Assembly: GCA_025360225.1 (NCBI GenBank)
Contig: JANYCN010000013.1
Coordinates: forward strand, 62,001-126,000
DNA from: Actinomycetes bacterium
GTDB taxonomy: Bacteria; Actinomycetota; Thermoleophilia; Gaiellales; F1-60-MAGs149
Direction: 5' to 3'
Length of the DNA stretch: 64,000 bases
Shown: positions 1-64,000 of the stretch, piece after piece
Layout: the number at the start of each line of letters is the position of its first letter
How positions within the stretch are numbered: position 1 is the first letter of the stretch
Notes under the pieces: model-generated
What the model was told of the DNA's origin: nothing
What the model saw: only the letters and a program-made list of their open reading frames with translations
The model's database searches: none
Position numbers and translations under genes: made by a program

Positions 1-1
1 G

Positions 2-316
2 AAAGCGGTGTCCGCTGGTCCGGTCAGGGCTCAGGCGCTCGTGCAGGCCGACGCAGACCGACGGGGCGCGAGGCTGACCCTCGAGGGCGCTGCCGCCACC
101 CTCGCTGACTCGTCGTTCGCCGTCGAGAGCGCCCGCCGTGATCTCGTCGAGGCCGAGCGAGCGGTGGAGATGCTACGACGCCTAGAGGATCGCCAGAGAG
201 AGGCGCATCGGGTCGAGCTGGCACGAGCGGAGGAGCGCGATCTCGCGGACGTGATCGAGGCGCGGGCCGCTCGAGCGATAACGGCTGAGCGCCGGCGCGT
301 GCGGAGGTCGCAGTGA
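2..316 (+). CDS. fliJ: FliJ-like flagellar export protein, C-terminal part
   Basis: The reading frame enters from the left edge and ends with TGA at 314-316, so the N-terminus lies outside the window. The visible ~104 residues are rich in Ala, Arg, Glu and Leu with a coiled-coil-like pattern, as in FliJ, the cytoplasmic helical-hairpin protein that links the FliI ATPase to the flagellar export gate. The tail (LEDRQREAHRVELARAEERD) resembles FliJ C-termini. The stop overlaps the GTG of the next gene (GTGA), indicating translational coupling. Identification rests mainly on composition and on its position at the head of fliK-flgD-flgE genes; another coiled-coil protein is possible. Confidence 0.6.
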   Translation, partial: KAVSAGPVRAQALVQADADRRGARLTLEGAAATLADSSFAVESARRDLVEAERAVEMLRRLEDRQREAHRVELARAEERDLADVIEARAARAITAERRRVRRSQ

Positions 317-1287
317 GCGTCACCGATGTCCTGTCGCGGATCTCTGCGATCGAGGCGCAGATCCAGTCGTTCGCCGCGCCGCCGACCACCTCCGCCGCAG
401 CGTTTGGCGATGCCCTTGCAGCGGCTGGTACGCCGACGACCTCGTCGGGTGATCTCGGCACGCCGACGCAGTACGACGACATGATCCGCCAGGCCGCAGC
501 GGAGGCGGGGGTGTCGCCGGCCCTCGTCAAGGCCGTTGCCCGTGCCGAGTCGGGGTTCGACCCGCACAGCGGCTCGGCTGCGGGCGCCCAGGGTCTGATG
601 CAGCTGATGCCGGCCACCGCTCGCGGGCTCGGTGTTAGCGACCCGTACGACCCGTTGCAGTCGTTGCGTGGCGGCGCGCGCTACCTCCGTCAGATGCTCG
701 ACCGGTTCAACGGTGACGTGACGAAGGCGTTGGCTGCCTACAACGCCGGACCGAACGCCGTCGCCCGCTACGGGGGCATCCCGCCGTACGCGGAGACGCA
801 GGCCTACGTCCCGCGCGTGCTCGGCTACTTCCAGGAGTACGGTGGTGGCAGCGCGACGACCGCCGCTGCTGGCGACCTCGCGGCGCTCAACTTCACCGGC
901 GCGCGCCCGCTCGCGCCACAGGGCACCGGTGGCAAGGTGGCGACCAGCGGCCTCCAGTTCCTCGGCACCCCGTACGTCTGGGGCGGGACGACGCCGGCCG
1001 GGTTCGACTGCTCCGGTCTCGCGCAGTACCTCTACACGAACGCGGGCGTACCGATCCCGCGAACCTCCGAGGAGCAGTTCAAGGCCGGTACGCCTGTCGC
1101 GACGAACCAGCTGCGACCGGGCGACCTCGTCTTCTTTCGCAAGAACGGTGACGTCCACCACGTCGGCATCTACCTCGGGAGCGGCCGGTTTCTCCAGGCT
1201 CCGCACACCGGTGATGTCGTGAAGATCTCATCGCTCACCGACCCCGCCTACGCGTCCGAGTACTGCGGCGCTCGGCGGTACGCGTGA
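313..1287 (+). CDS. Fused lytic transglycosylase (SLT) and NlpC/P60 peptidase in the flagellar operon
   Basis: 324 residues. A short helical N-terminus is followed by an SLT goose-type transglycosylase domain at about residues 52-170: catalytic Glu79 in AESGF, then GLMQLMPATARGLG and ALAAYNAGPNAV. An NlpC/P60 cysteine-peptidase domain follows at about 212-324, with catalytic Cys233 in FDCSGL, His283 in HHVGIYLG and a third polar residue near His298. The protein can therefore in principle cut both glycan strands and stem peptides. No clear signal peptide is seen; export through the flagellar apparatus, as for FlgJ-type rod muramidases, is an inference. GTG start overlaps the fliJ stop. It probably opens the peptidoglycan layer for the growing rod. 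Confidence 0.88.
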   Translation: MSVTDVLSRISAIEAQIQSFAAPPTTSAAAFGDALAAAGTPTTSSGDLGTPTQYDDMIRQAAAEAGVSPALVKAVARAESGFDPHSGSAAGAQGLMQLMPATARGLGVSDPYDPLQSLRGGARYLRQMLDRFNGDVTKALAAYNAGPNAVARYGGIPPYAETQAYVPRVLGYFQEYGGGSATTAAAGDLAALNFTGARPLAPQGTGGKVATSGLQFLGTPYVWGGTTPAGFDCSGLAQYLYTNAGVPIPRTSEEQFKAGTPVATNQLRPGDLVFFRKNGDVHHVGIYLGSGRFLQAPHTGDVVKISSLTDPAYASEYCGARRYA

Positions 1288-1317
1288 GCGTCAGGGAGGG
1301 AAGGAGGTGAGACACCC

Positions 1318-2637
1318 ATGAACACACCACCCGCAGCAACAGCCGTGGCGGCCCCCGCTCAAGGGAAGGCCACGGCGAGCACGAAAGGCGAGCCAGCCGT
1401 TCCGGCGGCGGGAATCGCCGCGGCGTTCGCCGTGGCGCTCGGCGAGGCCACGCCAGGCGGCGAGGCGCTCCCGGCTCGGCCGACCAGGACCGCGAAGGAG
1501 CAGGAGACAACTCCCGACGGCTCAGCAGGGGCGGCGGCGTTGCTCGCGACGCTGATCGTTCCGGTCGTATCGGCTCAGGCGCCGGTGCCAACGACCGTCG
1601 CGTTGGCCCCGGCGAGCGTCGTCGCAGCGAACGCTCCGAGATCAGCCGGCCGCCAACCAGCGGCACCGCTCGTCGCCGAACCGGCGACACCGGTGACCGT
1701 GTCCGACGCAGGTGAATTAACCGTCACCGCAGGGTCGACCGTCGTACCGTCCTCTGACCTTCAGCGGCCGGCGGCGACGTCCGCTGCCACCTTGCCGATC
1801 ACGCCAGCACCGGCCGTCGCTGTCGCACCGCTGGCACCGGCGGTAACGGCCGAAACGGCGACCGCCGTCGAAGGCTCACCGGCGCTCCCGGCGACGAGCG
1901 CCCCCACGGCGGCGGCGACCCCGCCGCTACCCTGTCGGTCAGGTCGCATCGCGGAGCCTCAACACGGACCGAGCGTCGCAGCATCAGATCGACAGGACGC
2001 CGCAGTCAGCGGGTCCCGACCGGCCGCTGCGCATCCGCGTATTGCCGTGTCGGGCCGAGCGTCTGACAGGGAGCAGGGACACGGCAGGCACGACCAGAGC
2101 AGCCCCTCGCCGCTCCAGATCGCTCCGACGCCGTCAAACGAGACGGCCCGCACGGAAGGATCGTCCGCGCCGATCGCGACCGGCGGCATCGATCGCGAGC
2201 GCTTCGACCGGCTCGTGGACGGCCTCGCCGCCCGGCTCAAGCTGTCCTACGCCGGCGACGGCGCCCGGGTCAGAATGAACCTCGAGCCACGTGAGCTCGG
2301 GGAGATCGTCGTCCGGCTCCACATCCGCGACGGGATTGCCCAGGCGAGCGTGATCACCGACAACGGTGACGCGACGCGCATGCTCCAGGGCGCGCTCGCC
2401 GACCTGCGCTCGGCGCTCGCCGATCGCGGCATCCAGCTCGATCACGTCGACGTCCGCACCTCGGGCGACCCGACGGGCGACCGTCGGCAGCAGGCCGGGC
2501 AGGACGCCGGTGCAAGCAGACATCGGCCGACCGGCGAGCCGTGGCGGTTCGGTCGCACCGATGCCGTCGCCGCTGCCGTCGACCAGCCCGCCGTTGCCGG
2601 CGTCCGCCACGGACAGCCCATCAGCCTGCTCGCCTGA
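1318..2637 (+). CDS. fliK: Flagellar hook-length control protein FliK
   Basis: 439 residues. The first ~290 are low-complexity Ala/Pro/Thr sequence typical of the secreted FliK ruler. The C-terminal Flg_hook domain (about 310-390) carries the family pattern RMNLEPRELGEIVVRLHI followed by MLQGALADLRSALADRGIQL. FliK measures the hook and switches export specificity from hook to filament substrates. A very strong ribosome-binding site, GGAAGGAGGTGA, ends 8 bases before ATG 1318. The gene lies between the cell-wall hydrolase and flgD, the usual place for fliK. Confidence 0.85.
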   Translation: MNTPPAATAVAAPAQGKATASTKGEPAVPAAGIAAAFAVALGEATPGGEALPARPTRTAKEQETTPDGSAGAAALLATLIVPVVSAQAPVPTTVALAPASVVAANAPRSAGRQPAAPLVAEPATPVTVSDAGELTVTAGSTVVPSSDLQRPAATSAATLPITPAPAVAVAPLAPAVTAETATAVEGSPALPATSAPTAAATPPLPCRSGRIAEPQHGPSVAASDRQDAAVSGSRPAAAHPRIAVSGRASDREQGHGRHDQSSPSPLQIAPTPSNETARTEGSSAPIATGGIDRERFDRLVDGLAARLKLSYAGDGARVRMNLEPRELGEIVVRLHIRDGIAQASVITDNGDATRMLQGALADLRSALADRGIQLDHVDVRTSGDPTGDRRQQAGQDAGASRHRPTGEPWRFGRTDAVAAAVDQPAVAGVRHGQPISLLA

Positions 2638-2680
2638 ACGACCTACCCGCAACCACACGACCAGGAAAGGAGGTGAGGCA

Positions 2681-3103
2681 ATGACCACGACACCCGTCAC
2701 CAGCCAGGGAGCGCTCGTACCCGGGCAGGGAACGTCAGACAGCGTCACCCGCACGGACAAGGGCGGCTCGATGGGGCAGGACACCTTCATCAAGCTCCTC
2801 ATGACGCAGATGACCCACCAGGACCCGCTGCAGCCTACCGACTCGGCACAGATGCTCTCCCAGCTCGCCCAGTTCTCCTCGGTCGAGGGGATCACCAAGG
2901 TCAACACGCAGCTCACCGCGCTCAACCTGTCCCAGGACTTCGCCTCGTCGGTGTCGATGATCGGCAAGACGGTGTCCTACCTCGACGACAACGGCGGTCT
3001 GCACGCCGGCACCGTCCAGAACGTCAGGCCCAGCTCGCACGGAGCGATCCTCGGCGTCGATGGCGTCGATATCTTCTCGGGCCAGGTCTCAAAGGTCACC
3101 TGA
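2681..3103 (+). CDS. flgD: Flagellar hook capping / assembly protein FlgD
   Basis: 140 residues. The core FlgD signature is visible: QDTFIKLLMTQMTHQDPLQP near residues 33-52, then MLSQLAQFSSVEGI. FlgD caps the growing hook and is needed for FlgE polymerisation. The frame is open further upstream, but ATG 2681 is chosen because AAAGGAGGTGAGG sits directly before it and because the family motif begins about 30 residues later. The C-terminal Ig/FlgD tail of larger homologues is absent, as in the short Bacillus-type form. The last base of its TGA stop region overlaps the next start (TGATG). Confidence 0.88.
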   Translation: MTTTPVTSQGALVPGQGTSDSVTRTDKGGSMGQDTFIKLLMTQMTHQDPLQPTDSAQMLSQLAQFSSVEGITKVNTQLTALNLSQDFASSVSMIGKTVSYLDDNGGLHAGTVQNVRPSSHGAILGVDGVDIFSGQVSKVT

Positions 3104-3492
3104 TGAGCGACCCTCGACTCTCCGCGACTGCTCGCGCCGGCGGCATCTCGCCGCTCGTGCCGTCGGCGGTGCCTGCACGCCCGCAGGCTCCGGCAAGCGC
3201 AGACGCGCCCCGCTTCGCCGATGCCCTCGGCGAGCAGCTCGGCGTGCGGTTCTCGGCGCACGCGACGGCTCGGTTGCAGTCGCGTGGCGTCTCGCTCGAC
3301 GCGACGCAGCTTGCTCGGCTCGGCGGTGGCATCGATGCGGCCGCCGCGAAGGGCTCACGGGAGGCGCTCGTCATGGTCGACCAGGTCGCGATGGTCGTTG
3401 CGGTACGAAACCGCACCGTCGTCACGGCCCTTGACCAGGACCAGACAGGACCAGCGGTGTTCACCAACATCGACACCGCGGTCATCACCTAA
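3103..3492 (+). CDS. Flagellar operon protein, TIGR02530-like
   Basis: 129 residues. After a Pro/Ala-rich leader of ~35 residues comes the conserved block FSAHATARLQSRGVSLDATQLARLGGGIDAAA (start and end quoted only in part below 20 residues each: FSAHATARLQSRGVSL and LGGGIDAAAAKGSRE), then ALVMVDQVAMVVAVRNRTVVTA. This matches the small protein usually found between flgD and flgE in Gram-positive flagellar operons. Its biochemical role is not established. ATG 3103 overlaps the flgD stop. Confidence 0.72.
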   Translation: MSDPRLSATARAGGISPLVPSAVPARPQAPASADAPRFADALGEQLGVRFSAHATARLQSRGVSLDATQLARLGGGIDAAAAKGSREALVMVDQVAMVVAVRNRTVVTALDQDQTGPAVFTNIDTAVIT

Positions 3493-3579
3493 CCCACTAC
3501 CGGCTGGACCTCGACGCCTCGGGCGTCAGGGGGTCGGAGGCGACCGCCAGAAGCGCGGATCGCCAGAAGGAGGCACACA

Positions 3580-4503
3580 GTGCTCCGCTCCATGTTCACC
3601 GCCATCGGCGGGCTCCGAAACCACCAGGTCATGCTCGACGTGACCGCCAACAACATCGCGAACGTGAACACGGTCGGCTACAAGGCCCAGCGCGTCTCGT
3701 TCGAGTCGATGATGGCGCAGTCGCTGCGCGGCGCCAGCTCGCCCGTGCCCGGCCTCGTCGGCGGCTCCGGCCCGACCGAGGTCGGGCTCGGCATGGCGCT
3801 CAACTCGATCGGCTCGATCATGACGCAGGGCTCGCTGCAGACCACGGGTCAGTGGTCCGACGTCGCCGTCAACGGCGACGGCTACTTCATGGTCGCGAGG
3901 AACGTCGACCCGACGACCGGCGGGGTGATCGCGTCGACACCGACGACCGCGGGCAGCGACGTGTCGTTCACCCGCGCCGGGAACTTCGCCCTCGACTCGC
4001 AGGGCTACCTCGTTGACCAGCACGGCCAGTTCGTGCTCGGGCTCGTCGCCACCTCGCAGGGGCCGCCGGTGACCTGGGGGGCCGGCCTCTCGGCGCTGCA
4101 GATCCCGGCGAACGCAAAGAGCGTGTCGATCGATCAGAACGGCGTCGTCTCCTACGACAACGGCAGTCGCGTGATCGCCGCGCAGATCCAGATGGCGAAG
4201 TTCCCGAACCCGGCCGGTCTCTCGCGCGTCGGCTCGAACGACCTCAAGGACACGCCGAACTCGGGCATCTTCGATCCGTCGGCTGCGCCGCTCGCAGCCG
4301 CGCCGACGGGCGGCGCGTTCTACGCCCCCGCGAACATGTACGGCCTCGGCACGCTGCAGTCCGGCACCCTCGAGATGTCGAACGTCGACCTCGCGCTCGA
4401 GTTCACGAACATGATCGTCGCCCAGCGCGGATTCCAGGCGAACACGCGCGTGATCACGACCTCGGACGAGGTCCTGAACGAGCTCGTCAACCTCAAGCGC
4501 TAG
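3580..4503 (+). CDS. flgE: Flagellar hook protein FlgE
   Basis: 307 residues. The N-terminus carries the axial-protein rod motif DVTANNIANVNTVGYK; the C-terminus ends with the matching helix MIVAQRGFQANTRVITTSDE. The middle has the FlgE/F/G beta domain (QWSDVAVNGDGYFMV). Position after flgD and the sequence STGTLQSGTLEMSNVDLALE-type tail (LQSGTLEMSNVDLALEFTNM) favour FlgE over the distal rod proteins FlgF/FlgG. It is short for a hook protein, lacking an expanded outer domain. GTG 3580 is preceded by AGAAGGAGG at 3565-3573. The product is exported by the flagellar secretion system and polymerises into the hook. Confidence 0.85.
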   Translation: MLRSMFTAIGGLRNHQVMLDVTANNIANVNTVGYKAQRVSFESMMAQSLRGASSPVPGLVGGSGPTEVGLGMALNSIGSIMTQGSLQTTGQWSDVAVNGDGYFMVARNVDPTTGGVIASTPTTAGSDVSFTRAGNFALDSQGYLVDQHGQFVLGLVATSQGPPVTWGAGLSALQIPANAKSVSIDQNGVVSYDNGSRVIAAQIQMAKFPNPAGLSRVGSNDLKDTPNSGIFDPSAAPLAAAPTGGAFYAPANMYGLGTLQSGTLEMSNVDLALEFTNMIVAQRGFQANTRVITTSDEVLNELVNLKR

Positions 4504-4672
4504 GTCGCGGCTGATGTCCTTCACCCGCGTGATCGCGAAGCTGATCGGCCCGCGCCCGGAGGCGCGGGTCGTTCGGCTGCCCGTCGCCCCCGGCGCTCGC
4601 CTTGCGCGCGCCGCGCTGCACCGCCCTCCGGACGCCCGTCAACGGCTCGTCGACCACGAGGAGAACCGCTCC

Positions 4673-4882
4673 ATGATCAAGCTCCACACCGGCCGCGAGC
4701 GCCGGGAGCTCTGGGTCAACGCCGACCTGATCGAGACGGTCGAGGCGACGCCTGACACGATCGTCAAGCTCACGACCGATCGAAAGCTGATCGTCTGCGA
4801 GACCCCCGAGGAGGTCGCTGCCCTCGTCGTCGAGTTCAAGCGCAAGGCGCAGACCAGACCTCATGTACTGGGCGACCGATGA
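4673..4882 (+). CDS. flbD: Flagellar protein FlbD (SwrD-like)
   Basis: 69 residues. Starts MIKLHTGRERRELWVNADLI and continues with VEATPDTIVKLTTDRKLIVCETPEEV, the complete short FlbD family, found between flgE and motA in many Gram-positive operons; in Bacillus subtilis the homologue SwrD raises stator torque. ATG 4673 is chosen over an upstream GTG/ATG in frame because the family begins with MIxLTR and because GAGGAG lies at 4658-4663. The ~50 residues upstream have no family similarity. Confidence 0.85.
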   Translation: MIKLHTGRERRELWVNADLIETVEATPDTIVKLTTDRKLIVCETPEEVAALVVEFKRKAQTRPHVLGDR

Positions 4883-4933
4883 CGATAGAACGCACGTGAA
4901 CCCGAGTACCCCTTTCGAGTGATCAGGTAGCGC

Positions 4934-5737
4934 ATGGATCCAGGAACGATCATCGGGCTCGTACTCGCCATCGGCGGGGTGATTGGCTCCCTCTTCATGG
5001 AGGGCGGTAACCCAGCGGCCTTCATCATCCCGTCGGCGATCGTGCTGATGATCTTCGGCACGCTCGGCGTCGTCATGGCCTCGAGTGGACTCCAGTCCTG
5101 CATCCGGATCCCGGTGCTGTACATCAAGGCGATGACCGGTGCGCCACCCGATCGGCCGGGCGCGATCAAGTCGCTCGTGAAGATGGCGGAGCGTGCCCGA
5201 CGAGAGGGGCTGCTCGCACTCGAGGAGGAGGCACAGTCGATCACCGACCCGTTCCTGTCGAAGGGCCTGCGGCTCGTCGTCGACGGAACCGATCCCGAGC
5301 TCGTGAAGGACATCCTCGACCTCGACGTCGAGGCGATGGCTGGACGTCATCACGAGAACGCCGCCCTCTTCTCGCACGCCTCCGGGTTCGCGCCAACGAT
5401 CGGCATCATCGGCACCGTCATGGGACTCGTGCACGTGCTCGAGAACCTCTCCGACCCGTCGACGCTCGGCCCGGCGATCTCCGCAGCGTTCATCGCGACG
5501 TTCTTCGGCGTCTCGAGCGCGAACCTGATCTACCTGCCGATCGCGAACAAGCTCAAGGAGCTTTCCACGCAGGAAGCGGATGCGCGGACGATGATGATCG
5601 AGGGGATCCTCTCGATCCAGGCGGGCGATAACCCGCGCATCGTCGAGGAGAAGCTGAAGACCTTCCTCGAGCCGAAGGAGCGCGCGCACTTCGACGCTGA
5701 GGGTGCCGAGGGCGGAGCCGAGAAGAAGGCCGCGTAG
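4934..5737 (+). CDS. motA: Flagellar stator protein MotA
   Basis: 267 residues. Four membrane segments are visible (about 4-22, 31-51, 152-174, 183-205). The cytoplasmic loop contains the charged motif AERARREGLLALEEE used to contact the rotor, and GFAPTIGIIGTVMGL carries the proton-path proline. MotA and MotB form the inner-membrane ion channel that drives rotation. The C-terminus is a charged tail (EGAEGGAEKKAA). motB follows 6 bases downstream. Length is normal for MotA. Confidence 0.93.
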   Translation: MDPGTIIGLVLAIGGVIGSLFMEGGNPAAFIIPSAIVLMIFGTLGVVMASSGLQSCIRIPVLYIKAMTGAPPDRPGAIKSLVKMAERARREGLLALEEEAQSITDPFLSKGLRLVVDGTDPELVKDILDLDVEAMAGRHHENAALFSHASGFAPTIGIIGTVMGLVHVLENLSDPSTLGPAISAAFIATFFGVSSANLIYLPIANKLKELSTQEADARTMMIEGILSIQAGDNPRIVEEKLKTFLEPKERAHFDAEGAEGGAEKKAA

Positions 5738-5743
5738 CACCCG

Positions 5744-6628
5744 GTGGCGAAGAAGCGACACGCCGAGCATGCGGACGAGCGGTGGCTGCTCACGTACGCC
5801 GACATGATCACGCTGCTGATGGCGTTGTTCATGGTGCTGTTCTCGATCGCCGTCGTCAATAAGGGCAAGTTCGACCAGCTAGCGAAATCGTTGCGGGAGA
5901 GCTTCTCCGGGCCGCTTGGCGCAGGCGCGAACGCGGTGCTGCAAACGAACAACCCGGCTCCGGCGAGCGCCTCTGCGTCGGCGTCGCCGGCCCCCGACCA
6001 GGTGCCGACGCCGAGCGCCCGCGTGTCAGGCGACAAGCACGCGCTCCAGGTCGCCCACGCCCTGGCCGGCCAGCAGGCGAAGAGCCTGCTTGGCGCGAAG
6101 GTTGCGATCGACTTGAAGATCGCCGAGTTCCACCTTGGCAACGCCGTTAAGAGCCAGATCGACACGCGTGGTCTCGTGATCACGCTCGTCACCGACAAGG
6201 CGCTCTTCGACGTCGGCAGCGCCGTGTTGAAGCCAGGCGCCGGGCCGCTGCTGCGCGCCGTCGCCGCCGCCATCAACAGCGTCGGCGCGAACCCGATCCG
6301 GGTGAACGGTCACACCGACGCGATCCCCTTCTTCGGCAACGTGCACGGCAACGAGATCCTCTCTGGCGCCCGCGCGAACGCGGTGCTGTTCTTCATGGAG
6401 GACCACGGGTTCTCCGTCCACCTCCACCCGGACAGCGCCTCGGCCGGGTTCGGCTCACGCGCGCCGCTCGCCCCGAACGGGGCTGGAGGCGCCGGGCCGC
6501 GGAACCGCCGTGTCGAGGTGATCGTCGAGCGTATCGACTACGTGACGAAGGTGCAGGCCGAGGCGAACGGTGCGCTCGGCACCAACCCGATCGGGCTCCC
6601 GGAGATCGTCCCGTCCCGCCCGAACTGA
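5744..6628 (+). CDS. motB: Flagellar stator protein MotB with OmpA-like peptidoglycan-binding domain
   Basis: 294 residues. The single N-terminal membrane segment contains the proton-binding aspartate (Asp20 in LLTYADMITLLMALF). An Ala/Pro linker (about 60-95) leads to an OmpA/MotB domain (about 145-270) with VITLVTDKALFDVGSAVLKPG, RVNGHTDAIP and GPRNRRVEVIV, which anchors the stator in peptidoglycan. GTG 5744 lies 6 bases after the motA stop. The presence of Asp20 and no sodium-type features suggests a proton-driven motor, which is an inference. Confidence 0.93.
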   Translation: MAKKRHAEHADERWLLTYADMITLLMALFMVLFSIAVVNKGKFDQLAKSLRESFSGPLGAGANAVLQTNNPAPASASASASPAPDQVPTPSARVSGDKHALQVAHALAGQQAKSLLGAKVAIDLKIAEFHLGNAVKSQIDTRGLVITLVTDKALFDVGSAVLKPGAGPLLRAVAAAINSVGANPIRVNGHTDAIPFFGNVHGNEILSGARANAVLFFMEDHGFSVHLHPDSASAGFGSRAPLAPNGAGGAGPRNRRVEVIVERIDYVTKVQAEANGALGTNPIGLPEIVPSRPN

Positions 6629-6688
6629 GCCCTGCGCTAAGCCACCGGCGCGATCTGCCGATACACCACGTGAAAGCGGTATGCACCC

Positions 6689-7222
6689 ATGATCAAGAAG
6701 CTTCTTCCGGTACTCCTTGGCCTCATCCTTGCGGGCGGCGGCTTCTTTGCGTACACCACCTTCTTCGCTGGCGGCCCGCCACCAGACCTGCCGGCGGTCG
6801 CTCAGACGAAGGCGCGCGATCTCGCCGTCGCGGATAAGAAGACGCGGCTGCAGGACAAGGTCGACGGACCGATCGTCTCGCTTGGTGATCCGTTCGTCGT
6901 CAACCTCTCCGACCCCGGGCTCGCGTCGTTCGTGAAGACGGACGTGTCGATCCGCGTCGACATCGGCACGCCGATGGAGGTGGCGGGAGCGGAGGGTGCC
7001 AAGGGGACTGCGGCGCTTGAGGAGAAGGTCGAGGTGCGCAACATCGTCATCGACGTGCTCAACTCGCACTCCGGAGCCGAGCTGACGACCCAGGAGGGGC
7101 GTGAGGTCGTGAAGAAGGAGATCATCAAGGCGATCAACGCGCCGAAGAGCTCGACGCCGAAGACGATCGCGCTTGAGGTCTACTTCGTGAACTTCGCCGT
7201 CCAGGCGATCCCCGGGGCGTAG
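6689..7222 (+). CDS. fliL: Flagellar basal-body-associated protein FliL
   Basis: 177 residues. One N-terminal membrane segment (LPVLLGLILAGGGFFAYTTF), then a soluble extracytoplasmic domain with SLGDPFVVNLSDPG and a C-terminal VLNSHSGAELTTQEGREVVKKEI and VYFVNFAVQ, the FliL pattern. FliL surrounds and stabilises the stator at the basal body. It follows motAB by 60 bases and its stop is immediately followed by the fliN ATG. Length is typical. Confidence 0.87.
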   Translation: MIKKLLPVLLGLILAGGGFFAYTTFFAGGPPPDLPAVAQTKARDLAVADKKTRLQDKVDGPIVSLGDPFVVNLSDPGLASFVKTDVSIRVDIGTPMEVAGAEGAKGTAALEEKVEVRNIVIDVLNSHSGAELTTQEGREVVKKEIIKAINAPKSSTPKTIALEVYFVNFAVQAIPGA

Positions 7223-7861
7223 ATGGCCGACGGGCTCTCGCAAGAGGAGATCGAGAAGCTGCTCGCGGGCGAGTCGGTGGGCGCCGACGAGCCGGTGGTG
7301 GCCGAAACGACGGTCGAGGACGCGCTCGAGGTTGATGCGGAGCCCGTCGAGGAGATCGTTGCCGAGGTCACTCGCTCGAGCGACGCGCCGCTCTCGCCCG
7401 AGGAGATCGCCGCGCTGATCGCGGGCGAGCTTGGGCAGGATCCGGTTGAGCAGACCGTCGCGCCTGCTTCCCCGTCCGCGCCTCTTCCCCCGTCCGCGCC
7501 GGCTCCCGCTCTTGCTCCGGCGCCGTCCACGCCGGCTCCCGTCGTTGAGCAGATCTCCTACTCCGAGCTCCCAGCCGTGATGGCGCCGCTCGAGGAGACG
7601 GCCGACATCAACATCCTGATGGACGTGCCGCTCGAGATCACCGTCGAGCTCGGCCAGGCGACGCGCACGATCCGCGAGCTCCTCGAGATCGGCCAGGGCT
7701 CGATCCTGCACCTGACCCGTCACGCGGGTGAGCCCGTGGACGTCCTCGTCAACGGGCAGTACATCGCGCGTGGCGAGGTCGTGGTGATCGACGAGAACTT
7801 CGGCATCCGCGTCACTGAGGTCGTGTCGCCTGCTGACCGGCTTCGGACGATGGCCGGATGA
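7223..7861 (+). CDS. fliN: Flagellar motor switch protein FliN
   Basis: 212 residues. The C-terminal SpoA/FliN domain (about 125-212) has the family sequence DINILMDVPLEITVELGQAT, IRELLEIGQGSIL and VLVNGQYIARGEVVVID. FliN forms the lower C-ring that sets rotation direction. The N-terminus carries two short helical repeats, LSQEEIEKLLAGE (residues 5-17) and LSPEEIAALIAGE (about 56-68), like the CheY-binding peptide of FliM/FliY, separated by an acidic stretch and followed by a Pro/Ala linker. No FliM gene is in the window. ATG 7223 directly abuts the fliL stop. Confidence 0.9.
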   Translation: MADGLSQEEIEKLLAGESVGADEPVVAETTVEDALEVDAEPVEEIVAEVTRSSDAPLSPEEIAALIAGELGQDPVEQTVAPASPSAPLPPSAPAPALAPAPSTPAPVVEQISYSELPAVMAPLEETADINILMDVPLEITVELGQATRTIRELLEIGQGSILHLTRHAGEPVDVLVNGQYIARGEVVVIDENFGIRVTEVVSPADRLRTMAG

Positions 7862-8367
7862 TCCGCCGCTGTCTCACGCTCGTGTGCCTTGGACTTCTTG
7901 CGCTGCCCGCCATGGCGGCCGCCGTGACGAACGGGGAGCTCGCGCACCCGACCCAGGCGGGGCCCGACCCGGCACCGCAGCTTGACTCGGGCGCCGGCAG
8001 CATCGTCCGCGTGTTCGTCGGCCTGTTCCTCGTCGTCGTGATCATCGGCGTCCTCTACGCCGCGATGCGCCGTGCGCAACGCGGCAAGCTGCCTGGCAGC
8101 CGCTCGGGGGGGACGATCGAGGTGCTCGAGACGACGCAGCTCGCTCCTGGTCGGAACATCCACCTCGTGCGCGTCGGCGAGCGGGTGCTGGTCGTCGGTG
8201 CGACGGAGCACTCGATCTCCTCGTTGCACGCGTTCGGACACGAAGAGGCCGTCGCCGAGGGGGTCATCGCGCCCGATCTCGATCTCGAGCACGAACCCTT
8301 GCCGCGCGCTCTCGGCAACCGCCGGTCGCTCGTCGACTCGCTGCGCGAGCGAACGAGCAGAGCGTAG
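7858..8367 (+). CDS. fliO: Flagellar biosynthesis protein FliO
   Basis: 169 residues. Signal-like N-terminus, then one membrane segment (VRVFVGLFLVVVIIGVLYAA, about 50-69), then the FliO core GGTIEVLETTQLAPGRNIHL and VGERVLVVGATEHSISSL. FliO is a membrane scaffold for assembly of the FliPQR export gate. The ATG overlaps the fliN stop (ATGA). This is the last flagellar gene: fliP, fliQ and fliR, which usually follow, are not here, and convergent genes begin 5 bases later. Confidence 0.85.
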   Translation: MIRRCLTLVCLGLLALPAMAAAVTNGELAHPTQAGPDPAPQLDSGAGSIVRVFVGLFLVVVIIGVLYAAMRRAQRGKLPGSRSGGTIEVLETTQLAPGRNIHLVRVGERVLVVGATEHSISSLHAFGHEEAVAEGVIAPDLDLEHEPLPRALGNRRSLVDSLRERTSRA

Positions 8368-8372
8368 GCTCG

Positions 8373-9122
8373 CTACCCGCCGCGGGGCTCCCACTGGAAG
8401 GTTCGCAACGCGAGCACCGCTCCGGCGATGCCCCACGCGACGACGACGAGCAGGCCGAGGAGCTCGGGACGACCGAGGCCACCGGCCGTGAACTCCGCGC
8501 GCATCGCCGAGAGGAGGTGGGAGAGGGGGAGGGCGTCGGAGACGAACCGCAAGGGCGCCGGCATCCCACCCACTGGGAAGAACGCCCCCGAGAGCACCAG
8601 CACCGGCACGTAGATCGCGTTGACGACGGCCGATGATCCCTCCGCGCTCGGCACGATCCGGGTCGTTGCGATGCCGAGCCCGGCGAACGAGACGGCGCCG
8701 AGGACGACGAGCGCCACGAGCTCCCACCAGCGAGCCGGCAGGGACACGTCGAACGCCGTTGCGCCCACGACGAGGACGACGATGCTCTCCAGCGCGAGCA
8801 CGAGGGAGGTCGAGAGGACGAGGCCACCGAGGTACGTCGCCGGCGGCAGCGGCGTGCCACGCACGCGCTTCAGCATGCCGCGGTCGCGGCGGATGGTGAG
8901 CGTGATCGCAAGCCCCGCGAACGTCGTCATCACCGCCGCCGTACCGAGCATGCCGGGGACGAAGAGCGCGGCGTACGGGTGTCCGTCGACGACCTTGTCG
9001 CGCCCGAAGAGGCCGAGGAACACGAGGAAGAGCAACGGCAAGAAGAACGTGAAGAACGCGGTCGGCACGTTGCGCCAGTAGACCCGCTGCTCGGCACGAA
9101 CCTGACGAAGCAGCCGCCTCAT
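8373..9122 (-). CDS. ABC-2 type transporter permease
   Basis: 249 residues with about six membrane segments: FFTFFLPLLFLVFLGLFG, AALFVPGMLGTAAVMTTFAG, a conserved RDRGMLKRVRGTPLPP loop, VLALESIVVLVVGATAF, LVVLGAVSFAGLGIATT and the last pair around PALRF-VSDALPLSHLL and LLGLLVVVAWGIAGAVLAL. This is the membrane half of an export-type ABC-2 transporter. Its ATG overlaps the stop of the ATPase gene upstream. Substrate is unknown. Being the last gene of the cytochrome oxidase operon, a role in oxidase assembly or copper handling is possible but only inferred. Confidence 0.85.
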   Translation of the reverse strand: MRRLLRQVRAEQRVYWRNVPTAFFTFFLPLLFLVFLGLFGRDKVVDGHPYAALFVPGMLGTAAVMTTFAGLAITLTIRRDRGMLKRVRGTPLPPATYLGGLVLSTSLVLALESIVVLVVGATAFDVSLPARWWELVALVVLGAVSFAGLGIATTRIVPSAEGSSAVVNAIYVPVLVLSGAFFPVGGMPAPLRFVSDALPLSHLLSAMRAEFTAGGLGRPELLGLLVVVAWGIAGAVLALRTFQWEPRGG

Positions 9123-10024
9123 GACGCGTCACCACCGGTCAGCTCGAGGTACACGTCCTCGAGCGTCGGTCGCAGCACCTCCAGGTCATCGAGCGTCCGT
9201 CCGTTCGTCAACGCCCACGTTGTCAGCGCGTGCAAGGCGCGCGTCGGATCGTCGACCTCCACCGTCGCGACGCCGCTATCGATCGTCGTTGGCGCGGCGG
9301 CGACCGTTGCGATCGTCGACGCGTCGACCGATCCGGGCACGGCAAAGCGGATCCGCGCTCCACGATCACCGATCAGCGACGCGGGGGAGCCGAGGGCGAC
9401 GACCTCGCCGCGCCGCAGGACCGCGACCCTGTCAGCGAGCACGCGCGCCTCGTCCATGTAGTGCGTCGTCAGGAAGACCGTCGTGCCGGCCTCCGCGAGC
9501 GAGGAGATCATCTCCCACGCGTCGCGGCGCGCACCCGGGTCGAAGCCCGTCGTGGGCTCGTCGAGGAAGATCACCTCCGGACGGCCGATCAGCGCGAGCG
9601 CGACGTCCAACCGGCGTCGCTGACCGCCGGAGAGCTTGCGGACGCGGGTGTCCGCCTGCTCCGTGAGCCCGACCGCGGCGAGCACGTCCGTCACCTGACG
9701 TGGGGCGTCGTAGAAGCCGGCGAACAGCGCGCAGACCTCCCGAACGCTCATGAACGGGTAGACGCCGCTTGACTGCAGCACGATCCCGATCCGCGCCCGG
9801 TAGGCCGAGCCGCCGGTGATGGGATCGAACCCGAGCACGTCGACCGCACCGTCGTCAGCATGGCGGTAGCCCTCGAGGATCTCGACGGTCGTCGTCTTTC
9901 CCGCGCCGTTCGGCCCGAGCAGCGCGAAGATCTCGCCGCGGGCGACGTCGATATCGATGCCCCGCACCGCCTCGACCCCGTCGTATGCCTTGCGGAGGTT
10001 GCGCACCGTGATCGCCGGGGTCAT
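9119..10024 (-). CDS. ABC transporter ATP-binding protein (ABC-2 exporter partner)
   Basis: 301 residues. Walker A GPNGAGKTT near residues 37-45, Q-loop VLQSSGVYP, signature LSGGQRRRLDVALALIG, Walker B VIFLDEPTTG and switch histidine in TTHYMDEA. The ~80-residue C-terminal extension (VEVDDPTRALHALTTW, LEVLRPTLEDVYLELTG) is typical of drug/antibiotic-type ABC-2 ATPases such as DrrA/CcmA-like proteins. It overlaps its neighbours by 4 bases on both sides, so it is part of the continuous operon starting at ctaC. Confidence 0.9.
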   Translation of the reverse strand: MTPAITVRNLRKAYDGVEAVRGIDIDVARGEIFALLGPNGAGKTTTVEILEGYRHADDGAVDVLGFDPITGGSAYRARIGIVLQSSGVYPFMSVREVCALFAGFYDAPRQVTDVLAAVGLTEQADTRVRKLSGGQRRRLDVALALIGRPEVIFLDEPTTGFDPGARRDAWEMISSLAEAGTTVFLTTHYMDEARVLADRVAVLRRGEVVALGSPASLIGDRGARIRFAVPGSVDASTIATVAAAPTTIDSGVATVEVDDPTRALHALTTWALTNGRTLDDLEVLRPTLEDVYLELTGGDAS

Positions 10025-10227
10025 CGCCGAAGCCCCGTCGCGAGCAGGTCGCGCAGGGCGATCCCCATGAGCAGCCCGCCGCTGAAGAGCACCCCGTGCT
10101 GGGTGTAGTGCAGCGTCGCGTTCGCGTCGGTCGCGCTCTCGACCGGTGGGAGGATCGCTACGACCTCGAGCAGGAGGCCAATCCCGCCGAGCAGCACCGC
10201 CGTGCGGGGCTTCAGCAGGCTCGCCAT
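10021..10227 (-). CDS. Small membrane protein of the cytochrome oxidase operon
   Basis: 68 residues with two hydrophobic segments (VLLGGIGLLLEVVAIL and GVLFSGGLLMGIALRDLL) joined by a loop containing LHYTQHGV, with two histidines. I do not recognise the family. ATG 10227 is used; longer versions would run into the gene upstream. It starts 12 bases after the previous stop, and its own stop overlaps the ATPase start (ATGA). The histidines and the location suggest a link to haem or copper handling for the oxidase, but that is a guess. Confidence 0.6.
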   Translation of the reverse strand: MASLLKPRTAVLLGGIGLLLEVVAILPPVESATDANATLHYTQHGVLFSGGLLMGIALRDLLATGLRR

Positions 10228-10238
10228 CGTGGCGCAGT

Positions 10239-10865
10239 CTACCGGGGTGTGGTGGGGCGTCGCGCAGCCAGCGACGTCGTGACGGCCCGGCCTAGGTACC
10301 GCCACAGGTGCCACTGGAACAGCACGGTCCACCAGACGGAGGAGACGAGGTGCACGTAGTCAAGCGTCGAGTGTCCGGCGGGTCCGGCGATCAGCGCCGC
10401 GCCGGTGAGGAAGAGCGGTGCCCCGAGCGCGAGGAGCACGAGCGACGAGAAGGCCTGGTGCGGACGGCGCACGTTGAGGTTGCGACGGATCGTCGGCCAG
10501 CCGATGGCGAGGACCTTCAACGAGACGATCGCCAGTCCGACCACCGCGAGGAGCGTGTGCAGCCAGGCGAGACCGACCGACGGGCGGTCACCTCGCAGGT
10601 TGTAGGTGTAGATCGCAAGCCCGGTGCCGAACGCGGCGAGCAGCGGTGCGAGAGCCAGCGTGCCGGCGATCGCTGTCGACCGCCGGACGGGGCGGCGTCG
10701 CTCGGCGTGCAACGCGTCACGCTCACGGCGCCACTGCAGGATCTCCTCGTCGGAGTACTGCTGCGGCGGTTGGTCAGCCGCCCAGACACCGAGACGGGCG
10801 AGGAACGCGAACGCGATCACCGGCGGTAGGAGGTGGGGGAGGTGCAGGAAGGCCCAGTGGAGCAC
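10239..10865 (-). CDS. Polytopic membrane protein following ctaE
   Basis: 208 residues. An N-terminal hydrophobic segment (HLLPPVIAFAFLARLGVW) is followed by a charged stretch (YSDEEILQWRRERDALHAERR) and four more membrane helices with His residues at the ends: WLHTLLAVVGLAIVSLKV, FSSLVLLALGAPLFLTGAAL and VHLVSSVWWTVLFQWHLWRYL. The helix and histidine pattern is reminiscent of small b-type cytochrome or DUF4405-like membrane proteins. GTG start 12 bases after ctaE, so co-transcribed with the caa3 oxidase. Function unknown. Confidence 0.65.
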   Translation of the reverse strand: MLHWAFLHLPHLLPPVIAFAFLARLGVWAADQPPQQYSDEEILQWRRERDALHAERRRPVRRSTAIAGTLALAPLLAAFGTGLAIYTYNLRGDRPSVGLAWLHTLLAVVGLAIVSLKVLAIGWPTIRRNLNVRRPHQAFSSLVLLALGAPLFLTGAALIAGPAGHSTLDYVHLVSSVWWTVLFQWHLWRYLGRAVTTSLAARRPTTPR

Positions 10866-10877
10866 GGGCCCTACCGC

Positions 10878-11507
10878 CTACGCGACCTTGTCGGGCAGCA
10901 GGTAGACGAGCGTGTAGAGCAGGATCCACACGATGTCGACGAAGTGCCAGTAGATGCTCGTCACGAGCAGGCCGGTGTACCGCTTCGGCGTGAAGTGGCC
11001 GCGCGCGACGCGGATGATGCAGAACAACAGCAGCGTCAGGCCAATGAACACGTGCGCGCCGTGGAGCCCGGTGAGCGAGAAGAAGATCGACCCCTGGGCG
11101 TTCGTCGTCGGCAGGAAGCCGATGTCGTGGTACTCGCGGGCCTGCAGGCCGAGGAAGATCGCGCCGAGGACGAAGGACGCGACGAGCCACCAGAACAGGC
11201 CGCGGCGCCGGTTCTTCATCAGCGAGAGGAAGGCGAGCTCGCAGGTGAACGACGAGGCGATGAGGATCGCGGTGTTGATCGACGTCGAGTCGGCGGGAAT
11301 CTCGTAGCCGATCGCCGGCCAGGCGAGGTTGTTCAGGCCGCGAGCGTGGCCGTACCAGAGGAAGAACGCACCGAAGAGGGAGATCTCCGAGGTGAGGAAG
11401 ATCACCAGTCCCAGCGGCACGATCCCGAGGCGCACGGGGTAGGGCTGGTAGGTGTGCGCGGCCGGTCCATGGTGGTCGTGCCCGACCGCTGCATCGTGAC
11501 CGCTCAT
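10878..11507 (-). CDS. ctaE: Cytochrome c oxidase subunit III
   Basis: 209 residues. Five membrane helices with the subunit III motifs FLTSEISLFGAFFLWYGHAR, FTCELAFLSLM, HDIGFLPTTNAQGSIFFSLTG (in part), LHGAHVFIGL and the C-terminal IYWHFVDIVWILLYTLVYLL. It is the short actinobacterial/Bacillus form that lacks the first two helices of mitochondrial subunit III. An in-frame ATG further upstream is rejected: ATG 11507 overlaps the ctaD stop (ATGA) and gives the normal family length. The subunit stabilises the catalytic core. Confidence 0.92.
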   Translation of the reverse strand: MSGHDAAVGHDHHGPAAHTYQPYPVRLGIVPLGLVIFLTSEISLFGAFFLWYGHARGLNNLAWPAIGYEIPADSTSINTAILIASSFTCELAFLSLMKNRRRGLFWWLVASFVLGAIFLGLQAREYHDIGFLPTTNAQGSIFFSLTGLHGAHVFIGLTLLLFCIIRVARGHFTPKRYTGLLVTSIYWHFVDIVWILLYTLVYLLPDKVA

Positions 11508-13378
11508 GCGTGCGTGCGCTCCTTTGCGACGGAGGGCTCGGGGAAGATCGCGTGCTTCGCTCCGGGCTCGCCGTACCGGTACGGGCCACCGACGACGCGC
11601 GGCGGGATGTCGAAGTTGAAGATCGGCGGCGGCGAGGAGACCTGCCACTCGAGCGTCAAGGAGCGGTACGGGTTCGGCCCGGCCGGCGCCCCGTGACGAG
11701 CCGAGACGATGACGTTGTAGACGAAGATCAGCATGCCGGCGCCAAGGACGAAGGCGGCCAGCGAGATCACCTCGTTCCAGTTCTGGAACTGCGGGTCGTA
11801 GTCGGCAACGCGGCGCGGCATCCCCTCGAGCCCCAGCCAGTGCATCGGCATGAACACGAGGTTCGAGCTGATCATCGTCGTCCAGAAGTGCGCCCGGCCG
11901 AGCTTCTCGTTGATCATGCGACCGGTCACCTTCGGGTACCAGAAGTACAGGCCTGCGAACACGGTCATCACCGAGCCGCCGAAGAGGACGTAGTGGAAGT
12001 GCGCGACGACGAAGTACGTGTCATGCACGTGGTTGTCAAACGGCACGGACGCGAGCCAGATGCCGGTGACGCCGCCGATGACGAAGGTGAAGATGAAGCC
12101 CGTGGCGAAGAGCATCGCCGTCGTCATGTGCAGGACGCCCTGCCAGATCGTGCCGAGCCAGGAGAAGATCTTGATGCCGGTGGGGATCGCGATCATCATC
12201 GTCGAGATCATCATCGGGACGCGCAGCCAGTCCTCCATGCCCGACGCGAACATGTGGTGTGCCCACACCGAGAAGCCGAGCAGGGCGATGCCGGCCGAGG
12301 AGAAGGCGATCGCTCGGTAGCCGAAGATCGGCTTTCTTGACATCACGGAGAGGATCTCGGAGATGATCCCGAAGCCGGGCAGGACCATGATGTAGACCGC
12401 CGGGTGCGAGTAGAACCAGAACACGTGCTGGTAGGCGAGCACGTCGCCGCCCATCTCGGGCACGAAGAACTTCGTCCCCATCACGCGGTCGAACATCGTC
12501 ATGAACTGCGCCCCGGCGATGAACGGCGTCGCGGCGACGACGAGGGCAGAGGTCGCGAGGTTCGCCCAGACGAGCAGCGGCATGCGGAAGAGCGTCATGC
12601 CCGGAGCGCGCATCGTGATGATCGTCACGAGGAAGTTGACGGCCGTCGCGATCGATGAAGCACCGGCGACCTGGATGCCGATCTCGAACAGCGTCTCACC
12701 CATCGGACCCTCGGTCGAGAACGGTGGGTAGCCCGTCCAGCCGGCCTCGAACGAGCCGACGAGGAACGAGGAGAGGAAGATCAGGAGGGCAAGCGGCAGA
12801 AGCCAGAAGGAGAGCGCGTTGAGCCGTGGGAACGCCATGTCCGGCGCGCCGAGCATCAGCGGGATGACGAAGTTGCCGATGCCCGCGAACACCGGGACGA
12901 GGAAGGTGAAGATCATCAGCGTGCCGTGCTGGGACATCAGGCCGTTGAACATCTTCGTGTCGATCACGCCCTGCCCGGAGTGCGCGAGCTCGGAACGGAA
13001 GATCTCCGCCATCATCCCGCCCATCAGGAACGCGATGAACGTCGTGACGACGTACTGGACGCCGATCACCTTGTGGTCGGTGTTGAAGCGGAAGTAGTCG
13101 CGCCAGCTGTATGCCCCGTGCTGGGAGTGGTCGTCCGGACGATCGGGCGAGCCGATCATCCACGGGAACCAGGTGTCGAACGACCCGATCCCGATGAGGA
13201 ACCCGATCACGCCGGAGATGTAGCCGATCGCGAGCATCTGCTGCGGGACGCCGTCGTCCCAGAGCTGCGGGTAGCCGGCGGCCTTGCGGATTGCCAGCGC
13301 GAGCGTCATCGAGGTGAGCGAGACGAACGGCGTCACCCAGAGGCAGCGGGCGAGGTTGGGACGAAGGAACACCCTCAT
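11504..13378 (-). CDS. ctaD: Cytochrome c oxidase subunit I, caa3 type (A2 family)
   Basis: 624 residues, about 14 membrane helices. The conserved core begins near residue 90 at YFRFNTDHKVIGVQY. Haem a ligand in LMSQHGTLMIF, CuB/proton motif YSHPAVYIMVLPGFG (Tyr323, Ser324, His325, Tyr329), HHMFASGM, and HDTYFVVAHFHYVLFGG with the two haem ligands. The glutamate of the usual GHPEVY motif is absent; the YSHPxVY form defines A2-type haem-copper oxidases such as Thermus caa3. The first ~90 residues add two extra hydrophobic helices. This subunit holds haem a, haem a3 and CuB and reduces oxygen to water while pumping protons. Confidence 0.95.
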   Translation of the reverse strand: MRVFLRPNLARCLWVTPFVSLTSMTLALAIRKAAGYPQLWDDGVPQQMLAIGYISGVIGFLIGIGSFDTWFPWMIGSPDRPDDHSQHGAYSWRDYFRFNTDHKVIGVQYVVTTFIAFLMGGMMAEIFRSELAHSGQGVIDTKMFNGLMSQHGTLMIFTFLVPVFAGIGNFVIPLMLGAPDMAFPRLNALSFWLLPLALLIFLSSFLVGSFEAGWTGYPPFSTEGPMGETLFEIGIQVAGASSIATAVNFLVTIITMRAPGMTLFRMPLLVWANLATSALVVAATPFIAGAQFMTMFDRVMGTKFFVPEMGGDVLAYQHVFWFYSHPAVYIMVLPGFGIISEILSVMSRKPIFGYRAIAFSSAGIALLGFSVWAHHMFASGMEDWLRVPMMISTMMIAIPTGIKIFSWLGTIWQGVLHMTTAMLFATGFIFTFVIGGVTGIWLASVPFDNHVHDTYFVVAHFHYVLFGGSVMTVFAGLYFWYPKVTGRMINEKLGRAHFWTTMISSNLVFMPMHWLGLEGMPRRVADYDPQFQNWNEVISLAAFVLGAGMLIFVYNVIVSARHGAPAGPNPYRSLTLEWQVSSPPPIFNFDIPPRVVGGPYRYGEPGAKHAIFPEPSVAKERTHA

Positions 13379-13409
13379 CGGACGTCTCCCGGGTGGCAGG
13401 TTTGCGTGG

Positions 13410-14480
13410 TCACTTCTTGCTGTCCGCGGCGATCCGGGCGACGAGGGCGTCGATCTGGTCCTTCGACAACGTCGTGCCGAAGTTCGCTGGCATCACGCCG
13501 GGGCTGAACCCGGTGGCGATATGGGCAGAGGGGCTGACGATCGACTCGCGAACGAACGCCTCGAGCGTCTCGCCGGCCGGCTTGTCCTTCGCAACGTCAT
13601 CGAGGCTCGGTCCGACCGTGCCGCCAGCCTTCGCGGGCGTCCACGCGTGGCACCCGGCGCAGCCGCTGAACGCGACGACCGCTGCGTGATCGGGGTCGGA
13701 CGCGTCCTTCTTCGCCTGCACGACGGCCGCCGCGATGTAGGTGGCGAACTCCGCCTGCGTGACGACATGGATGCGGCTCGGGAACGCGCCAGCGACCTCG
13801 GTGCCCATCTTTGGGTGCGCGTCGCCGCAGACGAACGTGCAGACGACGGCGAACGTGCCGAGACGATCAGGCGTCGCCGACAGGAGGTTCATCTGGCCCG
13901 GCGTGGCGTTGATCTGCACGCGCCACGCGGGGACCCACCAGCCATGGATGACGTCGCGCGAGCGGATCTCGAACCGGATCGGCGTGTTGATCGGCACCAC
14001 CAGCTCGTGGATGCCGGCGACCTTGTACGGGAACGTGCCCTTCGTGCCGGTCACCTCGCCCGAGTAGGTCGGGTAGTCATAGTTCCAGTCCCACTTCTGA
14101 CCCCACACGCTGACCGTCAGGTGCCCCTTGGCGTCCGCGACGTTGTTGTCGTTCAGGACCTTCCAGGAGAGCCCGGTGAGGACGATCACGATGATCGTCG
14201 GGATGATCGTCCAGATGATCTCGAGCCCGGTGTGGCCGTGGACCGGCGCGGCGTCGCTCATGTCGCCGTGCTTCGCGCGGAACGTCACGACGGCGCCGAC
14301 GAGCACTGCCGTCACGAGCCCGAAGATCCCTGCCGTCGTCACCAGCATGATCTGGTAGATCCAGTCGGTGTTGTGCGCCTGCACGGACGCCTGTAGCGGC
14401 ATGCCGTCGAGCAGGACGAGCACGACGCCAAGGGCGCACCCGAGCACCGCTCCGACCGCTCCGACGATGATTGCCTTCAA
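13410..14480 (-). CDS. ctaC: Cytochrome c oxidase subunit II fused to cytochrome c (caa3)
   Basis: 356 residues from a TTG start at 14480, preceded by GGAGGAG at 14486-14492; the frame stays open upstream but no better start is seen. Two N-terminal membrane hairpin helices precede a CuA domain with HGWWVPAWR and CTFVCGDAHPKM (Cys214, Cys218, His222, Met225). The C-terminal ~100 residues are a cytochrome c domain with haem motif CAGCH (Cys274, Cys277, His278) and a likely axial Met in GVMPANFG. The fusion makes this a caa3 oxidase that accepts electrons through its own cytochrome c. First gene of the operon 14480-8373. Confidence 0.93.
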   Translation of the reverse strand: MKAIIVGAVGAVLGCALGVVLVLLDGMPLQASVQAHNTDWIYQIMLVTTAGIFGLVTAVLVGAVVTFRAKHGDMSDAAPVHGHTGLEIIWTIIPTIIVIVLTGLSWKVLNDNNVADAKGHLTVSVWGQKWDWNYDYPTYSGEVTGTKGTFPYKVAGIHELVVPINTPIRFEIRSRDVIHGWWVPAWRVQINATPGQMNLLSATPDRLGTFAVVCTFVCGDAHPKMGTEVAGAFPSRIHVVTQAEFATYIAAAVVQAKKDASDPDHAAVVAFSGCAGCHAWTPAKAGGTVGPSLDDVAKDKPAGETLEAFVRESIVSPSAHIATGFSPGVMPANFGTTLSKDQIDALVARIAADSKK

Positions 14481-14641
14481 CGTGTCTCCTCCACCAGGGG
14501 CGCGCGCCTGGAAGCGCGCAAGTTCCACCCGTGCCTAAATGTAGTGATTCCGGCGGACGGCGGCAACAACGGAACGTTCAGCACGAGGCGCCACGCTCCT
14601 GCGTCCGGCTCCGGCGGCTCCTCGGGTGCCGTCGCGAACGC

Positions 14642-14647
14642 TACACT
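14642..14647 (+). promoter_or_regulatory. Leaderless -10 box (TACACT) of the 14654 gene
   Basis: TACACT ends 6 bases before ATG 14654, so transcription would begin at or next to the A of the ATG. No Shine-Dalgarno sequence is present before that ATG. The same box-to-start spacing occurs at several other genes of the window. No clear -35 box is visible. Confidence 0.5.
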
Positions 14648-14653
14648 CGGGAC

Positions 14654-15016
14654 ATGAGCGAAGCGATGTACGAGGTCGACGGGGTCGTATTGAGCGAGAG
14701 CGCGTACGCCAACCGCGTGCTGCCGCCGCGCGAGCACCCGTTCGAGGCCGGCTCGATGCTGATCGCGTCAGCGGCGATCGTCTTCTCGATTGCCGCCGTC
14801 CTCGGTGCGGCTGCGAGCGCCTTCAACATCACCCAGCTGACGTCGCTTGTCGCCAGCCCGTTCAAGCCGGGCTTCCTCGCCATCTTCCTCGCCATCATCG
14901 GCCTTGCTACCGCCGGTGACCGTGGGCGCGTGCAACGGTTCGCCATGGCCTTCGCAGCGTCCTGCTGGCTCGTGGGCGGGGCGATCGCGGTGCTCGCCGA
15001 CAAGCCGATCTTCTGA
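14654..15016 (+). CDS. Small membrane protein, unknown function
   Basis: 120 residues. A soluble N-terminus of ~35 residues (MSEAMYEVDGVVLSESAYAN) is followed by three hydrophobic segments: MLIASAAIVFSIAAVLGAAA, FLAIFLAIIGLATAG and FAMAFAASCWLVGGAIAVLA. I do not recognise the family. It is divergent from ctaC (173 bases apart) and its TGA lies inside the likely start region of the adenosine deaminase gene, so the two are probably translated together. ATG 14654 has a leaderless promoter. Confidence 0.6.
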   Translation: MSEAMYEVDGVVLSESAYANRVLPPREHPFEAGSMLIASAAIVFSIAAVLGAAASAFNITQLTSLVASPFKPGFLAIFLAIIGLATAGDRGRVQRFAMAFAASCWLVGGAIAVLADKPIF

Positions 15017-16035
15017 TCGACCTGTCCTCGCCCTTCCCGAAGATCGAGCTGCACGTCCACCTCGAGGGGACGGTGCGGCCGGAGCGTCTGCTCGAGATCG
15101 CGCGCCGCAACGACTACCCGCTGCCGTGCGCGACGGTGGAGGAGCTGCGCGAGCTCTACCGGTTTCGTGACTTCCGCCACTTCATCGACGTCTGGATCCT
15201 GACGACGAACGCGCTACGACGCGAGCGCGACTTCCGCGAGATCCTCGTCGACTACGCCGCCGAGGCCGCGAGCCACGGGGCCGTCTACCTTGAGGCGATC
15301 TTCTCGCCGGCTGAGCGTGTTCGCCGTGGAGCGGACTGGGACGAGATCTACACGGGCTTCTGCGACGGCGTCGAGGAGGCCCGCTCGCTCCACGGCGTCG
15401 AGGTCCGCCTGACGCCGGACATCTCCCGCGGCATCACGCTCGAGGAGGCGGCAGACACGGTGCGCTACGCGGCCCGTTACGCGACCCGCGGCGTCGTCGG
15501 CGTCGGGCTCGGCGGTCTCGAGGCGCAGTTCCCGCCCGAGGGGTACGCCGAGAGCTTCGCCCTTGCCCGCGAACTCGGCCTTGCGAGCGTCCCACACGCC
15601 GGTGAGGCTGCGGGGGCGAAGAGCGTGCAGGGTGCGATCGAGCACCTCCATGCTGACCGGATCCGGCACGGCGTTCGTGCGCTTGAAGATCCCGGTCTAA
15701 TCTCTGAAATAGTCGGCCGTGGAATAGTGCTCGATGTGTGTCCGCTCTCGAACCTGCGCACCGGGGTGGTGGCGACGATCGCCGACCACCCGCTGCCGCA
15801 CCTCCTCGCGGCCGGCGTGCAGTGCTCGATCTCGACGGACGATCCGGCGATGTTCGACACCGACCTTGCAACGGACTACGCCGCGGCGTGCAGCTTTGGG
15901 CACAACCCGAAGGTGTTCTACGACGCGGGCGTCACCGGCGCGTTGTGCGATCACCCGACCCGGGCACGACTCGTCGCGATCGGCGAGCACTACGACTGGG
16001 ACGCCCTCCCAGGCTCGTTTCCGAATGCCCGATAA
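15013..16035 (+). CDS. add: Adenosine deaminase (Add family)
   Basis: About 340 residues if started at CTG 15013. Metal-binding His14 and His16 lie in KIELHVHLEGT, His195 and Glu198 in PHAGEA, and the second metal aspartates in SISTDDPAMF; RIRHGVRA is also conserved. Family members deaminate adenosine or related 6-aminopurine nucleosides such as aminodeoxyfutalosine. No ATG, GTG or TTG exists in frame between the upstream stop at 14919 and GTG 15073, and a start at 15073 would remove the HxH motif. Initiation at CTG 15013, overlapping the previous gene's TGA, or at CTG 15022 is therefore likely. The start is uncertain, the family is not. Confidence 0.85.
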   Translation: MIDLSSPFPKIELHVHLEGTVRPERLLEIARRNDYPLPCATVEELRELYRFRDFRHFIDVWILTTNALRRERDFREILVDYAAEAASHGAVYLEAIFSPAERVRRGADWDEIYTGFCDGVEEARSLHGVEVRLTPDISRGITLEEAADTVRYAARYATRGVVGVGLGGLEAQFPPEGYAESFALARELGLASVPHAGEAAGAKSVQGAIEHLHADRIRHGVRALEDPGLISEIVGRGIVLDVCPLSNLRTGVVATIADHPLPHLLAAGVQCSISTDDPAMFDTDLATDYAAACSFGHNPKVFYDAGVTGALCDHPTRARLVAIGEHYDWDALPGSFPNAR

Positions 16036-16063
16036 TCACCGTTATGACAGGTAGGACGAAGCG

Positions 16064-16453
16064 ATGACCCCTCCTAAGGTTCCCTCGCCGCTCGATGCCG
16101 CGATCGGCCTGACCTTCCTCGAGCACGTCGATGGGATCGCGGTGCTGCGACTGGAACCAACGAGCGTGGCGTACGGCGACGACGCACGAACGTTCCTGCA
16201 CGGCGGTACCTTGGCGACCTGCGTCGACACCGCTGGCTGGTACGCAGTGGTCGAGCAACGTCCCGGCGCCTACGTCGCTGTCGACCTTCGTGCCGACTTC
16301 CTCCGCGCGGCCGGACCCGGCCCGTACCGCGTCACCGCTACCTGCCTGCGTGCCGGACGCACGCTCGCCGTCGCCGACGTCGCGATCGCGCCGTGGGACG
16401 ACCTGGCGCGACCGTGCGCGGTCGGCCGAGCGCAGTACCTGCGCGTCGAGTAA
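16064..16453 (+). CDS. Hotdog-fold thioesterase (PaaI/4HBT family)
   Basis: 129 residues. The hotdog signature FLHGGTLATCVDTAGWYAV lies near residues 46-64, followed by VAVDLRADFLRAAGPGPYRV and a final beta strand ATCLRAGRTLAVADVAI. Family members hydrolyse acyl-CoA thioesters; the substrate cannot be told. The cysteine and aspartate at TCVD replace the more usual HGG...D/E arrangement. AGGACGAAGCG precedes ATG 16064. It lies 28 bases after adenosine deaminase, in the same direction. Confidence 0.72.
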   Translation: MTPPKVPSPLDAAIGLTFLEHVDGIAVLRLEPTSVAYGDDARTFLHGGTLATCVDTAGWYAVVEQRPGAYVAVDLRADFLRAAGPGPYRVTATCLRAGRTLAVADVAIAPWDDLARPCAVGRAQYLRVE

Positions 16454-16509
16454 GCGGCCGCCGTCGCGCGGCAGCCAATCCGAAGTGGTGCGCGCGGCGT
16501 ACTTCGGGT

Positions 16510-17511
16510 ATGGCGCCTCAAACCGCGGTCAGGGTCGGCCTGCTTCTGACGCTCTTCCTGCTGGCGGCGCCCGCGGCGGCTGGCACGGCCGTCGAGACCG
16601 TCACGCTCACCGACTTCCAGCTGGCACCGCCGAGCGGCGGCTACGAAGCGGGCACCTGGACGTTCGCCGCGCACAACGCCGGTGCGGTGACCCACGTGTT
16701 CGCGATCCAGTCGCCCGCCGGCGTGTCGGTCGCCGGGCCGGTAACCGTCTCTCCCGGCCTCACCAGAACGCTCCCGAACGTCGCCTTCTCGCCGGGGCTC
16801 TACACGTTCATCTGCACGCTGCACCCGCAGTCGATGCGCGCGCAGGTTGCGTTCCGCGGCATCGGCAATGGGTCGTTCGGCGCGGTCGGATCGATCTCTG
16901 ACGCGGGCGCGTTCGTCTCCGCCATGGCGATCGCAAACGGCGACACGGCGGTGAACGCGACCCTCACGGTACGGGTTGCCGGCACCGGAACGCTCGTCCG
17001 TTCGGTCGATGTGCCGGTATCAGGGTTCGCGGAGACGCCGGTCGGACAGCGCCTGAACGGGCTCGCGGAGAGCACGCGGTACATGGTGACCCTCGTCGTC
17101 CACGGCGACCGAGGGGCTTCGACGCCCGTGTCGACGACCTTCACGACGCGCGCCGCCGACACCCGTCCGCCGGTGGTGCGCGTCGCCGTGCCCCGCCAGC
17201 GCAGCGTCCGCGCCTGGACGACGCTGCACGGCACGGCGATCGATCCGGGGGCCTCCTGGGGTCTTGCCCACGTCGAGCTGAGCGTCTCGCTGCGACGGGG
17301 CCGTACCTGCGCGCGCTATACCGGTCGCACGTTCGTCTCCGCCTCCTGTGCCGCCCGACCGTTCTACTTCGAGGTGCCGATCGCGCGTTCGCGTTTCGCG
17401 CTCACGCTGGTCGGTCTGCACGCGGGAGAGATCATCGTGCGCTCCCGTGCGTTCGACGTTGCGGGGCACACCGGCGCCGGTGCCACGGTCGCCGCACTCC
17501 TCCGGGCGTAG
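16510..17511 (+). CDS. Secreted cupredoxin-like protein
   Basis: 333 residues. Signal peptide at 1-25 (VGLLLTLFLLAAPAAAGT). Residues ~28-120 form a plastocyanin-like domain: a likely copper His in AGAVTHVFAIQ and the cluster Cys, His, Met in TFICTLHPQSMRAQ. The remaining ~200 residues are beta-rich, with a Fibronectin-III-like stretch (GLAESTRYMVTLVVHGD) and an Ig-like C-terminus (RPPVVRVAVPRQRSV). It probably binds type I copper outside the membrane and could carry electrons, but that is inferred. ATG 16510 gives a proper signal peptide; upstream in-frame codons do not. Leaderless translation is possible. Confidence 0.7.
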   Translation: MAPQTAVRVGLLLTLFLLAAPAAAGTAVETVTLTDFQLAPPSGGYEAGTWTFAAHNAGAVTHVFAIQSPAGVSVAGPVTVSPGLTRTLPNVAFSPGLYTFICTLHPQSMRAQVAFRGIGNGSFGAVGSISDAGAFVSAMAIANGDTAVNATLTVRVAGTGTLVRSVDVPVSGFAETPVGQRLNGLAESTRYMVTLVVHGDRGASTPVSTTFTTRAADTRPPVVRVAVPRQRSVRAWTTLHGTAIDPGASWGLAHVELSVSLRRGRTCARYTGRTFVSASCAARPFYFEVPIARSRFALTLVGLHAGEIIVRSRAFDVAGHTGAGATVAALLRA

Positions 17512-17514
17512 ACT
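17509..17514 (+). promoter_or_regulatory. Leaderless -10 box (TAGACT) of the LpdA-like gene
   Basis: TAGACT ends 7 bases before ATG 17522 and overlaps the stop of the upstream gene. No ribosome-binding site is present. The arrangement equals that at 14642 and other sites in the window. Confidence 0.45.
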
Positions 17515-17521
17515 GCGGGAC

Positions 17522-18901
17522 ATGCGGTTCGTGATCATCGGCGGCGGTCCGGCCGGCTATGCCGCTGCTGCCGCGGCCTCAGCGCTGGGAGCCGAGACGA
17601 CCGTCGTCGAGGACCTCGGCCTCGGCGGGAACGCGACGATCTGGGACGCGATCCCGTCAAAGACCCTGCTCGAGACGGCAAACGTGATGGGCGTCGTCGA
17701 CCGTGCCGAGGCGCTCGGCATCGCCTTCGAGCACGGTCGTCCGCGCGTCGACCTGCTGCGGACGATCGCCCACGCGCGCTACGTCGCCGCCCACCAGTCC
17801 CGTGGCATTCGGGACCGGCTCGAGGCGACGGCGGCGCGTTACGTGCACGGCCGGGCGCGGATCGTCGCGCCGGGGTTGCTTGCAGTGGGCGGCGAGCTTG
17901 GCGAGATCGAGCTGCCATACGACCGCCTCCTGATCGCCACGGGCGCGGCCCCGTGGGAGCCGCCATTCGCCCAGGTCGACCACACGCGCATCTTCACGCC
18001 GCGCGATCCGCTTGCCCTGCGCGAGCTTCCTCAGCACCTGCTCGTCGTCGGTGCCGGCGCGACCGGCTGCGAGTACGCCGAGTTCTTCCTCTCGTGCGGA
18101 TCGCGCGTGACGCTGATCTCCGCTCGCGGGCAGGTGCTGCCGGCCGAGGATCGCGATGTCGCTGAGATCGTCGAGGAGGCGTTCCTCGCTCGCGGCTGCG
18201 AGCTGCAGTTCGGCTGCCGCGTCTCCGAGGTTCGGCCGGAAGGTGACGAGGTCGTCGTGGTGTCCGAGGACGGACGTCTGTTCCGAGGCACCCACGCCGT
18301 CGTGTGCATGGGGATGCGCGCGGCAACGGCGGCGCTCGGGCTCGACGTCGTCGGCGTGAGGATCTCCGACCGCGGGGCGATCGCGGTCGACGGCAACCAG
18401 TGCACGACAGCCGCCGGCGTCTACGCCGCCGGGGACGTCGCCGGGGGGATGATGCTCGCCTCCACCGCGGCGATGCAGGGCCGGCACGCAGCGTTGCACG
18501 CGCTCGGGAGGATGACGACGCCGCTTGATCTGCACACGGTGCCGTGGACGATCTTCTGCCACCCAGAGGTCGCGAGCGTCGGCCTCACGGCTGGCTCGGC
18601 AGCCTCTCGCGGGATCGACGTTGCCGTCACGAAGCACTACCTTGGCGCCAACCCGCGCAGCGTCATCTCTGGCAACCAGGCGGGCATGATCAAGCTTGTC
18701 GCGGACACCGACAGTGGCGTCGTGCTCGGCGGATCGATCGTCGGCTATCGCGCGTCAGAGCTGATCGCGACGCTCGCGCTCGCCGTGAAGGCTCGTCTGA
18801 CGGTCGACGCGCTTGGCGACGCCGGAACCGTCACGCCGTCGATGTCCGAGTCGTTGCAGCGCGCCGCCGAGAAGGCAGCGACTGCGCGACTGCGCGCGTA
18901 G
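17522..18901 (+). CDS. lpdA: LpdA-like NAD(P)H-quinone oxidoreductase (disulfide-less lipoamide dehydrogenase homologue)
   Basis: 459 residues. FAD site VIIGGGPAGYAAAAAA at the N-terminus, NAD(P) site HLLVVGAGATGCEYAEFF near 175, second FAD motif GVYAAGDVAGGMML and a C-terminal dimerisation domain (HPEVASVGLT). In lipoamide dehydrogenases the active site reads GGTCLNVGCIPSK; here it is GGNATIWDAIPSK, with both cysteines replaced by Ala. The catalytic HxxxxE near the C-terminus reads TPSMSE, so the His is missing too. This matches the quinone-reductase-like LpdA of mycobacteria more than E3 enzymes. It probably reduces quinones or handles redox stress; true lipoamide turnover is excluded. Confidence 0.82.
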   Translation: MRFVIIGGGPAGYAAAAAASALGAETTVVEDLGLGGNATIWDAIPSKTLLETANVMGVVDRAEALGIAFEHGRPRVDLLRTIAHARYVAAHQSRGIRDRLEATAARYVHGRARIVAPGLLAVGGELGEIELPYDRLLIATGAAPWEPPFAQVDHTRIFTPRDPLALRELPQHLLVVGAGATGCEYAEFFLSCGSRVTLISARGQVLPAEDRDVAEIVEEAFLARGCELQFGCRVSEVRPEGDEVVVVSEDGRLFRGTHAVVCMGMRAATAALGLDVVGVRISDRGAIAVDGNQCTTAAGVYAAGDVAGGMMLASTAAMQGRHAALHALGRMTTPLDLHTVPWTIFCHPEVASVGLTAGSAASRGIDVAVTKHYLGANPRSVISGNQAGMIKLVADTDSGVVLGGSIVGYRASELIATLALAVKARLTVDALGDAGTVTPSMSESLQRAAEKAATARLRA

Positions 18902-18916
18902 CGGACGACGCTGCGA

Positions 18917-20743
18917 TCATCCTGGTGTGGTCGTCGTCTCTCCCGACGAGGCGGTGCTGGCAGCGGGCGTCGTCGCTGTCGGCGGCCTCACTTTCGGTCT
19001 TGGCGGCCCCACCTCGACGATGCGATCCTCGGGCTTGTAGTGCGCCTTGAACGTCTCGTCGCGGATGAGCACGTCGTTGCGGTACACCTTCCGCCAGTAG
19101 CTGACGTCGAACCCGCCCGAGCCAGCCTCCTGCAGCACGTGTCGCGTTCCAGGCTTGAGCTTCTTGTTCTTCACCCGCAGCTCACGGCTCCTCGTCTCGT
19201 TCGTGCGCTCGCCGGTGCCAGACTCGACGCGGCGGCCAAGCGAGCGCGAGTAGAAGCGGACCGTGATGCTGGCGTCGCCAACGTCGAGGAGCATCACGAG
19301 CGGCGCCGACCAGTCGTTCGTGAACACCAGCTCCGGACCGCCCCAGGACACGGTGGCCTCGCGTCCCGGCGGGTAGCGCGAGATGTAGAACTCGTGCGGC
19401 GTGTGCTGGTCGAGACGGAGCCCCGCGAAGAAGGCGGCGTTGAACAGCGTCGTCGCCACCTGGCTGACGCCGCCACCGACCGCGTCCCTCAGCTTGCCGG
19501 TCTCGATCTGTGGCGCAACGACGAAGCCCCGGTCGAGCGTGCGCCGGCCGAGCACGTCGTTCAGGCTAAACGTCGCGCCGGCGTTGAGGATGTGGCCGTC
19601 GAGCAGCTCCGCGGCGCGCCGGATGTTCGTGACCCGGGGGTAGCCTGGCAGGAACGGGGTGGTGAACTCGCTCACGAGATCGGTGATGCCGAGGGCCGTC
19701 GCCTTCGCGGTCGTCAACGCCGGCTCGACCTGTCGGATCCCGACGGCGACCTCCCGTCTGCTCGGATCTGCCTCGAGCGCATGGCGAAGCGCGTCGGCGT
19801 CGACCTCGGTACCGGTTCGGGATGGCTCGATCGTCAGGCCGCCGTCCGCTCCGAGCACGAAGCGAGCACCCTGCGGATCGGCCTCTGCGGCGCCGAAGAG
19901 CCGCGCGAGCTCGGCGCGGATTGGCGCGCGAGCGAGCGCCATGCGCACGGAACCGTCGTCGCCGACGAAGGTCAATGCGGCTCTTAGGGCGGAGGCCCGG
20001 AGCGGGTACGGGTGGCCGGCGACGACGACGGCATGCGGAACAGCGAGCAGCGCCGTCGCTGCGCGGATCGCCGCACGGGCAGCGGCCGAGCTTGTCAGCG
20101 GATCGGTCGCGTGGAGCTCGAGGTTGACCGGGCCGTTGATCCTGACGGGGTCAGCGATCAGGCGGGCGAGAGCGCTCTCGTCGATCGCGATGCCGCCCCT
20201 CCCCGTGGATGCGCGAAAGGTGCCGGAGGCCGTGACCAGCACACCGGCGGGCGTCGCCGGTATCTCGAGAACGTCCCGCGCAGCGGCGAGTGCCGCGTGC
20301 AGCCGGAGCCGGTCGACGGCGTACGTCGTCGACAGCGTGAGGCGTGGGCCGAGCGACAGGCGCCGCGCGATCCGCCGCCACTCGGGCTCCTCGCTCGAGC
20401 GGGCAGCGGCGCGGCGTACGGCGTCGAGCGCCAACAGGCCGTCAAGGCGCAGGGGAAGCGTGTGCGAACCAGACCGCAGGGTCAGGGTTCGCCGAACCTC
20501 CGATCGGACGAGGCGACCAAGCGCCTGCTCGGCCTGGGGCGCCGTGCGGCCGCCGACGTCGATGCCGCCGATCCGCGTTCCCGGCGCGAGCGCTCCGTCG
20601 TAGCTGCGACCGAGCGTCAGGTGGACGACAACGGCGACCAGAGCAAGCGCGAACAGCGTCCAGCCACGGCGGGTGATCCGCCGCAGCCCACGCCGTCGTC
20701 GTGCTCGCTCGCGCGCAACCCTGCGCGCCGCATCTGGCTCCAC
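18917..20743 (-). CDS. VanW-family cell-surface protein with G5-like tail
   Basis: 608 residues. Basic N-terminus, one membrane segment (LFALALVAVVVHLTLG, ~30-46), then two peptidoglycan-binding_4/YoaR-like repeats (GTRIGGIDVGGRTAPQAEQAL). The VanW domain spans ~375-515: FLPGYPRVTNIRRAAELLDG, AGATFSLNDVLGRRT, GGGVSQVATTLFNAAFFAGL, WGGPELVFTNDW. It ends with a G5-like domain and a Thr/Ser-rich tail. VanW proteins are anchored, extracytoplasmic and of unproven biochemical function. A leaderless box (TACCAT, 20750-20755) supports GTG 20743. Its 3' end converges on lpdA with 15 bases between. Confidence 0.85.
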   Translation of the reverse strand: MEPDAARRVARERARRRRGLRRITRRGWTLFALALVAVVVHLTLGRSYDGALAPGTRIGGIDVGGRTAPQAEQALGRLVRSEVRRTLTLRSGSHTLPLRLDGLLALDAVRRAAARSSEEPEWRRIARRLSLGPRLTLSTTYAVDRLRLHAALAAARDVLEIPATPAGVLVTASGTFRASTGRGGIAIDESALARLIADPVRINGPVNLELHATDPLTSSAAARAAIRAATALLAVPHAVVVAGHPYPLRASALRAALTFVGDDGSVRMALARAPIRAELARLFGAAEADPQGARFVLGADGGLTIEPSRTGTEVDADALRHALEADPSRREVAVGIRQVEPALTTAKATALGITDLVSEFTTPFLPGYPRVTNIRRAAELLDGHILNAGATFSLNDVLGRRTLDRGFVVAPQIETGKLRDAVGGGVSQVATTLFNAAFFAGLRLDQHTPHEFYISRYPPGREATVSWGGPELVFTNDWSAPLVMLLDVGDASITVRFYSRSLGRRVESGTGERTNETRSRELRVKNKKLKPGTRHVLQEAGSGGFDVSYWRKVYRNDVLIRDETFKAHYKPEDRIVEVGPPRPKVRPPTATTPAASTASSGETTTTPG

Positions 20744-20749
20744 CGTCGT

Positions 20750-20755
20750 ATGGTA
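20750..20755 (-). promoter_or_regulatory. Leaderless -10 box (TACCAT) of the VanW gene
   Basis: On the minus strand TACCAT is followed by 6 bases (ACGACG) and then GTG 20743. The short gap to the PilZ gene (29 bases) leaves room for this promoter. No Shine-Dalgarno sequence is seen. Confidence 0.45.
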
Positions 20756-20772
20756 GGAAGGTGGTGCGAGGG

Positions 20773-21144
20773 CTACGCCGTCAGCTTCGGCGGCCCGCCA
20801 ACGGGCGCCGGTGCGTGCTGGGCGATGCGCTCCTGGAGCGTGCGCTGCGCCTCGGCCGACCCGCCGACGAACTCCGCTGCGACCTCGTGCTGGTGGTCGG
20901 AGAGCGAGCGGGTGCGTACGACGCGCGCCGTGAACCGTACGAGCTCGTCCGGCGCCTTGAGCCGGATCGCGACGTCGAGCTCCGAGCCAGCGGGGAGGTA
21001 GTCCTCGAGCAGCAGGAGCACGCCGCCGGCGGAGAAGTTGAGGGTCGTCGCGTCACGCGCTGGCTCCCCGGTCTGCTCGACGCTGGCAACCAGCATGTCG
21101 TCGACGCGGACGAAGCGTCGCCGCTCGTGGCCCCGTCGGTGCAT
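20773..21144 (-). CDS. PilZ-domain (c-di-GMP-binding) protein
   Basis: 123 residues forming a single PilZ domain. The c-di-GMP motifs are HERRRFVRVDD near the N-terminus (RxxxR) and TLNFSAGGVLLLLEDYLP (D/NxSxxG). PilZ proteins bind c-di-GMP and change motility, adhesion or secretion. In a flagellated organism with a GGDEF-EAL protein at 46.5 kb this is a plausible effector. Its ATG abuts the sigma-factor stop exactly (21145), so it is co-transcribed with the sigma factor. Confidence 0.82.
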   Translation of the reverse strand: MHRRGHERRRFVRVDDMLVASVEQTGEPARDATTLNFSAGGVLLLLEDYLPAGSELDVAIRLKAPDELVRFTARVVRTRSLSDHQHEVAAEFVGGSAEAQRTLQERIAQHAPAPVGGPPKLTA

Positions 21145-22173
21145 CTAGCCCTCGCTCCGCAGGTACTCGCGAAGGCCCGGCTTCATCTGCTCCATCTCGC
21201 GCAGTGCCCGTCCCTCGACCTGGCGGACGCGCTCGCGCGTCACACCGAGCCGAGCACCGACCTCCTCGAGGGTGCACGGCTTCGAGCCATCGAGGCCGTA
21301 GCGCAGCTCGATCACATCGCGTCCCCGTTCCTGCAAGCCTTCGAGCGCCTCGCGCAGCTCCTCGAGCTTCATCTGCTCCGCGACCTCGACCTCGGGCCGC
21401 GCAGCGTTTCGATCCTCGACGAGATCAGAGAACTGCGAGTCGCCCTCGCCGACGGGCGTCTCGAGCGACACCGGGTCGTCGAGCAGCTGGCGCAGCTGGA
21501 TCACGCGCGCGACCGGCATCTCGAGCGCCGCCGCGAGCTCGTCCGGCGTCGCGTCGCGCCCGAGCTGCTGCACGAGCTGACGATCTGTTCGGTGGAGCTT
21601 CTTCAGCACGTCGACGATGTGTACCGGCAGGCGGATCGTGCGGCCCTGGTCGGCGATCGCCCGGGAGATCGCCTGGCGGATCCACCAGGTCGCGTACGTC
21701 GAGAGCTTGAAGCCCTTCTTGTAGTCGAACTTCTCGACGGCCCTGATCAGCCCGAGGTTGCCCTCCTGGATCAGGTCGAGCAGCGGAACGCCGGACGCCG
21801 AGTAGGCCTTCGCGATCGAGATCACGAGGCGCAGGTTGCACTCGATCAGCCGCGCTTTCGCAGCCATGTCGCCCGCGTCCTTGCGGCGCGCGAGGAGCGA
21901 CTCCTCGGCGGCTGTCAGCAGGCGGCCGTTGCCGATCTGGCGCACGTAGGTGCGCAGCAGGTCGACCTCCTCGCTTGCCGGGACGACGTCCGTCTCGTCG
22001 ACCTCCTCGACCTCGACCGGCTCGTCGAGCGCGGCGGGGGCGGCGACGAGGGAGAGGCGCGGGCGCGCGAGCTCCTCCTCGGTGGTCTCGGTGGGCTGGA
22101 TCGTCTCTGCAACGCTCATCGTGCTAGTCGCATCGGCGGTTGGCAAGAAACCTTGAGTGTTTGCTCTTGACAT
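21145..22173 (-). CDS. RNA polymerase sigma-70 factor, RpoD/SigA family
   Basis: 342 residues from ATG 22173. Region 1.2 is seen in [21 protein letters not shown], region 2 in [21 protein letters not shown] and the core-binding/-10 block [20 protein letters not shown], region 3 in [16 protein letters not shown], region 4 in [12 protein letters not shown] and the helix-turn-helix [18 protein letters not shown]. No long region 1.1 is present, so it may be the primary factor of a short type or a group 2 factor. A second possible start is ATG 22119. Followed directly by the PilZ gene. Confidence 0.88.
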
Positions 22174-22231
22174 TTCGCAGATCCTGAGTAGGAGTTCTGC
22201 GCGACCTTGTGGTGAATCTCTGCGAAGGTCG

Positions 22232-22909
22232 TCAAACCTCGTCGAATGCAGGGGGTTCGACCTCGACGGGGAACAGCTCGTCCGTGCCACGGGCCCGTCC
22301 GACCAGCAGCGTCGCGGGTCGTGGACGAAGCCGTGGGTTGATCCGCAGCACCGCGTCGGTCGCGTCGAGAGCGATCGAGGCGATCGCGCCGCCCGGCACC
22401 CGCTCGTAGACGCCGACTAGCTCGAGGTCGCCTGACGACCTCAACCGAGACGCGCGGAAGAGATGGAGCAGCGCGGCGCTCAGCCAGCCTTCGTCGAACG
22501 CCTTCGCCGGCGTCGGTCGGCGACGCACCAGCTCGAGCGGTGCTGGAGTCGCTGCGCGCGAGGTTGGCAGCTGGAGCGCCACGGGGCTCGCCGTCCGTGT
22601 CTCCGCGGTTGGCGGCATGACCGTCCGCTCTACAGGCCGACGGATCCGCATCGTCGGCGCACGCACCGCGACGAGGTTCGCGGCGAGGCGCAGCGCCACG
22701 ACGTCGACGCCCGCGAACACGTCCGGCTCGACCGTCTCCACATCGATCTCCGCAGCGGCGATCTCGACGATGACGGTTGGCGCCAGCGTCATCGTCGTGA
22801 GCGTCGGCTGGGGGCGTTCGATCGACGTCGTCTCGGCGTCGACGTCGAGGGCGACGATCTCGATCGGGACGGTCTCCCCCGCTCGCCGCGCGTGCGCCCG
22901 TCGGAGCAT
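22232..22909 (-). CDS. Uncharacterised protein
   Basis: 225 residues. No family recognised. The sequence falls into an N-terminal half rich in Val, Thr, Glu and Asp ([20 protein letters not shown], then [20 protein letters not shown]), a Pro/Thr/Arg-rich linker and a C-terminal part with [20 protein letters not shown] and [20 protein letters not shown]. No membrane segment or signal peptide. It is the third gene of a minus-strand unit that begins at 23740 and lies 7 bases after the 22917 gene. GTG or ATG start at 22909. Confidence 0.6.
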
Positions 22910-22916
22910 CGGATCG

Positions 22917-23447
22917 TTACGCCGCGACGTCGCCGGCGGCGATCAACGCGAGCCCGGCACGGACGCGCGCCATCGGCTCGTGGATGTCCATCGTCGCGCT
23001 CGTTCGGGCGAGCGCCTCTGCCATCTCTGCGTAGAGGTGCGCGGGCGCCTCTGTGATCACGCGAAGCGGCGCCTCGTCTGCGCGAGCCTGGAGCAGGAAC
23101 CCGCGTGAGGCGCCGTCAAAGGGCTCGACCGCCCCACGCGCGCCGACGGGATCGAGCCCGCTGTCGGTCAGGTGTACGAGCGGTATCGCGGCCTCAGCGA
23201 CGAGCAACGGGTCGCCGACGAGCACGAGCGGCGGATCGTGCTCGAGCCCTGCCAGCAACCGCTGCGCGATCACCGCGGTGCGCAGGTAGCGGTCGAGCGC
23301 GTTGCCGTAGAGCGCTCGCTGCAGCTTCGTCGGTTGCACGGGCAGCGTGTGGCGGAACTCGACCGGGAGCCCGAAGTGATCGGCAACGAGCACGCCGCCG
23401 ACGTACCCGAGCGGCTGCGCCAGCATGACGTCGAGGTAGCCGATCAC
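22917..23447 (-). CDS. Conserved hypothetical protein
   Basis: 176 residues, soluble. The N-terminal half contains the striking block GYVGGVLVADHFGLPVEFRH, then VQPTKLQRALYGNALDRYLR, which I recall as conserved in hypothetical proteins of planctomycetes and actinobacteria without assigned function. The rest (VLVGDPLLVAEAAIPLVHLT) could be an alpha/beta fold. ATG 23447 overlaps the stop of the upstream 98-residue gene. No function is proposed. Confidence 0.65.
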   Translation of the reverse strand: MIGYLDVMLAQPLGYVGGVLVADHFGLPVEFRHTLPVQPTKLQRALYGNALDRYLRTAVIAQRLLAGLEHDPPLVLVGDPLLVAEAAIPLVHLTDSGLDPVGARGAVEPFDGASRGFLLQARADEAPLRVITEAPAHLYAEMAEALARTSATMDIHEPMARVRAGLALIAAGDVAA

Positions 23448-23740
23448 GCGCTGACGTCCAGCCGCCGGGGCTCCTCGTCGTCGTCACCCTCGTCGTAGCG
23501 GGCGTCCGGATCGTCGTGATGATGACGCGGACGCTCGTGTTTGCGTTTGTGGTGCTGTTTTGGGTCGGCGCGGTCGGTGCGCTGCACCTGCTCGGCACGC
23601 AGATCGGTCAGGCGTTGCAGCTCGCGCGCGACCGCGTCGCGGCTCGCCGCGTCCGTCCCGCTCTGCGCTGACCGAACGCGGGCGAGCAGGTCGCCCTGCG
23701 ACAGGAGGTTTGGCAGCCCGATCGGTGTGATCTCCCCCAT
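23444..23740 (-). CDS. Small protein with charged His/Asp-rich tail
   Basis: 98 residues. First gene of the three-gene unit 23740-22232. The N-terminal half is helical (LLARVRSAQSGTDAASRDAV, VARELQRLTDLRAEQVQ). The C-terminal ~45 residues are almost entirely charged, with KQHHKRKHERPRHHHDDPDA and EGDDDEEPRR, resembling a metal-binding or nucleic-acid-binding tail. Family not recognised. Start ATG 23740. The inverted-repeat element begins 45 bases upstream, so its promoter may lie between 23741 and 23785 or inside the element. Confidence 0.6.
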   Translation of the reverse strand: MGEITPIGLPNLLSQGDLLARVRSAQSGTDAASRDAVARELQRLTDLRAEQVQRTDRADPKQHHKRKHERPRHHHDDPDARYDEGDDDEEPRRLDVSA

Positions 23741-23794
23741 CTCCGTCCAACACTACTCTCGCCCGCGGTCGATCGTGCGGGCGACGCTCGTGGT

Positions 23795-23810
23795 GTGATT
23801 GTCAGATGGC
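23795..23810 (+). repeat. 16-mer repeat copy A (GTGATTGTCAGATGGC)
   Basis: Copy A lies in the left terminal repeat. A direct copy (GTGATTGCGAGATGGC, 14 of 16 identical) lies at 24105-24120, and an inverted, more diverged copy at 24076-24093. The three copies frame the element. Confidence 0.65.
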
Positions 23811-23834
23811 ATCGTCATTGGGTGTCTGGAGCGA

Positions 23835-23959
23835 GCGGGAGCGTTGCGCGTCGCGCAGGGCTTGCTGATCGCGGGCGTGCTGGATAGCACGCCCGCTCGC
23901 ACGCGTGTCAAGGCGAAGGCCTTGACACGCTAAGCGCAAGCGGCGCGCGACGCTCCCGC
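23835..23959 (+). ncRNA. Possible structured RNA or fold-back: 20-bp stem enclosing two perfect hairpins
   Basis: The outer stem pairs 23835-23854 with 23940-23959 over 20 positions with no mismatch if two G-U pairs are allowed (23845 with 23949, 23851 with 23943). Those pairs are wobble only in a plus-strand transcript; on the minus strand they are A-C mismatches. Inside are hairpin 1 (23871-23881 with 23886-23896, 11 bp, loop GGAT) and hairpin 2 (23903-23914 with 23919-23930, 12 bp, loop GAAG). Hairpin 1 and 2 are perfect. Together they make a three-way junction. Whether it is transcribed is not shown. Confidence 0.45.
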
Positions 23960-23987
23960 GAAGCCCACGATCCGGCACGCAGAGCGG

Positions 23988-24078
23988 GGCGTGGTCGCCG
24001 GAGCTGGGCGGCGTAGCCACCCGCAGGGTGGCGCAGCAGGCAAGCGCAGGACGATCCAGGCAGTCGGATGACCACGCC
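23988..24078 (+). repeat. Second nested hairpin domain of the 23785-24102 element
   Basis: GGCGTGGTC at 23988-23996 pairs perfectly with GACCACGCC at 24070-24078 (9 bp). Between them, CGCCG (23996-24000) can pair with CGGCG (24009-24013), and GCCACCC (24016-24022) pairs with GGGTGGC (24026-24032) around a GCA loop. The right arm of the outer stem runs into the right terminal repeat. Confidence 0.5.
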
Positions 24079-24104
24079 ATTTTCACAGTCAGACCACGAG
24101 CGGC

Positions 24105-24120
24105 GTGATTGCGAGATGGC
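24105..24120 (+). repeat. 16-mer repeat copy C (GTGATTGCGAGATGGC)
   Basis: Direct copy of 23795-23810, 310 bases away and just outside the right inverted repeat. It ends one base before the FtsH-like gene's stop codon region (24122). Confidence 0.6.
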
Positions 24121-24121
24121 G

Positions 24122-25660
24122 CTACCACGATGCGCGGGGGCGATGAGCGCTGCGACCCGATGCCGGGTTACCGCGGCGAGCCCGAACCGCTCCGATCGCA
24201 CCCGACGCCGCGGTGCCCATCGGGACGTCGCGGAGGAGCTCGACGATCTCGGCGCGGTCGAGGGTCTCTGACGCGAGAAGCGCCGTGACGATCCGATCGA
24301 GCGCGTCGCGGTTCTCCGCGACGTGGTCAACGGCTCGCGCGTATGCTCGGTCGGCGATCCGAGCCTGCTCGGCGTCGCGCATCCTCTTCGTCTCCTCCGA
24401 CAGCGCGTAGTCGGTGGCGCGGATCGTACGGGAGGTCACCGTCTCGCCCATCCCCCAGTCGAACACCATCAGCCGCGTCAGCTCGGTGACCCGCTCGAGG
24501 TCGCTCCCGGCTGCGTTCGAGACCGAGCCGAACACGACCTCCTCCGCTGCGCGACCGCCAAGCAGCATCATCACCTCCGCGACGAGCTCGTCGCGGGTGG
24601 AGATGTGGCGGTCGATCTCAGGCAGGTCGAGCACGTAGCCAAGCGCCTCACCGCGCGGCACGATGGTGATGCGATGCAGGCCGTCCGAACGACCGTTCAG
24701 GTGCGCGACGAGGGCGTGGCCGGCCTCGTGGTATGCCACAACCCGCTTCTCGCTGTCGCCCATGGCGATGCGGGACGCGAGTCCGGTGAGCACCCGTTCG
24801 AGGGCCCAGTCAAGGTCGCGGTGCTCGATCCGCTCGGCGTGGCGCCGCCCGGCGTAGATCGCCGCCTCGTTGCAGATGTTCTCGAGGTCAGCTCCCGCGA
24901 GGCCAGCGGTCTGGCGCGCGATCAGCTCAAGGTCGGCATCGGCCGCCAGCGGCTTCGTCCTCGTGTGGACTGCGAGGATCGCCTTGCGTCCGGCAAGATC
25001 GGGCGGAGCGACGAAGATCTGCCGGTCAAAGCGGCCCGGGCGGAGCAACGCGCGGTCGAGGACGTCGATCCGGTTTGAGGCCGCGATGACGACGACGCGC
25101 CCGGAGGCAACGAACCCGTCCATCTCGACCAGCAGCTGGTTCAACGTCTGGTCGCGCTCGTTGTTCAACCCGGTGCCGCGCTGTCCGCCGACCGCGTCAA
25201 GCTCGTCGAGGAACACGATCGCCGGGGCGTTCTTCCGCGCCGCCTTGAACAGCTGACGGATCCGCGCCGCTCCGGCGCCACCGAAGATCTCCACGAACGA
25301 CGACGCTGACTGCGCGTAGAACGCCGCGCCAGCCTCGTGTGCGACGGCCTTCGCGAGCAGGGTCTTCCCCGTTCCGGGCGGGCCGTAGAGCAGCACGCCC
25401 TTCGGGCCGCGTGCACCGAGCCGCTCAAAGCGTTCAGGGTCGCGCAGGAAGTCGACGACCTCGCGCAGCTCCTCCTTCGCCTCATCAAGACCGGCGACCT
25501 TGTCCCACGGCACCGAGGACGCCGCGTCGGGTCGCACTGCCTCGGCCCGCGTGCGCGGGATCGCCGCAGCGGCGCGCCACATCAGGTAGACGAGGGCGAG
25601 CAGGAGGAGGATCGGGAGCCACGTGAGCGCAGCCTCGCGCAGGAGGGCAAGGATTTCCAC
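24122..25660 (-). CDS. Short FtsH-like AAA+ zinc metalloprotease
   Basis: 512 residues. A single N-terminal membrane helix (WLPILLLLALVYLMWRAAAA) is followed directly by the AAA domain: Walker A YGPPGTGKTLLAKAVAHEAG, Walker B IVFLDELDAVG, second region of homology RALLRPGRFDRQ. The zinc site is HEAGH at 311-315, with the third ligand region GSDLERVTELTR. The periplasmic domain and second membrane helix of normal FtsH are missing. It probably degrades membrane or soluble proteins from the cytoplasmic side. GTG 25660 has a leaderless box (25667-25672). A housekeeping ftsH is probably elsewhere. Confidence 0.88.
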   Translation of the reverse strand: MEILALLREAALTWLPILLLLALVYLMWRAAAAIPRTRAEAVRPDAASSVPWDKVAGLDEAKEELREVVDFLRDPERFERLGARGPKGVLLYGPPGTGKTLLAKAVAHEAGAAFYAQSASSFVEIFGGAGAARIRQLFKAARKNAPAIVFLDELDAVGGQRGTGLNNERDQTLNQLLVEMDGFVASGRVVVIAASNRIDVLDRALLRPGRFDRQIFVAPPDLAGRKAILAVHTRTKPLAADADLELIARQTAGLAGADLENICNEAAIYAGRRHAERIEHRDLDWALERVLTGLASRIAMGDSEKRVVAYHEAGHALVAHLNGRSDGLHRITIVPRGEALGYVLDLPEIDRHISTRDELVAEVMMLLGGRAAEEVVFGSVSNAAGSDLERVTELTRLMVFDWGMGETVTSRTIRATDYALSEETKRMRDAEQARIADRAYARAVDHVAENRDALDRIVTALLASETLDRAEIVELLRDVPMGTAASGAIGAVRARRGNPASGRSAHRPRASW

Positions 25661-25666
25661 AGCACG

Positions 25667-25672
25667 AGCCTA
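25667..25672 (-). promoter_or_regulatory. Leaderless -10 box (TAGGCT) of the FtsH-like gene
   Basis: Minus-strand TAGGCT, then six bases CGTGCT, then GTG 25660. It lies in the 70-bp divergent region shared with the aminotransferase at 25731. Confidence 0.5.
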
Positions 25673-25717
25673 CTCCGTGCTAGCCGTGGCGAAACCCCCC
25701 GAACGGGGTGGGTCGGC

Positions 25718-25723
25718 GACAAT
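25718..25723 (+). promoter_or_regulatory. Leaderless -10 box (GACAAT) of the aminotransferase gene
   Basis: GACAAT ends 7 bases before ATG 25731. No ribosome-binding site precedes the ATG. Divergent to the box at 25667-25672. Confidence 0.4.
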
Positions 25724-25730
25724 TCCTCAG

Positions 25731-26852
25731 ATGCCCATTCCCGTCTTCACGATCGAGCGCTACTTCCAGCAGCACGAGTTCACCGCTCGACACCTTCTGT
25801 CCTCGTCAGACGCCGAGACGATCACGATGGCCGAGCTGGTCGCGAGCGCCGATGCCGAGACCGCCGAGATGTGGCGGACCCTTCGGCTCGGCTACACCGA
25901 GGTCACGGGACACCCCATGCTCCGCGCCGCCATCGCGGCGACCTACGACGGGGTCGAGCCGGATGAGGTGGTGGTGTTCTCCGGCGCCGAGGAGCCGATC
26001 CTCGCGATCGGGATGGCGCTCGTCGAGCCGGACGATCACATCGTCTGCATCACGCCCTGCTACCAGTCGCTGCACGAGGTCGCCCGGCACGCGGGCGCCG
26101 ACGTGACGCTCGTGCCGCTCTCCACCACCGGCGGACGCTGGCACCTCGACCTCGACGCGCTCCGCGACGGCGTCCGGTCGGGAGAGACGCGGATGATCGT
26201 CGTGAACGTGCCGAACAACCCGACCGGCTGGCTGCCGGATCCCGTCGAGTGGGCCGCGATCGTAGCGATCGCGAACGAGTGCGGGGCGCGGTTGGTGGCG
26301 GACGAGGTCTACCGCGGCATCGAGCTTGGCGACGCGAAGCGTCTCCAAGCCGCCGTCGAGTGCTCCCCACGCGCTCTCTCGATCGGCGTGCTGTCGAAGG
26401 CGCACGGGCTGCCCGGCCTGCGGATCGGCTGGGTCGCGTCGAAGGACCGCAAGGCCCTCGACGCGCTCGCCGGCTTCAAGCACTACGCGACGATCTGCGC
26501 GTCCGCGCCGAGCGAGGTGCTGGCGATCATGGCGCTTCGCATCGGCGACCGGTTGATCGCCCGCAACGCCGAGCTCGCACGACACCACGCAGACGAGCTC
26601 ATCGCGTTCGTCGCCCGCTCCGGCGGTCGCTACTCGCTCACCCCACCGGTTGGCGGCACGGTCGCCTTCCCGGCCCTCACGACGGGCGAGCCGGTTGGCA
26701 CCTTCTGCTCGCGTCTCATGCGAGACCACGGCCTGTTGCTCCTACCAGGGACGACGTTTGACTGGCCAGGCGAGCACTTCCGCATCGGGTTCGGGCGTGC
26801 CGACTTCAACGCCTGCCTTGCTCGCTTGGAGGAGCTCGGCGACGCAACGTAG
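25731..26852 (+). CDS. PLP-dependent class I/II aminotransferase
   Basis: 373 residues. Fold-type I features: VVVFSGAEEPILAIGMALVE, NVPNNPTGWLPDP (substrate-binding Asn), LVADEVYRGIELGD (Asp/Tyr of the cofactor site), and Schiff-base lysine in IGVLSKAHGLPGLRIGW. It ends with a small domain (LPGTTFDWPGEHFRIGFGRA). The short N-terminus and overall length resemble capreomycidine-synthase- or arginine/aspartate-type enzymes, but the substrate cannot be assigned. It runs towards the nicotinate phosphoribosyltransferase gene; 4 bases separate the two stops. Confidence 0.85.
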   Translation: MPIPVFTIERYFQQHEFTARHLLSSSDAETITMAELVASADAETAEMWRTLRLGYTEVTGHPMLRAAIAATYDGVEPDEVVVFSGAEEPILAIGMALVEPDDHIVCITPCYQSLHEVARHAGADVTLVPLSTTGGRWHLDLDALRDGVRSGETRMIVVNVPNNPTGWLPDPVEWAAIVAIANECGARLVADEVYRGIELGDAKRLQAAVECSPRALSIGVLSKAHGLPGLRIGWVASKDRKALDALAGFKHYATICASAPSEVLAIMALRIGDRLIARNAELARHHADELIAFVARSGGRYSLTPPVGGTVAFPALTTGEPVGTFCSRLMRDHGLLLLPGTTFDWPGEHFRIGFGRADFNACLARLEELGDAT

Positions 26853-26856
26853 AGCG

Positions 26857-27954
26857 TCAGTCGACCCGCTCGAGGCGCGGGTTCGGCATCACGGGACGCC
26901 CCGCCTTGCCACACGCAACGCCGTCAACGAGCACGACATCGGCGGTGAAGTCGTTCTCGCCACGGATCAGGCCAGAGCCGACGCCGTAGCTATCGACCGG
27001 CACCCCGGCGTCCTCGAATGCGCGGATCTTCTCGACGGTGAACCCGCCTGACGCGACGATGCGCACGTCGGCGCGGCCGGCCTCGTCCAGCGCGTTGCGC
27101 ACGTTCCATACGAGCTGCGGGTTGACTCCACGCGGATCGAACGCGCCCATCTGCGGCCACAACGACGAGTCGACCATGGTGTTCGACGTGTCGAGCCGTA
27201 CGCCCCACAACCGCGACCCGAGCGCCTCCGCGACCGCGAGCGCCGTGCCGACGCAGTCGTTCTCGAAGTCGACGAGCACGACGATGTTCACCTCCGCCCC
27301 AACGAGGTCAGCGAACGCCCTGGCGGCCTTCACCGTGTCGCCGTGGTACGCGGCGATCAGCCCGTGCGGCACCGTCCCGATGCCGCGACCTCCCCACCAC
27401 GAGGCCTGGGCGTCGGTCGAGACACCGATCGCGCCCGCGATGTGAGCAGCGTAGCCGTCGCCGGTCTGCACGCGGTAGTGGTCGTGCCGGGCTGGGAAGT
27501 AGAGGATCGGCTTGCCGCGCGCCGCCTGTACGACCTGGTGTACGTTCGTCGCGATCAGGGTGCGGCGCGCGAGGCCACCGAGGTACGTCGTCTCCAGGTG
27601 GCAGAAGAGGCTGTAGTCACCCTCGATCGTCAGCACGGTCTCCCACGGAGCGATCTCGTCGCCATCGTGAAGCGCGCAAACCTCGAGCTGCGCGAACCCT
27701 GGCTCCCACGAACCGTCGGCCCGCGAGCGCCCGGAGCACTCGCGCAGGATCGCGATCGCCTCATCGAGCCCGCCGAGCACGGCAGTTCGCCGTTGGAACA
27801 CCTGCATCAACACGTGCGGACGATGCCCGTCGCTCTCCAGCACCGCCTTGGTGCTGTTGAAGTACTGGTCCGTGTAGTACCCAGCCCGGATCTTCTCGAC
27901 CGGCAGGTCGAAGACGTCGGAGGGGAGGCGGACCCGGCGGCTTGTCGCGCTCAC
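26857..27954 (-). CDS. Nicotinate phosphoribosyltransferase family protein
   Basis: 365 residues from GTG 27954. The type II phosphoribosyltransferase fold is visible: DLPVEKIRAGYYTDQYFNST at the N-terminus, LARRTLIATNVHQVV, FPARHDHYRVQTGDGYAA, GTVPHGLIAAYHGDTVKAAR, VDFENDCVGTALAV and the barrel end DVRIVASGGFTVEKI with VDSYGVGSGLI. These enzymes join nicotinate (or quinolinate) to PRPP for NAD synthesis; the sequence is of the divergent archaeal/actinobacterial salvage branch. Starts further upstream would overlap the divergent gene at 27986, so GTG 27954 is preferred. Confidence 0.83.
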   Translation of the reverse strand: MSATSRRVRLPSDVFDLPVEKIRAGYYTDQYFNSTKAVLESDGHRPHVLMQVFQRRTAVLGGLDEAIAILRECSGRSRADGSWEPGFAQLEVCALHDGDEIAPWETVLTIEGDYSLFCHLETTYLGGLARRTLIATNVHQVVQAARGKPILYFPARHDHYRVQTGDGYAAHIAGAIGVSTDAQASWWGGRGIGTVPHGLIAAYHGDTVKAARAFADLVGAEVNIVVLVDFENDCVGTALAVAEALGSRLWGVRLDTSNTMVDSSLWPQMGAFDPRGVNPQLVWNVRNALDEAGRADVRIVASGGFTVEKIRAFEDAGVPVDSYGVGSGLIRGENDFTADVVLVDGVACGKAGRPVMPNPRLERVD

Positions 27955-27973
27955 GGTTCCGGGATGGTACGCA

Positions 27974-27979
27974 GATACT
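27974..27979 (+). promoter_or_regulatory. Leaderless -10 box (GATACT) of the class III aminotransferase
   Basis: GATACT ends 6 bases before ATG 27986 in the 31-base divergent gap. No ribosome-binding site. Confidence 0.4.
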
Positions 27980-27985
27980 ACGGAC

Positions 27986-29308
27986 ATGTCCGCCGACAAC
28001 CACGACTACTCGCTGAGCGCCACGCCGCACGCCCGCCTGCCGATGGCGGTGCGTGCGAGCGGTTGCCGCATCTGGGATCGCGACGGCAACGAGCACATCG
28101 ACGCTTGTGGTGGGGCGATGGTGATGAGCCTCGGTCATTGCCATCCCCGCCTGATCGAGGCGGCACGCCGTCAGCTCGACCAGCTGACCTTCACCTACCG
28201 CTTCTCGTTCGCCAACGAGCCGCTGGTGGAGCTCGCGGCGCTCGTGCGCGAGATCGCACCGATGGACCGCGCGTGGAGCTTCTTCAACTCGTCCGGGTCG
28301 GAGTCGATCGAGTCGGCGATTCACCTCGCCATCCTGTACTGGCAGCACCTCGGCCGACCGGAGAAGACCGGGCTCGTCTCACGCTTCCCCAGCTTTCACG
28401 GCTCAACGCTCGGCGCGCTCGGGCTATCGGGCTCCCGGTGGCGCGCGCCGTTCGAGCCGGTGATCGCCAACCACGCCGTGGCGCAGGCGCCGTGCTCGGA
28501 CATCCGCGCTCGGCGCACGCAAGCCGAGGAGCTCGCGTTCGGGCTCACGCAGATCGAGCAAGCGATCCTCACACGCGGCGCCGACCGCGTCGCCGCGGTG
28601 TTCATCGAGCCGATCTCCGGAGCGAGCGGCGCGGCGATCGTGCCGCCAGAGGGCTACCTGCAGGGCGTCCGAGCGATCTGCGACCGCCACGATGTGCTGC
28701 TGATCTGCGACGAGACGATCACCGGGTTCGGGCGTACGGGTGAGTGGTGGGGCGCGGATCACTGGGGTCTCAGGCCCGACATCCTGACGTTCGCGAAAGG
28801 CGTGACGAGCGGCGTCGTGCCGTTCTCCGGGATCGCCGTGTCCGATGAGATCGCGACCGTCTTTCAGGCCCGCGACGGGTTCGCCTGGGGCCACACGTTC
28901 TCGGGAAACCCGCTCGGCTGCGCGGTCGCGGCGGAGACGATCCGGACGATCGGGGAGGAGGGCCTGATCTACCGCAGCCGCGAGCTCGGTGCGCGACTCC
29001 GCGAAGGCGTCGAGGCGATCGCGGCCGACTCCGAGATGATCGGTCAGGTACGCGGGAGGGGACTACTGGTGGGGATGGAGCTCGTTACTGACCGGGACAC
29101 CCTCACGCCGCTACCGGACGGATCGGCGTACCTGACGCGCCTCGCGCGAGAGCAGGGCTTGTTGATCTACAGCTGCCCGACACCGCTCAACGACATCGTT
29201 GTCGAGTCGGTGCTGCTCGCCCCGCCGCTGGTCGTCAGCGAGGACGACGTCGATGAGATCCTCGAACGTCTCGCGCGCGCTGTGACGTCCGCTACGCTGA
29301 GACGGTGA
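27986..29308 (+). CDS. Class III PLP-dependent aminotransferase
   Basis: 440 residues. Class III features: IWDRDGNEHIDACGGAMVMS, GHCHPRLIEAARRQLDQLTF, FFNSSGSESIESAI (phosphate-binding), FHGSTLGALGLSG, DVLLICDETITGFGRTGEWW with the PLP-ring Asp, and catalytic Lys in LTFAKGVTSG. C-terminal WGHTFSGNPLGCAVA is also typical. Relatives include omega-amino-acid:pyruvate, GABA and diaminopelargonate transaminases; the substrate is not determined. The stop overlaps the GTG of the next small gene, which suggests a functional link. Confidence 0.87.
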   Translation: MSADNHDYSLSATPHARLPMAVRASGCRIWDRDGNEHIDACGGAMVMSLGHCHPRLIEAARRQLDQLTFTYRFSFANEPLVELAALVREIAPMDRAWSFFNSSGSESIESAIHLAILYWQHLGRPEKTGLVSRFPSFHGSTLGALGLSGSRWRAPFEPVIANHAVAQAPCSDIRARRTQAEELAFGLTQIEQAILTRGADRVAAVFIEPISGASGAAIVPPEGYLQGVRAICDRHDVLLICDETITGFGRTGEWWGADHWGLRPDILTFAKGVTSGVVPFSGIAVSDEIATVFQARDGFAWGHTFSGNPLGCAVAAETIRTIGEEGLIYRSRELGARLREGVEAIAADSEMIGQVRGRGLLVGMELVTDRDTLTPLPDGSAYLTRLAREQGLLIYSCPTPLNDIVVESVLLAPPLVVSEDDVDEILERLARAVTSATLRR

Positions 29309-29598
29309 CGACGGACGACTACCGCGGCGACTACAACGACGCCGTGACGAAGGCGATCGATGGACGCGTTGGCTTCTACCCCGACTTCGACCAGAAGCGG
29401 CAGGAGGAGGTCTGGCGGCTGCTCTCGACCGACCGCGACCGCCTGCTGACGTTCTGCCGGCGCCACGCGATCACCGTCGGCAAGCTCGAGCTGCGTAAGA
29501 CCCTGAAGAGCCCGAAGCCGCTGTACGAGCTGATCGCCGTCGGTCGCGACGCCGAGACGATCCGCGAGTACCTCGGCGTCGAGCGCGTCCAGCAGTAG
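29305..29598 (+). CDS. Small conserved hypothetical protein
   Basis: 97 residues, soluble and basic. DYRGDYNDAVTKAIDGRVGF, FDQKRQEEVWRLLSTDRDRL, then LRKTLKSPKPLYELIAVGRD and ETIREYLGVERVQQ. No catalytic motif recognised. GTG 29305 overlaps the aminotransferase stop. Good codon use and coupling make it a real gene. Confidence 0.6.
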   Translation: MTTDDYRGDYNDAVTKAIDGRVGFYPDFDQKRQEEVWRLLSTDRDRLLTFCRRHAITVGKLELRKTLKSPKPLYELIAVGRDAETIREYLGVERVQQ

Positions 29599-29616
29599 CG
29601 CCGGTCTGACGGGCTC

Positions 29617-30138
29617 CTACGTGCGGCTGGTCGCCGGCTCAGCGCGGTCAGACCAGCGCCACACCGCGCAGCCGGCGACGATCGCCGCCGAGCCCGCGTA
29701 CATCGCCAGGCCATACGGCGAGGCGGTGTCGTGTCCATTTGCCACCCCGTGTCCGAGCATGAGGATCCAGGCGGCGTAGCCCGTGTAGTGGAATCGCCGC
29801 CACACGCCCTGCGGGATGACCTTCGCGCGACGAAGCCGAAACGAGAGCGGCAGCGCGACGACCAGCCAGAGCGCAATCACGCCGGCGAGCACGGCAGGAC
29901 GCGCCCCGATCCCCGCCAGGGTGGCGAGGTGGACGCGCGAGTAGTGGTCGAAGAGCAGCGCTGTGATGTGCGTCACGAGCGCGACCATGCCGACGATCGC
30001 GACGAACCGGTGCAGCTGCACCTGTGGCGCGGCAGGGCGGAACGCGCGCCCGGCAAGCATGATGCCCCACGCCACGACGACGGTGTAGGAGCCGAACGCG
30101 ACGAACGCGCTGGCGCGGGCGATCGACCAGAGAAGCAT
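29617..30138 (-). CDS. Ferric-reductase-like transmembrane haem protein
   Basis: 173 residues, five membrane helices. The ferric-reductase/MsrQ-like domain is seen in the spaced histidines: VQLHRFVAIVGMVALVTHIT (two His on one helix), VWRRFHYTGYAAWILMLGHG (two more). Such proteins hold two b-haems and move electrons across the membrane. No flavin domain follows, so the partner is unknown; the MsrQ type is one possibility. The start overlaps the stop of the 30138-30644 gene (TGATG), placing both in one unit. Confidence 0.75.
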   Translation of the reverse strand: MLLWSIARASAFVAFGSYTVVVAWGIMLAGRAFRPAAPQVQLHRFVAIVGMVALVTHITALLFDHYSRVHLATLAGIGARPAVLAGVIALWLVVALPLSFRLRRAKVIPQGVWRRFHYTGYAAWILMLGHGVANGHDTASPYGLAMYAGSAAIVAGCAVWRWSDRAEPATSRT

Positions 30139-30644
30139 CAGCTGGTCTGCGTCACGGGCCCGGCGCTCGACGCGACGGCGATCACGCGCGCCGCCGCCGG
30201 GGCAGCGGTGGCCTGCTGGACGGACGCGAGCTGGAGCGCCGCCGCAGCCACCCGCGCCTTGCGCAAGGCCGCGGCGTGTAGCTGGGCCTTCGTCGACTTC
30301 ACGAGCTGGTTGTAGCGTCGGACGAGGCGGGCGTTCTCGGCGGCCAGCGCAGCATCGCGGGCCGCCGTCTGGTTGAGCGCTGCCTGCATCTGGGCAAGCT
30401 GCAGCTCGATCCGGGTCTGACGTCTCGCCCCAGCGTCGGCGGAGGCTCCGGCGTTGAACGTGTAGGCGAGCGAGCCGCCTGAGAGCAGCGCCGCGACGAC
30501 GATCGCCACGCGCAGCGGGTGGTTCGTTGAGCGACGCGCGCCGGAGGGAGCCGACGCGCGCCGGGGCGGCGGCGGCGTGAAGTGGAATGCCAGCTCAGCG
30601 TCAAGGTCACGCGAGGGCCGTGTAGGGGTGGTTGGCATGCACAC
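30138..30644 (-). CDS. Membrane-anchored coiled-coil protein
   Basis: 168 residues. Pro/Arg-rich cytoplasmic N-terminus (~45 residues), one membrane helix (LRVAIVVAALLSGGSLAYTF), then an Ala/Gln-rich coiled coil (RIELQLAQMQAALNQTAARD, ALAAENARLVRRYNQLVKS). No family recognised. Start is GTG 30644 or ATG 30638. It precedes the ferric-reductase-like gene and could be its extracytoplasmic partner, which is speculation. Confidence 0.6.
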   Translation of the reverse strand: MCMPTTPTRPSRDLDAELAFHFTPPPPRRASAPSGARRSTNHPLRVAIVVAALLSGGSLAYTFNAGASADAGARRQTRIELQLAQMQAALNQTAARDAALAAENARLVRRYNQLVKSTKAQLHAAALRKARVAAAALQLASVQQATAAPAAARVIAVASSAGPVTQTS

Positions 30645-30697
30645 GGCACCGTAGGCAGCGCACGTGACAACCGCGTAAGCGTTCGATGAGACAGCGC

Positions 30698-32065
30698 TTA
30701 GGCTTCGCCCAGCGGCAGCCAGATGGTGAACGTCGCCCCTTCACCCGGAACGCTCGCAGCGGAGATCACGCCGCCGTGAGCCTCGACGATCGACCGGCAG
30801 ATTGCCAGGCCGAGCCCGGCGCCGCCCGTGTCGCGCCGGCGCGCGGCATCCGCCCGTGTGAACCGGTCAAACAGCGTCGGTAACACGGCGGCCGGGATGC
30901 CTTCGCCGTTGTCGGCGACGACGATCGCGACCTCCCCCGGTCGACGGGACGCGCCCAGCACGACGCGCCCACCGGCCCGCGTGTGACGCACGGCGTTGGC
31001 GAGGAGGTTCAGGAGGACCTGGTCGAGGGCGTCTCGGTCGGCATGCAACACCACGTCCGCCTCAGGGTCGATGACGACGGAAAACCGCCGGTCGCCCAGG
31101 TGGGAGGCGCGATCCGCCGCCTCGTGCAGCAGCTCTCCGAGCCGCATCGGCCGCACGTCCGTCAGGCCGGCGCTGTCGAGCCGGGCGAGCCGGAGCAGCG
31201 ACGTGACGACCTTGCCCATGCGCCCCAGCTCCTCGACGGCAAGGCTGATCGCGGCACGGGTCTCATCAGGCGTCGCGTCCCGCTGCAGCTGCAGGACCTC
31301 GAGGTGACCGCGGGCGATCGTCAGTGGCGTCCGAAGCTCGTGCGACGCGTCCTGCACGAAGCGGCGCTGCGCGACGAACGCCTCCTGAAGCCGCTCCAGC
31401 ATTGCATCGATGGCGTCGGCGACGACAGCGATCTCCGCGCCCTTGATGTCATGACCGATGCGCTGGTCGAGATCGCCGGCGGTGACATCAGCCGCCCGCC
31501 GCGCGATCTGCACGAGCGGCCGCAACGCCCGATGAACGGCGAACCATGCGACGAGTAGGGTGAGGACGAGGCCGGCGCTGCCGATCTCGAACATCCGCAC
31601 GAGCAGGCTGCGCAGCTCGGCCTTGGCCTTGTCGGTCGGCACGGCGGCGACGGCGACGAGCCTGCCGTCGGACGAGCGGATGACCGCGACGGAGTACTCG
31701 CCGCCTGCGAGCTCGACCTCTCGCACACCGGCATGGGTCGTGTCGACGACGGCGAGGCGGCGCGCGCGCTCACGGTTGATCAGAGCGCGCCCGTCCCTTG
31801 GGACGATCAGGAGCAGGTTCGATGACTCCGACCGCGCGGCCAGGTAGCGCTCGACGTCCGGCCCGAGCGCGGAGCCGTCCGTGGCAGGCTTGCGCGCCGC
31901 GTCGAGCACGCCGGTGGCGGACTGCCGAGCCTCCTCACTGAGCCGTGCGCCGACGTCTCGCTGCTCGATCAGGTACACGGCGCCCATGCACACGACGATC
32001 AGCCCACCGGCGAGGAGAGCGTAGAGGCCCGCGACACGGGTCCTGATCGAGCCCCGCGGCCTCAT
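30698..32065 (-). CDS. Two-component sensor histidine kinase (HAMP, HisKA)
   Basis: 455 residues. Two membrane helices (VAGLYALLAGGLIVVCMGAV and IGSAGLVLTLLVAWFAVHRA) enclose a ~125-residue sensor domain. A HAMP segment (VQIARRAADVTAGDLDQRI) leads to the HisKA box RRFVQDASHELRTPLTIARG with the phospho-accepting His, then N box LNLLANAVRHT, G1 VVADNGEGIP, and G2 GGAGLGLAICRSIVEAHGG. The signal is unknown. ATG 32065 overlaps the response-regulator stop, a standard two-component operon (CusRS/BaeRS-like order). Confidence 0.93.
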   Translation of the reverse strand: MRPRGSIRTRVAGLYALLAGGLIVVCMGAVYLIEQRDVGARLSEEARQSATGVLDAARKPATDGSALGPDVERYLAARSESSNLLLIVPRDGRALINRERARRLAVVDTTHAGVREVELAGGEYSVAVIRSSDGRLVAVAAVPTDKAKAELRSLLVRMFEIGSAGLVLTLLVAWFAVHRALRPLVQIARRAADVTAGDLDQRIGHDIKGAEIAVVADAIDAMLERLQEAFVAQRRFVQDASHELRTPLTIARGHLEVLQLQRDATPDETRAAISLAVEELGRMGKVVTSLLRLARLDSAGLTDVRPMRLGELLHEAADRASHLGDRRFSVVIDPEADVVLHADRDALDQVLLNLLANAVRHTRAGGRVVLGASRRPGEVAIVVADNGEGIPAAVLPTLFDRFTRADAARRRDTGGAGLGLAICRSIVEAHGGVISAASVPGEGATFTIWLPLGEA

Positions 32066-32739
32066 CCGACGAAGCGGTAGCCCATTCCCCGGGCGGTCTC
32101 GATCATCGACGAGCCTTCGGTGATGTCGAGCTTGCCGCGGAGGTAGCCGATGTACACGTCGACGACGTTCGAGCGTGGATCAAAGGTGTATCCCCAGACC
32201 GCATCGAGTATCTGCTGGCGTGAGAGCACCTGTCGCGGGTGACGCATGAGGTAGCCGAGCAACGCGAACTCCCGCGTCGAGAGCGTCAGCGGCGTCTCGT
32301 CAACGGTCGCCTCACGTGCGAGCAGGTCGAGATGAACGCGCCCGACCTCGAGCGCGTCCGCCCGCGGCTCGCGCGCACCGCCGACCGAACGCAGGTGCGC
32401 CCGCACCCTGGCGGCGAGCTCAGCGAAGGCGAACGGCTTGACGACGTAGTCGGTGGCGCCGAGGTCGAGGCCACGTACGCGGTCCTCGACGTCGCCGCGC
32501 GCCGTGAGCATGATCACCGGCAGCGACGGGTCGATCGCCCGGATCGCCCCGAGCACCTCAAACCCGTCGGCGCCAGGAAGCATCACGTCGAGCAGGACGA
32601 GGTCAGGCGACGAGAAGACGAACCGCTCGACCGCGAGGTCGCCTCGTGGCTCGACCTCGACCACGTGGCCCTCGGCCTGCAGGCCTTTGACGACGAACGA
32701 GGCAATGCGTTCCTCGTCCTCCACAAGAAGGATCCTCAC
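32062..32739 (-). CDS. OmpR-family response regulator
   Basis: 225 residues from GTG 32739. Receiver domain VRILLVEDEERIASFVVKGL with the acidic pair, phosphorylated Asp in PDLVLLDVMLPGADGFEVL, and switch residues IMLTARG and DYVVKPFAF. C-terminal winged helix: LTLSTREFALLGYLMRHPRQ, LDAVWGYTFDPRSNVVDVYI, MIETARGMGYRF. It is the DNA-binding partner of the downstream histidine kinase. Divergent to proB with 59 bases between. Longer in-frame starts add sequence unlike the family. Confidence 0.92.
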   Translation of the reverse strand: MRILLVEDEERIASFVVKGLQAEGHVVEVEPRGDLAVERFVFSSPDLVLLDVMLPGADGFEVLGAIRAIDPSLPVIMLTARGDVEDRVRGLDLGATDYVVKPFAFAELAARVRAHLRSVGGAREPRADALEVGRVHLDLLAREATVDETPLTLSTREFALLGYLMRHPRQVLSRQQILDAVWGYTFDPRSNVVDVYIGYLRGKLDITEGSSMIETARGMGYRFVG

Positions 32740-32786
32740 ACGCTTAGCGTGCCAGATCGACGCAGGTTCGACCGGGAGGATCGCTG

Positions 32787-32792
32787 TAGTCT
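32787..32792 (+). promoter_or_regulatory. Leaderless -10 box (TAGTCT) of proB
   Basis: TAGTCT ends 6 bases before ATG 32799; no ribosome-binding site is present. This matches the leaderless arrangement at other genes of the window. Confidence 0.5.
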
Positions 32793-32798
32793 GCGCCA

Positions 32799-33878
32799 AT
32801 GCCGCGTCGCGCCGTGGTCGTGAAGGTCGGGTCGTCGACGCTCGTCGACCCCCGCGGCCGCCTGCGCCGAGCCCGCCTCGACGGGATCGCCGCCGACGTC
32901 GCGGGCGCGGTCGAGGGCGGTGCGCGGGTCTGCGTCGTCTCAAGTGGTGCGATCGCGCTGGGCCTCGGAACGCTGTCTCGCTCAGAGCGACCAACACGGG
33001 TCGCCGAGCTCCAAGCGGCAGCGGCGATCGGCCAAGGCGTGTTGATGCGCGCATGGCAGCGGGCCCTCGAGCGACACCGATTGCCGGCCGCGCAGGTCCT
33101 CCTGACGGCGGCGGAGGTGCGCCAGCGCGCGAGCTACGTGAACGTGCGCGCGACGCTCGACACGCTTCTGCGCTGGGGCGTGACGCCGGTCGTGAACGAG
33201 AACGACTCGACGGCGACGGACGAGATCACGTTCGGCGACAACGATGCGCTTGCAGCCCAGGTGGCGGTGCTGCTCGACGCTCGGCTGCTCGTGCTGCTCA
33301 CCGACCAGGACGGGCTGTACACCCGCGACCCGCGTCTGCCCGGTGCCGAGCTGGTCTCCGAGGTCGCCGACCAGACGCTGCTCCGTACCCTCGAGGTCGG
33401 CGGGAGCGGATCGTCGTGGGGCTCGGGGGGCATGCGCTCGAAGGTCGTAGCGGCAGCGATGGCGAGCGCCGGCGGCGTCGCCACGGTGATCGCGAACGGC
33501 GGCACACCCGGCACGGTGGCCGCAGCGGTACGCGACGATCGGGTCGGCACACGCTTCCTTGCCAACGCCCACGGCCTGTCGTCGTACAAGCTGTGGATCC
33601 GCTACGGCCGCCCGAGCGCCGGGCAGATCGACGTCGACGCCGGGGCGCGACGAGCGGTTGAGCGCGACGGCGCCTCGCTGTTGCCCGTTGGCATGACCGC
33701 GGTGCACGGCCGTTTCCAGGCCGGTGATGCAGTCGAGATCGTGGGGCCCGACGGCGTGACGTTCGCAAAGGGCCTCACCGATCGTGGGGCGAACGAGCTT
33801 CGTAGCGCGCTCGGCAGCCGCGGACAGGAGCCAGCGATCCATCGCGATCAGCTGGTCCTGCTGCAGGACGACGCGTAG
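32799..33878 (+). CDS. proB: Glutamate 5-kinase with PUA domain
   Basis: 359 residues. The amino-acid-kinase domain begins VVVKVGSSTLVDPRG and has VCVVSSGAIALGLG, TPVVNENDSTATDEITFGDN (substrate and nucleotide site) and LLTDQDGLYTRDP, GSGGMRSKVVAAAMASAGG. The C-terminal ~90 residues form a PUA domain (GQIDVDAGARRAVERDGASL, GRFQAGDAVEIVGPDGV). It phosphorylates glutamate in the first step of proline synthesis. proA does not follow; the small-protein pair does. Confidence 0.93.
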   Translation: MPRRAVVVKVGSSTLVDPRGRLRRARLDGIAADVAGAVEGGARVCVVSSGAIALGLGTLSRSERPTRVAELQAAAAIGQGVLMRAWQRALERHRLPAAQVLLTAAEVRQRASYVNVRATLDTLLRWGVTPVVNENDSTATDEITFGDNDALAAQVAVLLDARLLVLLTDQDGLYTRDPRLPGAELVSEVADQTLLRTLEVGGSGSSWGSGGMRSKVVAAAMASAGGVATVIANGGTPGTVAAAVRDDRVGTRFLANAHGLSSYKLWIRYGRPSAGQIDVDAGARRAVERDGASLLPVGMTAVHGRFQAGDAVEIVGPDGVTFAKGLTDRGANELRSALGSRGQEPAIHRDQLVLLQDDA

Positions 33879-33919
33879 CGACCACCGCCGCAAGGCTGGC
33901 ATTTCCCGCTTTCAACGGG

Positions 33920-33925
33920 TAGAGT
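33920..33925 (+). promoter_or_regulatory. Leaderless -10 box (TAGAGT) with adjacent CCCG/CGGG inverted repeat
   Basis: TAGAGT ends 6 bases before GTG 33932. Immediately upstream is TTCCCGCTTTCAACGGG (33903-33919), a short inverted repeat CCCG-N7-CGGG. A similar palindrome is upstream of the paralogous gene at 34354. Confidence 0.45.
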
Positions 33926-33931
33926 GAGAGC

Positions 33932-34255
33932 GTGGCGCCGGTAGCAGTATCGGTCGAGCCTCGCGCGGCTGGCGTCGCGCGACCGCTCCAGCCCGTGGAG
34001 CTCGCGGGCCGACCACGCATGCCACGACCGGTCCTGCCGGGCACGCCGGCGGGCGGTGGCCGAGGCGACGTGATCGACGTCGAGGTGATCTGGGAGGAGG
34101 CCGAGGACCTCGCGACGCGTCCAATGGCACCCCGAGCCGGCAGGGCACACGTGCCGCCGCTGAGGCTCGCGAGCCCCGGAGCGGCGATCGCCGCCTACCG
34201 CTCGTCCTCCACGACGCGCGACCAACCCCACCAACGCGTCGACATCTTCGCCTGA
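33932..34255 (+). CDS. Small protein with DVIDVxVIWExAE motif (paralogue 1)
   Basis: 107 residues, rich in Ala, Pro and Arg. The only clear motif is DVIDVEVIWEEAEDLATRP (residues ~46-64), nearly identical to DVIDVDVIWEDAETTATTE in the next gene. The C-terminus also matches in form: a Pro-rich segment, AAIAAYRSSS and a final hydrophobic VDIFA. No membrane segment. Family and function are unknown. GTG 33932 is supported by the leaderless box. Confidence 0.55.
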   Translation: MAPVAVSVEPRAAGVARPLQPVELAGRPRMPRPVLPGTPAGGGRGDVIDVEVIWEEAEDLATRPMAPRAGRAHVPPLRLASPGAAIAAYRSSSTTRDQPHQRVDIFA

Positions 34256-34263
34256 GGCGGGCG

Positions 34264-34282
34264 AGGCCGCTTCGCGCGGCCC
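34264..34282 (+). terminator. GC hairpin after the first small-protein gene
   Basis: GGCCGC (34265-34270), loop TTCGC, GCGGCC (34276-34281), nine bases after the stop. A U-tract is missing, so termination would be weak or factor-assisted. Confidence 0.3.
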
Positions 34283-34301
34283 GACGGGCACTCCCGCGAG
34301 G

Positions 34302-34318
34302 TTCCCCATAACGGGGGA
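34302..34318. promoter_or_regulatory. TCCCC/GGGGA palindrome upstream of paralogue 2
   Basis: TTCCCCATAACGGGGGA contains TCCCC-N6-GGGGA. It resembles TTCCC...ACGGG upstream of the paralogous gene 33932, suggesting a shared operator, though its distance to the start differs (about 36 against 13 bases). Confidence 0.35.
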
Positions 34319-34341
34319 TCCGTCCGCCGCCACCACCGGCG

Positions 34342-34347
34342 TACCTT
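34342..34347 (+). promoter_or_regulatory. Leaderless -10 box (TACCTT) of paralogue 2
   Basis: TACCTT ends 6 bases before GTG 34354, which favours this GTG over ATG 34363. Confidence 0.45.
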
Positions 34348-34353
34348 CGTGCC

Positions 34354-34638
34354 GTGAGCAGCATGGCAATCACAACCACCCGCACCGCCGCCCCCGCGTG
34401 GCACCCGGTCACCCGCACCGCCCGCGTCGAGAACCTGCCAGCCGCCCCCGCCGCCGACGTCATCGACGTCGACGTCATCTGGGAGGACGCCGAGACGACC
34501 GCAACCACCGAGCCCTTCCGCTTCGGCGCCATCGCCTACCAGGCCCCGATCACCCCCCGCACCGCCGCCGCCGCGCACTACCAACAAGCCGCCGCCAACC
34601 ACCGCGCCGCCGGCACCCTCATCAGCGCCCTCGCGTAG
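34354..34638 (+). CDS. Small protein with DVIDVxVIWExAE motif (paralogue 2)
   Basis: 94 residues. Shares DVIDVDVIWEDAE (residues ~35-47) with the upstream gene, and a similar architecture with an Ala-rich helical end (AAAAHYQQAAANHRAAGTL). Codon use is extreme: almost every third base is C (GCC, ACC, GTC), much more than in neighbouring genes, as in strongly expressed genes. No family recognised. A tandem duplication with paralogue 1 is likely. Between proB and the convergent ddl. Confidence 0.55.
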   Translation: MSSMAITTTRTAAPAWHPVTRTARVENLPAAPAADVIDVDVIWEDAETTATTEPFRFGAIAYQAPITPRTAAAAHYQQAAANHRAAGTLISALA

Positions 34639-34661
34639 CACCCTTCACCGGGGCAGCCGGC

Positions 34662-35645
34662 CTACCAGAGCAACGTTGACCGGCGCGCGTGACGTTCCAA
34701 CGCTAGATCGATGAGCCGTTCGAGAAGCGCCGGGTATGGCGTGCCGGCCGCGTCGAACAGGCGCGCGTAGACGCTCGTAGCGGTGAAGCCCGGGATCGTG
34801 TTGACCTCGTTCAACACCACACGACCGCTGTGCTCGAGGAAGAAGTCGATGCGGGCCATGCCGGCCAGGTCGCAGACCTCGAACGCCTGAATGGCGATCG
34901 CCTGGATGCGCGCCGCAGCGCCGCTCGGAAGATCGGCAGGGATGATGATCTCCGAGCCCTCAGCGGCGTACTTCGCCTCGAAGTCATACCAGCCTGACCG
35001 TGGCACGATCTCTCCAACTGCGGAGGCGACCGGAGCGTCGTTGCCGAGCACGCCGCACTCGACCTCGCGACCGACGATCGCTCGTTCGACCAGGACCTTG
35101 TCGTCGTGGCGGAACGCCAGCGTCAAGGCCGCTGGCAGATCGTCAAGGCCCTCGACGCGCGAGATGCCGACGCTCGAGCCAAGGCGCACCGGCTTCACGA
35201 ACACGGGGAACCCGAGCCGCTCGGCAACCGATCGACCGACGGCAGGATCATCCGGGTGGTCGCGGAACACCCGCAACGTGATCGACGGCGCGACGGCGAT
35301 CCCGGCGTCGCGCAACACGGCCTTCGTGCGGTCCTTGTCCATCGCGAGCGCCGATCCGAGCACGCCAGCGCCGACGTACGGCACGTCGAGCAGCTCCAGC
35401 AATCCCTGCACCGTCCCGTCCTCGCCGAAGGCGCCGTGCAGGATCGGCAGAACGACGTCGACGTCGAACGCCCCGTGGGCGACCAGATCGGGCCACCCGC
35501 CGACCCGGGGAATCGTCACCTGGGTGACCTCGAACTGGCTCGGATCAAGCGCCATCGCAACCGAAGCTGCAGACGCGAGGGAGATGTCGTGCTCCGAGGA
35601 CCTCCCGCCGGCGAGCACGGCGACACGCACGCGCTCGCCTGCCAT
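34662..35645 (-). CDS. ddl: D-alanine--D-alanine ligase
   Basis: 327 residues. ATP-grasp ligase: VAVLAGGRSSEHDISLASAA at the N-terminus, VLPILHGAFGEDGTVQGLLE, LGFPVFVKPVRLGSSVGISR (nucleotide site), GREVECGVLG, and metal/phosphate residues in ARIDFFLEHSGRVVLNEVNT followed by IPGFTATSVY. It makes the D-Ala-D-Ala end of peptidoglycan precursors. It is the last gene of the fha-PP2C-rodA-pbpA-pknB operon and overlaps pknB by one base (TGATG), so wall precursor supply is tied to the kinase cluster. Confidence 0.93.
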   Translation of the reverse strand: MAGERVRVAVLAGGRSSEHDISLASAASVAMALDPSQFEVTQVTIPRVGGWPDLVAHGAFDVDVVLPILHGAFGEDGTVQGLLELLDVPYVGAGVLGSALAMDKDRTKAVLRDAGIAVAPSITLRVFRDHPDDPAVGRSVAERLGFPVFVKPVRLGSSVGISRVEGLDDLPAALTLAFRHDDKVLVERAIVGREVECGVLGNDAPVASAVGEIVPRSGWYDFEAKYAAEGSEIIIPADLPSGAAARIQAIAIQAFEVCDLAGMARIDFFLEHSGRVVLNEVNTIPGFTATSVYARLFDAAGTPYPALLERLIDLALERHARRSTLLW

Positions 35646-37567
35646 CAGGCGACGTGGCCGACGGTGATCGTGACCGTGGAGCCAGGCCCAACGGGCGTGT
35701 CGGACGGCGGATCGGAGCTGATCACGGAGCCGTCCTGCGACACGTCCGTGATCACCACCGGCTTCACCTTGACACCCAGGCCAAGCTTCTTCAACGCCGC
35801 CGTGGCGTCGCCTTCCGAGAGGCCGACGAGCGTGGGCACGGTGATCTGTGCTGGACCGCTCGACACGGTCAACGTCACCTTGGTGCCGCGGGCGACCTGC
35901 TTGCCGGGAGCCGGCGAGACGGAGATCACCGTGCCCGCCGCGATCGAAGCGGAGGGGACCTGGAGCGAGGGAAGGACGGCAACGAGACCGAGGTCGGCGA
36001 GCGCGCTCAGCGCGTCACCTTCCTTGGTGTTGACGACGTTCGGCACGGCCACCTTCCCAGGCCCGGACGACACCGTGAGCACGACCTCCGAGCCCTTTGC
36101 CGCCTGCGGCGTCGACGGATCCTGGGAGATCACATCACCGGTGGCGATCGTCGGGTCAGCCTTGTCAACCCGACGGGGGAGGAACCCGGCGGTCCGCAAC
36201 AACCCCGAGGCGATCTCATACGTCTTGCCGGCAACCGTTGGCAGGTCGACGAGCTCCGCGCCCTTCGAGACGGTCAGCTGGATCGGTGCGTCGGAGGCTG
36301 CGAGGCTCGTGCCGGGCGGATCCTGTTGCAGCACCTCGCCGACGGGGCGGTCGGAGAACGCCTCGATCGGCGCCAGCAGGTTCGTGAATCCCTTGAGGCC
36401 GAGCGCGGCCTGCGCGTCAGCGATCTGCATGCCCACGACATTCGGGACGCCCGAGGTCGCCGTCGAGCCTGTGGGCTGCGTCGTCGGCGTCGCGCCACCG
36501 CCCGAGCCGTTCAAGACGTACGCTGCTCCGGCGGCGACGGCGGCGACAAGCACGAGCGCAACGATCCACGGCCACGCCGGCCGTGCCCGGTCAGCACGAG
36601 CAGCGGGCCGTGCCGACGACCGCGGCGATGCCGACGGCAGAGCACCCCCCGAGGAGACGATCGTGCGTCCCACGTGATGATCCTCATCGGCCGGAAGCGC
36701 GGTCGGCAGCGGCGGGCTGGCTGGGTCGAGCCCCTTGCGGACGCGGTCGAGGTCGATCCCCATCTCGTCGGCGCTCTGGTACCGGCGGGCTGGATCCTTC
36801 TCCATCGCCCGCAGGACGATCTGCTCAAGCCCGGGTGGGATCGACGGGAGGACCTGGCGGGGCGGCATCGGCCGCTCCTGCACGTGCTTCATCGCCACCG
36901 CAACGGCCGAGTCACCGGCGAACGGCACGCGGCCGGTGAGCATCTCGTACAGGACCACGCCAACCGAGTACAGGTCACTCTCAGGCCCGACCTCCTGTCC
37001 ACGCGCCTGCTCCGGCGACAGGTACTGGGCGGTGCCGACGATCGAGCCCGCCTCCGTCATGTCCGAGTCGCCGGCGCGCGCGATGCCGAAATCGGTCACC
37101 TTCACGCGCCCGTCGCGCAGCACCATCACGTTGTGCGGCTTCACGTCGCGGTGGATCACGTCGCGGCGGTGAGCGAAACGCAGCGCGGCGAGCAACTGCA
37201 GCGTCACCTCGATCGCGCGCCTCGGCGGCAGCGGCCCCTCGCGTCCGATCACGTCCTTCAACGTGTCGCCGTCGAGGAACTCCATCGCGATGTAGTACGA
37301 GCCGTCGGCCCTGCCGCGGTCGTAGATGGCGACGATGTTCTGCTGGCTCAGACCAGCCGCGGCCCGCGCCTCCCGGGCGAACCGCTCTACGAACGTCGCG
37401 TCATCGGAGTACCGGTCGGAGAGCACCTTGATCGCAACCTGCCGGTGCAGGTCGACGTCCTCAGCGAGGAACACCCGCGCCATCCCACCCGAGCCGAGCC
37501 GGCGGATGATGCGGTAGCGCCCGTCGAACAGGCCAGAGGTCGTGCTGGTGTCGTCGTGTGCGGTCAC
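35645..37567 (-). CDS. pknB: PASTA-domain serine/threonine protein kinase PknB
   Basis: 640 residues from GTG 37567. Kinase domain ~13-275: RIIRRLGSGGMARVFLAEDV (P-loop), VAIKVL, HRDVKPHNVMVL (catalytic loop), VTDFGIAR and TAQYLSPEQARG. A linker leads to one membrane helix (WPWIVALVLVAAVAAGAAYV, ~345-365) and four PASTA repeats (for example VPNVVGMQIADAQAALGL and VPTLVGLSEGDATAALKKLG) outside the cell that sense muropeptides or lipid II. It regulates wall growth and division with the PP2C phosphatase encoded in the same operon. Starts 14 bases after pbpA. Confidence 0.95.
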   Translation of the reverse strand: MTAHDDTSTTSGLFDGRYRIIRRLGSGGMARVFLAEDVDLHRQVAIKVLSDRYSDDATFVERFAREARAAAGLSQQNIVAIYDRGRADGSYYIAMEFLDGDTLKDVIGREGPLPPRRAIEVTLQLLAALRFAHRRDVIHRDVKPHNVMVLRDGRVKVTDFGIARAGDSDMTEAGSIVGTAQYLSPEQARGQEVGPESDLYSVGVVLYEMLTGRVPFAGDSAVAVAMKHVQERPMPPRQVLPSIPPGLEQIVLRAMEKDPARRYQSADEMGIDLDRVRKGLDPASPPLPTALPADEDHHVGRTIVSSGGALPSASPRSSARPAARADRARPAWPWIVALVLVAAVAAGAAYVLNGSGGGATPTTQPTGSTATSGVPNVVGMQIADAQAALGLKGFTNLLAPIEAFSDRPVGEVLQQDPPGTSLAASDAPIQLTVSKGAELVDLPTVAGKTYEIASGLLRTAGFLPRRVDKADPTIATGDVISQDPSTPQAAKGSEVVLTVSSGPGKVAVPNVVNTKEGDALSALADLGLVAVLPSLQVPSASIAAGTVISVSPAPGKQVARGTKVTLTVSSGPAQITVPTLVGLSEGDATAALKKLGLGVKVKPVVITDVSQDGSVISSDPPSDTPVGPGSTVTITVGHVA

Positions 37568-37581
37568 CCGTTCACCGGAGG

Positions 37582-39030
37582 TTACCCGCCTCCCAGCAGT
37601 TCGCGGATGACGTCCCGCGCGACCGGCGCCGCAATCACCCCACCGTAGTCGGTCGTGTCCTCCACGACGACAGCCACGGCGATGCGTGGCGCGGACGCTG
37701 GCGCGAAGGCGATGAACCACGCGTCGTTCAGGCCACGGCGCGCGGTCTGCGCCGTTCCCGTCTTACCGGCGACCTCGAGTCCGCCGAGCTGCGCGGCCTG
37801 GCCCGTGCCCTCATCGACGACGCGGCGCATGATCGCGGTCAGCGTCGCGGCGGTCGTCGCTGACACCGCTCGCCCGAGCGACTGCGGTACCGTCGCTACC
37901 ACGAGCCGGCCGGAGCGGTCGCGGATCCGGTCGACGATGTGCGGCGCCATCATCGTTCCGCCGTTCGCGATCGCCGCAACGACCTCGGCCATCTGCAGCG
38001 GCGTGACGAGCAGCCCGCCCTGTCCGATCGCGACGCGAGCGACGTCAAGCTGCGTGCCGCGACCTGCGAGCCGGCCGGGCGCGGTGTAGACGCCGGAGGA
38101 GGTCATCTGAGCGGTCGGGTAGTCGAACGGCGGGAGCGAGCCGAACCCGAACCGGAGCAGCTCGTCGTACAACGCCGATCGCCCAACCTGTTGACCGACG
38201 CGCGCGAAGGTCGTGTTGTAGGACTGCACCAACGCGTCGGCGAGGCTGTTCGGGTTGGGCGCCACCTCTCCCGACGCGTTGCACAGCGGACGGAACACCG
38301 TGATGCATGACCCGCCGGGGAACGTCGTGTCGGCCGTGATCGTCCCCCCGTCGAGCGCCGCGGCCGCCGTCACGACCTTGAACGTCGAGCCAGGCGGGTA
38401 CAGCCCCTGCGTCGCGCGGTTCAGCAACACGCCGTCGCGCCGGGAGAGCAGCGTTGCGAAGCCGTTATCGACGAGGTTCGGGTCGAAGGTCGGCAACGTC
38501 ACCATCGCGAGCACGCGGCCTGTCGACGGCTCGATGGCGACGACAGCTCCGCGGTGGTGTGTTCTGCGCAGCGCGCGCGTTGCTGCCTCCTGAAGCCGCG
38601 CCGACAGCGTCAGGACGACGTCGTCGCCGCGCACCGTGCGCCCGGCAAGCGTCCCGATCAGACCAGGTCCGTCGCCAAGGTTCAGGCTCGCGCCGCTGAG
38701 AACGTCGTCCTGGGCACGCTCGACGCCGGCCTCGCTCGCCCCGATCGACGCGTAACCAACGACGGCGGAGGCAAGGGAGCCAGACGGATAGCGGCGACGG
38801 TAGATCGTCCGGCCGTTCGCGGTGTGCCCGACGCTTTCCGCGAGGATTCGACCGTCAGATGAGAGGATCCGCCCGCGATCGATAGCGAGCTGACGGAACA
38901 CGAGCCGCGGGTTGTCGCGCCGGGCATCGAGCGACGGTGCTGCCCACAGCTGCCAGTAGCTCGTCGTCGCGATCAGCACGACGTAGGCGAGGGCGAGCGC
39001 CAGCAGGAGGCGGCCGATCCGCGCGTTCAC
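37582..39030 (-). CDS. pbpA: Class B penicillin-binding protein (PbpA type)
   Basis: 482 residues from GTG 39030, which overlaps the rodA stop. One N-terminal membrane helix (LLLALALAYVVLIATTSYW), a dimerisation domain (IDRGRILSSDGRILAES) and a transpeptidase domain with SxxK serine in YPPGSTFKVVTAAAAL, SYN in VQSYNTTFARVG and KTG in EVAGKTGTAQT. It cross-links peptidoglycan as the partner of the adjacent RodA/FtsW glycosyltransferase. Order and size match actinobacterial pbpA. Confidence 0.94.
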   Translation of the reverse strand: MNARIGRLLLALALAYVVLIATTSYWQLWAAPSLDARRDNPRLVFRQLAIDRGRILSSDGRILAESVGHTANGRTIYRRRYPSGSLASAVVGYASIGASEAGVERAQDDVLSGASLNLGDGPGLIGTLAGRTVRGDDVVLTLSARLQEAATRALRRTHHRGAVVAIEPSTGRVLAMVTLPTFDPNLVDNGFATLLSRRDGVLLNRATQGLYPPGSTFKVVTAAAALDGGTITADTTFPGGSCITVFRPLCNASGEVAPNPNSLADALVQSYNTTFARVGQQVGRSALYDELLRFGFGSLPPFDYPTAQMTSSGVYTAPGRLAGRGTQLDVARVAIGQGGLLVTPLQMAEVVAAIANGGTMMAPHIVDRIRDRSGRLVVATVPQSLGRAVSATTAATLTAIMRRVVDEGTGQAAQLGGLEVAGKTGTAQTARRGLNDAWFIAFAPASAPRIAVAVVVEDTTDYGGVIAAPVARDVIRELLGGG

Positions 39031-40328
39031 CCGCGCCCCTCGAGACGGTTGGCGCGCGCAGAGGCGCAGAGCAGCAAGCCGAGAAGGCCGAAGTTGGCAA
39101 CGACCGACGAGCCGCCATACGACACGAAGGGAAGCGTGATCCCGGTGAGCGGGAGGAGCTTCGTGACGCCGGCGACGATCACGAACGCCTGGAAGCCGAG
39201 CGCGAACGCCAGCCCAGCGGCCAGGAGCTTGGTGAAGGTGTCGTCGGCGACCGAGGCGATCTTCAGGCCACGGAAGACGACGACGAGGTACACCAGCAAC
39301 AGCCCCGCAGCGCCGGCGAGCCCGGTCTCGGTTGCGATCACCGAGTAGATGAAGTCCGTCGATGCCGCAGGGATCACGGTGTCGTGCCCGATCAGCACGA
39401 AGCCGCGGCCGAAGCCCGAGCCGAAGACGCCGCCGTCGGCGATCGAGTACAGCGACTGGATGATCTGGTACCCGCTTCCCCGCGCCGTTCGCCACGGGTC
39501 GATCCAGGTGTCAATTCGCTCGCGGACATGAGCCGCGCCGCGCACCGCGGCGGCGCCGCCAACCGTCGCCGCAGCGATCCCACCACCCACGTAGAGCGGA
39601 CGACCGGTCGCGACGTACAGCATGGCGAGGAACACGGCGTAGTACAGGAGCGACGAGCCGAAGTCATTGACGGCAACGAGGAGCACGAGCGCAGCGCCCC
39701 ACAGCGCGACGAGCGGCACCACGTGGCGGAGCGCCGGGATCCCGACCCGCAGCACCCGCCGCGTGGGGTGGGTCAACACCTCGCCGTTGACGCGCAGGTA
39801 GCCAGCCATGAACACCACCAGCAGCACCTTCGCGAACTCGCCCGGTTGGATCTGGAACGAGCCGACGCGAATCCACAAGCGTGCCCCGTTGACGCTCGTG
39901 CCGAGAACGACCGTGGCGAGCAGCAGCAGCACCGCCGCGACGCCCGCCGTGTAGCGCAGCGCCTCGAGCCGCCGTGGGTCGTCGAAGAGCCGGACGACGA
40001 CGACGAGCACGACGATCCCAACGCCGACCCACAGGCTCTGGGTGCGTGCGAGCACCGGGTCGATGCGGTAGATCTCGATCTCGCCGATCGCGCTGAGGAG
40101 CGCCGCGCAAGGCAGCAGATACGGGTCGGCCGCTGGCAGCACCACCCGTAAGAACAGGTGTGCGGCGGCGTACGGTGCAAGAAACAGGCCGGCATAGGTG
40201 AGCGAGACCGTCGAGACGGCGTTGTCGCGCGCGACGAAGACGGCGAGGAACCCGCTGACGGTGATCGCTGCCACGAGCAGCAGGTTCACCAGCTCACGGT
40301 TCCGCGGCGTGCGGAGCCGGCCGATCAT
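39027..40328 (-). CDS. rodA: FtsW/RodA-family SEDS peptidoglycan glycosyltransferase
   Basis: 433 residues, about 12 membrane helices. SEDS signatures: GSFQIQPGEFAKVLLVVF, VNDFGSSLLYYAVFLAMLYV with the catalytic Asp, DPWRTARGSGYQIIQSLYSI, GFGRGFVLIGHDTVIPAAST, DFIYSVIATETGL and ITLPFVSYGGSSVVANF. It polymerises glycan strands together with the downstream class B PBP. ATG 40328 overlaps the phosphatase stop (ATGA). RodA rather than FtsW is chosen because of synteny with fhaA-pknB clusters. Confidence 0.93.
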   Translation of the reverse strand: MIGRLRTPRNRELVNLLLVAAITVSGFLAVFVARDNAVSTVSLTYAGLFLAPYAAAHLFLRVVLPAADPYLLPCAALLSAIGEIEIYRIDPVLARTQSLWVGVGIVVLVVVVRLFDDPRRLEALRYTAGVAAVLLLLATVVLGTSVNGARLWIRVGSFQIQPGEFAKVLLVVFMAGYLRVNGEVLTHPTRRVLRVGIPALRHVVPLVALWGAALVLLVAVNDFGSSLLYYAVFLAMLYVATGRPLYVGGGIAAATVGGAAAVRGAAHVRERIDTWIDPWRTARGSGYQIIQSLYSIADGGVFGSGFGRGFVLIGHDTVIPAASTDFIYSVIATETGLAGAAGLLLVYLVVVFRGLKIASVADDTFTKLLAAGLAFALGFQAFVIVAGVTKLLPLTGITLPFVSYGGSSVVANFGLLGLLLCASARANRLEGRG

Positions 40329-41443
40329 CGCCAGTACGCGCTCGCCGCGAGACGGCGGACGCGGGCAGAGGCGTCGCCAGCGCTCAGGATCGCATGGTCG
40401 AAGAGCCTGGCGCGCTCGGCGGCCGTCAGAGCGCGCACCGGGATCGGCGACACACGCTCGGCGCGGTACAGGCGTACGCCGCCGACGAGGTCGATCGGTA
40501 GCCCCTGGTAGACGGCCACCTGGCCCTGCGACGTCGCACCGACGAAGTGCGCCCACCCGAGGTACGCCGACCCGGCAAGCACCAGCGCAACGGCGCCGGC
40601 GAGCGCCGCGACGACCGTGACGGCACGCCGCAACGGCGAGCGCCGACGCTCTGGCTCCGCGGCGTCGACGAGGATCAGCCGGCGAGGCGGCGCCGCCACC
40701 ATCGCCGGTCGAGCCGCCGCGGGCGCTCGCTCGCCACCGCCGAGGCGGAAGAGCACGACCGAGATGTTGTCCTCACCGCCAGCCGCGTTCGCGGCCCGCA
40801 CGAGCTCGCGAGCAGCGACCTCGAGCGAGGGCACCGCGCGCAGGATTCGGCCAATCTGTGCATCACCCACCATCCCCGTGAGCCCGTCGGAGCAGAGCAG
40901 GTACACGTCATCGGCGACCGTCTCCGCGACGATCGTGTCGACGTCGACGGACTGCTCGGTTCCGAGCGCGCGGGTGATCACCGAGCGCTGCGGGTGAACC
41001 TCCGCCTCCCGGGGGGTGATCGCGCCCCGGCGGACGAGCTCGCCGACAAGCGAGTGGTCCTCGGTCACCTGCTCGAGCACCCCGTCACGCAGACGGTAGG
41101 CGCGCGAGTCGCCGACGTGCCCGAGCACGACGCGATCCTCGGCGACGAAGGCGACGGTGACGGTCGTTCCCATGCCCGCCGTCGCGATGTCGGTCGCGCC
41201 GCGCTCGAAGATCCGGCGGTTCGCGAGCTCGATCGTCGCTCGAACGAACGAGTCGGGGCTGTCCGGGTCGCTCGTCGTGTCCGCGAAGGTCTCGACGGCG
41301 ATCCGCGCGGCGGTCTCGCCCGCGCGTGCCCCACCCATCCCGTCGGCGACGACGAACAACGGCGGCGTCGCCAGCAACGCGTCCTCGTTCGCGCGCCGCA
41401 CGAGCCCGGTGTGGCTCTCCGCCCAGTAGTCGACGACGTTCAC
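40325..41443 (-). CDS. pstP: PP2C-family serine/threonine phosphatase (PstP-like)
   Basis: 372 residues. PP2C motifs: GLVRRANEDALLA, LFVVADGMGGARAGETAA (metal-binding Asp), LGHVGDSRAYRLRDGVLEQV, VTEDHSLVGELVRRG, LLCSDGLTGMVGD and AGGEDNISVVLF. A C-terminal membrane helix (AVTVVAALAGAVALVLAGSA) and a short external part follow. It reverses phosphorylation by the PknB-type kinases of the operon. GTG start overlaps the fhaB stop. Confidence 0.94.
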   Translation of the reverse strand: MNVVDYWAESHTGLVRRANEDALLATPPLFVVADGMGGARAGETAARIAVETFADTTSDPDSPDSFVRATIELANRRIFERGATDIATAGMGTTVTVAFVAEDRVVLGHVGDSRAYRLRDGVLEQVTEDHSLVGELVRRGAITPREAEVHPQRSVITRALGTEQSVDVDTIVAETVADDVYLLCSDGLTGMVGDAQIGRILRAVPSLEVAARELVRAANAAGGEDNISVVLFRLGGGERAPAAARPAMVAAPPRRLILVDAAEPERRRSPLRRAVTVVAALAGAVALVLAGSAYLGWAHFVGATSQGQVAVYQGLPIDLVGGVRLYRAERVSPIPVRALTAAERARLFDHAILSAGDASARVRRLAASAYWR

Positions 41444-41934
41444 CGCGAACCATCCGCTTCGAACGTCAGGTCGGTCGTGCCGATGCGGACGGTGTCACCG
41501 TCGGCGAGCAGCCGCTCGGAGTCGACCCTGACGCCGTTCACGAGCGTCCCGTTCGTCGAGGCGAGATCGACGAGCACGACCCCGTCCGCGGTGCGCCGCG
41601 TGCGAGCGTGGTGGCCAGAGGCCGTCTCGTCGCCCTCCAGCACGACGTCGCAATCGGTCGCGCGACCGATCAGGAGGTCGCCGTCGAGCAGCACGCGAGT
41701 GCCGACGGGAAACACCGCGCTCGCAACGACGGACAGAGACGCGCCGCCGCGCGGGCGCGTCGGTTCTGCAAGCGCCGAGCCGAGCCCGACCGCGCGAGCA
41801 GCGGCGGCAGACAGCACGAGGGACTCCTGCGGAGCGCGGACGTCACGCACCGACAGGCGGACGACGCGCCAGATGAACAGATAGAGCAGGACGACGAAGG
41901 CAGCCCGCGCGATCAGGAGCGATTGCTCGACCAC
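41440..41934 (-). CDS. fhaB: FHA-domain protein FhaB
   Basis: 164 residues from GTG 41934, which gives the normal FhaB form: an N-terminal membrane helix (IARAAFVVLLYLFIWRVVRL), a linker, then an FHA domain at ~80-164 with LLIGRATDCDVVLEGDETAS, GHHARTRR and VDLASTNGTLVNGVRV. FHA domains bind phosphothreonine; FhaB recruits kinases and division proteins in mycobacteria. Lies 7 bases after fhaA and couples to the phosphatase. Confidence 0.88.
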   Translation of the reverse strand: MVEQSLLIARAAFVVLLYLFIWRVVRLSVRDVRAPQESLVLSAAAARAVGLGSALAEPTRPRGGASLSVVASAVFPVGTRVLLDGDLLIGRATDCDVVLEGDETASGHHARTRRTADGVVLVDLASTNGTLVNGVRVDSERLLADGDTVRIGTTDLTFEADGSR

Positions 41935-41941
41935 GCGCCGG

Positions 41942-42835
41942 TCACGTCCGGCCGTGCTCGAGGGTGAGAGCAACCGTGCCGAGGCTGATCTCGTCGCCGC
42001 TCTCCACCGGCGTCTCCCGCACGCGGCGACCGTTCACGGCGGTGCCGTTCGTCGAGCCGAGGTCTCGGACGAGAAACCCGGTTCCCTCGCGGACGAGCTC
42101 GGCGTGGCGGCGTGAGATGTTGCGGTCGTCGATCACGACGTCACAGTCCTTGCTGCGCCCGATGACGACGGAGCGCTGGTCGATCACCTGGCTGCCGCCG
42201 CTCCAGCGCAGCACCCACTCCTCGCGCGTGAGCCCGGCGCTTCGCGCCTCGTGCGCCGAGATCACCGCGGTCTCCGACGCGAGCGGCAGGTCGCCATCGA
42301 GGGACGGCAGGGACGGCAGGGACGGCAGGGACGGCGAAACGATCGGCGTCGACACCGCCAACGGCAGGACGTCCCCTAGATCTGGCGCTTCAAGGAACTC
42401 GATCGGCAGCTCGTCATCGAGCGCCCGCGCGCTTGAGGAGTGCGGCGGCATGTCCGGCATGCGCGGCTCCTCCTCGGTCTGCACGGCGATCCCAAACATC
42501 CCGGGGTCGAGCTCGTCGGTCACCTCGAAAGCGACTCGAACCCGTCCCGGCGTGGTGTAGGCCTGACGCCTCGCGTACTCCGTCAGGTACGAGGCGAGCT
42601 CGGTGCGCAGCGACGCCTCGAAGGTCGCGAACTGCTCTCGGTCGCCGCTCGTCAGGTAAACGGTGAAGATGTTCGGGACGTAGACCTGGGAGACGGAGAT
42701 CGTCCGGTGATCGTCCATCTCCTTGCGGAGCTTGCGCGCGATCTCAGCCGGAGCGACGTGCGAGGTGAACGAGCGGCCAAGTCTGCCCTCGAAGGCCTTC
42801 TCAAGGCCCGACTCTATGCGGCGAAAGATCCCCAT
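41942..42835 (-). CDS. fhaA: FHA-domain protein FhaA with DUF3662 domain
   Basis: 297 residues. The N-terminal DUF3662 domain (MGIFRRIESGLEKAFEGRLG, VAPAEIARKLRKEMDDHRTI, YVPNIFTVYLTSGDRE) spans ~1-115. A variable linker contains the repeat SLPSLPSLPSL. The C-terminal FHA domain (~200-297) has VVIGRSKDCDVVIDDRNISR, RHAELV and VRDLGSTNGTAVNGRRVRE. FhaA binds phosphorylated partners such as MviN and kinases at sites of wall growth. ATG start 12 bases after the membrane kinase stop. Confidence 0.92.
   Translation of the reverse strand: MGIFRRIESGLEKAFEGRLGRSFTSHVAPAEIARKLRKEMDDHRTISVSQVYVPNIFTVYLTSGDREQFATFEASLRTELASYLTEYARRQAYTTPGRVRVAFEVTDELDPGMFGIAVQTEEEPRMPDMPPHSSSARALDDELPIEFLEAPDLGDVLPLAVSTPIVSPSLPSLPSLPSLDGDLPLASETAVISAHEARSAGLTREEWVLRWSGGSQVIDQRSVVIGRSKDCDVVIDDRNISRRHAELVREGTGFLVRDLGSTNGTAVNGRRVRETPVESGDEISLGTVALTLEHGRT
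42301..42336 (+). repeat. Four tandem 9-bp repeats inside fhaA
   Basis: GGGACGGCA repeated three times plus a fourth copy differing at the last base. On the coding strand each unit encodes Ser-Leu-Pro, lengthening the FhaA linker by three residues per copy, so copy number may vary between strains without a frameshift. Confidence 0.8.
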
Positions 42836-42847
42836 CTGCGACTCGTC

Positions 42848-44710
42848 TCAGCCCGCCGACGCGGCGGGCGCGGTGACCACGTCCGGCGCCCGCATCACCG
42901 AGCGGAACGCGAGCAGTATAGCCGTCGCGACGACGCCGACGAGGAGCCCCGATACGGGTGTCGGCGCCGCGCCGACGGCGACCGGCGCGAGCGATGAGAC
43001 ACCGAGGATCGCCGCGGCGTAGCCACAGCCGAACACCCGCAGAGCTCGCCCGCGAAGCAAGGCAACGGGACGCGCACCGAGCGCCAGAAGCCCCCAGCCG
43101 ACGCTCTGCGCCATCAGCGCCGCGGAGCCATGGACGATGGCGCTGGCAACGACACCGATCGACTCCTCCCCGGCGAGCCGGGCACCGAGCCCGGCGAAGG
43201 GCGACGTGCCGGTGAGCGGCGAGGCGGCTCCCGCCAGCCCGAAGGCGACGGTCGTCAGCACGGGCGCGAGCGCGCCGAGGGAGAAACGGACGTGAGCGCG
43301 CCGCACGCCGGCGGCGCCGACGAGGTACAACGGAAGGAGGCCGAGGGCACCGAGCGCCGGTGCGAGGAACGGTTGAAAGGCCCGCGAACGGTCGGAGAAG
43401 GTTGCCAGCACGAGGAGGACGCCAGCGCCAACCGCGACCGGCACCAGCCCCGCGGCGACGTTGCCGGCAAGCGGCACCGCGAGCAACGCGGAGAGCACGA
43501 GGGCCAACGATGGCCGGACGATCGCAACGGCGCCGACGACCAGGGCCAGCGCGTACGGCCAGCCAACGGGGTAGAAGGGCAGGCTGTTCAGCACGACCGC
43601 TGCTGCTGCCGAGGCGACGAGCGCTCGCGCGGCCCGGCGGGGCGTCTCACCCGTCGCACGAACACGCTCCTCGACTCGCTCAGCGAGCAGAACCGTTCTG
43701 CCGACGATCCCCGCCGGCGGGGCGCCCAGCGCCGGCACGGCCCGCAGGTGAGAGCGGCCAACGACCCGTGGAGCGATCACGCGAACACGAGCGGCGAGCG
43801 CCCGTAGCTCGGCGCGTCGGTCACGCACGACCGGCTCGAGCGGATCGTACGTCGGGTCGCTCATCAACCCGCGTTCGATCGCCCGCGCTCCGTGCAGCAG
43901 CACGTCGCGCAGCTCGGCAGCAGACGGCCGTCGCTTCGGGTCACGCGAGAGCGCACGGTCGATGTAGCGCTGGACGACGGGCGGGAGGTCGCGCCGCGCG
44001 GTCGAGAGCGACAGCTGGACGCGCTCGTGGCGGTCGGCAAGCTCTCGCGGCGTCCTCGCCCGAAACGGGTTCGAGCCGGCGAGCGCCTCGTAGACGATCA
44101 GCGCAGCCGACCAGACGTCGGCGGCTCCACCCGAGTCACGCCCGAGCGCCTGCTCCGGCGCCATGTAGGACAGCGTCCCGAGCAACCGGTCGTCGAGCGT
44201 TGCATCTGGCTGATCGACGAGAGCGATGCCGAAGTCCGTGAGCTTGAGGATCCCGTCGTCGCGTAGCAGCACGTTGCCCGGCTTGACGTCCCTGTGGACG
44301 ACGCCGTGGGCGTGCGCGTGTGCGAGGGCATCACAGACAGCGGCGACGGCGCGGAGCGTCCCCGCGTCGTCAAGGAGCCCCTCGTGAAAGGCGCGCGCAA
44401 GGTCGTCCCCACGCACGAGCTCGAACACCACGTAGATGTAGTCGTCGTCTGCGACGGAGTCGAGCAGCCGGACGATTCCCGGGTGGTCGAGGGTCGCGGC
44501 AACCCGCAGCTCGCGCCGCGCGCGCTTCACGAGCCGCTCGTCGCGCGGGATCGCCTTCACGGCAACGGCCGTGCCGGTCGTCTCGTCGATCGCCTCGAAG
44601 ACGGTGCTCGTACCACCGACGCCGAGGACGCCGACCATGCGGAACCGGCCAGCGACGAGGCCCTCTGGAAACCTCGCTGGCTGGTGATCCGTTCCGGAGG
44701 CGCCCGACAC
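42848..44710 (-). CDS. Serine/threonine protein kinase fused to a polytopic membrane domain
   Basis: 620 residues if started at GTG 44710. Kinase domain ~20-280: RMVGVLGVGGTSTVFEAIDE, VAVKAIPRDERLVKRARREL, HRDVKPGNVLLRDD, LTDFGIALVD and GTLSYMAPEQALG. A basic linker follows. From ~350 to the end about nine to ten hydrophobic helices occur (for example ALALVVGAVAIVRPSLALVL, FGCGYAAAILGVSSLAPVAV). No PASTA or other extracellular sensor is present. It is the promoter-proximal gene of the fha-pknB operon and takes the place of PknA. The membrane part is not recognised and could sense or transport a lipid-phase signal. Confidence 0.85.
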   Translation of the reverse strand: MSGASGTDHQPARFPEGLVAGRFRMVGVLGVGGTSTVFEAIDETTGTAVAVKAIPRDERLVKRARRELRVAATLDHPGIVRLLDSVADDDYIYVVFELVRGDDLARAFHEGLLDDAGTLRAVAAVCDALAHAHAHGVVHRDVKPGNVLLRDDGILKLTDFGIALVDQPDATLDDRLLGTLSYMAPEQALGRDSGGAADVWSAALIVYEALAGSNPFRARTPRELADRHERVQLSLSTARRDLPPVVQRYIDRALSRDPKRRPSAAELRDVLLHGARAIERGLMSDPTYDPLEPVVRDRRAELRALAARVRVIAPRVVGRSHLRAVPALGAPPAGIVGRTVLLAERVEERVRATGETPRRAARALVASAAAAVVLNSLPFYPVGWPYALALVVGAVAIVRPSLALVLSALLAVPLAGNVAAGLVPVAVGAGVLLVLATFSDRSRAFQPFLAPALGALGLLPLYLVGAAGVRRAHVRFSLGALAPVLTTVAFGLAGAASPLTGTSPFAGLGARLAGEESIGVVASAIVHGSAALMAQSVGWGLLALGARPVALLRGRALRVFGCGYAAAILGVSSLAPVAVGAAPTPVSGLLVGVVATAILLAFRSVMRAPDVVTAPAASAG

Positions 44711-44777
44711 GGCGGTGGGCAGCCGTGCTATGTTCTCGGCGCTGGAGGCGGGGGTCGACACGTTTCCCCGATTCGCG

Positions 44778-45986
44778 ATGCTCCCGTTTGGATCCTTCTT
44801 TGAAGAGCTCGACTTTGACGACGAGCCGCCAGCTCGCGAGCGTCGAGGGCCGCGCTTCGGGCGCCGCGATGCGGCGGAGGAGGACACGCACCACGGCGGA
44901 GGCGGCGGCGGAGGCGGCACAGGCGACTTCTACGATGACCCGCCGAGGCGCGCCCGCATCGAGTTCCGGCGCATCGCGGTGCTCGCGGCTGCGCTCGTCG
45001 TCCTGCTGATCTTCGGGTACTGGTACGTGCAGCGCTGCCAGCGCTCGCAGGAGGTTGACGGGTATCGGAGCTACGTCACCAGCGTGAACACGCTGACGAA
45101 ACGCACGAACGCCATCGCCGACACGCTCCGAGCGGCGCTGTTGAAGCCGACGCAGACGAAGGAAGGGCTGGTCGCCGCGTTCGAGGCCGCCGCGACCGCG
45201 CAGCGACGGGTGGTCGCGGATGCCGCGAACCTGAGCGGCCCTGACCAGCTCGGCCTGCTCCAGGCGCAGTTGCTCGAAGCAGAGCAGTTGCGCCTGAACG
45301 GCGTTGCCGGGATGGCGCAGAGCCTCCCCGCATCGTTCGCCGCGTTCGACGCGAAGGCGCTCACGATCGCGCCCGACCGCGTCGCCCGCGTCTCACAGCT
45401 CCTGCATCGCGTGCTCGCTGGCGACGTCGTCTTCTCCGACGCGTTCGCAGAGCCGGCCCGGCGCGTGCTCGACGCCCGCGGCGTTACCGGCGTGGCGATC
45501 GCACCGTCGCAGTTCGTCACGCCACCGATCCTGCCGTACGTGCTGCCTGACAGGCTCGCCGATCGCCTGAGCGCGATCATGGCAGGGGCGCTCCCGACGA
45601 AGCCCGGAAGCGGCACGGGGGGTAAGCGACGCGGCACCGGCATCACGTCGGTGACGATCGACGGAGCGACGATGGTGGCGGGACAGGTGAACGAGGTCAC
45701 GGCCGGAGCCGCCGGCACGAACAAGGTCGTCGTCAAGGTGAACAACGGCGGCGCTTACCAGGAGACACAGGTTGGCGTGCAGGTGTTCCTCGACGGCAAG
45801 GCGCAGGGCACGGGCCAGTCGGTGCTCGTGTTCGACCCGGGTACAACGCAGACCCTGACCTTCCCCTTCACACCGCTCTACGGGTCGAACCAGACGATCA
45901 AGGTGACCGTCGATCCGGTGCCCGGTGAGACGAACTCGGCGAACAACGTCGCGACGTACACGGTGTCGTTCAAGATCGGCGGATAG
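44778..45986 (+). CDS. Membrane-anchored protein with C-terminal CARDB-like domain
   Basis: 402 residues from ATG 44778. Acidic, Gly-rich cytoplasmic N-terminus of ~60 residues, one membrane helix (RIAVLAAALVVLLIFGYWYV), a helical extracytoplasmic middle (YRSYVTSVNTLTKRTNAIAD) and a C-terminal Ig-like CARDB domain (VVVKVNNGGAYQETQVGVQV, GTTQTLTFPFTPLYGSNQTI, GETNSANNVATYTVSF). Function unknown; probably a cell-envelope protein. Divergent from the membrane kinase, 67 bases apart, which suggests shared control. Confidence 0.75.
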   Translation: MLPFGSFFEELDFDDEPPARERRGPRFGRRDAAEEDTHHGGGGGGGGTGDFYDDPPRRARIEFRRIAVLAAALVVLLIFGYWYVQRCQRSQEVDGYRSYVTSVNTLTKRTNAIADTLRAALLKPTQTKEGLVAAFEAAATAQRRVVADAANLSGPDQLGLLQAQLLEAEQLRLNGVAGMAQSLPASFAAFDAKALTIAPDRVARVSQLLHRVLAGDVVFSDAFAEPARRVLDARGVTGVAIAPSQFVTPPILPYVLPDRLADRLSAIMAGALPTKPGSGTGGKRRGTGITSVTIDGATMVAGQVNEVTAGAAGTNKVVVKVNNGGAYQETQVGVQVFLDGKAQGTGQSVLVFDPGTTQTLTFPFTPLYGSNQTIKVTVDPVPGETNSANNVATYTVSFKIGG

Positions 45987-45992
45987 GCGCCG

Positions 45993-46475
45993 TTGAACGT
46001 GAACGACGCCACGACGCAGGTCGCGTTGGGCGCCGTAGGCCTTGCCGTCGTCGACCTCCTCCTCGCCGCCTGGTTCCTGCGTTGGATGCGGCGCGTCCGC
46101 CGAGCCCAGCAGGCCTTGCTGGCCGGAAAGAACGTTGACCTGGTCGAGTTCGCCGTCGGCATGCAGACGCGCATGGAGTCGGTCGAGGCCCTCGCTACCC
46201 GGATCGAGGAGAGCACGACGGCAACGGCGACGCGCGTCGGTCGTTGCTACCAACGACGCGCCCTGGTGCGCTACGACGCGATCAAGGACGTCGGCGGGCA
46301 CCAGTCGACGTCCGTCGCGTTGCTGGATGATCACGGCAGCGGGATCGTCGTATCCGCGATCCAGGGCCGCGACTACGCGCGGATCTACGTGAAGGACGTC
46401 GTGTTGCGTGAGCCGGGCTCGATCGACCTAACGCCCGAGGAACGTCAGGCGATCGAACGGGCAATGGCGGAGTAA
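45993..46475 (+). CDS. DUF4446 family membrane protein
   Basis: 160 residues. N-terminal membrane helix (VALGAVGLAVVDLLLAAWFL), a helical region (LLAGKNVDLVEFAVGMQTRM), then the conserved block RRALVRYDAIKDVGGHQSTS, VALLDDHGSGIVVSAIQGRD and IDLTPEERQAIERAM, the full DUF4446 pattern. Function unknown. TTG 45993 or GTG 45999 start, 6 bases after the CARDB gene, so co-transcribed. Confidence 0.82.
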   Translation: MNVNDATTQVALGAVGLAVVDLLLAAWFLRWMRRVRRAQQALLAGKNVDLVEFAVGMQTRMESVEALATRIEESTTATATRVGRCYQRRALVRYDAIKDVGGHQSTSVALLDDHGSGIVVSAIQGRDYARIYVKDVVLREPGSIDLTPEERQAIERAMAE

Positions 46476-46507
46476 CGTAACCAGCCTCATCGGCCGATAC
46501 CTCGGTC

Positions 46508-48349
46508 GTGGATCACGGGCGCCTGCAGCGCTACCTGGGCGACCCGAAGGCCACGCGTCGTTCGACGACGATCGCGCTGCGCGTGTTCGGCATGGCAATC
46601 GCCCTGCCAACGATCCTTCTCGCTCACGACTCGACCTTTAGCTGGCCGCTCTTTGGGGTCGCGCTCGCGTTGGCGAACGCGAACCTGACCTGGCTCGTCC
46701 GGCGATCTGCAACGGCGACGGTCGGCTTCCTCTACGCCGGTCTCGCAGCCGTGCTCGAGCTCCTCGTCGCGATGGAGGCGATGGGGGATCGTGGCTACCT
46801 GCTCGCACCGCTTCTCGCGGGCCTCGTAGCGTGGTCAGGTGCCAACCTGAGCGGGCGCGGCGTCACCGTCGTGACAACGACGACGGGGATCGGACTCGCG
46901 CTCGAGGCACAGCGGAGCTGGCCGGCGTCCACCGTGCTGCTCGGCTACACGTCCGCCCTGTCGCTGCCGATCGTCGCATCGACCGCCTGGGCGACGGCCG
47001 TCGCCTTCAGGCTCGCACGCGTCTCTGCGGTCGACCGCGCCGAGGATGCCGCACGGGTTGAGCACGGCGCGCTCTCCGACCTGCGCCGCCTGCGCGACGA
47101 GGTGACGGGTCTCCTCAACCGCCGCGGGCTGATCGACCACCTCGCGCTGTACACCGCCAACGAGGCGCGAGTGGCCGTGCTGCTGGTCGACGTGCGCGGC
47201 GTCGGACACGCGAACCAGCGCGGGGGGAGCTCGGCGGGTGATCGGATGCTGCGCGCCGTCGCGGCGCACCTGACGTCGATCGTCGGCGAGGGCGTCGAGG
47301 TGTGCCGCGCGAGCGGTGACCAGTTCGCGGTGCTGGTTCCCTTCGCCGATCCAGAACCCGTACGACAGCTCGCCGACACCATCGCATCCGCCGAGCTCGC
47401 GACCGGCGCCGGGCGCGCCGAGTTCGTCGTTGGCGTAGCGATCGCAGAACCTCACAGCCTTCCCGATGCCGCGTTGCGCGACGCCGAGGCGGCCGTTCGC
47501 CGGGCTCGCAGCGACGGCCTGTCGGTCGAGGTGTCTGGCGAAGACCTGCGCGAGAGCGAGGCCCACCGAGCGCGGCTCGACGACGAGCTGCGAACGGCGC
47601 TCGAAGACGCCGCATTCGTCCTCCACTACCAGCCGATCGTGCGTCTCAAGGACGGGCGGATCAGCCACGCCGAGGCGTTGATCCGCTGGCAACACCCAAC
47701 ACGCGGGCTGCTGTCGCCAGCCGACTTCGTCGCCGAGGCCGAGCGCAGCGGACTGATCGTCCGGCTCGGCGAGTGGGCGCTGTTCGAGGCCTGTCGGGAG
47801 ATCGTGCGCATCAACGCCGCACGCCCCGACAACCCGATCGCCGTATCGGTCAACGTCACGCCAGCGCAGGCGGAGCAGCGCGACCTCGCCGAGACCGTGC
47901 TTCTCGCGCTCGCAACCACGGGCTGCCAGCCGGCGTGGCTGCGGCTCGAGCTCACCGAGACGACCATCGTGACCCACGCCGACCGTCTGACCAGGTCGCT
48001 CGCGCGGCTGCGCGAGGAGGGCGTCGCGATGTTCCTCGACGACTTCGGCACCGGCTACTCCTCCCTCGGCTACCTGCGCTCGTTCCCGTGCGAGGCGTTG
48101 AAGATCGATCGCACCTTCATCACCGGGTTCGGTACAGACGGCAAGGACTCGGGCATCGTCGCGGCGATCCTGTCCCTCGCACGGACGCTCGGAATCCGTA
48201 CGATCGCGGAAGGGATCGAGGTCAGAGAGCAGGCCGCCCACCTCGACGTCCTCGGCTGCGATTACGGCCAGGGCTACCTCTTCTCGCCCCCCGTCGCCGC
48301 AGACGCGCTCGAGGCGATGCTCGACACCGACCTCCGCGCGGTTGCCTGA
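46508..48349 (+). CDS. GGDEF-EAL protein, probable c-di-GMP phosphodiesterase
   Basis: 613 residues. About five N-terminal membrane helices (~20-175), then a degenerate GGDEF domain whose signature reads ASGDQF in VCRASGDQFAVLVP, so cyclase activity is unlikely. The EAL domain (~360-610) keeps EALIRWQHPTRGL, VNVTPAQ, LELTETTIV, FLDDFGTGYSSLGYL, LKIDRTFI and IAEGIEV, the residues needed for metal binding and hydrolysis. It should lower c-di-GMP, favouring motility, in line with the flagellar genes and the PilZ protein. Starts 32 bases after the DUF4446 gene. Confidence 0.9.
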   Translation: MDHGRLQRYLGDPKATRRSTTIALRVFGMAIALPTILLAHDSTFSWPLFGVALALANANLTWLVRRSATATVGFLYAGLAAVLELLVAMEAMGDRGYLLAPLLAGLVAWSGANLSGRGVTVVTTTTGIGLALEAQRSWPASTVLLGYTSALSLPIVASTAWATAVAFRLARVSAVDRAEDAARVEHGALSDLRRLRDEVTGLLNRRGLIDHLALYTANEARVAVLLVDVRGVGHANQRGGSSAGDRMLRAVAAHLTSIVGEGVEVCRASGDQFAVLVPFADPEPVRQLADTIASAELATGAGRAEFVVGVAIAEPHSLPDAALRDAEAAVRRARSDGLSVEVSGEDLRESEAHRARLDDELRTALEDAAFVLHYQPIVRLKDGRISHAEALIRWQHPTRGLLSPADFVAEAERSGLIVRLGEWALFEACREIVRINAARPDNPIAVSVNVTPAQAEQRDLAETVLLALATTGCQPAWLRLELTETTIVTHADRLTRSLARLREEGVAMFLDDFGTGYSSLGYLRSFPCEALKIDRTFITGFGTDGKDSGIVAAILSLARTLGIRTIAEGIEVREQAAHLDVLGCDYGQGYLFSPPVAADALEAMLDTDLRAVA

Positions 48350-48430
48350 CCTTGAATTCGGCGCGTGAGCCTCAGCCGGCCCGGGCAGCGGCCGGTCGCC
48401 TGGTAGGATGGCCGCCAGGAGGAGCTGGCG

Positions 48431-48937
48431 ATGGCGCAGAGCGTGCTAGTGCTGAACGCGACGTACGAGCCACTGAACGTCACGTCGGTCTACCGCGCGC
48501 TGTCGCTCGTCATGGCGGACAAGGCGGAGATCCTTGAGGCCCACCCCGAGTCGATGATCCGCTCACCGTCGCGCCTCCTTGCCCATCCGCTGGTGATCCG
48601 GCTCCTGCGCTACGTCCGTGTGCCGCGCTTCGGCACGCGCCGGATCACCCGACGGGCACTGTTCGCGCGTGACGGGTGGCGCTGCCAGTACTGCGGTGAC
48701 ACGTCGCGGCTGACGGTTGATCACGTCGTGCCGCGTTCGCGCGGCGGGTCGTCGGGCTGGGAGAACATGGTCACGGCGTGCGCGCCGTGCAACCTGCGTA
48801 AGGGCGACCGGCTACCACAGGAGATCGGGATGCCGATGCGGACGACGCCGAACGTGCCGCCGCCACAGCTGTTCCTGACGCTCGGCACGCCGAGCGTGCC
48901 CGAGTCGTGGGGCACCTACCTCGCCTGGGCGAACTGA
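48431..48937 (+). CDS. HNH endonuclease family protein
   Basis: 168 residues. Starts SVLVLNATYEPLNVTSVYRA, a sequence typical of the widespread chromosomal HNH proteins of actinobacteria and cyanobacteria. The HNH motif is LFARDGWRCQYCGDTSRLTV with DHVVPRSRGG and ENMVTACAPCNLRKGDR; four cysteines form a zinc site. A good ribosome-binding site (AGGAGGAG) precedes ATG 48431. Such proteins are usually housekeeping and not mobile; the substrate is not known. Confidence 0.88.
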   Translation: MAQSVLVLNATYEPLNVTSVYRALSLVMADKAEILEAHPESMIRSPSRLLAHPLVIRLLRYVRVPRFGTRRITRRALFARDGWRCQYCGDTSRLTVDHVVPRSRGGSSGWENMVTACAPCNLRKGDRLPQEIGMPMRTTPNVPPPQLFLTLGTPSVPESWGTYLAWAN

Positions 48938-48949
48938 GCTCCTGCCACC

Positions 48950-49567
48950 GTGCGCCTGCGCGTCCTCCCGTCGAACCGTCGCGTCCTCGAGCTGCTCGCC
49001 GAGGCGGGAACGAACGTCGCCGCCGCAGGGGCGACGATGCACGACGCCCTCGTCGGGTTCCCGTCGCCGGACGGTGCCCCGGAACGTCTTCGCGAGATCG
49101 AGCGCAACGGCGACAGGCTGACGCGCGAGCTCTACGTGCTTCTTGAGTCGACGCTGGTGTCGCCGATCGACCGTGAGGACGCGTTCTCACTCGCATCCGC
49201 GCTCGACGACGTCGTCGACCATCTCGACGAGGCCCTGGATGAGATCACGCTCTACGGCGTCCGGACGGTCGTCCCAGCGGCGATCGAGCAGGCCGCCGTC
49301 GCCCGGGACGCCTGCGCGCTGCTCCAGGAGGCCGTTGCCCGGCTCGACGGCTTCCGCGACGCCCACGACCTGATCGCCCGGATCGAGGAGCTCGAGCACG
49401 CTGGCGACCGCGTCGAGCGCGCAGCGATCTCGAGCCTGTTCGCCGGCGACGCCGACCCGCTGATGGTGATCCGCTGGAAGGACATCCACGAGGAGATCGA
49501 GGCGGCGATCAACGCCTGTGACCGCGCCGGGCAGATCGTCGGAACGATCTACCTGAAGAGCCGGTGA
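48950..49567 (+). CDS. DUF47/PhoU-like phosphate transport regulator
   Basis: 205 residues, all helical. DUF47 pattern: ERLREIERNGDRLTRELYVL, PIDREDAFSLASALDDVVDH, IARIEELEHAGDRVERAAIS, DPLMVIRWKDIHEEIEAAIN. DUF47 proteins form a PhoU-like bundle and regulate the Pit transporter encoded next to them. GTG start 12 bases after the HNH gene; its stop overlaps the pit start (GTGA). Confidence 0.88.
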   Translation: MRLRVLPSNRRVLELLAEAGTNVAAAGATMHDALVGFPSPDGAPERLREIERNGDRLTRELYVLLESTLVSPIDREDAFSLASALDDVVDHLDEALDEITLYGVRTVVPAAIEQAAVARDACALLQEAVARLDGFRDAHDLIARIEELEHAGDRVERAAISSLFAGDADPLMVIRWKDIHEEIEAAINACDRAGQIVGTIYLKSR

Positions 49568-50559
49568 CGGGCGACCCCCTCCTCATAAGCGTTGTCATCG
49601 CGGCGCTGATCTTCGACTTCACGAACGGGTTCCACGACACCGCGAACGCCGTCGCGACATCGGTGTCGACCCGCGCCCTCGGCCCGCGGGCGGCCGTCAC
49701 GATCGCCTCCCTGATGAACTTTGCCGGCGCGTTCACCTCGACGGCCGTTGCGACAACGATCGGCACGGGAATCGTCGCGATCGGCGGACACCTGCGCCTT
49801 GAGGTGCTGCTGATGGCGGTCGTCGGCGCGACGACGTGGAACCTGATCACCTGGTATCTGGCACTGCCGTCGTCGTCATCCTACGCGTTGATCGGCGGGC
49901 TCGTGGGCGCCCAGCTTGTGGCGGTCGGCACGGACGGAGTACGGTGGAGCGAGGTTCTCCGCCGCGTCCTGATCCCCGCCACGACCGCGCCGCTGCTCGG
50001 CTTCGTCGGCGCCTACGTGCTGCTGGTCGCGCTCCTCTGGGCGCTGCGGAACGCACACGCGAGCGTCGTCAACCGTCAGCTGCGGCTGGCCCAGATCGGA
50101 GTCGGTGGGTTGATGGCGTTCGCGCACGGCGCGAACGACGCGCAGAAGACGATGGGTGTGATCGCCCTGGCCGTGACCACGTCGCTCGGCGAGACGCGCT
50201 TCTCCGTGCCGACGTGGGTGATCATCGCGTCCGCGACGGCGCTCGCCGCGGGGACGTACTCGGGCGGCTGGCGGATCATGCGCACGCTCGGCTACCGCGT
50301 CTTTCGCATCGAGCCGGCGCACGGGTTCGCCGCGCAGGCAGCAGCGACGGGTCTTCTCCTGTTGACCGCCCGCGCGGGGTTGCCCGTCTCCACGACCGGC
50401 GTGATCACCGGCTCCGTGTTCGGCGCCGGTGCCGGCGCGCGTGCGCGCCACATCTCGTGGCGGCTGGCGCTCGAGATCGGGCTCGGCTGGGTGCTGACGC
50501 TCCCCGCGGCTGGGCTGATCGCAGCGGCGATCTACCTGCCGCTACGCCTGTTCGGGTAG
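49564..50559 (+). CDS. pit: Low-affinity inorganic phosphate (Pit) transporter
   Basis: 331 residues, about ten membrane helices. The inverted-repeat signature of Pit permeases is present twice: DFTNGFHDTANAVATSVSTR near residue 18 and MAFAHGANDAQKTMGVIALA in the second half. It moves metal-phosphate complexes with protons. Coupled to the DUF47 gene. Length fits the short bacterial form. Confidence 0.93.
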   Translation: MTGDPLLISVVIAALIFDFTNGFHDTANAVATSVSTRALGPRAAVTIASLMNFAGAFTSTAVATTIGTGIVAIGGHLRLEVLLMAVVGATTWNLITWYLALPSSSSYALIGGLVGAQLVAVGTDGVRWSEVLRRVLIPATTAPLLGFVGAYVLLVALLWALRNAHASVVNRQLRLAQIGVGGLMAFAHGANDAQKTMGVIALAVTTSLGETRFSVPTWVIIASATALAAGTYSGGWRIMRTLGYRVFRIEPAHGFAAQAAATGLLLLTARAGLPVSTTGVITGSVFGAGAGARARHISWRLALEIGLGWVLTLPAAGLIAAAIYLPLRLFG

Positions 50560-50644
50560 CTGCCGGCGACGCGAACAGATGTTCCGGAGGTCACCGAAGC
50601 TCGCCGAACCGTCTACCGGGTGTCAACGACCCCGGAGGCACGAA

Positions 50645-50761
50645 ATGCTTGAGAACGAGCTCGGCTGGATCGACTGGTTGATCGCAACCTCGCTGATCGC
50701 GATCGGCCTGGCGAGCGCGTGCTGCGCCGCCCGCGCCGTCGTACGGAACGCCATGGCGTGA
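50645..50761 (+). CDS. 38-residue single-helix membrane protein
   Basis: A short gene with a proper ribosome-binding site (GGAGG at 50633-50637, eight bases before ATG). The product starts MLENELGWIDWLIATSLIAI and is a single amphipathic or membrane helix with two cysteines and a basic end. It lies between pit and a strong hairpin, so it may be the last gene of the phosphate unit. Family unknown; small membrane regulators of transporters have this form, but this is a guess. Confidence 0.5.
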   Translation: MLENELGWIDWLIATSLIAIGLASACCAARAVVRNAMA

Positions 50762-50783
50762 GCAGCTCGGCCGGGCTGTGAGC

Positions 50784-50823
50784 TGGCCGGTGGATGTGCG
50801 GGGGGGAGCGCATCCACCGGCCA
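50784..50823 (+). terminator. 16-bp hairpin between the small gene and the GAF kinase
   Basis: TGGCCGGTGGATGTGC (50784-50799) pairs with GCGCATCCACCGGCCA (50808-50823) with one G-U pair and an 8-base G-rich loop. It is followed by CGTCTATTCTGG. As a U-rich tail is short, it may be a terminator for the pit unit or a barrier before the leaderless promoter at 50828. Confidence 0.6.
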
Positions 50824-50827
50824 CGTC

Positions 50828-50833
50828 TATTCT
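50828..50833 (+). promoter_or_regulatory. Leaderless -10 box (TATTCT) of the GAF histidine kinase
   Basis: TATTCT ends 6 bases before ATG 50840 and starts 4 bases after the hairpin at 50784-50823. No ribosome-binding site. Confidence 0.5.
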
Positions 50834-50839
50834 GGCACG

Positions 50840-52321
50840 ATGGACCGCGCAGCGCGACACCTTCGTCTCCTCTCCGAGACGATCGCCGCGGTAACGTCGT
50901 CGCTCGACCTCGACGAGGTCACCGCAAGCGTTGCCCGGGCGGTCGCTCGCGCTCTCGAGGCAGATGGGTGTTTCGTCTACACGTATGACGAGCCAAGCGA
51001 TGAGCTGGTCCTGCAGGGCGTCTACGGAACGAGCCTCGACCTGGCAGCGGCGCGCCCGCGGATGCGCCCGGGGGTCGGGCTGACCGGGCACGCTGCGCTG
51101 ATCAGAGCCCCCGTCGCCGTCGCCGAGCACGCGCGCGCCGACCCACGGTTCGTGGCCTTCACAACGCTCGACGAGGAACGCTTCGACTCGCTGCTTGCCG
51201 TGCCGATCCTCGACCGCCGCGACCGTCTGGCTGGCGCCATGAACGTGCGCACGGTCGGTCGTCGCGCGTGGGCGGACGACGAGATCGAGCTGATCGAGAC
51301 GATCGCCTCCCAGGTCGCGCAGGCCGTTGAGAACGCGCGGCTGTACGACCGCAGCCGGCGTCGGGTGACCGAGCTCGAGGCGCTCGCACGCATCTCCGAG
51401 GCCGTCTCCCAGTCGCTCTACCAGGAGGAGACGCTGACGAAGATCGTCGCGACGACCGCCGACGCCGCGCTCGCTTCCTGTTGCGCGCTCGTGATCGACA
51501 GCCCGAAGGGATCGCGCGTCGCGCACCGGGCTGGCGACCGCACGCTAGACGACGCGACGTTGTTGGCAGCGGCCGCTCGCGCGCCGGTCGACGAAGGATC
51601 GCTCGTTGCCGTCCCGCTCGTGTGGAAGACGCGAACGATCGGCGCGCTGGTGTGTACCCGCTCCGGCGGACGTCCGTTCTCGAGCGAGGAACGCACGCTC
51701 CTCGGATCGGTCGCCCACCAGGTTGCGACGGCCGTCGAGTCGGGCCGCGGGGTGATGCGCGAGCTCGTCGCTCAGGAGATCCACCACCGGGTGAAGAACA
51801 ACCTGCAGACCGTCGCCTCGCTGTTGCGGCTGCGCAGCGCGAGCGCCGATCCAGCGCGCGCCCTCGCGGACTCCGTTGACCGGGTGCTGTCGATCGCCGA
51901 GGTGCACGACCTGCTGACGGCGAGCCGGGAGGGTGAGGTCGACGTCGCCGACCTCGTGCGACGTCTCGCAGCGATGCTCGGACACGGTCTCGGGACGACC
52001 CCAGCGTCGTCCGAGCTGGCCCCGATCGAGGTGCCCGGAGACACCGCTACCGCCGTTGCGCTGATCTTCTGCGAGCTCTACGCGAACGCGCTCGAGCACG
52101 GCGGCGGCGACGTGCACGTCACCCTGACGAGCCTGGGCGAGGATGCTGAGCTCGCGGTGCGCGACCACGGGCCCGGGTTGCCATCGGCGTTCGACCCCGG
52201 TGCCAGCCTCGGTCTGAAGATCGCCACCGCGCTCGCCCGCGACGACCTTGCTGGCAGGCTGGAGATCGAGAACGCCAACCCGGGCGTGCTGGCTACCGTC
52301 ACCTGGAGGAGGGCGCGGTGA
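50840..52321 (+). CDS. Cytoplasmic GAF-domain sensor histidine kinase (HisKA_2 type)
   Basis: 493 residues, no membrane helix. Two GAF domains: ~15-165 (SLDLDEVTASVARAVARALE, LLAVPILDRRDRLAGAMNVR) and ~185-300 (VPLVWKTRTIGALVCTRSGG). The kinase has the HisKA_2 box AQEIHHRVKNNLQTVASLLR with the phospho-His, and an ATPase domain with FCELYANALEHGG and VRDHGPGLP. This class regularly pairs with ANTAR regulators and senses small molecules or redox state. Its stop overlaps the response-regulator GTG. Confidence 0.92.
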   Translation: MDRAARHLRLLSETIAAVTSSLDLDEVTASVARAVARALEADGCFVYTYDEPSDELVLQGVYGTSLDLAAARPRMRPGVGLTGHAALIRAPVAVAEHARADPRFVAFTTLDEERFDSLLAVPILDRRDRLAGAMNVRTVGRRAWADDEIELIETIASQVAQAVENARLYDRSRRRVTELEALARISEAVSQSLYQEETLTKIVATTADAALASCCALVIDSPKGSRVAHRAGDRTLDDATLLAAAARAPVDEGSLVAVPLVWKTRTIGALVCTRSGGRPFSSEERTLLGSVAHQVATAVESGRGVMRELVAQEIHHRVKNNLQTVASLLRLRSASADPARALADSVDRVLSIAEVHDLLTASREGEVDVADLVRRLAAMLGHGLGTTPASSELAPIEVPGDTATAVALIFCELYANALEHGGGDVHVTLTSLGEDAELAVRDHGPGLPSAFDPGASLGLKIATALARDDLAGRLEIENANPGVLATVTWRRAR

Positions 52322-52884
52322 GAGTGCTGATCGCCGAGGATGAGACGATCATCCGGCTCGACCTGCGCCTGCTGCTGGAGCGCGCGGGGCACGAGGTCGT
52401 CGCCGAGGCGCGGGATGGCGCCGAGGCCGTCGCGTTGGCCGAGCGGCTCCGGCCGGACATCGTCGTGATGGACGTGAAGATGCCGCAGCTCGACGGGATC
52501 GAGGCGGCCCGCCGGATCATGGCCGAGCGCCCGGTGCCGATCGTGATGCTGACGGCGTACGCTCAGCCGGAGCTGATCGAGCGGGCCGCAGGGGCGGGGG
52601 TCTTCGGATTTCTCGTGAAGCCGTTCCGTGAGCCCGACCTGCTGCCGGCGATCGCGACTGCGCGGGCCCGCTTCGCCGAGCTGCAGGCGGCTCGGTCGGA
52701 GGCCGCCTCGCTCGCCGAGGCTCTCGAGACGCGCAAGGTGCTCGAGCGGGCGAAGGGGATGCTGATGGCGCGCGAGGGCCTCGACGAGCAGGCAGCGTTC
52801 GACCGCCTTCGCAAGGCGAGCCAGATCTCGGGCCGGCCGATGAGGGTGATCGCGGAGGCGCTGATCGCGACCTTCGGCACCTGA
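52318..52884 (+). CDS. Response regulator with ANTAR RNA-binding domain
   Basis: 188 residues. Receiver domain: VLIAEDETIIRLDLRLLLER, phospho-Asp in DIVVMDVKMPQLDGIEAARR, IVMLTAYAQ and FGFLVKPFREPDL. The C-terminal ANTAR domain (~125-185) reads ALETRKVLERAKGMLMAREG, LDEQAAFDRLRKASQISGRP. ANTAR proteins bind paired hexaloop hairpins in leaders and prevent termination. Coupled to the kinase at 50840. No obvious two-hairpin ANTAR target was identified in this window. Confidence 0.94.
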   Translation: MRVLIAEDETIIRLDLRLLLERAGHEVVAEARDGAEAVALAERLRPDIVVMDVKMPQLDGIEAARRIMAERPVPIVMLTAYAQPELIERAAGAGVFGFLVKPFREPDLLPAIATARARFAELQAARSEAASLAEALETRKVLERAKGMLMAREGLDEQAAFDRLRKASQISGRPMRVIAEALIATFGT

Positions 52885-52891
52885 CGGGCGC

Positions 52892-52897
52892 TACGCT
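52892..52897 (+). promoter_or_regulatory. Leaderless -10 box (TACGCT) of clpS
   Basis: TACGCT ends 7 bases before ATG 52905; no ribosome-binding site is visible. Confidence 0.45.
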
Positions 52898-52904
52898 TTC
52901 GTCC

Positions 52905-53198
52905 ATGGCACGGATCGAGACGCCGAACCGCGAGGCCCAGCGCAGCCGCGGTGGCACGGACCTCGGTGCGCCGTGGCGCGTGATCGTCCGAAACGACGAC
53001 CACAACACCTTCGAGGGCGTCACCTACGCGCTCGCGACGACGCTGCCCGGCGTCACGCCAGACGCGGGATTGAAGCTCGCGACGACGATCCACAACCACG
53101 GCCTCGCGGTCGTCTGGAGCGGACACCTCGAGCTCGCGGAGCTGTACCACGAGCAGCTCGCCGGGTTCGGGCTGACGATGGCACCGCTCGAGCAGTAG
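52905..53198 (+). CDS. clpS: ATP-dependent Clp protease adaptor ClpS
   Basis: 97 residues. ClpS core: WRVIVRNDDHNTFEGVTYAL, with the N-degron pocket Asp-Asp-His, then LKLATTIHNHGLAVVWSGHL and ELAELYHEQLAGFGLTM. ClpS delivers N-degron substrates to ClpA/ClpC. The first ~20 residues are a flexible charged extension. The following gene begins 15 bases later. Confidence 0.9.
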   Translation: MARIETPNREAQRSRGGTDLGAPWRVIVRNDDHNTFEGVTYALATTLPGVTPDAGLKLATTIHNHGLAVVWSGHLELAELYHEQLAGFGLTMAPLEQ

Positions 53199-53213
53199 GC
53201 GACTCAGGCCAGG

Positions 53214-54134
53214 GTGGAGGCGCGAGAGATCGTGGGCGGGGCGCTCGGGCCGATGATCGGTGAAGGGTCGATCTACGAGCAGCTACGACGCCGGCCGGAG
53301 ACACCGTTCGACCCGCTCGTCGGCACGGGGGCGCTCGTCTACGACGAGGCCGGTGGCCGCGACGCCCTCGCCGATCTCCACCGTGGCTACCTCGCCGTCG
53401 CCGCCGACGCCGGGTTGCCGGCGCTCGCGCTGACGGACACGTGGCGGGCGAGCGCGCGGCGCATCGCGGCAAGCAGGTGGGCCGGCGAGCCGGTGAACGG
53501 GGCGAACGTCGCGCTCCTGCGAGCGGTGATCGCCGAGCGGCCAGGCTCGCCCGTGCTCCTGGGCGGCCTCCTCGGCCCGGACGGCGACGCCTACGACGCT
53601 GCAGCCGCCCCGGCGCGCGAGGAGGCCCGTCGGCTGCACGCGCCGCAGGCCGACGCCCTCGCGGCAGCCGGCGTCGACCTGCTGGTCACGCAGACGCTGC
53701 CAGCGCTCGGCGAGGCGCTCGGGCTCGCGGATGCGATGGCAGCGACCTTCCTCCCGTACGTCGTCTCGTTCGTCGTTCGACCGGACGGCACGATCCTCGA
53801 CGGGACGCCGCTCGGCGACGTCGTTGCCGCGCTCGACGACCTCGACGAGCCGCCGGCGATGCTGATGGCCAACTGCGTGCACCCGTCGATCCTCGACGCC
53901 GCGCTGCGGGCCGCTCCCACCGCCGTCGGGCGCCTCGTCGGGCTTCAGGCGAACACCGCGGCGCTGTCGCCGGAGGAGCTCGACGGTGCCGCCACGCTGG
54001 TTGGCGCTGAGCCGACGACGTTCGCGAACGAGCTCGTCGCCGTTGCGCGGCGACACCGCCTGACGCTCCTTGGTGGCTGCTGCGGCACCGACGCGCGACA
54101 CCTCGCCGCCCTCGCGAGAGCGATGCGCGCCTAG
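53214..54134 (+). CDS. Homocysteine S-methyltransferase family protein
   Basis: 306 residues. The zinc-binding cysteines of the family are present: MANCVHPSIL near 222 and LLGGCCGTDARHLAAL near the C-terminus. LLGGLLGPDGDAYD and LLVTQTLPALGEAL resemble the barrel strands with the usual catalytic-site acids. Family members move methyl groups from S-methylmethionine or betaine-like donors to homocysteine. GTG 53214 is the likely start; GTG 53232 is possible. It converges with the opp operon 16 bases later. Confidence 0.85.
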   Translation: MEAREIVGGALGPMIGEGSIYEQLRRRPETPFDPLVGTGALVYDEAGGRDALADLHRGYLAVAADAGLPALALTDTWRASARRIAASRWAGEPVNGANVALLRAVIAERPGSPVLLGGLLGPDGDAYDAAAAPAREEARRLHAPQADALAAAGVDLLVTQTLPALGEALGLADAMAATFLPYVVSFVVRPDGTILDGTPLGDVVAALDDLDEPPAMLMANCVHPSILDAALRAAPTAVGRLVGLQANTAALSPEELDGAATLVGAEPTTFANELVAVARRHRLTLLGGCCGTDARHLAALARAMRA

Positions 54135-54149
54135 TCGACCCGTTTAGTC

Positions 54150-55138
54150 CTACGGCGCGGTCACGGCTGGCCTCGACAATGGATGGTGACAGGCTGCGAG
54201 GTGGCCCTGGCCGTGGTCGCGGAGGATCGGGCGCTCGACGGCGCAGATCTCCGTCGCGAGGCGGCAGCGCGGGTGAAAGCGACACCCGGTCGGCGGCTCG
54301 ATCGGGCTCGGGACGTCGCCTTGTAGCACGATCCGCTCCCGCCGCTGGGCGGGATCGACCTCGATCACCGGCACCGCCGAGAGGAGCGCCTCGGTGTACG
54401 GGTGGATCGGCTGTGCGTACAGCTCGTCTGCCGGGGAGAGCTCAACGATCGCGCCGAGGTACATCACGGCGATCCTGTCCGAGACGTGTCGGACGACGCC
54501 GAGATCGTGCGCGATGAACACGTAGGTCAGCTGGAAGTCGTCCTGCAGGTCGTCGAGCAGGTTGATCACCTGCGCCTGGATCGAGACGTCGAGCGCCGAG
54601 ACGGGCTCGTCCGCAACGATCAGCCGAGGCCGCAGCGCGAGCGCCCGGGCGACGCCGATGCGTTGGCGCTGGCCGCCGGAGAACTCGTGCGGGTAGCGGT
54701 CCGCGTGGTCGGGGTTCAGGCCCACGACCTCGAGCAGCTCCTGCACGCGCGCCGCTCCGCCGGGCTGACGGTGGATCCGGAACGGCTCACGAAGGATCTG
54801 ACCGACCCGCTTGCGCGGGTTCAGGGACGCGTACGGGTCCTGAAACACCATCTGCATCTCGCGCCGGAGCGGGCGCAGCTCGCGCCGGGAGAGCGTCGAG
54901 ATGTCGCGACCGTCGAACCGCACAGTCCCGGAGGTCAGCTCGTGGAGGCGGACGAGCGCCCGGCCGAGCGTCGACTTGCCACAGCCCGACTCGCCGACCA
55001 CTCCCAGCGTCTCCCCGGCGCGAACCTCGAGCGAGACACCGTCGACCGCGTGCACGACCTGACGGGCGCCGCGCGCGAGGCTCCCTCGGCGCACCGGGAA
55101 GTGCTTGACGACGTCGACGGCCTCCAGCAGGACATCGC

Positions 55139-55142
<4 letters not shown>
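54150..55142 (-). CDS. oppF: Oligopeptide/dipeptide ABC transporter ATP-binding protein (OppF type)
   Basis: 330 residues. Walker [19 protein letters not shown]-loop [20 protein letters not shown], signature [19 protein letters not shown], Walker [19 protein letters not shown], then the family C-terminal cysteine-rich oligopeptide domain: [36 protein letters not shown]. Last gene of the transport operon. Substrate follows from the solute-binding protein and is not identified. Confidence 0.92.
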
Positions 55143-56120
<978 letters not shown>

Positions 56121-56128
<8 letters not shown>

Positions 56129-57089
56129 GTCGCACCCGGGGGTCGAGCCAGGCGTACACGAGGTCGACGAGGGCGTTCGCGACGACGACGAAGAACGCCG
56201 CGTACATCACGCAGGCCATGATGACGGGCAGATCAAGGTTTTGCAGAGAGTCGTACGTGAGCTTGCCGACGCCCTGCAGCCCGAACACGACCTCGGCGAG
56301 AAGGGCGCTGCCGCCGACGAGCGCGCCGAAGTCGAGCCCGAACAGCGAGACGACGACGATCAGCGACGTCCGCAGGGTATGGCGGATCAGGACGCGACGC
56401 TCCGAGAGGCCCTTCGCGCGGGCGGTTCGGACGTAGTCCTCCCCCTGCGTCTCGAGCAGCGCCGAGCGGAGCACCCGGCCGTAGAGCCCGGCGTAGGTCG
56501 TCGCGAGCACGAACCACGGCACGACCATCGCCTTGAACCACATCCACGGGTCGCTCGTGAACGGCACGTATCCGAGCGGCGGCACCCAGGAAAAGACCGA
56601 GTCGTGAAGACGGTTCTGGGTCACGAGGTTCACGACCTCGCCGAGCCAGAAGACCGGCATCGAGATCCCGATCAGACCGAGGATCATCAACACCGGGTCG
56701 ATGATCGTCCCGCGGAACACGGCCGCGGCGACGCCGACGACGATCGCGGCGATCACCCAGATCACCGCCGCCCCAAGCACCAGCGAGAAGGTCACCGGCG
56801 CCGCCTCCGTGACCTGCGGGATCACCGCGACGCCCCGGTTCACGAAGCTCGTGAGATCGCGCGAGATGAACAGCTTGCGCATCATGATCCCGTACTGCAC
56901 GGGCAGCGGACGGTCGAACCCGAAGTCGTGGCGGACGGCCGCGAGCGTCTCCTGAGAGGCGTTACGACCGGCGATCCGCGCCGCCGGATCAACGCCCGGC
57001 GTGGCGAAGAAGATCACGAACACGAGCACGCTGATCGAGAACAGCACGAAGACCATGGACGCGATCCGACGCGCCAGGAACGACACCAT
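56121..57089 (-). CDS. oppB: Oligopeptide/dipeptide ABC transporter permease (OppB type)
   Basis: 322 residues, six membrane helices. First helix RRIASMVFVLFSISVLVFVI; the permease EAA loop reads YVRTARAKGLSERRVLIRHT with LRTSL following. LGLIGISMPVFWLGEVVNL and GLQGVGKLTYDSLQNLDLPV are typical of OppB/DppB. ATG 57089 overlaps the oppC stop by one base (TGATG); longer starts are unlikely. Confidence 0.92.
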
Positions 57090-58084
57090 CAGCGCAGCTT
57101 TGCCCGTGGATCGAGGGCGTCGCGAACGCCGTCGCCGAACACGTTGAGCGCGAGCACGGTGAGCGCGATCGCGACGCCCGGCGCGATCGCCACCCAGGGT
57201 CGAGTGTAGATCAACTGCTGGCCGTCGAGGATGATCGTGCCCCACGACGCGTCGGGCGGTTGCACGCCGATCGAGAGGAACGAGAGGGCTGACTCCGTGA
57301 GCATGTTCACGGCGACCATCAGCGGCAGGAACACGATCACGCTCGTGACGACGTTCGGCAACACCTCCGAGAAGATCAGGCGCACGTTCGACGCGCCAAG
57401 CCCGATCGCGGCCTCGACGAACTCCTTCTCACGCAACGACTGCACCTGCCCACGGATCGGACGGGCGACGTACGGGACAAACACGAGGCCGATGATGAAC
57501 ACCGGCAACCAGGGGCTGCCGGCGGTGATCGTCATGAACCCGAGGTCGATCCCCTGGGAGATCAGCACGACCGAGAGTGAGATCGCGAGAAGGTAGACGG
57601 GGAACGCCCAGACGATGTCCAGAAGCCGGGAGAGCACGCCGTCGAGGAGACCGCCGAAGAACCCGGCGACGAGCCCGATCAACGTGGCGAGGAAGCAGCA
57701 GATCGCCGCGGAACTGACCCCGATGAGGAGCGAGTTGCGGCCGCCGTAGAGCAACCGCGCCGCGACGTCACGCCCCTGCTCGTCGGCGCCAAGAAGGTAG
57801 TGGCCGGGATCCCACGTCGGCCCGATCGGCGTCACGCCCAGCCCGAGCCCGCCCGTCTGGGACTGCATCACCGGCACCTGCTTGCCGTCGACGAGCGTCG
57901 TGCCTCGGATGTTCGAGGAGAACGGGTCGGTGTGCGCGATCCGGCTCGCGTACAGCGGTGCCGCGAGGCACGCTGCCACGATCACGAACAGCACCGCGAG
58001 CATCGAGAGGGCAACGCGGTTTCGCTGCAGCCGGCGTCGGGCGAGAACCCAGGGGCTCCCGCCCGACGCGCGCGACGAGCTCAC
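57089..58084 (-). CDS. oppC: Oligopeptide/dipeptide ABC transporter permease (OppC type)
   Basis: 331 residues, six membrane helices. Contains HYLLGADEQGRDVAARLLYG, IGLVAGFFGGLLDGVLSRL and the EAA loop EFVEAAIGLGASNVRLIFSE followed by VLPNV. C-terminal SFLSIGVQPPDASWGTIILD and VFGDGVRDALDP are diagnostic for OppC/DppC. Three bases separate its ATG/GTG from the binding-protein stop. Confidence 0.93.
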   Translation of the reverse strand: MSSSRASGGSPWVLARRRLQRNRVALSMLAVLFVIVAACLAAPLYASRIAHTDPFSSNIRGTTLVDGKQVPVMQSQTGGLGLGVTPIGPTWDPGHYLLGADEQGRDVAARLLYGGRNSLLIGVSSAAICCFLATLIGLVAGFFGGLLDGVLSRLLDIVWAFPVYLLAISLSVVLISQGIDLGFMTITAGSPWLPVFIIGLVFVPYVARPIRGQVQSLREKEFVEAAIGLGASNVRLIFSEVLPNVVTSVIVFLPLMVAVNMLTESALSFLSIGVQPPDASWGTIILDGQQLIYTRPWVAIAPGVAIALTVLALNVFGDGVRDALDPRAKLR

Positions 58085-58087
58085 GAC

Positions 58088-59827
58088 CTACCGCACCCAG
58101 GACTGGTCAACGAGCCAGTAGAACTGCACCGAGAACGTGAAGTTGCCGACGTTCTTCGAGACGAAGTCGACGTGCTTCGGGTTGAACAGCGTCACCTGGG
58201 GCGCGAGGTCGGTGACCGCCGCGTCGATCTTCGCCCACTCCGCGTTCGCCGCGTTCTGGTCGGTCACACCAAGAGCGAGCGCCGCATCCATCCGTGCCTG
58301 GATGCCCTTGTCGCAGAAGCCCGAGATGTTGATGCTGGAGTCCGACCCGGGCGTGAACGAGGCGCAGCCGAGGAGCACGTTCAGAAAGTCCGACGCCGCC
58401 GGGTAGTCCTGGTACCACTGGCTAACGGAGATCTGCACCTTGTTCTTGGTGTTCTGGATGTACGTGAACTGGATGTTCCCGGAGATCGCCTTGACCGATG
58501 CCTTGTAGCCGATCGACGTCAGGACGCTCTGGAGGTATGTCCCCATCCCCTTCGCGACCTCGTCGTCGGCAACGACGACCGCAACCGACTGGCCGGCGGT
58601 GCCGGATTCCTGCACGAGCTGCTTCGCCTTAGCGAGGTCAGGCGCGCTCCAGGTGGTGCCCGGGTTGGCGGAGTACGGGCAGTAGTCGGCGTGTCCCGGG
58701 AAACCGGCAGGCAGCACCTGACAGGACGCGGTGGCGAGGTTCGGGCCACCGAAGATCTGGATCGCGGCGTTGCGGTCGACGGCGAAGTTGATCGCCTGAC
58801 GGGCCTTCAGGTTGTTGAACGGCGGGAGGTTCATGTTCAGGGGCGCGTACCACATCGCCGTGAGGGGGTTCAGGTGTGTCTGGTTGGCGAACTTCGTGCC
58901 GATCTCGTTCAGTCGATCGGCCGGCGGCTGGTCGAGCGTCCAGTCAGCCTGGCCGTTCTCGATCGCCGTCACCTCGGCCTCGTCAGTGAGCCCGAAGCCG
59001 TAGTGGATGGTGTCCGGATAGCCGTCCGGCTGCGCGTCTACCGACCACTCCTTGAAGCTCGGGTTGCGCGCCAGCACGAGCTCCTTGTTCGGATCGTAGG
59101 TGGTGAACATGTACGCGCCCGTGCCGGGGATCGGCACCGATCCGGCATCCGATGACGGCGCGTTCGCCGGCAGGATCGAGGCGTGCGGGACGGAGATCTT
59201 GTAGAGGAACTCGGCGTCCGGAGCCTTCAGGTTGATCGTGACGGTGCCCGCGGTGGTGTCGGCGCTGATCCCTCCGTCGAGGGTGCACGTCGCGGGCGTC
59301 GTCAGGCACTTGTCGGCGCCGACGATGCCGGCGTAGAACCCGCCGGCCGTCGGGCTCTTGACCTTGAAGATGCGCTGGAAAGAGGCGACGACGTCGGCGA
59401 CGGTCAGGTCGCGTCCATCGGAGAACTTGATCCCCTTGCGGAGCGTGAACGTCCACGTCTTGCCGCCGTTCGTCGGCGTCGGGATTGCCTCCGCAAGGTC
59501 AGGGACGACGGTGAAGGCGTCCTGCCCGCCAGACTTCTTGAAGGCCACGAGGCTGTCGTAGGTCGCCTGGTAGAGGTTCCAGTACTGGAGGGTGTAGTTG
59601 ACCTGTGGGTCGAGCGTTCCGCCTGCGGACTTCGCCAGCAGGTTCAGGGTGCCGCCGCGGTGCTTTGCCATCAGCGACGCGCGGTCGGTGCCTCCTGTCG
59701 TTGCGGTGCTGCCCGTCGGCGTGCTCGACGGGGTCGAGGTCGCCCCTCCACCACACGCGGCCGCGATCACGCCGAGCACTGCTGCTCCAAGCGTGACGAT
59801 GCCGATCCGAGCTGCTCTCCGCTTCAT
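58088..59827 (-). CDS. Family 5 extracellular solute-binding lipoprotein
   Basis: 579 residues. Lipoprotein signal IVTLGAAVLGVIAAACGGG with the lipidated Cys near 25, then a Ser/Thr linker. SBP_bac_5 features: GGTLNLLAKSAGGTLDPQVN, TWTFTLRKGIKFSDGRDLTV, PGTGAYMFTTYDPNKELVLA, RQAINFAVDRNAAIQIFGG. It captures peptides or other ligands outside and gives them to the permease encoded downstream. GAGGAGGGTGC precedes ATG 59827. The GcvT/DmdA-like gene lies 43 bases upstream and may share the promoter. Confidence 0.92.
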   Translation of the reverse strand: MKRRAARIGIVTLGAAVLGVIAAACGGGATSTPSSTPTGSTATTGGTDRASLMAKHRGGTLNLLAKSAGGTLDPQVNYTLQYWNLYQATYDSLVAFKKSGGQDAFTVVPDLAEAIPTPTNGGKTWTFTLRKGIKFSDGRDLTVADVVASFQRIFKVKSPTAGGFYAGIVGADKCLTTPATCTLDGGISADTTAGTVTINLKAPDAEFLYKISVPHASILPANAPSSDAGSVPIPGTGAYMFTTYDPNKELVLARNPSFKEWSVDAQPDGYPDTIHYGFGLTDEAEVTAIENGQADWTLDQPPADRLNEIGTKFANQTHLNPLTAMWYAPLNMNLPPFNNLKARQAINFAVDRNAAIQIFGGPNLATASCQVLPAGFPGHADYCPYSANPGTTWSAPDLAKAKQLVQESGTAGQSVAVVVADDEVAKGMGTYLQSVLTSIGYKASVKAISGNIQFTYIQNTKNKVQISVSQWYQDYPAASDFLNVLLGCASFTPGSDSSINISGFCDKGIQARMDAALALGVTDQNAANAEWAKIDAAVTDLAPQVTLFNPKHVDFVSKNVGNFTFSVQFYWLVDQSWVR

Positions 59828-59870
59828 GCACCCTCCTCAGGGAGAGGACAGGCTACACGGTTCGGCACCG

Positions 59871-61007
59871 TCAGGGACGGGCTCCCGGGCTCGGCGCGAG
59901 GAACGGCAGCGGCACGACCTCGACTGCCTCGACGAGGTCGCTCCGGTGGAGGTCGAGCCGTGCTCCGAGCTCGCCGAGCGACCGCTCGACGAGCGCCAGA
60001 GCGATCGTGCGATCGAGGCGCGGGGAGTGCACCGCCCAGCGCGTCGCTCCAACCCGCCGTCCGCCCTGCGACACGGCCCACTCGCGGTCGAGCGGGGGAC
60101 ACTGCGGGCCGGGCGGGTCGATCCCACGCAGGCCGACGCTCCGCCGGGAAGGGCCGCGCTGGTGCTCGGCGAGCAGCGCCTCGCGTCCGACGAACCGGCG
60201 CTTCCCGAGGTCCACCAGCCGCCCGTCGTCCAGCTCCATGCCGGTGATTCCCATTCCCGTTGCCCAGGTCGTGTCGCGGATTCCACACTCGACGGCGCGC
60301 TGCACGTTCGGGCCCGTCACGAGCAGCCCGGACGGCTCACCGGCGGCGGCGATCGCGTCCCAGACGCGGACGGCGGTCGTGCTCGTGAGCGGCAGCACCT
60401 CGAAGCCGAGCTCGCCGCTCCAGCCAGTACGCGAGAGCACGACCGGCAGCCCGGCGATCTCCGTCCACAAGAGACGGTAGTAGGCGAGCTCGTCGACGAC
60501 GGAGCCGACGAGGGGGCGCAGCACGTCGCGGCTCAGCGGCCCCTGGACCTGGATCGGCGCGACGTCCGCCTCTGTCACCCGGGCGTCGAGACCGCTGCCG
60601 TACGCGATCGCCTTCGCCCAGAGGAGCAGGTCGGCGTTGCCGTGGGATAGCCAGATCCGGGCCTCGGCGACGTGGAACAGCACCGGATCACACAGGACGA
60701 CCCCGTCCTGGTCGCACACGAGGACGTACCGGCAGCGACCCGGCTCGCTCGCCGACACGTCCCGCGTCACGAGCCGGTCCGCGAGCGCGAGCGCGTCGGG
60801 GCCTCGCAGCTCGACCTGTCGCTCGCCGCCGACGTCCCAGATCACCGCACCCGCGGCGAGCGCTGCGTAGTCCACGCCGGGCGCTCGGCCGTACGACATC
60901 GGCATGTACATGTGGTTGTACGCCATGTAGGAGACGGCGCCGGCGGCCTCGGTACGCTCGAAGTACGGCGAGCGGCGGACGTTCGGGAAGAGCGGGTGGT
61001 TGGGCAT
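59871..61007 (-). CDS. GcvT-family aminomethyl/demethylase enzyme, DmdA-like
   Basis: 378 residues. Folate-binding GcvT fold: YMAYNHMYMPMSYGRAPGVD, YAALAAGAVIWDVGGERQVE, ARVTEADVAPIQVQGPLSRD, LSRTGWSGELGFEVLPLTST, and a C-terminal barrel with GRREALL-type FVGREALLAEHQRG. The YNHM sequence near the N-terminus and absence of other glycine-cleavage genes point to tetrahydrofolate-dependent demethylases such as DmdA (dimethylsulfoniopropionate) or methylamine/sarcosine enzymes rather than true GcvT. Placed directly before the ABC transporter, which may import its substrate. Confidence 0.75.
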   Translation of the reverse strand: MPNHPLFPNVRRSPYFERTEAAGAVSYMAYNHMYMPMSYGRAPGVDYAALAAGAVIWDVGGERQVELRGPDALALADRLVTRDVSASEPGRCRYVLVCDQDGVVLCDPVLFHVAEARIWLSHGNADLLLWAKAIAYGSGLDARVTEADVAPIQVQGPLSRDVLRPLVGSVVDELAYYRLLWTEIAGLPVVLSRTGWSGELGFEVLPLTSTTAVRVWDAIAAAGEPSGLLVTGPNVQRAVECGIRDTTWATGMGITGMELDDGRLVDLGKRRFVGREALLAEHQRGPSRRSVGLRGIDPPGPQCPPLDREWAVSQGGRRVGATRWAVHSPRLDRTIALALVERSLGELGARLDLHRSDLVEAVEVVPLPFLAPSPGARP

Positions 61008-61016
61008 CGTGTCCGG

Positions 61017-61250
61017 CTACGCGCCCGACGCCCAGTCTCCTCCGCTGGCGGCGAGGGCCGCCAGCCGCCGTTCCAGGGACGTCCGCTCGGGAGGCTGCAT
61101 CTGCTCGCCAGAGGTCATGCCCGGCGTCGCCTTGATCGCGCCGTCGGCGGCGTAGACGGCCCCCTTCTCGCTGCCGCACGGCCGACACCAGGCGTCCGGG
61201 TCGTCCGGGGTCGACGTCGTGCCCTGGTGGATCAGCAACATGTACCGCAT
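61017..61250 (-). pseudogene. Truncated YCII/DGPF-domain protein
   Basis: 77 residues. The beginning MRYMLLIHQGTTSTPDDPDA and the middle AIKATPGMTSGEQMQPPE match the YCII-related family, but the rest of the domain, including the usual DGPF segment, is missing and replaced by RTSLERRLAALAASGGDW. Full proteins have about 115-120 residues. A GGAGG site precedes ATG 61250. Probably a decayed gene; a shortened functional product is possible. Confidence 0.55.
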
Positions 61251-61367
61251 GGCGGCCTCCGTGTCGTGGGTTCCTCCTTGAGACCGATCAGGCGCCCACG
61301 GATGGACACGTGGATGATGGCAGCGGCGCAGGCCGGCCGCCCGCCGCGTCCGTCATGAACCCGAACG

Positions 61368-61736
61368 ATGTCCACGATCGCCATCGCTCCGGACCCCGAG
61401 CGAGTCGTTGCCGTCGCCCGCCACCTCGTCGACGCGGGACGCGTCGTGCCGGCGCTCGTGGTGGACGACGAGGGACGCGGCCGGTCGTGCTGGTGGCCGC
61501 TACCTGCGGCCACCGACCGGGAGATGGTCGCGACCCTCCTCGCGGAGGCGACCGAGGAGGGGCACCGCGCGGCCGCCGATGCTCTCGTGCAGGCGGTCGA
61601 TGACCTGACGCGCGAGCGGCTTATCGCGACCGGGACGGAGCTGGTGGAGCGCCGACCGGCGCGTTGGACGGTCGTCGAGTCGTGGCTGCTCGAGGACGCA
61701 TCGCTGTCGACGATCGAGCTCGACGCCGCCGGGTGA
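61368..61736 (+). CDS. Hypothetical protein
   Basis: 122 residues, soluble and acidic. Starts MSTIAIAPDPERVVAVARHL, then VVPALVVDDEGRGRSCWWPL, and a helical C-terminus VESWLLEDASLSTIELDAA. Not recognised. The strong coding character contrasts with the run-on tail of the opposite-strand gene that overlaps its last ~115 bases, so this gene is likely to be the real one there. Possibly cargo of the integrated element. Confidence 0.5.
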   Translation: MSTIAIAPDPERVVAVARHLVDAGRVVPALVVDDEGRGRSCWWPLPAATDREMVATLLAEATEEGHRAAADALVQAVDDLTRERLIATGTELVERRPARWTVVESWLLEDASLSTIELDAAG

Positions 61737-62520
61737 AGACGGATGCCTCGTAGACGCCGGGGATGCCGTGGCGGCCGGGCTCGATCGTGATCGACCCGGC
61801 CAGGTCGTGCACGACGACCGGCTCCGTCGTGGGCGTGAGGGAGAAGAGGCCGCGCTCGGCCAGGAGCTTCGGCACGACGCCGGGCGGGAACGACCACTGG
61901 TAGAGGGTGGCGCGGTAGGTGGTGGTCTTCAGGCACTCGATCGCGTCGCGGAGCTGCCGCGCGGTCTGCCCGCTCCACGCCAGGCCAAGCTGCCCAGCAA
62001 GGCGCGAGAGGCTTGTCTCGACGACGGGGCTGGTGCGGTCGCCGCTGGCCCAGAGCGACACGAGCCCGGTGAGCACGGACGCCTCGCAGCTCCCGGGGGT
62101 GCCGTGCCGGCCGGGCTCGATCGTGATCGACCCAACCAGGTCGCGGACAACGACCGGCTCAATGCTCGGCGAGAGCGAGAAGAGGCCGCGTTCGGCGAGC
62201 AGCTTCGGCACGACGCCGGGCGGGAACGAGCGCTGGTAGGCCAGCCGCTCCGCGACGCCCGCATCACGCTCCGCCTCCTCCGAGCTGGGACAGACGAGGT
62301 GCTCGTCGACGACGAGCGCGACCGGGCCGAGACCGGCCGATCGGGCCCATGTGTCCAACGTGTCCAAATGCCGCGACGCCAACCACGTCCGCGCGAACGC
62401 GTCCGGCACCGCCAGCACGGTCGCGCCGCTAGCGTCGGAGCGCAGCTGCGCAGCGGCCAGGAACGCCTCGCCCGCGACCCCGGGAAGGGCCGCCCGGAGC
62501 GCATCCAAGGCGGCGTTCAC
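61621..62520 (-). CDS. Replication-initiator-like protein with internal duplication and degenerate tail
   Basis: 299 residues. Residues ~1-60 (ALDALRAALPGVAGEAFLAA, AVPDAFARTWLASRHLDTLD) resemble the N-terminal domain of DnaA. A ~55-residue unit occurs twice: FPPGVVPKLLAERGLFSLSP with ITIEPGRHGTPG (~97-150) and FPPGVVPKLLAERGLFSLTP with ITIEPGRHGIPG (~210-265). Between them is a winged-helix-like segment LSRLAGQLGLAWSGQTARQL as in plasmid Rep/TrfA proteins. The last ~35 residues are Arg/Pro/Ala shadow sequence overlapping the opposite gene, so the natural end is lost. Probably a rearranged initiator of an integrated element. Confidence 0.5.
   Translation of the reverse strand: MNAALDALRAALPGVAGEAFLAAAQLRSDASGATVLAVPDAFARTWLASRHLDTLDTWARSAGLGPVALVVDEHLVCPSSEEAERDAGVAERLAYQRSFPPGVVPKLLAERGLFSLSPSIEPVVVRDLVGSITIEPGRHGTPGSCEASVLTGLVSLWASGDRTSPVVETSLSRLAGQLGLAWSGQTARQLRDAIECLKTTTYRATLYQWSFPPGVVPKLLAERGLFSLTPTTEPVVVHDLAGSITIEPGRHGIPGVYEASVFTRRRRARSSTAMRPRAATTRRPSNAPVGAPPAPSRSR
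61741..61903. repeat. Direct repeat copy 2 within the initiator-like gene
   Basis: About 162 bases matching 62077-62239 at roughly 85% (about 25 differences by eye), with identical blocks such as GGCCGGGCTCGATCGTGATC and CACGACGCCGGGCGGGAACG. It encodes the second protein repeat. Confidence 0.75.
62077..62239. repeat. Direct repeat copy 1 within the initiator-like gene
   Basis: Partner of 61741-61903. It encodes the first protein repeat unit; many differences are non-synonymous, indicating the duplication is not very recent. Confidence 0.75.
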
Positions 62521-62530
62521 GCCGCGATCC

Positions 62531-62552
62531 TGTGGCCAGATTGTGGCCAGAT
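62531..62552 (+). repeat. Two tandem 11-mers TGTGGCCAGAT left of the att-like site
   Basis: TGTGGCCAGAT at 62531-62541 is repeated exactly at 62542-62552 and followed by CTGCG. A corresponding pair lies on the other side of the tRNA half at 62750-62771, also followed by CTGCG. May be integrase arm sites. The first copy touches the start region of the initiator-like gene. Confidence 0.6.
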
Positions 62553-62593
62553 CTGCGCGGTCTGACCACGTTCATTGACACTCTGTGCACCTG

Positions 62594-62607
62594 TGCGAAA
62601 TTTCGCA
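62594..62607. promoter_or_regulatory. 14-bp perfect palindrome TGCGAAATTTCGCA
   Basis: A perfect palindrome in the AT-richer gap 62521-62785 (265 bases without a gene). It may be an operator or replication/recombination site for the neighbouring initiator-like gene. Confidence 0.4.
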
Positions 62608-62646
62608 GGATCCCTGCATACCGCGATTTTGGTGCCGAATCTAAGA

Positions 62647-62687
62647 GCCGACGGGGGGACTCGAACCCCCGACGCGATCATTACGAG
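62647..62687 (-). other. 3' half of a tRNA-Thr(CGU) gene: integration-site (att) remnant
   Basis: On the minus strand this reads, in order: an anticodon loop CTCGTAA (62687-62681; anticodon CGU), TGATC, a five-base variable loop, T-arm GGGGG-TTCGAGT-CCCCC (62670-62654) and an acceptor strand CGTCGGC (62653-62647), then T. The 5' half needed to pair (acceptor GCCGACG, anticodon stem GATCA) is not found upstream. tRNA 3' halves of this size are the usual core of attachment sites used by tyrosine integrases. No CCA is encoded. Confidence 0.72.
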
Positions 62688-62749
62688 CTAGGACGACGAT
62701 GCCGCTGCTTTGGCTTGGCTACAGGGTTTGCGTGTCGTTCGGGTTGATC

Positions 62750-62771
62750 TGTGAACCAGTTGTGAACCAGT
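62750..62771 (+). repeat. Two tandem 11-mers TGTGAACCAGT right of the att-like site
   Basis: TGTGAACCAGT at 62750-62760 is repeated exactly at 62761-62771 and followed by CTGCG, mirroring the pair at 62531-62552. The two pairs lie about 110 bases either side of the tRNA fragment. Confidence 0.6.
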
Positions 62772-62785
62772 CTGCGGTCGGTCTG

Positions 62786-63031
62786 TCAGTCTCCGGCGAG
62801 GACGGCGTCGACGAGTTCGCTGATCGGGGAGGGCGCGAAGTAGTTGCCGTGCGTCGCCTGGACCGTCTCGAGCGAGTCGGCGGCGATCAGGACGATCTGG
62901 ACCGTCTCGTCGCCGAGATGTTCCATCTCAAGGCGCTCGAAAGCCTTCGAGGCTTCCGCGGGGCGATCGAATACCCGGAGGTCGCGCAGGTGCTCGTCGG
63001 TCACGTCGTAGGTGAGGAGGAAGTGCTTCAC
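62786..63031 (-). CDS. Small partner protein of the RelA/SpoT-domain gene (candidate antitoxin)
   Basis: 81 residues, acidic, no membrane helix. MKHFLLTYDVTDEHLRDLRV, then RPAEASKAFERLEMEHLGDE, VQIVLIAADSLETVQATHGN and YFAPSP. The pattern (short beta strand, helix, VVxLGADSxxxxxxTHxxYF) is one I recall from small uncharacterised actinobacterial proteins. Its ATG overlaps the stop of the RelA/SpoT-domain gene (ATGA), so both are made together, as in toxin-antitoxin pairs. An antitoxin role is inferred. Confidence 0.6.
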   Translation of the reverse strand: MKHFLLTYDVTDEHLRDLRVFDRPAEASKAFERLEMEHLGDETVQIVLIAADSLETVQATHGNYFAPSPISELVDAVLAGD

Positions 63032-63744
63032 GGCTTCTCTGATGGTATCCCACTGGTCGGGTCTGCGCCGGCCTGCACGATCTCGCGGAGGCGCTCGGGG
63101 AGCGGTTCGCCGCGGTCGAGCATGCTCGCGGCGTCGCCGAGGTCGCGGAGGAAGCGGAGCGTCGCGGGGTCGCCGATGCCGTCCTTCAGGTGTGTCCGCG
63201 ACGAGGTCTCGGCGGCCTCGACGGTCCGCGCCCAGGCTTGTTGGCGGCGTGTCCGTAGCTGCACCTCGACCGTTGGACCGTCGAACGCGACGACGATGTG
63301 GACGGCGCGGTACCCGGTCAGCTTGGGCTTGGCGATGTAGTCGCGCTCGCGCGTGATCGCTGCGCCCCAGACGGTGTGGATCCGGTCGCGGAGCGCGGCG
63401 AGGTCGTCGAGTGACGCGACGACCGCGCGGCAGCCGCCGATGTCCTCCATCGTCTCGAGCTGCATCTGCGGGAAGCGTCCGAGCTTCTCGATGATCCGGT
63501 CGACTCGCTTGAGGCGTTGGGAGACCTTCGCGCCGACACCAACGGTGCTCGCCATGCTGCGCAGACCCATGCTTGCCCGGGTCAGCGCGAACGGCGGGCG
63601 TGAGAGCGCGGCGCGGTACGCGACGAGCACGGCGAGCGCGTCCTGCACCTCGTCCTGGTCGAACAACGCGTGTCCGGCACCGTACTCGCGCAGGATCGTC
63701 CCGGCCTTCCTGACCTGGGAGCGGGTCGGCACGAGATCCTCCAC
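63028..63744 (-). CDS. RelA/SpoT-domain nucleotide pyrophosphotransferase, toxSAS-like
   Basis: 238 residues, single synthetase domain without hydrolase or regulatory domains. Motifs: VSQRLKRVDRIIEKLGRFPQ (ATP site), METMEDIGGCRAVVASLDDL, RERDYIAKPKLTGYRAVHIV (G loop with Tyr), VEVQLRTRRQQAWARTVEAA. Small alarmone synthetases make (p)ppGpp; toxSAS members instead make ppApp or pyrophosphorylate tRNA and are toxic unless paired with an antitoxin. The usual QLRT-x-Q-H-x-WA reads QQAWA. The overlapping small gene and the location beside an att site favour the toxin-antitoxin type. GTG/ATG start near 63744. Confidence 0.8.
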   Translation of the reverse strand: MEDLVPTRSQVRKAGTILREYGAGHALFDQDEVQDALAVLVAYRAALSRPPFALTRASMGLRSMASTVGVGAKVSQRLKRVDRIIEKLGRFPQMQLETMEDIGGCRAVVASLDDLAALRDRIHTVWGAAITRERDYIAKPKLTGYRAVHIVVAFDGPTVEVQLRTRRQQAWARTVEAAETSSRTHLKDGIGDPATLRFLRDLGDAASMLDRGEPLPERLREIVQAGADPTSGIPSEKP

Positions 63745-63902
63745 CGGCTGAGTGTACCGACGGCGACCGGGCTAGCAGCGAGCGCCGCGCGGGTCGGCGT
63801 CGGATCCATCAGCGGCGTGTCTGACCTGACGGTCGTACCGTCCGACGACGGTGCGCTACGTTGCGACAACGGCCGGGCTACCACTCGGCACGCCAGCCCC
63901 AC

Positions 63903-64000
63903 TTGTTGAACCTCGAGGTTGATGTCGTGTTCTTCGACACGACGTCCACCTCCTTCGAGGTCGACGAGCCGGACGCAAGCGACGACGAGCGCGACGCTGT
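63903..64000 (+). mobile_element. Fragment of an IS1634-type transposase gene at the right edge
   Basis: Frame 63903-64000 encodes LLNLEVDVVFFDTTSTSFEV followed by DEPDASDDERDA, and stays open to the edge. The sequence LNLEVDxxFFDTTSTxFE is the conserved block at the start of the DDE domain of IS1634-type (IS4 superfamily) transposases. Upstream codons in the same frame (from 63850) have no resemblance to the ~150 residues that should precede it, so the gene is 5'-truncated or frameshifted. The 158 bases between it and the RelA/SpoT gene (63745-63902) hold nothing else recognised. Confidence 0.65.

Follow-up and report, generated by a model that had tools for sequence, protein, structure and literature searches.

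The segment at 23787-24100 of the window, the whole stretch of 64,000 nucleotides that was analysed, is very probably one copy of a family of non-autonomous transposons (MITEs) with some 140 copies in its host genome. We observed the copy number, the common ends, a series of internal deletions, CTAG borders, a native stop codon preserved at the gene fhs, and the adjacency of the copy to an older one. The family is newly described here but is an ordinary kind of element.

Ends and gene content of the element

A reading made from the sequence alone had claimed inverted ends of ~27 bp around a gene-free interior, with a third, direct copy of the left end outside them, and had offered a MITE or a structured RNA locus as explanations. 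Repeat finding in the window located the inverted ends at 23782-23802 and 24085-24105 (21 nt, 86% complementary), confirming the claim with somewhat different limits, and reading against the family consensus placed the element proper at 23790-24097 (GTGGTGTGATTGTCAGATGGC...GCCATTTTCACAGTCAGACCAC) between CTC and GAG borders:

23787..24100, + strand: MITE copy with its CTMG borders (CTCG...CGAG) counted in, part of an alignment with 17 further full-length copies
23788..23789, strand not assigned: left target remnant TC (TA at this place in 60 of 98 ends)
23790..23813, + strand: left terminal inverted repeat GTGGTGTGATTGTCAGATGGCATC
24076..24097, - strand: right terminal inverted repeat (GCCATTTTCACAGTCAGACCAC on the + strand)

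At 314 bp the copy belongs to the full-length class, whose family consensus is 318 bp. The interior is indeed free of credible genes: the open reading frame search returned a 108-aa minus-strand frame at 23802-24128 that overlaps the repeat only, ARAGORN found no tRNA in the element, and no Rfam family matched it above the gathering score. With its 318-bp consensus, non-coding interior and terminal inverted repeats of ~23 bp, the family has the build of a MITE.

Copy number and deletion series

The host genome assembly comprises 3.24 Mb in 89 contigs and is 97% complete. A DNA search of it matched the copy at 23787-24100 to at least 40 places at 85-97% identity, and the end pattern GTGGTSTGATTGTSARATGGC gave 278 matches within 3 mismatches, compared with 0 for the reversed-pattern control. 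The survey of copies covered stretches from large contigs, 858 kb in total, plus individual loci; a profile search counted 38 loci in the 858 kb, equivalent to about 143 per genome or 0.9% of the sequence, a figure that may be an underestimate since many contigs break inside copies. The multiple copies with shared ends for which the sequence-only reading had advised searching the host were therefore found, about 140 of them, dispersed over unrelated loci and sharply bounded. In the left flank of one locus (L009, G000:C47), ~119 bp are duplicated at 96% identity at C45:179572-179690, ending ~30 bp before an element.

Identity between full-length copies averages 92% and reaches 97% in the closest pairs. 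Complete copies, measured from the outer GTGG to CCAC, fall into length classes of 308-313, 264-275, 250-252, 211-214, 143-149, 119 and 72-73 bp, and a small insertion brings one copy to 332 bp. Both ends are retained in every complete class down to 72 bp, and in the copies of 72-149 bp the interior fold is gone and only the ends are kept. The MITE alternative of the sequence-only reading has thus proved right on copy number, common ends, internal-deletion derivatives and CTAG borders.

CTAG borders and the adjacent relic

Across 98 ends, the border is conserved as C (93%), T (91%) and A (70%) or C (26%), followed by GTGGT at >97%; outside CT[A/C]GTGGT conservation stops sharply, the flanks are random and position -4 is not fixed. 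Positions -3 to 0 accordingly read CTAG or CTCG in most ends, as in IS630-type insertion into TA within CTAG, and CTAG stands at both borders in 12 of 32 complete copies, most others having one or two CTCG. The base just outside GTGGT is A in ~70-75% and C in ~25%, other changes being rare; the choice is independent between the two ends and only weakly linked to end or internal variants (best p = 0.012 among 15 tests). This dimorphism is explained neither by decay of the target nor by simple TA duplication. Where both borders are CTAG, a TA duplication, a CTAG duplication and a duplication-free CT|AG insertion all read alike, and a TA duplication is not provable, as the CTAG is completed by the terminal G/C of the element itself. 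A joined-flank search of the host genome for empty sites returned self-matches only, one of which exposed the relic adjacent to the copy under study.

That relic accounts for the direct copy of the left end. A single further match to the left-end 18-mer, directly oriented and with 3 mismatches, lies at 24103-24120 (0.03 expected in the shuffled window), so that the third copy is real, and we conclude that it is what remains of the left end of a neighbouring older, deleted element:

24098..24099, strand not assigned: two-base junction GA (the TA of CTAG), common to the element and the older relic
24100..24130, + strand: left end of the older element, about 29 bp (GCGGCGTGATTGCGAGATGGC-GCT-ACCAC), then GA

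The arrangement, which had been thought unusual for a simple MITE, is not anomalous: the direct copy is the end of a neighbouring older element, separated from the present one by a two-base target remnant. Four end-to-end pairs of elements occur in the sample and in three of them exactly two bases intervene (ga at the 23787-24100 locus, ta at L132 and tc at L028); such 2-bp junctions fit insertion into a CTAG that bounded an element already in place. ACCAC-GA would then represent the right end of the relic. Its far end runs into an FtsH gene (PF00004, PF01434), the stop codon of which (24122-24124) lies within the relic; had the border kept its TA, the FtsH frame would presumably have ended at the border TAG.

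Landing at gene 3' ends

Gene orientation was called from codon-position G+C, by which, at 51 of 66 callable ends, the neighbouring gene has its 3' end towards the element (p about 1e-5). CTAG is depleted in the sample, with 256 occurrences against 735 expected from trinucleotides, and landings concentrate at gene 3' ends because CTAG is rare inside genes. In 20 of the 51 ends that face a gene 3' end, the stop codon of that gene is exactly the border TAG. This frequency is attributable to the CTAG target itself and calls for no separate preference for stops, since 53 of 138 CTAGs that face genes outside elements are also stops and the enrichment beyond this background was not significant (10/18 versus 53/138, p = 0.20).

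Two loci illustrate the outcome. Beside the copy at C71:92163-92443, the border TAG that ends fhs aligns to the last residue of a solved homologue, 4ioj, and in relatives whose fhs has no element there, seven of nine genes end in TTY-TAG with unrelated sequence downstream; by this homology fhs still uses its native stop, now the border TAG. At L138, IF-2 aligns as far as 2 residues before its end. In both copies the two convergent genes (fhs and its neighbour; IF-2 and an HDAC-family gene) end in a border TAG, and each pair probably overlapped in a single CTAG before insertion. A CTAG-targeting element in a CTAG-avoiding genome is in this way steered onto stop codons, leaving the proteins of both gene pairs intact.

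Fold and its constraint

The + strand of the element folds at -202.6 kcal/mol, compared with -143.4 +/- 5.8 for shuffled sequences (z = -10.2), and the - strand at -179.4 kcal/mol (z = -8.8). The predicted fold is branched:

23835..23959, + strand: left structural domain, stem 23835-23854 / 23940-23959 enclosing two hairpins
23871..23896, + strand: inner hairpin GCGGGCGTGCT-GGAT-AGCACGCCCGC
23903..23930, + strand: inner hairpin GCGTGTCAAGGC-GAAG-GCCTTGACACGC
24016..24032, + strand: right-domain hairpin GCCACCC-GCA-GGGTGGC

Both inner hairpins are missing from the 213-214-bp copies and from the elements of a sister genus described below. Variation was compared in 110 copies using a pairing mask taken from the fold of the consensus sequence alone. 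Unpaired cells differ from the consensus ~3-fold more often than paired ones (16.0% versus 5.3%; 15.9% versus 4.5% in the interior part), shifted masks gave a mean ratio of 1.03 with a maximum of 1.46, and none of 5000 base-stratified permutations reached the observed difference. The effect is limited to G/C columns (0.195 against 0.033), A/T columns showing next to none (0.091 and 0.106). All five double changes in the interior keep the pair. The sister genus retains the left stem, in which both partners of three pairs have changed, although the nine sequences form two clades and so represent few events; stem domains gathered with a loose pattern were mostly noise, and only clear 77-nt members were used here.

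These data bear on the reading of the segment as a structured or regulatory RNA locus, whose fold would be the selected function and whose spread would be incidental. The strength of the fold on both strands, the lower variation of paired positions, the permutation result, the pair-keeping double changes and the sister-genus stem all speak for such a locus; nevertheless we consider it unlikely, as copies with CTAG borders lie scattered, in either orientation, over unrelated loci, the shortest copies dispense with the interior fold, A/T columns are almost flat, the covariation term gives no favourable score among the 18 best copies, and Rfam offers no family. Templated repair between the arms of a palindrome would, moreover, keep the arms matched equally well. 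What stands of the structured-RNA proposal is the strong fold and its mainly unpaired variation, as a property added to the MITE and not as a rival to it. Selection on RNA, use of a DNA hairpin, or arm-to-arm repair could each suffice for the constraint, and the loop of the hairpin at 23903-23930, which occurs among copies in both orientations (GAAG/CTTC), hints at arm-to-arm repair.

A related family in a sister genus

Genome G003, an Actinomycetota MAG of the same family but another genus, carries 36 matches to the end pattern TAGTGGTNCGNCNCGGAAATGGC (control 0). Its elements have the internal blocks CTGGAGCGAGCGGGAG and GCGCAGGACGATCCAGG and the branched fold in common with the MITE studied here, and among 129 genomes of the order the joint end pattern is carried by these two only. 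Searches of other species, viruses, plasmids and phages found no member of the family; the sister-genus end pattern matched one MAG (Bin_62_12, presumably G003) and, by chance, the inside of three genes, in Chelativorans, Kluyvera and Tabrizicola. Since the two genera have homologous families that differ in sequence but have the fold in common, selection on the fold of a bacterial MITE becomes testable. A bolder reading, which we regard as rather improbable, is that branched fold and ends have both been selected in the two genera, with the element moving a structured RNA, or a single-stranded DNA hairpin that serves transposition, to gene 3' ends through their CTAG stops without changing the protein.

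Candidate transposases

In the mechanism that we propose, a transposase acting in trans would recognize the ~23-bp ends and move the element by cut and paste into CTAG, regenerating CTAG at both borders. Landings would gather at gene 3' ends, often on a TAG stop that survives, and copies would afterwards diverge and lose interior sequence while retaining their ends. For the copy at 23787-24100, the target would have been the border CTAG of the older element.

We give about an even chance to a mover of the IS630/Tc1 type that is now absent from the genome. This assignment is favoured by the choice of target, which is TA for IS630 elements and TA within CTAG for IS630 itself: insertion into TA with its duplication is described for IS630 elements in PMC2170065, the reference list of which includes a title on an IS630-associated composite transposon preferring TA in 5'-CTAG-3'. 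The sister genome contains an IS630 element (L149, G003:C34, 1035-2339; 374-aa transposase, ends TAGTGTCCTGTCGC) lying in a CTAG at a MITE border, which demonstrates the target, not the partner. The full-length elements with a transposase between the same ends that the sequence-only reading had hoped for did not materialize: searches with NF033545, PF01609 and PF13358, and end searches around their matches, found no autonomous element with the family ends (GTGGTSTGATTGT) in the host genome, the sister genus or the order. No IS630 (DDE_3) gene occurs in the host genome, and the family ends are missing both at the IS630 loci of other genomes in the order and at the host's own IS5-like and IS3/IS481-like genes; TAGTG is all that the ends share with the sister-genus IS630. 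An IS21 origin, also suggested from the sequence, is not indicated, the borders fitting TA in CTAG and no transposase seen in the genome carrying the family ends.

A different CTAG-using transposase, either IS5-like with a 4-bp CTAG/YTAA duplication or of the IS3/IS481 type with TG...CA ends, is a possible mover that we hold somewhat less probable. Read between two CTAGs, TGGTCTG...CAGACCA does present TG...CA ends, and the host has rve-type genes on C30 and C63 and three PF01609 genes, one of them within a copy of the MITE at C|TAAG. None of these genes, however, has ends like those of the MITE, the nested IS5-like copy ending in TGAAACGGACTC. IS481 makes a 6-bp target duplication, and a duplication of that type misfits a border that leaves position -4 variable. 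According to PMC3189936, insertion of MITEPsy1 in Pseudomonas syringae duplicates CTAG or YTAA, with IS5 as its tentative family, so a CTAG target is not unique to IS630. The nested IS5-like transposase gene (L062, G000:C26, 1-616) has 143 aa visible and one TGAAACGGACTC end, its other end lying beyond the contig; the rve-type remnant at L111 (G000:C63, 1288-2340), flanked by the near-perfect inverted repeats GAGGGGTGCCAA[AG]ACCTCGGAT, is a separate insertion sequence.

Mobilization of a REP/BIME-type palindrome by a RAYT (Y1) transposase was rejected as highly improbable. Y1_Tnp genes are present, one of 234 aa in the host and three in the sister genome, but no element end lies within 1.5 kb of any of them in either direction; the MITE has inverted repeats of 23 bp with CTAG borders, and exceeds tenfold the length of REPs, given as 20-40 bp in the description in PMC3733652. 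The host gene (L205, G000:C16, 1462-2166) is a single-copy RAYT-like gene between unrelated genes.

Comparison with known systems

IS630/Tc1-mariner elements share with the present family the TA target, within CTAG for IS630 itself, but are autonomous and about 1.1-1.2 kb long, and the ends of the sister-genus IS630 diverge from those of the MITE after TAGTG. The family behaves like an IS630-derived MITE but is not filed as such; the missing partner limits the assignment to an insertion sequence, not the MITE label, and according to the overview in PMC2229807 most bacterial repeat elements are without a known partner. MITEPsy1, likewise inserted with duplication into CTAG (or YTAA), differs in its 100-nt length, its 18-nt ends GGAAGGTCTGAAAAAGCC and its link to ISPsy2/IS5, as given in PMC3189936.

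Also close are three families treated in the sections of PMC2229807 on such repeats. Correia/NEMIS of Neisseria, a palindromic MITE, has TA at its termini, inverted ends of ~24 bp and transcripts that fold into long stems; compared by description, our MITE is 2-3 times longer, G+C-rich, multibranched in its interior and specific for CTAG at its borders. ERIC/IRU of enterobacteria has terminal inverted repeats, a target duplication, TA termini and stem-loop transcripts, but measures 127 bp with 7-bp ends, and those sections report no CTAG requirement for it. RUP of Streptococcus pneumoniae is a TA-targeting MITE of about 108 copies for which an IS630 transposase in trans has been proposed; it differs in its 107-bp length, its 9-bp ends and its known IS630 partner with similar ends, our family having none that we found. 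The present MITE is the same kind of element as Correia/NEMIS, ERIC and RUP, and adds a large, G+C-rich actinobacterial family to a catalogue drawn mostly from Neisseria, enterobacteria and the pneumococcus.
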